A DNA stretch of 19,741 nt from Cytophagales bacterium (GTDB taxonomy: Bacteria; Bacteroidota; Bacteroidia; Cytophagales; Amoebophilaceae). Below the pieces are notes generated by a model that worked only from the letters and a program-made list of their open reading frames with translations, was not told the origin of the DNA and did not search any database. The DNA lies in assembly GCA_022360235.1 (NCBI GenBank), contig JAKSDE010000214.1, positions 1 through 19,741 on the forward strand, given 5' to 3'. Positions 1 to 19,741 of this stretch are shown in pieces. Position numbers and translations under genes: made by a program. The number at the start of each line of letters is the position of its first letter. The stretch's first letter is position 1.

Positions 1-28
1 TTATTAATACGTTGTGGTTTCCTAAATT

Positions 29-193
29 TTAAGCGACCTTATTTGCCAGGTTTTGAAGCAAAAGTAGGTATTTTCTTGCAATTTTTGCCCCCGTAATTTC
101 CTCATTTTTTTCCAAAAATAAGCCTAACTTCTCAACATTCAATGATTTTATTATTTGTGCAGGGTCGACTAAATATCTAGGTCGTGTTGACAT
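29..193 (-). pseudogene. 54-codon ORF, probable 3' remnant of an unknown gene
   Basis: Reading the minus strand from the ATG at 193-191 gives an uninterrupted 54-residue frame ending in TAA at 31-29. The product begins MSTRPRYLVDPAQ and has a charged, amphipathic, probably helical body (KLGLFLEKNEE, then ARKYLLLLQNLAN). The composition looks like real protein rather than a chance frame. The start codon and first residues are encoded by the end of the adjacent MITE-like element (terminal repeat 180-194), and an in-frame stop lies a few codons upstream inside that element. I infer that the element supplied a new start to the 3' end of an older gene. The family is not recognised. It could be a real small protein, but truncation by transposition is the simpler reading. 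Confidence 0.4.
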
Positions 194-322
194 TATTATA
201 AAGCCATACTAATATGGTTTCGATCGTGCCTAAACAAGAAAACTATAGCTTATCATATTGTGTAGTACACTCAATGCATACTTTCTTACTATAGAATAGC
301 ACTTTAAAATGTCAACACGACC
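180..322. mobile_element. 143-bp MITE-like element with perfect inverted ends, TA-flanked
   Basis: The 15-bp ends GGTCGTGTTGACATT (180-194) and their reverse complement (308-322) match perfectly; including the bordering CTA/TAG, the match is 18 bp (177-194 and 308-325). The dinucleotide TA lies directly outside both ends (178-179 and 323-324), as expected for TA-targeting elements of the IS630/Tc1-mariner type. There is no transposase inside. A non-autonomous miniature element mobilised in trans is inferred; the family is not established. Confidence 0.65.
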
Positions 323-341
323 TAGTTTTCTACAGCCTCTC
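321..341 (-). repeat. Insertion-sequence end fragment (CTGTAGAAAACTAGG type)
   Basis: Read on the minus strand this is GAGGCTGTAGAAAACTAGG. It is closely similar to the IS end at 11148-11166 (GAGACTGTTGCAAAACTAGG) and to the inverted ends at 10703-10718 and 10819-10833 (CTGTAGAAAAC). It abuts, and shares its CTAGG with, the right end of the 143-bp element, so the two seem nested. No transposase accompanies it. Confidence 0.5.
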
Positions 342-348
342 TTCACGC

Positions 349-373
349 CATTTTTCAAAGGCGGATCTATCTA
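349..373 (+). repeat. 25-bp repeat, inverted copy at 11093-11117
   Basis: This 25-bp stretch is exactly repeated as its reverse complement at 11093-11117, about 10.7 kb away. Both copies are near CTAGTTTT-type IS ends, so they are probably pieces of one dispersed mobile element. Nothing coding was seen here. Confidence 0.75.
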
Positions 374-386
374 TTTTTTGAGGGCC

Positions 387-411
387 GACGAACCAAGAAC
401 TAAAAACTAAA
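387..411 (-). repeat. Possible degenerate heptamer array next to the iscS stop
   Basis: The plus strand shows a period of seven: GAACCAA, GAACTAA, AAACTAA, then AATTCTA. These resemble the heptamers of the large arrays at 5925-6120 and 10595-10685 (CRGAACY on the opposite strand). It lies immediately downstream of the iscS stop codon (415-417). With only about three imperfect units, chance cannot be excluded. Confidence 0.3.
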
Positions 412-414
412 ATT

Positions 415-1560
415 CTAAACACCTACATGACAAAATGCTGCTAACTTTTCAACTGTATAATCAATCTCCTCTGCTGTATTGTGTTTACTAAAAGAGAAAC
501 GTATAGCATTTCTTTTAGGGTCTGTTTTTAAAGCAGCTAACACATGAGGGTACACATTACTACCACTCGTACAAGCACTCCCTGCCGAAGCAGAAATTTG
601 TTGAATGTCTAGATTAAACAACAACATATCATGGTCATCTGAAGGAGGAAAGCTTACGTTTAATACAGTATACAAACTTCTTTCAGGGTGCTCACTATCT
701 CCATTAAAAGCTATATCAGGGATATTTTCTTTCAATTGTTGAATCATTCTATCCTTCAAGCTTTGTATATAGGAACGATCTTTCTCCATAGCACGATAAC
801 CGATTTCTAATGCTTTACTAAGCCCTACAATACCATATACATTTTCTGTACCGCTTCGCATATTTTGCTCTTGGGCACCGCCATGAATAAATGGCTTGAT
901 CTTGACATCATTATTGATGTAAATAAAACCTACTCCCTTAGGGCCATGAAATTTGTGTGCTGAGCCTACCAAAAAGTGAACAGGCAAAGCTTGTAAATCA
1001 TGTTTAAAGTGGCTGATTGTCTGTACCGCATCAGAATGAAAAATAGCATCATATTTTTTACACAGCTCTCCGATGAGGACAATATCACTCAGGTTTCCAA
1101 TTTCGTTATTAGCTTGCATCAAGCTTACCAACGATCGACTATTTTTTTTCAGTAAATGCTCCAAGTGCTCATATCGAACATGTCCCTTTGCATCTAACGC
1201 TACTAAATGGAGTTGTATTTTCCCTTCTCTAGCGAGTTGTTCTAAAGGGTGAATAACAGCATGGTGCTCAATCGGCGAAGTAATTGCATGTTTGATGCCC
1301 AATGCTTCTACACTTCCCCGAAGTGCCATATTATTTCCTTCTGTACCACTACCTGTGAAAAAAATTTCTGCAGGGGCTGCATTCAGTAGTGTGGCTACTT
1401 TTTTGCGAGCATGCTCCACAGCTACTTTTGCCTCTCTTCCGTGACTATGGATAGAGGAAGGATTACCATAGTAGGTGGTCATGTAGGGCTTCATGGCCTC
1501 CAAAACTTCTTCATATAGCGGGGTGGTAGCAGCATTATCTAAGTAAACTCTCATACTCAT
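415..1560 (-). CDS. iscS: Cysteine desulfurase, IscS/NifS class
   Basis: This PLP-dependent enzyme takes sulfur from L-cysteine as an enzyme-bound persulfide, for Fe-S cluster assembly and possibly tRNA thiolation, in the cytosol. The 381-residue frame has the class-V aminotransferase layout: the cofactor-binding GSGTEGNN (70-77), the EHHA motif (98-101), HSDAVQ (175-180), the Schiff-base lysine K203 in GSAHKFHGPKG, and the catalytic cysteine C330 in SAGSACTSGS. Length fits the NifS/IscS group (about 380-400). The start at 1560 overlaps the stop of the upstream mutase gene by 4 bp (ATGA), so the two are very likely co-transcribed and translationally coupled; a second ATG two codons in is an alternative. 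No isc/suf scaffold genes are next to it, so the iscS versus nifS name is a family-level choice. Confidence 0.9.
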   Translation of the reverse strand: MSMRVYLDNAATTPLYEEVLEAMKPYMTTYYGNPSSIHSHGREAKVAVEHARKKVATLLNAAPAEIFFTGSGTEGNNMALRGSVEALGIKHAITSPIEHHAVIHPLEQLAREGKIQLHLVALDAKGHVRYEHLEHLLKKNSRSLVSLMQANNEIGNLSDIVLIGELCKKYDAIFHSDAVQTISHFKHDLQALPVHFLVGSAHKFHGPKGVGFIYINNDVKIKPFIHGGAQEQNMRSGTENVYGIVGLSKALEIGYRAMEKDRSYIQSLKDRMIQQLKENIPDIAFNGDSEHPERSLYTVLNVSFPPSDDHDMLLFNLDIQQISASAGSACTSGSNVYPHVLAALKTDPKRNAIRFSFSKHNTAEEIDYTVEKLAAFCHVGV

Positions 1561-2951
1561 AAAGCTTTTGTTGTAGTAATTTCATGAATTTCTTGAATCA
1601 TTTTATCTACTAAGTTAGCCGCCTTTGTGGCAGAATCAGCTTCTGCATAAATCCTAACCAGCGGTTCTGTATTAGATTTTCGTAAATGAATCCATCCCTT
1701 CTCAAGTATGATTTTTATTCCATCTTCTGTATTCATAGGATAGTGCGCATATTTACTTCTAATTTCATCTAAAATTAGTTTGCTATCAACTTCTGACGAT
1801 AGATAAAGCTTACTTTTGGTAATAAAATACGTCGGATAATCTGCTTTAAGTGCTGAAACTGTCTTTCTACTCCGTGCCAAATGCGATAGTAATAAGGCAA
1901 TCCCTACTAAGGCATCTCTTCCATAATGCAAAGCAGGATAGATGACTCCTCCGTTTCCTTCGCCTCCAATGACAGCGTTTGAGGCTTTCATAGCAGCTAC
2001 TACATTTACTTCACCCACCGCTGAAGCAGTATACTTACCTCCATATTTTTCTGTGATATCCTTTAATACGCTTGAGGAAGAAAGATTAGACACCGTGTTG
2101 CCAGGTATGTTACTAAGTACATAGTCAGCTACTGCCGCCAAGGTATATTCTTCGCCACAAGCATTTCCCTTTTCATCAATAATAGCCAACCGATCTACAT
2201 CAGGGTCAACAGCAATGCCAAGATCATACGCCCCCTTTTTAATTTCGTCAGCAAGTTCAGTAAGATGGCTAGGTAAGGGCTCTGGATCATGGGGAAATAG
2301 TCCTGTAGGCGCACAATACAGTTCTGTAATATGTTCAACCCCTAGGGCACGAAGTAACTTAGGGATTGCTATACCTCCGGTAGAGTTAACCGCATCAACA
2401 GCCACGCTAAACCGCTGTGTTTTGATCGCAGCTACATCTATTAAAGGAAGCTTTAGGATTTGCGCTATATGTCTTTCAATATAGTCCTCTTTATACGTAT
2501 AGTTTACTAAACACTTTATCTCTGAAAAGGGAAAGTTTTGCTTTTCTGCTAATGAAAAAACTTTGTTAGCTTCTTTAGCATTAATAGATTCTCCTTTTTC
2601 GTTGAGGAGCTTTAGCGCATTCCAAGCCATAGGGTTGTGGCTTGCTGTGATAACCATGCCTCCTCCTGCTTGCTCTTGTGGAACGGCTATGGCTACTGTT
2701 GGGGTAGTAGAAAGCCCCAAGTCGACTACTTCAATTCCTAGGCTTTGCAACGTAGCACTTACCAACTGGGTAATCATTTTACCCGATGGACGTGCATCTC
2801 GTCCTATAACAATCGTGTTGCTCCCTGGATGCATTAAAATCCACTGCCCAAACGCAGCTGTAAACTTAACTATATCTATGGGCGTTAACGCATTGCCTAC
2901 CTTACCTCCTATCGTACCTCTAATACCTGATATAGATTGAATAAGCGACAT
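1557..2951 (-). CDS. glmM: Phosphoglucosamine mutase-like phosphohexomutase
   Basis: This alpha-D-phosphohexomutase probably interconverts glucosamine-6-phosphate and glucosamine-1-phosphate for UDP-GlcNAc synthesis. All four family signatures are visible in the 464 residues: the phosphoserine loop TASHNP with S104, the Mg-binding DPDVDR loop (D249, D251, D253), the sugar-specificity loop GGEGNGG (329-335), and the phosphate-binding loop RKSNTEP (424-430). The GEGNGG form of loop 3 and the length suit GlmM-type enzymes of Bacteroidota, though a phosphomannomutase activity cannot be excluded from sequence alone. It is the first gene of a pair with the cysteine desulfurase (4-bp overlap). Upstream, a 113-bp gap separates it from polA and holds a possible -7 box at 3033-3040. 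Confidence 0.85.
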   Translation of the reverse strand: MSLIQSISGIRGTIGGKVGNALTPIDIVKFTAAFGQWILMHPGSNTIVIGRDARPSGKMITQLVSATLQSLGIEVVDLGLSTTPTVAIAVPQEQAGGGMVITASHNPMAWNALKLLNEKGESINAKEANKVFSLAEKQNFPFSEIKCLVNYTYKEDYIERHIAQILKLPLIDVAAIKTQRFSVAVDAVNSTGGIAIPKLLRALGVEHITELYCAPTGLFPHDPEPLPSHLTELADEIKKGAYDLGIAVDPDVDRLAIIDEKGNACGEEYTLAAVADYVLSNIPGNTVSNLSSSSVLKDITEKYGGKYTASAVGEVNVVAAMKASNAVIGGEGNGGVIYPALHYGRDALVGIALLLSHLARSRKTVSALKADYPTYFITKSKLYLSSEVDSKLILDEIRSKYAHYPMNTEDGIKIILEKGWIHLRKSNTEPLVRIYAEADSATKAANLVDKMIQEIHEITTTKAL

Positions 2952-3032
2952 TTTCTAAGGGTATACAGTAAAAGAAGATTGTAAAATGTGGCTACATTGA
3001 ATATACTTTATGCCCCCAAGGCACGGGCCTTA

Positions 3033-3040
3033 CAAAGATA
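3033..3040 (-). promoter_or_regulatory. Candidate Bacteroidota -7 box upstream of glmM
   Basis: The minus strand reads TATCTTTG, an exact match to TAnnTTTG. It lies about 80 bp before the glmM ATG. No convincing -33 TTG was found at the usual spacing, so this is only a candidate. Confidence 0.3.
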
Positions 3041-3064
3041 ACAAAATACATGGGAAGATAGCTA

Positions 3065-5875
3065 TTAATGAACTTCTAGCCAGTTTTCACCCATCCCTAT
3101 AGCTACTTTTACAGGTACTTTTATAGGAAGTGCCTCTTTCATGAATGTAGGCACTTTTTCTTTTAAAAGCTCCACTTCTGTTTTATATGTATCAAAGACC
3201 AGCTCATCATGCACTTGCATAATCATTTTTGACTGTAGCTTTTCTTTTTTCATCCATGTATGAATACGGATCATGGCTACTTTGATCATCTCAGCTGCAC
3301 TTCCTTGAATAGGTGAGTTGATTGCATTTCTCTCAGCAAACCCACGAACTGTAGCATTTCTAGAATTAATATCTCTTAAAAATCGTTTTCTACCTAGCAA
3401 GGTGGTTACATATTTTTTTTCTCTTGCTTCATGAATTACCTTGCCCATATACGCTTTGATGGCTGGAAATTCTTCAAAATAGGCATCGATAATCGCCGAG
3501 GCTTCTTTTCTAGGAATATTGAGTCGCTGGGAAAGTCCAAAAGCAGAGATGCCATAAATAATGCCAAAGTTAGCTGTCTTCGCCTTTCTTCTCATGTCTG
3601 TATCTACGGCTTCTAGTGGAACTTTAAATAGCTTACTAGCCGTCGTAGCATGAATATCTTTATCGGCTTTAAATGCTGCTATCATCGTCTTATCTTTTGC
3701 AAAAGAAGCCATGATACGAAGTTCTATTTGAGAATAGTCAGCCGAAAGGAGTACATAATCCTTGTCTCTAGGTACAAAAGCTTTCCGTATGGCCCTTCCC
3801 TTCTCCGTACGAATAGGAATATTTTGCAAATTGGGATGGGTAGAGCTGAGCCTTCCCGTGGCTGTTACAGCTTGATTGTAAGAAGTGTGAATCAGCCCGT
3901 CAATGGGACTAATCAACGCAGGTAGTGCATCTACGTAGGTAGATTTCAACTTTTGTAATTCACGATGTGCTATAATTTTAGTAACAATTTCATGCTCTCT
4001 AGCTAGCTTAGTGAGCACATCTTCGCCGGTAGCATACTGGCCTGTCTTAGTTTTGGGAGGTTTTTCAGCGAGCTTGAGTTTGTCAAAAAGAATAGTTCCT
4101 AACTGTTTAGGTGAAGCAATGTTAAACGTTTCACCTGCCAACTCATAAATCTCTTGCTCAAGCGTATTGCTTTCTTGGACCATGGCCTTAGACAGTTCTT
4201 TGAGTGTTGTAAGATCTATCTTAACGCCTGCACACTCCATAGAGGCAAGCACCTCCACAAGAGGTAGCTCTACGTCGTAGAACAGTTGCTCGAGTTGTTG
4301 TGCAAGAAGAGGGGCTAATTTTTGTTTTAGTTGAAGGGTAATATCTACGTCTTCACCTGCATACTCTTTTACTTTTTCGAGATCGACGTCTCTCATATTA
4401 CCTTGTGTACTTCCTCTTTTTCCTATGAGTGTTTCTATAGAAAGTGGACTGTAATGTAGGTAGTTTTCAGCCATTAAGTTCATATTATGGCGAGAATCAG
4501 GCGCCAGCAGATAATGGGCAAGCATTGTATCAAAAATAGTCCCATGCACCGTAACTCCGTATCTTTTCAAAACAATAATATCGTATTTGAGATTTTGCCC
4601 CACTTTACTGCTTCTCTCATTTTCAAAGAGCGTTCTAAGTTCTTGTACAATCACTTTTGTCTTCTCGTAGTCTTCGGGAACAGTCACATAATAGGCCTCC
4701 CCAGGATAGTAAGCAAAGGCAATGCCCAACAAGGATGCCTGGTGGGGGTCCAGTCCTGTAGTCTCTGTGTCAAAACAGAACGTATCTTGTAGCATTAAGT
4801 AGTTCATCAAACTTTTTCGCTGTTCAGCTGTACTGATTAGATGGTACTGGTGCTTTGTCGTATAAAGGGTCGCCAAGGAAGGAGTAGTAACTTCTTTTTT
4901 TGCTGTAGCTGACTTGGAGGAGTCAGGCGCCTCTGTCGATGCAAAAAGTGTGGTTTGAAAGGGCAAAGCTTCTTTACGGGTCGGAGCGCTTTCTGTTCCC
5001 CAGAGTCTTTTTGTTAAGGCACGAAACTCGAGTTCGCTAAAGATACTTTTAATTTTTTCTTCCTCAGGCCCTTCATAGCGGCTCTGCGCTAGATTAAATG
5101 CCAGGGGTACCTCTGTATGGATGGTAGCAAGTTCTTTAGACAAGATACCTTGTTGGCCATAGCTAGTCACATTTTCTTTAAGGCTACCGGTTAATTGGTC
5201 TGCATTGGCTACGAGGTTTTCTACTGAACCAAACCTTTGAATCAACTTTTTGGCTGTTTTTTCACCAATTTTAGGAATGCCAGGAATATTATCGACAGAA
5301 TCGCCCCACAATCCTAAGATATCTCTTATTTGAGCTACATTTTCTACTTCCCATTTTGCTAAGATTTCCTTTTTGCCAAGAATGGCTACGCTATTTCCCA
5401 TGAAAGCAGGTTTGTAGAGATAGATATGGTCACTGACAAGTTGGGCAAAGTCTTTATCAGTCGTCATCATATATACCTCAAATTCTTCTTGGGATGCTTG
5501 CTGTGCCAGTGTTCCGATAATATCATCCGCTTCATAACCATCTTTTTCTAGTACAGGTATACCAAAGGCTTTCACAATCTTTTTAACATAGGGAATCGCT
5601 ATAGTAATATCTTCGGGCTGGGCTTCTCGGTGTTCTTTGTAGGCCCTAAAAGCTTTATGTCTAAATGTAGGTGCACTCGTGTCAAAAGCAACAACAATAT
5701 GGGTAGGCTTTTCTTTATGAATAATCTCTACTAATGCGTTGGTAAAGCCCAGTGTAGCACCCGTATTAATGCCTTTCGTATTAATCCTAGGATTTTTACT
5801 AAAAGCAAAATGGGCTCGGTAAATTAAAGCCATGGCATCGAGTAAGAAGAGCTTTTTCTCACATTTATTCATCAT
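3065..5875 (-). CDS. polA: DNA polymerase I with both exonuclease domains
   Basis: Family A polymerase for Okazaki-fragment maturation and repair synthesis. The 936-residue product has three domains in order. Residues 1 to about 290 form the 5'-3' exonuclease/flap domain (FLLDAMALIYRAHFAF; acidic KDGYEADDIIGTLA; TTDKDFAQLV; GDSVDNIPGIPKIGEKTA). Residues about 345-530 form a 3'-5' proofreading domain with intact acidic residues (D369/E371 in FDTETTGL, N428 and D432 in GQNLKYD, Y505/D509 in YAGEDVD). Residues about 530-936 form the polymerase, with motif A SADYSQIELR (D713), the O-helix KTANFGIIYG, and motif C QVHDEL (D890, E891). Proofreading therefore appears active, unlike in some family members. 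The ATG at 5875 lies 3 bp after the hemH stop, so it follows hemH in one transcript; a second ATG is the next codon. Confidence 0.97.
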   Translation of the reverse strand: MMNKCEKKLFLLDAMALIYRAHFAFSKNPRINTKGINTGATLGFTNALVEIIHKEKPTHIVVAFDTSAPTFRHKAFRAYKEHREAQPEDITIAIPYVKKIVKAFGIPVLEKDGYEADDIIGTLAQQASQEEFEVYMMTTDKDFAQLVSDHIYLYKPAFMGNSVAILGKKEILAKWEVENVAQIRDILGLWGDSVDNIPGIPKIGEKTAKKLIQRFGSVENLVANADQLTGSLKENVTSYGQQGILSKELATIHTEVPLAFNLAQSRYEGPEEEKIKSIFSELEFRALTKRLWGTESAPTRKEALPFQTTLFASTEAPDSSKSATAKKEVTTPSLATLYTTKHQYHLISTAEQRKSLMNYLMLQDTFCFDTETTGLDPHQASLLGIAFAYYPGEAYYVTVPEDYEKTKVIVQELRTLFENERSSKVGQNLKYDIIVLKRYGVTVHGTIFDTMLAHYLLAPDSRHNMNLMAENYLHYSPLSIETLIGKRGSTQGNMRDVDLEKVKEYAGEDVDITLQLKQKLAPLLAQQLEQLFYDVELPLVEVLASMECAGVKIDLTTLKELSKAMVQESNTLEQEIYELAGETFNIASPKQLGTILFDKLKLAEKPPKTKTGQYATGEDVLTKLAREHEIVTKIIAHRELQKLKSTYVDALPALISPIDGLIHTSYNQAVTATGRLSSTHPNLQNIPIRTEKGRAIRKAFVPRDKDYVLLSADYSQIELRIMASFAKDKTMIAAFKADKDIHATTASKLFKVPLEAVDTDMRRKAKTANFGIIYGISAFGLSQRLNIPRKEASAIIDAYFEEFPAIKAYMGKVIHEAREKKYVTTLLGRKRFLRDINSRNATVRGFAERNAINSPIQGSAAEMIKVAMIRIHTWMKKEKLQSKMIMQVHDELVFDTYKTEVELLKEKVPTFMKEALPIKVPVKVAIGMGENWLEVH

Positions 5876-5878
5876 GGC

Positions 5879-7144
5879 TTAAAAGTAAACAACGAAGCGC
5901 AGTCGACAAAAGTTTTTAAAACTAGGTTCTGGGTTCCGAGTTCCGAGTTCTGGGTTCTGGGTTCCGAGTTCCGAGTTCTGGGTTCCGGGTTCCGAGTTCT
6001 GGGTTCCGGGTTCCGAGTTCTGGGTTCTGGGTTCCGAGTTCTGGGTTCCGGGTTCCGAGTTCCGAGTTCTGGGTTCCGAGTTCCGAGTTCCGAGTTCTGG
6101 GTTCCGGGTTCCGAGTTCTGGGTTTCTAACCAAATTTTTCAGACAGGCAATCCAAGTAGGAGAAGTGTTAAGGCTTTCTACCCACTGCCAGTAATTACCG
6201 CCTGCTTCTTTAAAAATAGTTTTAAACTCCTCACCTACTTCAATCGTAGTCTCTAGGCAGTCAGCCACAAAGGAAGGTGAAAAAATGAGTATATTCTTTT
6301 TTCCTTCATTGACTAACGCTTTTAGCAAATCATCAGTATAAGGCTTTAGCCAAGGGCTGTTTCCTAAGCGAGATTGAAAACTTACGGTATATGCTTCTTC
6401 TCGAATAGGTAAGGCTTCTGCTAATAACCGAGATGTTTGAAAGCATTGTGCTCGGTAGCAGAAATAGTTTTTATGCTGGTAAGTAGTACAGCATTGCTCA
6501 TTGAGTTGACAATAATTGTTACATGAACCCTTGCTGATTTGTCTTTCTGGTAAGCCATGGTAGCTAAATAGCACATGATCAAATTTTCGCTTGGCTAAAT
6601 ATTTTTTTCCTATCTCTGCCCATGCTTGAATGAATAGAGGTTCTTCGAGAAAATTACTTATAAAAGTAATGTTGGGGATGATAGGCCATTTTTTCACTAA
6701 CGCCATTATTTTGTCAATCACCGATCCTGTAGTAGCGGAAGCATACTGTGGAAAAAGTGGAATAACGATAATTTTTTTCAAGCATGCTTTTTCCATTTCT
6801 TTCAATACACTAGGTATACTAGGATTTTGATAGCGCATCGCAATTGCTACCCAATAGTCTTCTCCTAATTCTTTTTGTAATAATGCCGCCACTTGCTTAC
6901 CATAGACGAGCAAAGGAGACGCTTCTTTTTCCCATAGCTTTTTGTATATCTTAGCAGATTGAGGCGCTCTGAAAGGGGTAATGATGAGATTTACTAGCAA
7001 CAATCTTAAGAGAAAAGGGATGTCAATCACACGTTTATCCATTAAAAATTCTCGGAGGTATCTACGTACATCTTTAGTAGCAGGGCTCGTGGGTGTGCCT
7101 AAATTAACCAATAGTATGCCTGTTGTGGGCTGTTTGGGTTGCAT
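5879..7144 (-). CDS. hemH: Ferrochelatase with a heptapeptide-repeat C-terminal extension
   Basis: This enzyme inserts Fe2+ into a porphyrin in the last step of heme synthesis. The N-terminal LLVNLGTP, the catalytic histidine H196 in SYHGLPER, and FVADCLETTIE with E298 identify the family. The chelatase body ends near residue 340, the usual length for bacterial HemH. After it comes a 66-residue tail of about nine heptapeptides, N-(S/P)-E-(P/L)-(G/R)-T-(Q/R), encoded by the 7-bp tandem array at 5925-6120, then a 15-residue end PSFKNFCRLRFVVYF. This tail is not part of the family and is probably the result of repeat insertion. A cysteine-rich stretch (208-234: C208, C212, C218, C219, C229, C234) follows the active-site loop; some Bacteroidota ferrochelatases carry cysteines here, but I cannot show metal binding. 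The stop lies 3 bp before polA. Confidence 0.93.
   Translation of the reverse strand: MQPKQPTTGILLVNLGTPTSPATKDVRRYLREFLMDKRVIDIPFLLRLLLVNLIITPFRAPQSAKIYKKLWEKEASPLLVYGKQVAALLQKELGEDYWVAIAMRYQNPSIPSVLKEMEKACLKKIIVIPLFPQYASATTGSVIDKIMALVKKWPIIPNITFISNFLEEPLFIQAWAEIGKKYLAKRKFDHVLFSYHGLPERQISKGSCNNYCQLNEQCCTTYQHKNYFCYRAQCFQTSRLLAEALPIREEAYTVSFQSRLGNSPWLKPYTDDLLKALVNEGKKNILIFSPSFVADCLETTIEVGEEFKTIFKEAGGNYWQWVESLNTSPTWIACLKNLVRNPELGTRNPELGTRNSEPRTRNSEPGTQNSEPRTQNSEPGTQNSEPGTQNSELGTQNPELGTRNPEPSFKNFCRLRFVVYF
5925..6120. repeat. 28-unit heptanucleotide tandem array inside hemH
   Basis: Twenty-eight consecutive perfect units fit RGTTCYG (plus strand), with variation only at positions 1 (A/G) and 6 (C/T); a partial unit continues to 6125. 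On the coding strand no phase contains a stop, so the array is translated in hemH as heptapeptides (residues about 342-407). The total of 196 bp is not a multiple of 3, so the array shifts the frame of everything after it. The same motif recurs at 10595-10685 and 16814-16820. Confidence 0.97.
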
Positions 7145-7173
7145 TATTAGAAAGTAAACTATCGCCTACCCTT

Positions 7174-7181
7174 CAAAAATA
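7174..7181 (-). promoter_or_regulatory. Candidate -7 box for hemH-polA
   Basis: The minus strand reads TATTTTTG, an exact match to the Bacteroidota -7 consensus TAnnTTTG, 29 bp before the hemH ATG. A matching -33 TTG was not seen. The spacing to the gene is plausible for a promoter. Confidence 0.35.
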
Positions 7182-7289
7182 GCTATAAAATAACCCCCCA
7201 CTAGAAGTTGATCCATGCCTCTCAAGATTTATCTAGCTTATTTTTAAGAGATAAGCGAGTGCGCTCGTAAACTCCTTCTCCCTATTTTT

Positions 7290-9830
7290 TCACTGCGTTT
7301 TTAAGTTGGCTTTTTCAACCTTTAAATGAAGCGTATCACTCCCTGCTTTGTGGTCAACTAGGATAGTATCTCCTTCTGCTACTCCTTCTTTTAATATTTC
7401 TTCTGCAATAGCATCTTCAAGATACTTCTGAATAGCTCGATTAAGGGGGCGGACGCCATATTTTCGATCGTATCCTTTCTCATTCAGGAAGTCTTTGGCT
7501 TCTTTAGAAAGCTCTACTTTGTAGCCCAGTCCTCTCACTTTATGATAGAACTTATCTAAATTAATATCAATGATTTTACGAATGTGCTCTCTTTTGAGTG
7601 TGTTAAATATAATCACATCATCTAGTCTATTTAAAAACTCGGGGTTAAAGGTTTTCTTCAATGCTTTTTGGATGGTAGACTTCATAGCATAATCTAATCC
7701 TTCTTTTTGGGCTTTAGTAGTGAAGCCTACGCCTGCGCCGAAGTCTTCCAAATCTCTGACGCCGATATTAGAAGTCATGATAATAATTGTATTTCTGAAA
7801 TCAACTCTTCTACCCAGTCCATCTGTCAGAATACCATCATCTATCACTTGCAGTAGTAAATTGTATACATCCGGATGGGCTTTTTCGATTTCATCTAACA
7901 GGATGACGCTATAGGGCTTTCTGCGTACTTTTTCAGTGAGTTGGCCCCCTTCCTCATAGCCTACATAACCCGGGGGAGCGCCTACCAATCTGGAGATAGA
8001 GAACTTCTCCATATATTCACTCATGTCAATTCTTATGAGTGCGTCTTCCTTATCAAACAGATAGCTAGCGAGTACTTTGGCTAGTTCTGTTTTTCCAACG
8101 CCTGTGGGGCCTAAGAATACAAACGTGCCAATGGGTCGTTTAGGATTCTTCAGGCCGACCCGTGTTCTTTGGATAGCTTTAGCCACTCTTTCGATAGCTT
8201 CTTTCTGCCCTATAATTTTTGAGGTTAGTTCCCTATCCATCTCCAGCAATTTAGCACTTTCTTTTTGTGCTATTCTTTGGACAGGTATGCCGCTCATCAT
8301 GGCAACGACCTCTGCTACATTATCTTCCTCTACAGTATATCTTTTCGTTTTTGTTTCTTCGTACCATTGGACTTTTGCTATATTGAGTTCTTCATCTAGT
8401 CTTTTCTCTTTATCTCTTAACCGGGCAGCCTCTTCGTATTTCTGGCTTTTTACGACACGATTTTTTTCTCTTTTAACTTCTTCAATGCTTTTCTCTAGCT
8501 TGACAATGTTATCGGGCACATGAATATTGTTGATATGGACTCTAGCGCCTGACTCATCCATGACATCAATGGCTTTATCGGGTAGCAGCCTATCACTGAT
8601 GTATCTGTCAGAGAGTTTTACACATGCTTCGATAGCTTCAGGCGTGTAGGTGACAGTATGATGCTCTTCGTATTTAAATTTGATATTATCAAGAATAGCT
8701 TCTGTTTCTTCGATAGTAGTGGCATCTACCATCACTAGTTGAAACCTTCTTGCCAAAGCACCATCTTTTTCTATATATTGTCTATATTCATCTAAGGTAG
8801 TAGCGCCTATACACTGAATCTCTCCTCTAGCTAGAGGAGGTTTAAACATGTTGGAAGCATCGAGTGTCCCTGAAGCTCCCCCAGCCCCTACAAGGGTGTG
8901 TAACTCATCAATAAACAGAATGATATTCCTTGACTTCTCTAGTTCCTTTGTTACTGCTTTTACTCTTTCTTCAAATTGACCACGATACTTTGTACCCGCT
9001 ACTAAAGAAGCCAAGTCGAGCGTTACTACTCTTTTATCAAAGAGCACTCTTGCTACTCGCTTTTGTATAATACGTAAGGCAAGGCCTTCTGCGATAGCAG
9101 TTTTACCCACACCAGGCTCTCCAATCAGCACAGGGTTGTTTTTCTTTCTTTTGCTTAGAATTTGGGCTACTCTTTCAATTTCTCTCTCTCTACCCACAAT
9201 GGGATCTATTCTCCCTTTCTCTGCCAGCCTTGTCAAATCTCTACCAAAGCTGTCTAATGCTGGTGTATTAGATTTTTCCGTTCCTCTAGGAACAACGCCT
9301 CGTCCTGAAAGGCTACCTCCAAATTCTTTCAGAGAATTTTCGTCATCGTCTTCTGTATCAGAGTTGGCTGAAGGGCGTTGGTTGAATTGATATGTCAATA
9401 TCTCTTTCACTCCTTCATAAGTAATATCAAATTGATTAAGTAATTTGGTAGCCGTTATATTTCTATTTCTTAAAATAGAAAGTAGTAAATGTGCTGTTCC
9501 AATTATACTACTCTTAAACACCTTGGCTTCTAAATAAGTAGCTTTTAATAGCTTTCCTGACTCATTTGCAAGAGGAATTTTGTCTAATCTTTTAGAGGCT
9601 ATGTCTGGTTCAAGATCGTTTTTTTCTCGCACAACCATTTTGATAGCAGTCTTCAATTCTTGGAGGGGTATATGCAACTGCTTCAATAATTTATAAGCTA
9701 CACACTCCTCTTCTTTGAGAATACCAAGCAGAAAGTGCTCAGGCATAATACAAGTATTCTCTAAACGTATAGCCTCTTTTCTACTTAAGGCAATTACTTC
9801 CTTTGCTTTATGTGAAAAATTTGCTTCCAT
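7290..9830 (-). CDS. clpC: Clp protease ATP-binding subunit, ClpC type
   Basis: HSP100/Clp unfoldase that feeds proteins to ClpP. The 846-residue product shows the ClpC order: a double Clp-N substrate-binding domain (about 1-150), an acidic linker (158-165), AAA+ module 1 with Walker A GEPGVGKT (237-244) and Walker B FIDE (306-309), a middle domain with a UVR-type coiled coil ([19 protein letters not shown], about 464-482), AAA+ module 2 with Walker A GPTGVGKT (574-581) and LLDE (644-647), and a C-terminal D2-small domain. The tripeptide VGF at 701-703 sits where the ClpP-docking loop is expected. A UVR middle domain, rather than the long ClpB propeller, argues for ClpC over ClpB. It is preceded by the WbqC-like gene (58-bp gap) and followed by hemH (145-bp gap). 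No clpP lies in the window. Confidence 0.94.
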
Positions 9831-9864
9831 AAGTTAGTAATCTACTAAAATAACAGTAGTTAAC

Positions 9865-9872
9865 CAAAAGTA
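9865..9872 (-). promoter_or_regulatory. Candidate -7 box for clpC
   Basis: The minus strand reads TACTTTTG (fits TAnnTTTG), 34 bp before the clpC ATG and in the gap after the WbqC-like gene. A -33 TTG is not obvious. It could allow clpC transcription independent of the upstream gene. Confidence 0.35.
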
Positions 9873-9888
9873 ATTATTAAATAAATGT

Positions 9889-10542
9889 TTAGCTAATTTT
9901 ATTATGACTTTTCATCCATACAGATTCTTTTAGAATTGTATAGGCATGATGGCCTTCACAAAATAATAAATCAATAATACTTAAATTCGTAACAAATTCT
10001 TTGCTATAGACTTGCTGATAGCAAAATGGTTGATAAAATTTATTTTTTCTAAAGTCAGTCTTTGGATGAATGACAGCCCTTGCATCTACCACTGACGATC
10101 CCACCTCTTTTTCATAACAGCTAGACAATTCGATCTTTTTTTCGAGTTGCAGAAGCTTAAAACAAGCTAATAATATTTCTATATTAAAGTCAAATAAAAA
10201 CTTATACTTCTTTAAAAAAATAGAATGAAAGTATTCCATAAAGTATGCAAAATAAGGGGCTTTACTATAGGCTATACAAAGTGTACGCCAGTGAATGTTG
10301 GACCACTTTTGACTATAGTCGACCTTAATATCCCTGTATTTAATTTTTTGTCTACCACCTAGTACGGGAATAGTTAGCCTATCAACCTTTTGAGCAGTCA
10401 AAATGTAGCATCGGTTACGGTAGCTCTGTTTTTGATAATGCTCATGAGCCTCAAGTATAATGGTAGGGTAAGGTAATAAACAAGTGAAGTACTCCAAACT
10501 TGGTAGGTAATGTAAGTCTATCAAAAGTGTTGATTTACCCAT
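9889..10542 (-). CDS. WbqC-like family protein
   Basis: This 217-residue protein matches what is known of the WbqC-like family (PF08889), common in Bacteroidota and often linked to surface-polysaccharide loci; the reaction is uncertain. Visible family traits are the N-terminal LHYLPSLEYFTCLL, the EAHEHYQKQSYRNRCYI segment (about 31-47), a TIPVLGG turn, and IKVDYSQKWSNIHWRTL around residues 72-88. There is no signal peptide or clear membrane span, so it is probably cytosolic. Length is near normal for the family. The ATG at 10542 sits only 52 bp below a heptamer array, and an open frame reading through that array from the IS remnant overlaps the start by 8 bp, so the original promoter region seems to have been replaced by repeats. 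It is followed by clpC. Confidence 0.8.
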   Translation of the reverse strand: MGKSTLLIDLHYLPSLEYFTCLLPYPTIILEAHEHYQKQSYRNRCYILTAQKVDRLTIPVLGGRQKIKYRDIKVDYSQKWSNIHWRTLCIAYSKAPYFAYFMEYFHSIFLKKYKFLFDFNIEILLACFKLLQLEKKIELSSCYEKEVGSSVVDARAVIHPKTDFRKNKFYQPFCYQQVYSKEFVTNLSIIDLLFCEGHHAYTILKESVWMKSHNKIS

Positions 10543-10554
10543 AGGTTTGTTTAT

Positions 10555-10605
10555 TTAGTCGATCCTGAATAACGTTCGATAGTTCTATTTTTTTAGTTCC
10601 GAGTT
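10555..10605. repeat. 51-bp flank of the heptamer element (copy 1)
   Basis: It matches 16774-16824 at 46 of 51 positions without gaps, including a shared run of T followed by the first heptamer. The array is therefore part of a larger dispersed element with a defined left flank, and not a locally arisen slippage tract. Confidence 0.8.
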
Positions 10606-10685
10606 CCGAGTTCTGAGTTCTGAGTTCTGAGTTCTGAGTTCCGAGTTCTGAGTTCCGAGTTCTGAGTTCCGAGTTCTGAGTTCTG
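10595..10685. repeat. 13-unit heptanucleotide array upstream of the WbqC-like gene
   Basis: Thirteen perfect units of AGTTCYG (plus strand), plus a partial unit to 10691. Only position 6 varies, so this array is less diverse than the one in hemH, where position 1 also varies. It runs directly into the IS remnant at 10703. On the plus strand the CTGA junctions create TGA stops; the minus strand is open in all phases. Confidence 0.97.
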
Positions 10686-10702
10686 AGTTCCTGATTTCGA
10701 TA

Positions 10703-10833
10703 GGGGACTGTAGAAAACACGCCTTTCCCCGTCAAAAAGTTGCTCGATAGACCTCCTCGAGCACCGTATTTGACTATAAGCGGGTAAACCATAACTGAAT
10801 TGAAGCAATTCCTACCTCGTTTTCTACAGCCCC
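10703..10833. mobile_element. 131-bp IS/MITE remnant with inverted ends
   Basis: The left end reads GGGGACTGTAGAAAAC and the right end, reverse complemented, GGGGCTGTAGAAAAC; 11 bp (CTGTAGAAAAC) are identical. Inside is a 7-bp hairpin, TGCTCGA (10741-10747) with TCGAGCA (10757-10763). No transposase fits in this length. The ends resemble those at 321-341 and 11148-11166, so these probably belong to one IS group; the IS family was not identified. Confidence 0.6.
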
Positions 10834-10868
10834 AGTAATAAATAGTCGACCCTTAACAAGTATTCAAT

Positions 10869-10991
10869 ACTGTCAGGGCTTACGCAAAACCACTCATAGA
10901 AATAGCAGGAAAACATAATTGTTGGCGCATATAACTATAGATTAACCCTAAACTTAACGCAATTTACGCTTCTTGCGTAAGTCCTGACAGT
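10869..10991. mobile_element. 123-bp MITE-like element with 19-bp inverted ends
   Basis: The left end ACTGTCAGGGCTTACGCAA (10869-10887) and the reverse complement of the right end, ACTGTCAGGACTTACGCAA (10973-10991), agree at 18 of 19 positions. The interior is non-coding and AT-rich. A non-autonomous element moved by a transposase elsewhere is inferred. No clear target duplication was recognised. Confidence 0.7.
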
Positions 10992-11030
10992 GTTTTAACT
11001 TAAAATGACTATCTTAGTTCACCAAAACTC

Positions 11031-11099
11031 ATGTATAGCGTAGCAATATTGGCAAGAAAAACCTTGATGGCACTACAAAACTTTGCAAAAAGTAGATAG
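11031..11099 (+). pseudogene. 22-codon coding relic beside the MITE
   Basis: The frame MYSVAILARKTLMALQNFAK plus two residues ends at TAG 11097-11099. It has plausible protein composition but is far too short for a gene. It starts 40 bp after the 123-bp element and runs into the 25-bp repeat, so it may be the 3' end of a gene cut by transposition. No family is recognised. Confidence 0.2.
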
Positions 11100-11117
11100 A
11101 TCCGCCTTTGAAAAATG
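11093..11117 (-). repeat. 25-bp repeat, inverted copy of 349-373
   Basis: Exact reverse complement of 349-373. It lies between the coding relic and the IS end at 11148-11166 and probably belongs to the same IS-derived unit. Confidence 0.75.
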
Positions 11118-11147
11118 CTTAAAATTCCAAGCAAAGAAGGGATATAA

Positions 11148-11166
11148 CCTAGTTTTGCAACAGTCT
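11148..11166 (-). repeat. IS end directly upstream of the ankyrin gene
   Basis: Minus strand reads GAGACTGTTGCAAAACTAGG, similar to the fragment at 321-341. It lies 36 bp before the ankyrin gene start. The plus strand within it contains TAGTTTTG (see separate entry). Confidence 0.55.
11150..11157 (+). promoter_or_regulatory. Candidate -7 box for the ankyrin gene, inside an IS end
   Basis: TAGTTTTG fits TAnnTTTG and lies 44 bp before the ATG at 11202. A -33 TTG at the usual distance was not seen. If used, the IS end would supply the promoter. Confidence 0.3.
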
Positions 11167-11201
11167 CAAACTATAATATGTAATAACAACCTTTTATAAT
11201 T

Positions 11202-12647
11202 ATGCTTACAAATTGTCTATCTATCATCTTGGTCACTACACTGCTGGTTGGTGCCTATAAAAACAGCAATAAGGATAAAAATGCTGCTACACCACATAAC
11301 GCGTTTACACCATCTCCTAGTACCTTAGAACTAGAAGTAACAACTGAAGATCTTAGAATGAATTGCTCTCGCCAGTTAGGTGGTGAGTTCTTAGATGCTG
11401 TAGAAAAAGGAGACTTTAAAGAAGTGAAAAGGTTGATAGAGCAGGAGGAAGTTGATGTGAATGCAAACGATAGTCAAGGAAAGACTGCCTTACACTGTGC
11501 AGCTGAGAGGGGCCATAAAGAGGGAGCAGAAGTACTTTTAGAAAACGGCGCAGAGGTGAAGGCAAAAGATGAGGAGGATGGTACGCTTCTGCACGCGGCA
11601 GTAGCAATTGGCCACAAAGCGTTTGTAGAATACCTCCTTAAGAATGGCGCTGCTATCAATGCAATAGATAATAATGGTCAGACGCCCCTGCACGTGGCAG
11701 CTAGGTATGGCCACAAAGAGGTAGTAGCCTTACTTTTATCCAAGGGCGCCGTAGTGGATGCAAAAGGAGGACTTTTTGGTGAGACGCCCCTGCACGCAGC
11801 AGCTATGAGTGGCCATAAAGAGATAGCAGAAGTACTTTTAGAAAACGGCGCAGAGGTGGAGGCAAAAGATAATAATGATAGTACGCCCCTGCACGCGGCA
11901 GCTCTCAATGGCCATAAAGAGATAGCAAAAGTACTTTTAGAAAACGGCGCAGCTAGGGAGGCAAAAAATAAGGGTGATTGGACGCCCCTGCATTTGGCAG
12001 CTATGGATGGCCAGAAAGAGGTAGCAGAAGTACTTTTAGAAAACGGCGCAGAGGTGGGGGCAAAAGATAAGTATGGTCAGACGCCCCTGCACTTAGCAGC
12101 CAAGCAAGGTCACAAAGAGGTCGTAGAAGCCCTTATTACAAATGGCGCAGAGGTGGAGGCAAAAGAGAAGGCTGGTAGGACACCCCTGCACTATGCAGCT
12201 GCAAATGGCCAAAAAGAGGTAGCAGAGTTACTTTTAGAAAATAGCGCAGAGGTGGAGGCAAAAGATAATAATGATAGTACACTCCTACACTATGCAGCTT
12301 TCTATGGCCATAAAGCGATAGCAGAAGTACTTTTAGACAACGGCGCAGAGGTGGAGGTAAAAGATAAGTATAGTCAGACGTCCCTGCACTGGGCAGCAGC
12401 AAATGGCCAAAAAGAGTTAGCAGAAGTACTTTTAGAAAACAGCGCAGATGTAGAGGCAAAAGAGAAGGATGGCTGGACGCCCCTACACTGTGCAGCTTTC
12501 TATGGCCATAAAGCGGTAGCAGAAGTACTTTTAGAAAACGGCGCAGAGGTGAAGGCAAAAGATAAGTATGGTCAGACGCTCCAGCGCTTGGCAGCAGAAA
12601 AGGGGCACCCAGCAGTCGCAGAACTCCTTAAAAGCTTTAAACGCTGA
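11202..12647 (+). CDS. Exported ankyrin-repeat protein
   Basis: 481 residues. The N-terminus (LSIILVTTLLVGA at about 6-18, then a polar KNSNKDKN stretch) looks like a signal peptide; there is no lipobox cysteine after it. A low-complexity linker (about 20-55) leads into a half repeat (FLDAVEKGDFKEVKRLI, from about residue 63) and about 12 ankyrin repeats of 33 residues with the consensus G-TPLH-AA--GHKE-AEVLLENGAEV-AKD. The array fills the protein to its end, with no extra effector domain. Repeats are very alike at the DNA level, and residues 335-400 and 401-466 form a 66-residue tandem duplication. Ankyrin proteins of amoeba- and arthropod-associated bacteria are often host-interaction effectors; that role is inferred here. 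It is the only large plus-strand gene and is bordered by IS debris. Its target cannot be told from sequence. Confidence 0.88.
   Translation: MLTNCLSIILVTTLLVGAYKNSNKDKNAATPHNAFTPSPSTLELEVTTEDLRMNCSRQLGGEFLDAVEKGDFKEVKRLIEQEEVDVNANDSQGKTALHCAAERGHKEGAEVLLENGAEVKAKDEEDGTLLHAAVAIGHKAFVEYLLKNGAAINAIDNNGQTPLHVAARYGHKEVVALLLSKGAVVDAKGGLFGETPLHAAAMSGHKEIAEVLLENGAEVEAKDNNDSTPLHAAALNGHKEIAKVLLENGAAREAKNKGDWTPLHLAAMDGQKEVAEVLLENGAEVGAKDKYGQTPLHLAAKQGHKEVVEALITNGAEVEAKEKAGRTPLHYAAANGQKEVAELLLENSAEVEAKDNNDSTLLHYAAFYGHKAIAEVLLDNGAEVEVKDKYSQTSLHWAAANGQKELAEVLLENSADVEAKEKDGWTPLHCAAFYGHKAVAEVLLENGAEVKAKDKYGQTLQRLAAEKGHPAVAELLKSFKR
12204..12599 (+). repeat. 198-bp tandem duplication within the ankyrin gene
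   Basis: Segments 12204-12401 and 12402-12599 are close copies, each covering two ankyrin repeats (66 residues, both beginning NGQKE and containing AAFYGHKA and KDKY). It shows recent growth of the array by unequal exchange or slippage. Confidence 0.75.
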
Positions 12648-12670
12648 TAGCGTTCCTTACAACGATTTTT

Positions 12671-12765
12671 TACCAGCATCCAGCAGGCAATTCAAGAACA
12701 GTGTGCGAATCACCTTCACACACAAGTGAGGAAGGAGGATTACTTGGTATAAGATGTTGCTGGTA
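12671..12765. repeat. Inverted 8-mers flanking a 79-bp loop
   Basis: TACCAGCA (12671-12678) and TGCTGGTA (12758-12765) are perfect inverse copies in the gap after the ankyrin gene. The stretch between holds a short open frame (…IQQAIQEQCANHLHTQ…) that might be gene debris. The function is unknown, and an 8-bp match at this spacing could be chance. Confidence 0.25.
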
Positions 12766-12783
12766 AACACGCATGCAAAGAGG

Positions 12784-12804
12784 AAGGAGTAGAACTCCTT
12801 TTTT
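12784..12804 (+). terminator. Rho-independent terminator after the ankyrin gene
   Basis: AAGGAGT (12784-12790), loop AGA, ACTCCTT (12794-12800), then a run of T to 12804. This perfect 7-bp stem with a T tract is a classic intrinsic terminator for plus-strand transcripts. It lies 137 bp after the ankyrin stop and faces dnaX, which converges on it from the minus strand. Confidence 0.7.
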
Positions 12805-12904
12805 GTCTACCCCACAAAAAAGTAAGCGGGATACTATCGAAATTCAGCCTGGTGGATAGGCATAGATGATAGTGACAAGCAATGTATGTACAAGCAAATC
12901 ATTG

Positions 12905-14647
12905 TCAGTAATCAACCTCTAGCGCTAGTCTTTTTTGTAGCACTAATAAGGGAGGGTACTTTTTTGCTAAGTAGTCAAATTTCTCTTTTGCAGTATAAGG
13001 CACCTTACTATGCTCTTCTTTAACAAGGCTCGTTTTAATGTCGATATTTGTATTTTGAAGCTTCTCTCGCAAAAAGGCGAGTAAGGCTGCTTTGTTGCCC
13101 TCTAGCACATCTTGCTGTACAGGATTAGTGAATGTTAATAAGATAGTGGTACCCTCTAATTCAATTGTCTGGTTGAGGATGCTGTACTCTGATAGTTTTC
13201 CGGCTGCTTTTAACTGATGGGCATACGCTTTCCAGTGCTTTAGTAATTCTTCTTTTGTAAAAGACTGCTTAGTAGCTACTGACTCTTGGGCTACTGTTTG
13301 TGTTGGCTCGATAGTGGTTTCATTACCAATGTCTTTTTTTAAATGCTCAAGTTGGGGGATTTTAGTGGTAACAGGCAAAATACTGTTGCGTGCTATAGAG
13401 GGAGTTTCTTGGGTGATAGGCTTTTTGCTGCTTTCTTGTTTGGCTAATGGAACGATCTTGTCATGGGGTTGAGCAGCACTTTGGGTATCCTTACTCAGGG
13501 GTTGATGCGCTTTAGGGGATACTTTTTTTTTTGTTTCCGTAGCTTGAAGATGTGTTCCATGCTGCATCATCTTCATGAGTGTTATTTCTACATGAAGGCG
13601 CTTATTTTTGCTATACTTATAGTGGATATCACATTGGTTAGCCAGGTGAAGGGCTTCGAGCAAGAATGATAAAGGAGCATGCGTTGCTTGTGCTTTGTAT
13701 TTATCTCTTACGGTATCTGTTACTTCGAGGAGCTTGAGCGTAGCAGCATCTTTACAAACCATAAGGCTACGAAAGTGTTCGCTCAAACCTACGATAAAAT
13801 CGTGGTCGTCGAAACCTGCGTCTAGAATTTCATTATAAATCAATAAGATGTCTGCCCGATTGCCATCAAGCAAGGCCTGGGTAATTTTGAAATAATAATC
13901 GTAATCTAAAATGTGTAAGTTGTCGAGTATGTCTTGGTAAGTGAGTTTTTTGCCTGATCCAAAGGTAACGATAAGATCAAAAATAGAAAGAGCATCTCTT
14001 AGTGCGCCATCTGCTTTTTGGCTAATCAAGTGGATAGCTTCTTCTTCATAGGCAATACCTTCTTGTTGAGCAATGGCTTTTAACTGTTGAGCAATGGCTT
14101 GTGGCTGAATGCGATTAAAGTCAAAGATCTGACATCGTGATAAAATCGTAGGGATAATTTTGTGCTTTTCGGTCGTTGCTAGGATAAAAATAGCATAGCT
14201 CGGGGGCTCTTCTAGGGTTTTTAGAAAAGCATTAAAGGCGGTACTAGATAACATATGTACCTCATCAATAATGTAAACTTTATACTTGCCTACTTGAGGG
14301 GCATACCGTACTTGCGTTACTAATTGGCGAATATCTTCTACTGAGTTATTAGAAGCAGCATCCAATTCATGGATGTTGAGCGAACTATTGCTATTGAAAC
14401 TTTTGCAGGAAGCACAGGCATTGCATGGCTCTATCTCTTGGGTAAGCTGCTGACAATTGATAGTTTTAGCTAAAATTCTAGCACAAGTAGTTTTGCCTAC
14501 CCCTCTAGGGCCACAGAATAGAAAAGCTTGTGCGAGCTGATTATTCTTGATGGCATTTTTTAAGGTAGTTGTGATATGCGTCTGACTTACTACATTGGCA
14601 AATATAGTGGGTCGGTACTTTCTCGCTGAAACAACAAAGCTTTCCAT
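12905..14647 (-). CDS. dnaX: DNA polymerase III subunit tau/gamma
   Basis: Clamp-loader ATPase of the replisome. The 580-residue product carries the AAA+ module at the N-terminus: Walker A GPRGVGKT (46-53), the DnaX zinc finger (C65, C75, C78, C81), Walker B with DEVH (128-131), and the sensor/arginine-finger region ATTEKHKIIPTILSRC (157-172). Domain III follows to about 370, then a low-complexity Lys/Gln/Thr-rich linker (about 375-455) and a C-terminal domain containing WKAYAHQLKAAGKLSEYSIL, common in Bacteroidota DnaX. Length fits a full tau; whether a shorter gamma form is made cannot be seen. The ATG at 14647 lies 93 bp after the gyrB stop, and the genes are probably co-transcribed. Confidence 0.95.
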   Translation of the reverse strand: MESFVVSARKYRPTIFANVVSQTHITTTLKNAIKNNQLAQAFLFCGPRGVGKTTCARILAKTINCQQLTQEIEPCNACASCKSFNSNSSLNIHELDAASNNSVEDIRQLVTQVRYAPQVGKYKVYIIDEVHMLSSTAFNAFLKTLEEPPSYAIFILATTEKHKIIPTILSRCQIFDFNRIQPQAIAQQLKAIAQQEGIAYEEEAIHLISQKADGALRDALSIFDLIVTFGSGKKLTYQDILDNLHILDYDYYFKITQALLDGNRADILLIYNEILDAGFDDHDFIVGLSEHFRSLMVCKDAATLKLLEVTDTVRDKYKAQATHAPLSFLLEALHLANQCDIHYKYSKNKRLHVEITLMKMMQHGTHLQATETKKKVSPKAHQPLSKDTQSAAQPHDKIVPLAKQESSKKPITQETPSIARNSILPVTTKIPQLEHLKKDIGNETTIEPTQTVAQESVATKQSFTKEELLKHWKAYAHQLKAAGKLSEYSILNQTIELEGTTILLTFTNPVQQDVLEGNKAALLAFLREKLQNTNIDIKTSLVKEEHSKVPYTAKEKFDYLAKKYPPLLVLQKRLALEVDY

Positions 14648-14740
14648 GCATGTAAATTTAAAAGTTGTTGGCGTATATGTTGTATTGAGCTAGCGCAAGT
14701 TGACTAAGATAATCTATAAACTTACTGCTATTTTACAGCA

Positions 14741-16702
<1,962 letters not shown>

Positions 16703-16705
16703 TTA

Positions 16706-16729
16706 TTGCTTACGCACGAAGGTAAGCAA
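16706..16729 (-). promoter_or_regulatory. Perfect 8-bp stem hairpin in the gyrB leader
   Basis: TTGCTTAC (16706-16713) pairs with GTAAGCAA (16722-16729) around an 8-nt loop. In gyrB mRNA the stem would end 6 nt before the ATG and could influence translation initiation. On the plus strand it is followed by a T-rich stretch, so it might instead end plus-strand transcripts, but no plus-strand gene precedes it. Confidence 0.4.
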
Positions 16730-16773
16730 TTTTATAAATTTTTCCTATCGTCTTTCATGATAGTTTTGGTAGG

Positions 16774-16824
16774 TTAGTTGATCCTTAATAACGCTCGATG
16801 GTGCTATTTTTTTAGTTCCGAGTT
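16774..16824. repeat. Relic of the heptamer element upstream of gyrB
   Basis: 46 of 51 positions match 10555-10605. It contains one intact heptamer AGTTCCG (16814-16820) followed by a broken unit and unrelated sequence. It is either a copy whose array has contracted or an ancestral insertion site. Confidence 0.75.
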
Positions 16825-16953
16825 TAGGTTCTCCTCTCAGGAGGGACAGGTAAGGTTACCAAAAAGTACAATAAGACAAGGGCAATATCTAGCTTTCCTA
16901 ATGGTTCCATGATAATGTTAGTTATAATTTAAAAATTAATGAAAGTGAGCGTT

Positions 16954-17058
16954 ATGAAAATTTGCAACTGCTTCTCTGCGGTAGAGATGCAGCGCTTTTT
17001 GGGAACAAACGCAACCTACTTGTCTCGATTGTTCCAGAACTTGTATCAACAGGCTTGA
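16954..17058 (+). pseudogene. 34-codon frame resembling a helix-turn-helix fragment
   Basis: The frame runs from ATG 16954 to TGA 17056-17058. Its product contains FSAVEMQRFLGTNATYLSRL followed by FQNLYQQ, which resembles the recognition-helix part of Crp/Fnr or AraC-type regulators (…LG-S---SRL…). At 34 residues it cannot be a functional regulator. It may be a surviving fragment of a lost gene, or a coincidence. Confidence 0.2.
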
Positions 17059-17082
17059 ATACAATACTGAGTCCATACGCTA

Positions 17083-18654
17083 CTAAACACCTAGTAAAAG
17101 TCTGGTAGGATCTTCAATCAGTTCTTTTACTCTATACAGAAAACTCACTGACTCCCTGCCATCAATAATGCGATGATCATAAGAGAGTGCTACATACATG
17201 ACAGGCTTAATGACGACCTGGCCACTAATCGCCACAGGGCGTTCTACAATATGATGTATCCCCAAAATGGCTGACTGGGGTATATTAATAATAGGAGTAG
17301 ATAGCATAGAGCCAAATATGCCACCATTGGTGATGGTAAAAGTGCCGCCTGTCATTTCCTCAATACTGAGTTTGTTTTCTCTAGCTTTTGTGGCTAGCCT
17401 TACTACTTCCTTTTCAATCTGTTCAAAGGTGAGACCTTCTGCATTTCTAATGACAGGTGCTACTAAACCATATGGCGTAGAGACGGCAATAGCAACATCA
17501 CAAAAATCATGGCAAACAATCTCATCGCCATCGATCCTAGCATTGACTGTGGGCCACGCTTGTAAAGCCATACATACTGCTTTAGTAAAAAATGACATGA
17601 AGCCCAGATTGACTTCGTATTTCTCTTTGAAGGCTTCTTTATATTTCTTTCTTAATGTCATTACAGGCTCCATGTTCACCTCATTGAAGGTAGTGAGCAT
17701 TGCTGTCTCGTTCTTAGCGGCTACGAGTCTTCTTGCTATGGTTTTACGTATCGCTGAGAGTTTTTCTCTACGCTGGTTTCTATGTGGTTGGCCTACGGCT
17801 TTGTCGGGTGTTGTCTTTTCTATTTCTTCTGAAGGCTTGGGAATTGACTTTTCTGCTTTCAAAGCATCACTTTTGGTAATTCTACCCCCTACTCCCGTGC
17901 CTTGCACACTTTGGGGATCAATGCCTCTTTCAAGGAGGATTTTGCTAGCGAGTGGCGAAGGACTCCCTTGAATATGACTTTGGTTAGACATGATTGATGG
18001 TTGGGTAGCTTCAGCGGTTGACTTCTCTTCACGTTGGGGAGTAGCAGCTTGTGGTGGTGCTCCCTCTGTTACTTCTATGGTACAGATAGTACCGCCTATT
18101 TCAACTGTATCACCCTCTTGGGCATTAATGTGTAAAATTCCTTGTGCTTCTGCATGGATTTCGAAAGTGGCTTTATCCGATTCTATTTCAGCAATGACTT
18201 CATCGAGCATTACTAAGTCTCCTTCTTTCTTATACCAAGAAGCGATAGTTCCTTCTGTGATAGATTCGCCTATAGCAGGTACCTTTATAGTAACTACTTC
18301 ATTTGTCTTTTGAGGTTTAGCAGTTTCTATACTTTTTTCTTCTTTGCCAACGCTTTTTTCATTTTGTGTTGGGGCAGGGGGAGTATCAGCAGTTTGTTGG
18401 GGTTGCTCATTTGCTTTAGCAGTTGTATCAATTTCACAAATTACAGCACCTATCTTGAGCGTATCGCCTTCCTTTGCTTTAGGATGGAGTACGCCTGCCG
18501 CTTCAGCGTTGAGCTCAAAAGTAGCCTTATCGGATTCTAGTTCACAAATTACCTCATCCATTTCTATGTAATCTCCTTGTTTTTTAAACCATTGGGCTAC
18601 GGTTACTTCTGTAATAGATTCTCCTACTGGAGGGACTTTCATGGTAGTACTCAT
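17083..18654 (-). CDS. sucB: 2-oxoglutarate dehydrogenase E2, with two lipoyl domains
   Basis: Dihydrolipoamide succinyltransferase, core of the 2-oxoglutarate dehydrogenase complex. The 523 residues comprise lipoyl domain 1 (about 3-77, lipoyl lysine K43 in ESDKATFE), a Gln/Thr/Pro-rich linker, lipoyl domain 2 (about 121-196, K161 in the same motif), a second linker, a peripheral-subunit-binding domain ([20 protein letters not shown], about 233-252, then [10 protein letters not shown]), and the acyltransferase domain (about 290-523) with the catalytic DHRIIDG (H494, D498). Both lipoyl domains begin with the PPVGES/PAIGES form typical of SucB rather than pyruvate E2. E. coli SucB has one lipoyl domain, so two is noteworthy. 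The gene follows the E1 gene after a 140-bp gap, which supports the SucB assignment. Confidence 0.92.
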
Positions 18655-18794
18655 CTTTTTTATAGCGTTTAGTAAGTAATAGTTAGTTCTTAATAAATTA
18701 TAGGTTGAGCAAATTAGCTACTATTGAATTAGAAAGCTTTTTATGCTATCCAATCCTTACAAATGTTAACCTCTATAGGTTGTGTATTTCAAAA

Positions 18795-19741
18795 CTATGC
18801 AAATGCTTTGTCAATAAGTTCTTGCTGTTCTTTTGTATGTACCTTTTGAAAGCCTGTAGCAGGAGAAGCCCCAGCTTTTCTAGCGATGGGTTCTAATTCT
18901 CCTTGTTTGAATCTATGCGATAGGAAAGACCATGCACCCATATTGATAGGCTCTTCCTGTATCCAAACATGTTTTGCTTTTTTATTATAGGTTTGTAATA
19001 GTTGCTGCAACTGTTTTTCGGGGAATGGATATAATTGCTCTAAGCGAACAATAGCGATGTCCTTTCTTTGGTCTTTCTGTTGTTTTTCTAACAACTCATA
19101 GTATAGCTTACCTGTGCAAAGGAGTATCTTCTTCGCCGTCTTTTTTGTGGCAAAATCATCGTCTAATACCTCTTTAAAGCCTCCTTTAGTAAAATCTTTG
19201 ATAGGCGAAAGCACCTTAGGATGTCTTAACAGTGATTTCGGCGACATAACTATCAATGGCTTTCTAAAAGGCCAGGCCAACTGTCTTCTTAATGCATGAA
19301 AAAAGTTAGCGGGGGTAGTAATGTTGACTACTTGCATATTATACGCTGCCGAGAGTTGTAAAAAACGTTCTAAACGAGCGCTTGAATGCTCAGGGCCTTG
19401 CCCTTCATAGCCATGCGGTAAAAGCAACACCAACCCGCTCATTCGCTGCCACTTGGTTTCTGAACAACTGATAAATTGATCGACAACGAGTTGAGCGCCA
19501 TTAGCAAAGTCGCCAAACTGTGCTTCCCAGATAGTAAGGGAATCAGGACTAGCCATGGCATAGCCAAACTCAAATCCTAAGGCTGCATTTTCAGAAAGTA
19601 ATGAATTGTAGATACTGAACTTTCCCTGCTTTTCGTCAATATGAGCAAGGTTATAATAAGGCTCGTTGGTCTCTGTATGATTAAGTATAGCATGTCTATG
19701 GGAAAAAGTACCTCGTTGTACATCTTGTCCTGCAAGCCGAA
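18795..19741 (-). CDS. sucA: 2-oxoglutarate dehydrogenase E1 (C-terminal part, cut by window end)
   Basis: Thiamine-diphosphate-dependent E1 that decarboxylates 2-oxoglutarate and succinylates the lipoyl arms of SucB. Only about the last 315 codons are present; the frame is open to the window edge, so an ATG at 19556 is internal and not the start. The visible part begins RLAGQDVQRGTFSHRHA, then LSENAALGFEFGYA, TIWEAQFGDFANGAQ and LLLPHGYEGQGPEHSSARLE, hallmarks of the SucA transketolase-like pyrimidine-binding domain, followed by the C-terminal domain (…HVWIQEEPINMGAWSFL…). These motifs separate it from pyruvate E1. The C-terminus looks complete, ending at the TAA at 18795. sucB lies 140 bp downstream. 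Confidence 0.95.
   Translation of the reverse strand, partial: RLAGQDVQRGTFSHRHAILNHTETNEPYYNLAHIDEKQGKFSIYNSLLSENAALGFEFGYAMASPDSLTIWEAQFGDFANGAQLVVDQFISCSETKWQRMSGLVLLLPHGYEGQGPEHSSARLERFLQLSAAYNMQVVNITTPANFFHALRRQLAWPFRKPLIVMSPKSLLRHPKVLSPIKDFTKGGFKEVLDDDFATKKTAKKILLCTGKLYYELLEKQQKDQRKDIAIVRLEQLYPFPEKQLQQLLQTYNKKAKHVWIQEEPINMGAWSFLSHRFKQGELEPIARKAGASPATGFQKVHTKEQQELIDKAFA

Follow-up and report, generated by a model that had tools for sequence, protein, structure and literature searches.

The ferrochelatase gene (hemH) of this Cytophagales bacterium runs, without a break in frame, into an array of 28 perfect heptamers: judged from the sequence, the array would be translated as a tail of heptapeptides attached to the end of the enzyme. 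The same heptamer is dispersed over the genome, and the tail is, in our view, likely to be a by-product of this slippage-prone repeat having come to lie at a stop codon. The array was found in a stretch of 19,741 nucleotides (the window), the features of which that concern hemH are as follows.

5879..7144, minus strand: hemH (ferrochelatase) open reading frame (ORF) with repeat tail, 421 aa, PF00762 at residues 8–341
6122..7144, minus strand: ferrochelatase body, residues 1–341, as delimited by the Pfam range, an alignment with 34 homologues and AlphaFold2 secondary structure, which reaches to about residue 340
5925..6120, plus strand: RGTTCYG array of 28 perfect units, read as CRGAACY in the sense of hemH
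5882..6121, minus strand: hemH tail, residues 342–421, with nine heptapeptides and part of another, then about 14 unique residues
3065..5875, minus strand: polA, the next gene, named from a reading of its translation, with its ATG 3 nt after the hemH stop

Checked unit by unit, the 196 bp at 5925–6120 consist of units that fit RGTTCYG in 28 of 28 cases (12 GGTTCCG, eight AGTTCTG, five AGTTCCG and three GGTTCTG). As perfect 7-bp units joined head to tail they belong to the class of bacterial heptanucleotide tandem repeats (long SSRs). An earlier note on this DNA had placed the 28 units within the hemH frame and counted about nine copies of a heptapeptide; the ORF does read through the array from 7144 to 5879 on the minus strand, and the predicted translation contains nine full copies of [QR]N[SP]E[LP][GR]T and one partial copy. 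The note also held that the coding strand is free of stops in all phases, and none was found in any of the 256 four-unit concatenations of CRGAACY, whereas 148 of 256 contain stops, often TGA, on the opposite (RGTTCYG) strand. This openness is by itself not special, since, of the 16384 pure heptamers, 11260 likewise lack stops in every phase of a given strand. At the 27 unit junctions of the hemH array T is followed by G ten times and by A never, so that here the opposite strand lacks TGA as well, in contrast to that of, for example, a second array in the window (10595–10685); the missing T–A junctions are probably a founder effect. Units also recur within the hemH array with a periodicity of three and of four units.

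The array lies beyond the enzyme's normal end, as had been claimed: in a Pfam scan PF00762 (profile positions 2–315 of 317, E 4.7e-104) ends at residue 341, and the array begins with the next codon. The claim of an unbroken enzyme body stands as well, residues 1–341 being open, containing the whole domain and aligning with homologues. The proposed comparison with other ferrochelatases was made on the 120 best of 7994 matches, and the heptapeptide is present in none of these 120. The motif VESLN occurs in 114 of the 120 listed homologues, which end 15–36 residues beyond it; in the protein described here 15 residues separate VESLN from the array. In 34 of the 120, which were aligned, the C-terminus is short and variable, and no tail is present. 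The closest protein among the matches listed, P0001 (metagenomic, and known as protein only), is a normal-length homologue of 343 aa that is 90% identical, aligns to the HemH body without gaps and ends in LVLQAI. Because the frame is in register with P0001 through LV, a frame error hiding a stop before the array is ruled out as far as that point.

The register with P0001 bears equally on the possibility that the array is an assembly error, with a wrong number of units or a false join between two contigs that bear arrays. The genome (1.87 Mb) is a draft assembly of 528 contigs, on which the hemH unit count rests, and for 15 of the 70 arrays described below a contig end is no more than 60 bp away. 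Moreover, contig C263 starts with adaptor-like letters (L142:1–18, adjoining a 45-unit array) that we take to be Illumina sequence, so short reads are probable. Such an error is nonetheless distinctly improbable, the frame holding through LV and the inspected unit counts still yielding either a tail or termination directly behind the array.

Structure prediction with AlphaFold2 (on a 35-row alignment) gave a mean pLDDT of 74.1, with residues 351–421 below 50, which suggests a disordered tail. In other ferrochelatases C-terminal extensions aid placing, binding or stability, and in solved mitochondrial ferrochelatases about 36 further residues follow the matched segment, which ends at 323 in a chain of 359; the tail could by analogy have been selected for a role of this kind. 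The low pLDDT of the tail speaks against such selection, as does the occurrence of the same peptide on smc and on unrelated proteins elsewhere, and we hold it to be very unlikely.

The earlier note had further called the enzyme body essential, which is doubtful: none of the family's 20 other genomes contains an intact hemH. Completeness is at least 90% in 18 of these genomes and below 90% in two, and one of the 20 has only a hemH fragment containing one TAG and four TAA. These absences are what would be expected if the array marked the early decay of hemH, tolerated under weak selection, in a lineage on its way to losing the enzyme. We nevertheless think such decay unlikely: the body is open throughout and aligns gap-free to P0001, hemE is still open in the same genome, and smc – a chromosome gene of another kind – carries the same tail. 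With the hemH body intact weak selection is possible, and decay is compatible with it.

When the number of units was changed in silico (0–33 units were computed, of which 0–3 and 25–30 were inspected), HemH residues 1–341 always stayed intact, and the three phases of unit number placed the hemH stop at −46, −3 or +4, counted from the polA ATG, the last of these overlapping the ATG. As none of the inspected unit numbers damages the body and all bring the stop close to the start of polA, such changes would be almost invisible to selection. The same three endings might instead be taken as a three-state switch, in which unit number modulo 3 places the hemH stop and tunes the coupled translation of polA; there is no sign of selection for a phase, however, and 40 of the 50 arrays of at least three units lie outside long ORFs, and we consider a switch extremely unlikely.

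Beyond hemH, the genome contains 636 three-unit matches to RGTTCYG (overlapping ones counted) against none for the backward pattern, and the repeat is therefore not a product of chance. Its distribution among relatives is patchy: three-unit matches are present in none of 56 relatives (20 of these from the same family), and among 394 further genomes of the class 11 have between one and sixteen matches each, 59 in all. The backward pattern gives nine matches in four of the 394 genomes, so the excess beyond the bacterium's own genome is real but small. Arrays were delimited in the window and in 60 fetched contigs, which make up roughly one fifth of the genome and of which 49 bear arrays and 11 are fillers; the array-bearing set is partial, tail-like matches being present in six more contigs (C265, C268, C291, C324, C413 and C461). 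Allowing gaps of up to 21 bp, the window and fetched contigs hold 70 dispersed arrays of at least two perfect units, 50 of which have at least three, and the number of perfect units varies from 2 to 45.

Placement was scored relative to mechanical ORFs. For the 40 arrays outside ORFs of at least 100 aa, the 3′ end of a gene is no more than 50 bp away in 18 of 61 neighbour relations, compared with 8.5% for random intergenic positions. In 13 of these 18 the RGTTCYG strand is the sense strand, which makes hemH and smc, with CRGAACY as sense, cases of the rarer orientation. Arrays with the same sense strand as that of hemH begin 1, 9 and 21 bp past ORF stops in L124, L145 and L146, respectively. 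An array with 23 perfect units (L146:2002–2197) lies within a ribosomal operon, between genes that by eye are putatively those of ribosomal proteins L23 and L2.

The earlier note had suggested a search for the heptamer within other genes. In the window and fetched contigs ten arrays of at least three units, those of hemH and smc included, lie within ORFs of at least 100 aa, and in all ten the stop-free strand is the coding strand. Seven of the ten array-bearing ORFs were scanned against Pfam (three array-dominated ORFs were left out); the array follows the domain in hemH and smc and precedes it in the semialdehyde dehydrogenase, hemE, rnpA, exonuclease and ZnuA-like ORFs. Arrays that precede the domain may simply be a leader before a later start codon.

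The smc gene provides a second C-terminal tail. Its array (L161:3569–3669, contig C511) starts 4–5 residues past VPVDLR and continues to the contig end. VPVDLR is present in 98 of the 119 smc homologues listed, which end 3–8 residues beyond it, with 21 lacking the exact motif; the heptapeptide is found in none of the 119. The arrays thus sit at the natural ends of both the HemH and the smc protein, and two housekeeping proteins are extended in one genome. Accordingly, the tail is not special to hemH but ordinary for repeats of this kind, and the hemH–smc double case is a clean example. The statement that non-coding repeat was here converted into protein is fair for hemH; as a unique event it does not hold, given that smc is alike and that, for another heptamer, the same is described in the part of PMC4679880 concerned. 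Together the two genes offer a clear case of new protein tails arising from simple repeats at stop codons, and annotators are warned that the heptapeptide is a repeat and not a domain.

We propose that an array located at, or next to, the stop codon of hemH grew and thereby eliminated it; ribosomes would then continue across the repeat and terminate at the following stop codon, immediately upstream of polA. With selection hardly seeing changes in unit number, the tail would then drift as a disordered and probably neutral appendage; both its translation and its neutrality are what we infer. The three- and four-unit periodicity in hemH, and the fact that each array has a unit pattern of its own, fit local slippage or duplication. 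Similarly, the arrays lying 1, 9 and 21 bp past other stops fit growth next to a stop codon followed by loss of the stop. The earlier note had spoken of an insertion, but growth by slippage beside the stop codon, which was then swallowed, fits too.

Other candidate origins were considered as well. The hemH flanks (225 and 280 bases) match only themselves in the window and the 60 fetched contigs, and no named mobile element was seen at hemH in those contigs; many other arrays, unlike hemH, lie inside or beside interspersed repeat elements, the second array of the window among them. Copying of array segments from locus to locus is not supported for hemH, which shares at most six units with any other array of at least eight units, and six is reached in 184 of 300 simulated sets. 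Selection on the frame, which would leave three-unit periodicity in coding arrays only, is not supported either: hemH has both three- and four-unit periodicity and runs of three units are visible by eye outside genes. Rickettsia palindromic elements are selfish DNA that adds a peptide to the protein whose frame it enters, but they are palindromic single insertions; the hemH units are direct repeats, in which the RGTTCYG strand contains no GAAC.

With the tail region as query, 54 proteins of 230–740 aa and of unrelated kinds were listed. A loose pattern of the heptapeptide is present in 50 of them, within 30 residues of the C-terminus in eight, within 10 of the N-terminus in five and mostly internal in the rest; four of the 54 have no match to it. 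Many of the 54 are single metagenomic ORFs, so that their start sites are uncertain. They include proteins that we take to be TsaD, a lipoyl transferase and a MutL-like protein (from source names and Pfam numbers). The source names given include Burkholderia pseudomallei (thirteen proteins) and shrimp (one). One protein, P0125, bears no source, just as the smc protein of this bacterium (P0175) bears none, and may be encoded in the same genome.

Known heptamer systems offer both likenesses and differences. The short tandemly repeated repetitive sequences (STRR) of heterocystous cyanobacteria are heptanucleotide tandem repeats, with units and hosts that differ from those of the RGTTCYG case; STRR are mentioned for Calothrix in the passages concerned of PMC4692102. 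Comparable are the TAACTGA direct repeats of Beggiatoaceae, some Cyanobacteria and Bacteroidetes, which according to the relevant part of PMC4679880 reach up to 43 copies in some genomes. Like the present arrays these are 7-bp tandem repeats, dispersed, mostly intergenic and patchy over phyla, with translated copies at protein ends: in reverse they are translated as LSVISYQ, in some proteins at the very end (MurG, for example), and insertion into coding sequence is described as succeeding mainly at the protein periphery. With translated heptamer repeats at protein ends described in that part of the paper, the hemH tail becomes a case of a known phenomenon. The TAACTGA unit is nonetheless another one, with stops in all frames in one orientation, and its repeats lie mainly just upstream of start codons (same part of PMC4679880), whereas RGTTCYG arrays crowd behind stop codons. 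A second comparison is with the GGGAATC and GGGGA(C/T)T heptamers of Xanthomonas and Nostoc, in arrays of 2–26 units, which in the passages concerned of PMC4692102 share the preference for 3′ ends, overlap with stop codons included; their unit is a G-quadruplex former, and hemH and smc differ from them in having the opposite strand as sense. Literature searches with heptamer strings of 12–13 letters returned no bacterial repeat study recognizable as such from its title and the start of its abstract.

The heptamers are also found at the 5′ ends of group II introns. Group II introns start with GUGYG and recognize their exons by EBS1/IBS1 pairing. Rfam returned 19 group-II-D1D4-2 sites in the genome, with the 5′ junction visible in 18: seven follow an exact RGTTCY, one a decayed unit (GGTTTC) and one (L228) units with an extra G; four lie at one site in a second intron and five have other exons. 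When the fetched contigs, which were chosen for heptamers and are thus a biased sample, are added, nine of 18 distinct D1D4-2 junctions end in RGTTCY. Of nine distinct junctions of the second intron, seven come directly after RGTTCYG and an eighth after a decayed unit. Rfam at lax settings assigned the second intron to group-II-D1D4-7 from the one copy scanned (L152, without a heptamer exon), and the other copies have the same first bases as L152. The junctions at heptamers are as follows.

L122, L123, L125, L129, L139, L157, L163, L222, L235: 5′ ends of D1D4-2 introns
L116, L121, L140, L147, L149, L160, L232: 5′ ends of the second intron

In all nine RGTTCY junctions the R is G, compared with 36% of units (0.36^9 = 9e-5, copies treated as unrelated). 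In the two heptamer-exon D1D4-2 copies with an uninterrupted domain I an EBS1-like loop at about nucleotide 245 reads CGGAACC, the GGAACC of which is complementary to GGTTCY, with T accommodated by a G–U pair. The sequences of L122 and of four further copies with heptamer exons diverge upstream of this loop. A D1D4-2 copy inside the second intron has the exon GCTAGG and the loop CCTGGC, which pair with one G–U. The loop of L228 (CCCTCCC) does not pair with its own exon, which counts against the EBS1 match. On these sequence comparisons heptamer units seem to serve as landing sites for mobile group II introns; if this holds, mobile introns would be using a tandem repeat as a safe site. In L116, L149, L160 and L232 a D1D4-2 intron is nested, twintron-like, within the second intron, in each case at the same site, which follows CTGCTAGG.

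Judged by titles and the start of abstracts, the literature searched contained no case of group II introns homing to heptamers. A family-related genome paper mentions group II introns, heptamers being absent from the passages concerned (PMC9769881), and introns and tandem repeats in algal mitochondria are treated together in passages that do not speak of homing to repeats (PMC8742464). One could go further and regard the heptamer as a common currency of this genome: free of stops and prone to slippage, it would grow C-terminal tails at stop codons, it would be the homing target of two group II families for which arrays are harmless landing pads, and its unit number in hemH would set, modulo 3, a three-state coupling to polA. 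So inclusive a reading strikes us as unlikely. For the tail itself the reading that we prefer is still the by-product of a heptamer at a stop codon.

The surroundings of the second array in the window consist of the following features.

10595..10685, plus strand: second heptamer array, 13 units, in a short ORF (10535–10792, minus strand) upstream of the WbqC-like gene
9892–10542: WbqC-like gene (PF08889)
10549..10834 (approximate limits), no strand assigned: interspersed repeat element containing the second array, parts of which match at least 12 other fetched contigs

The element around the second array is present in many copies, some of which hold two or three heptamer units and others more. 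Further along the window (11202–12647) an ORF of 481 aa, ankyrin-repeat-like by eye, lies over a 99-bp tandem repeat of 10.9 copies.
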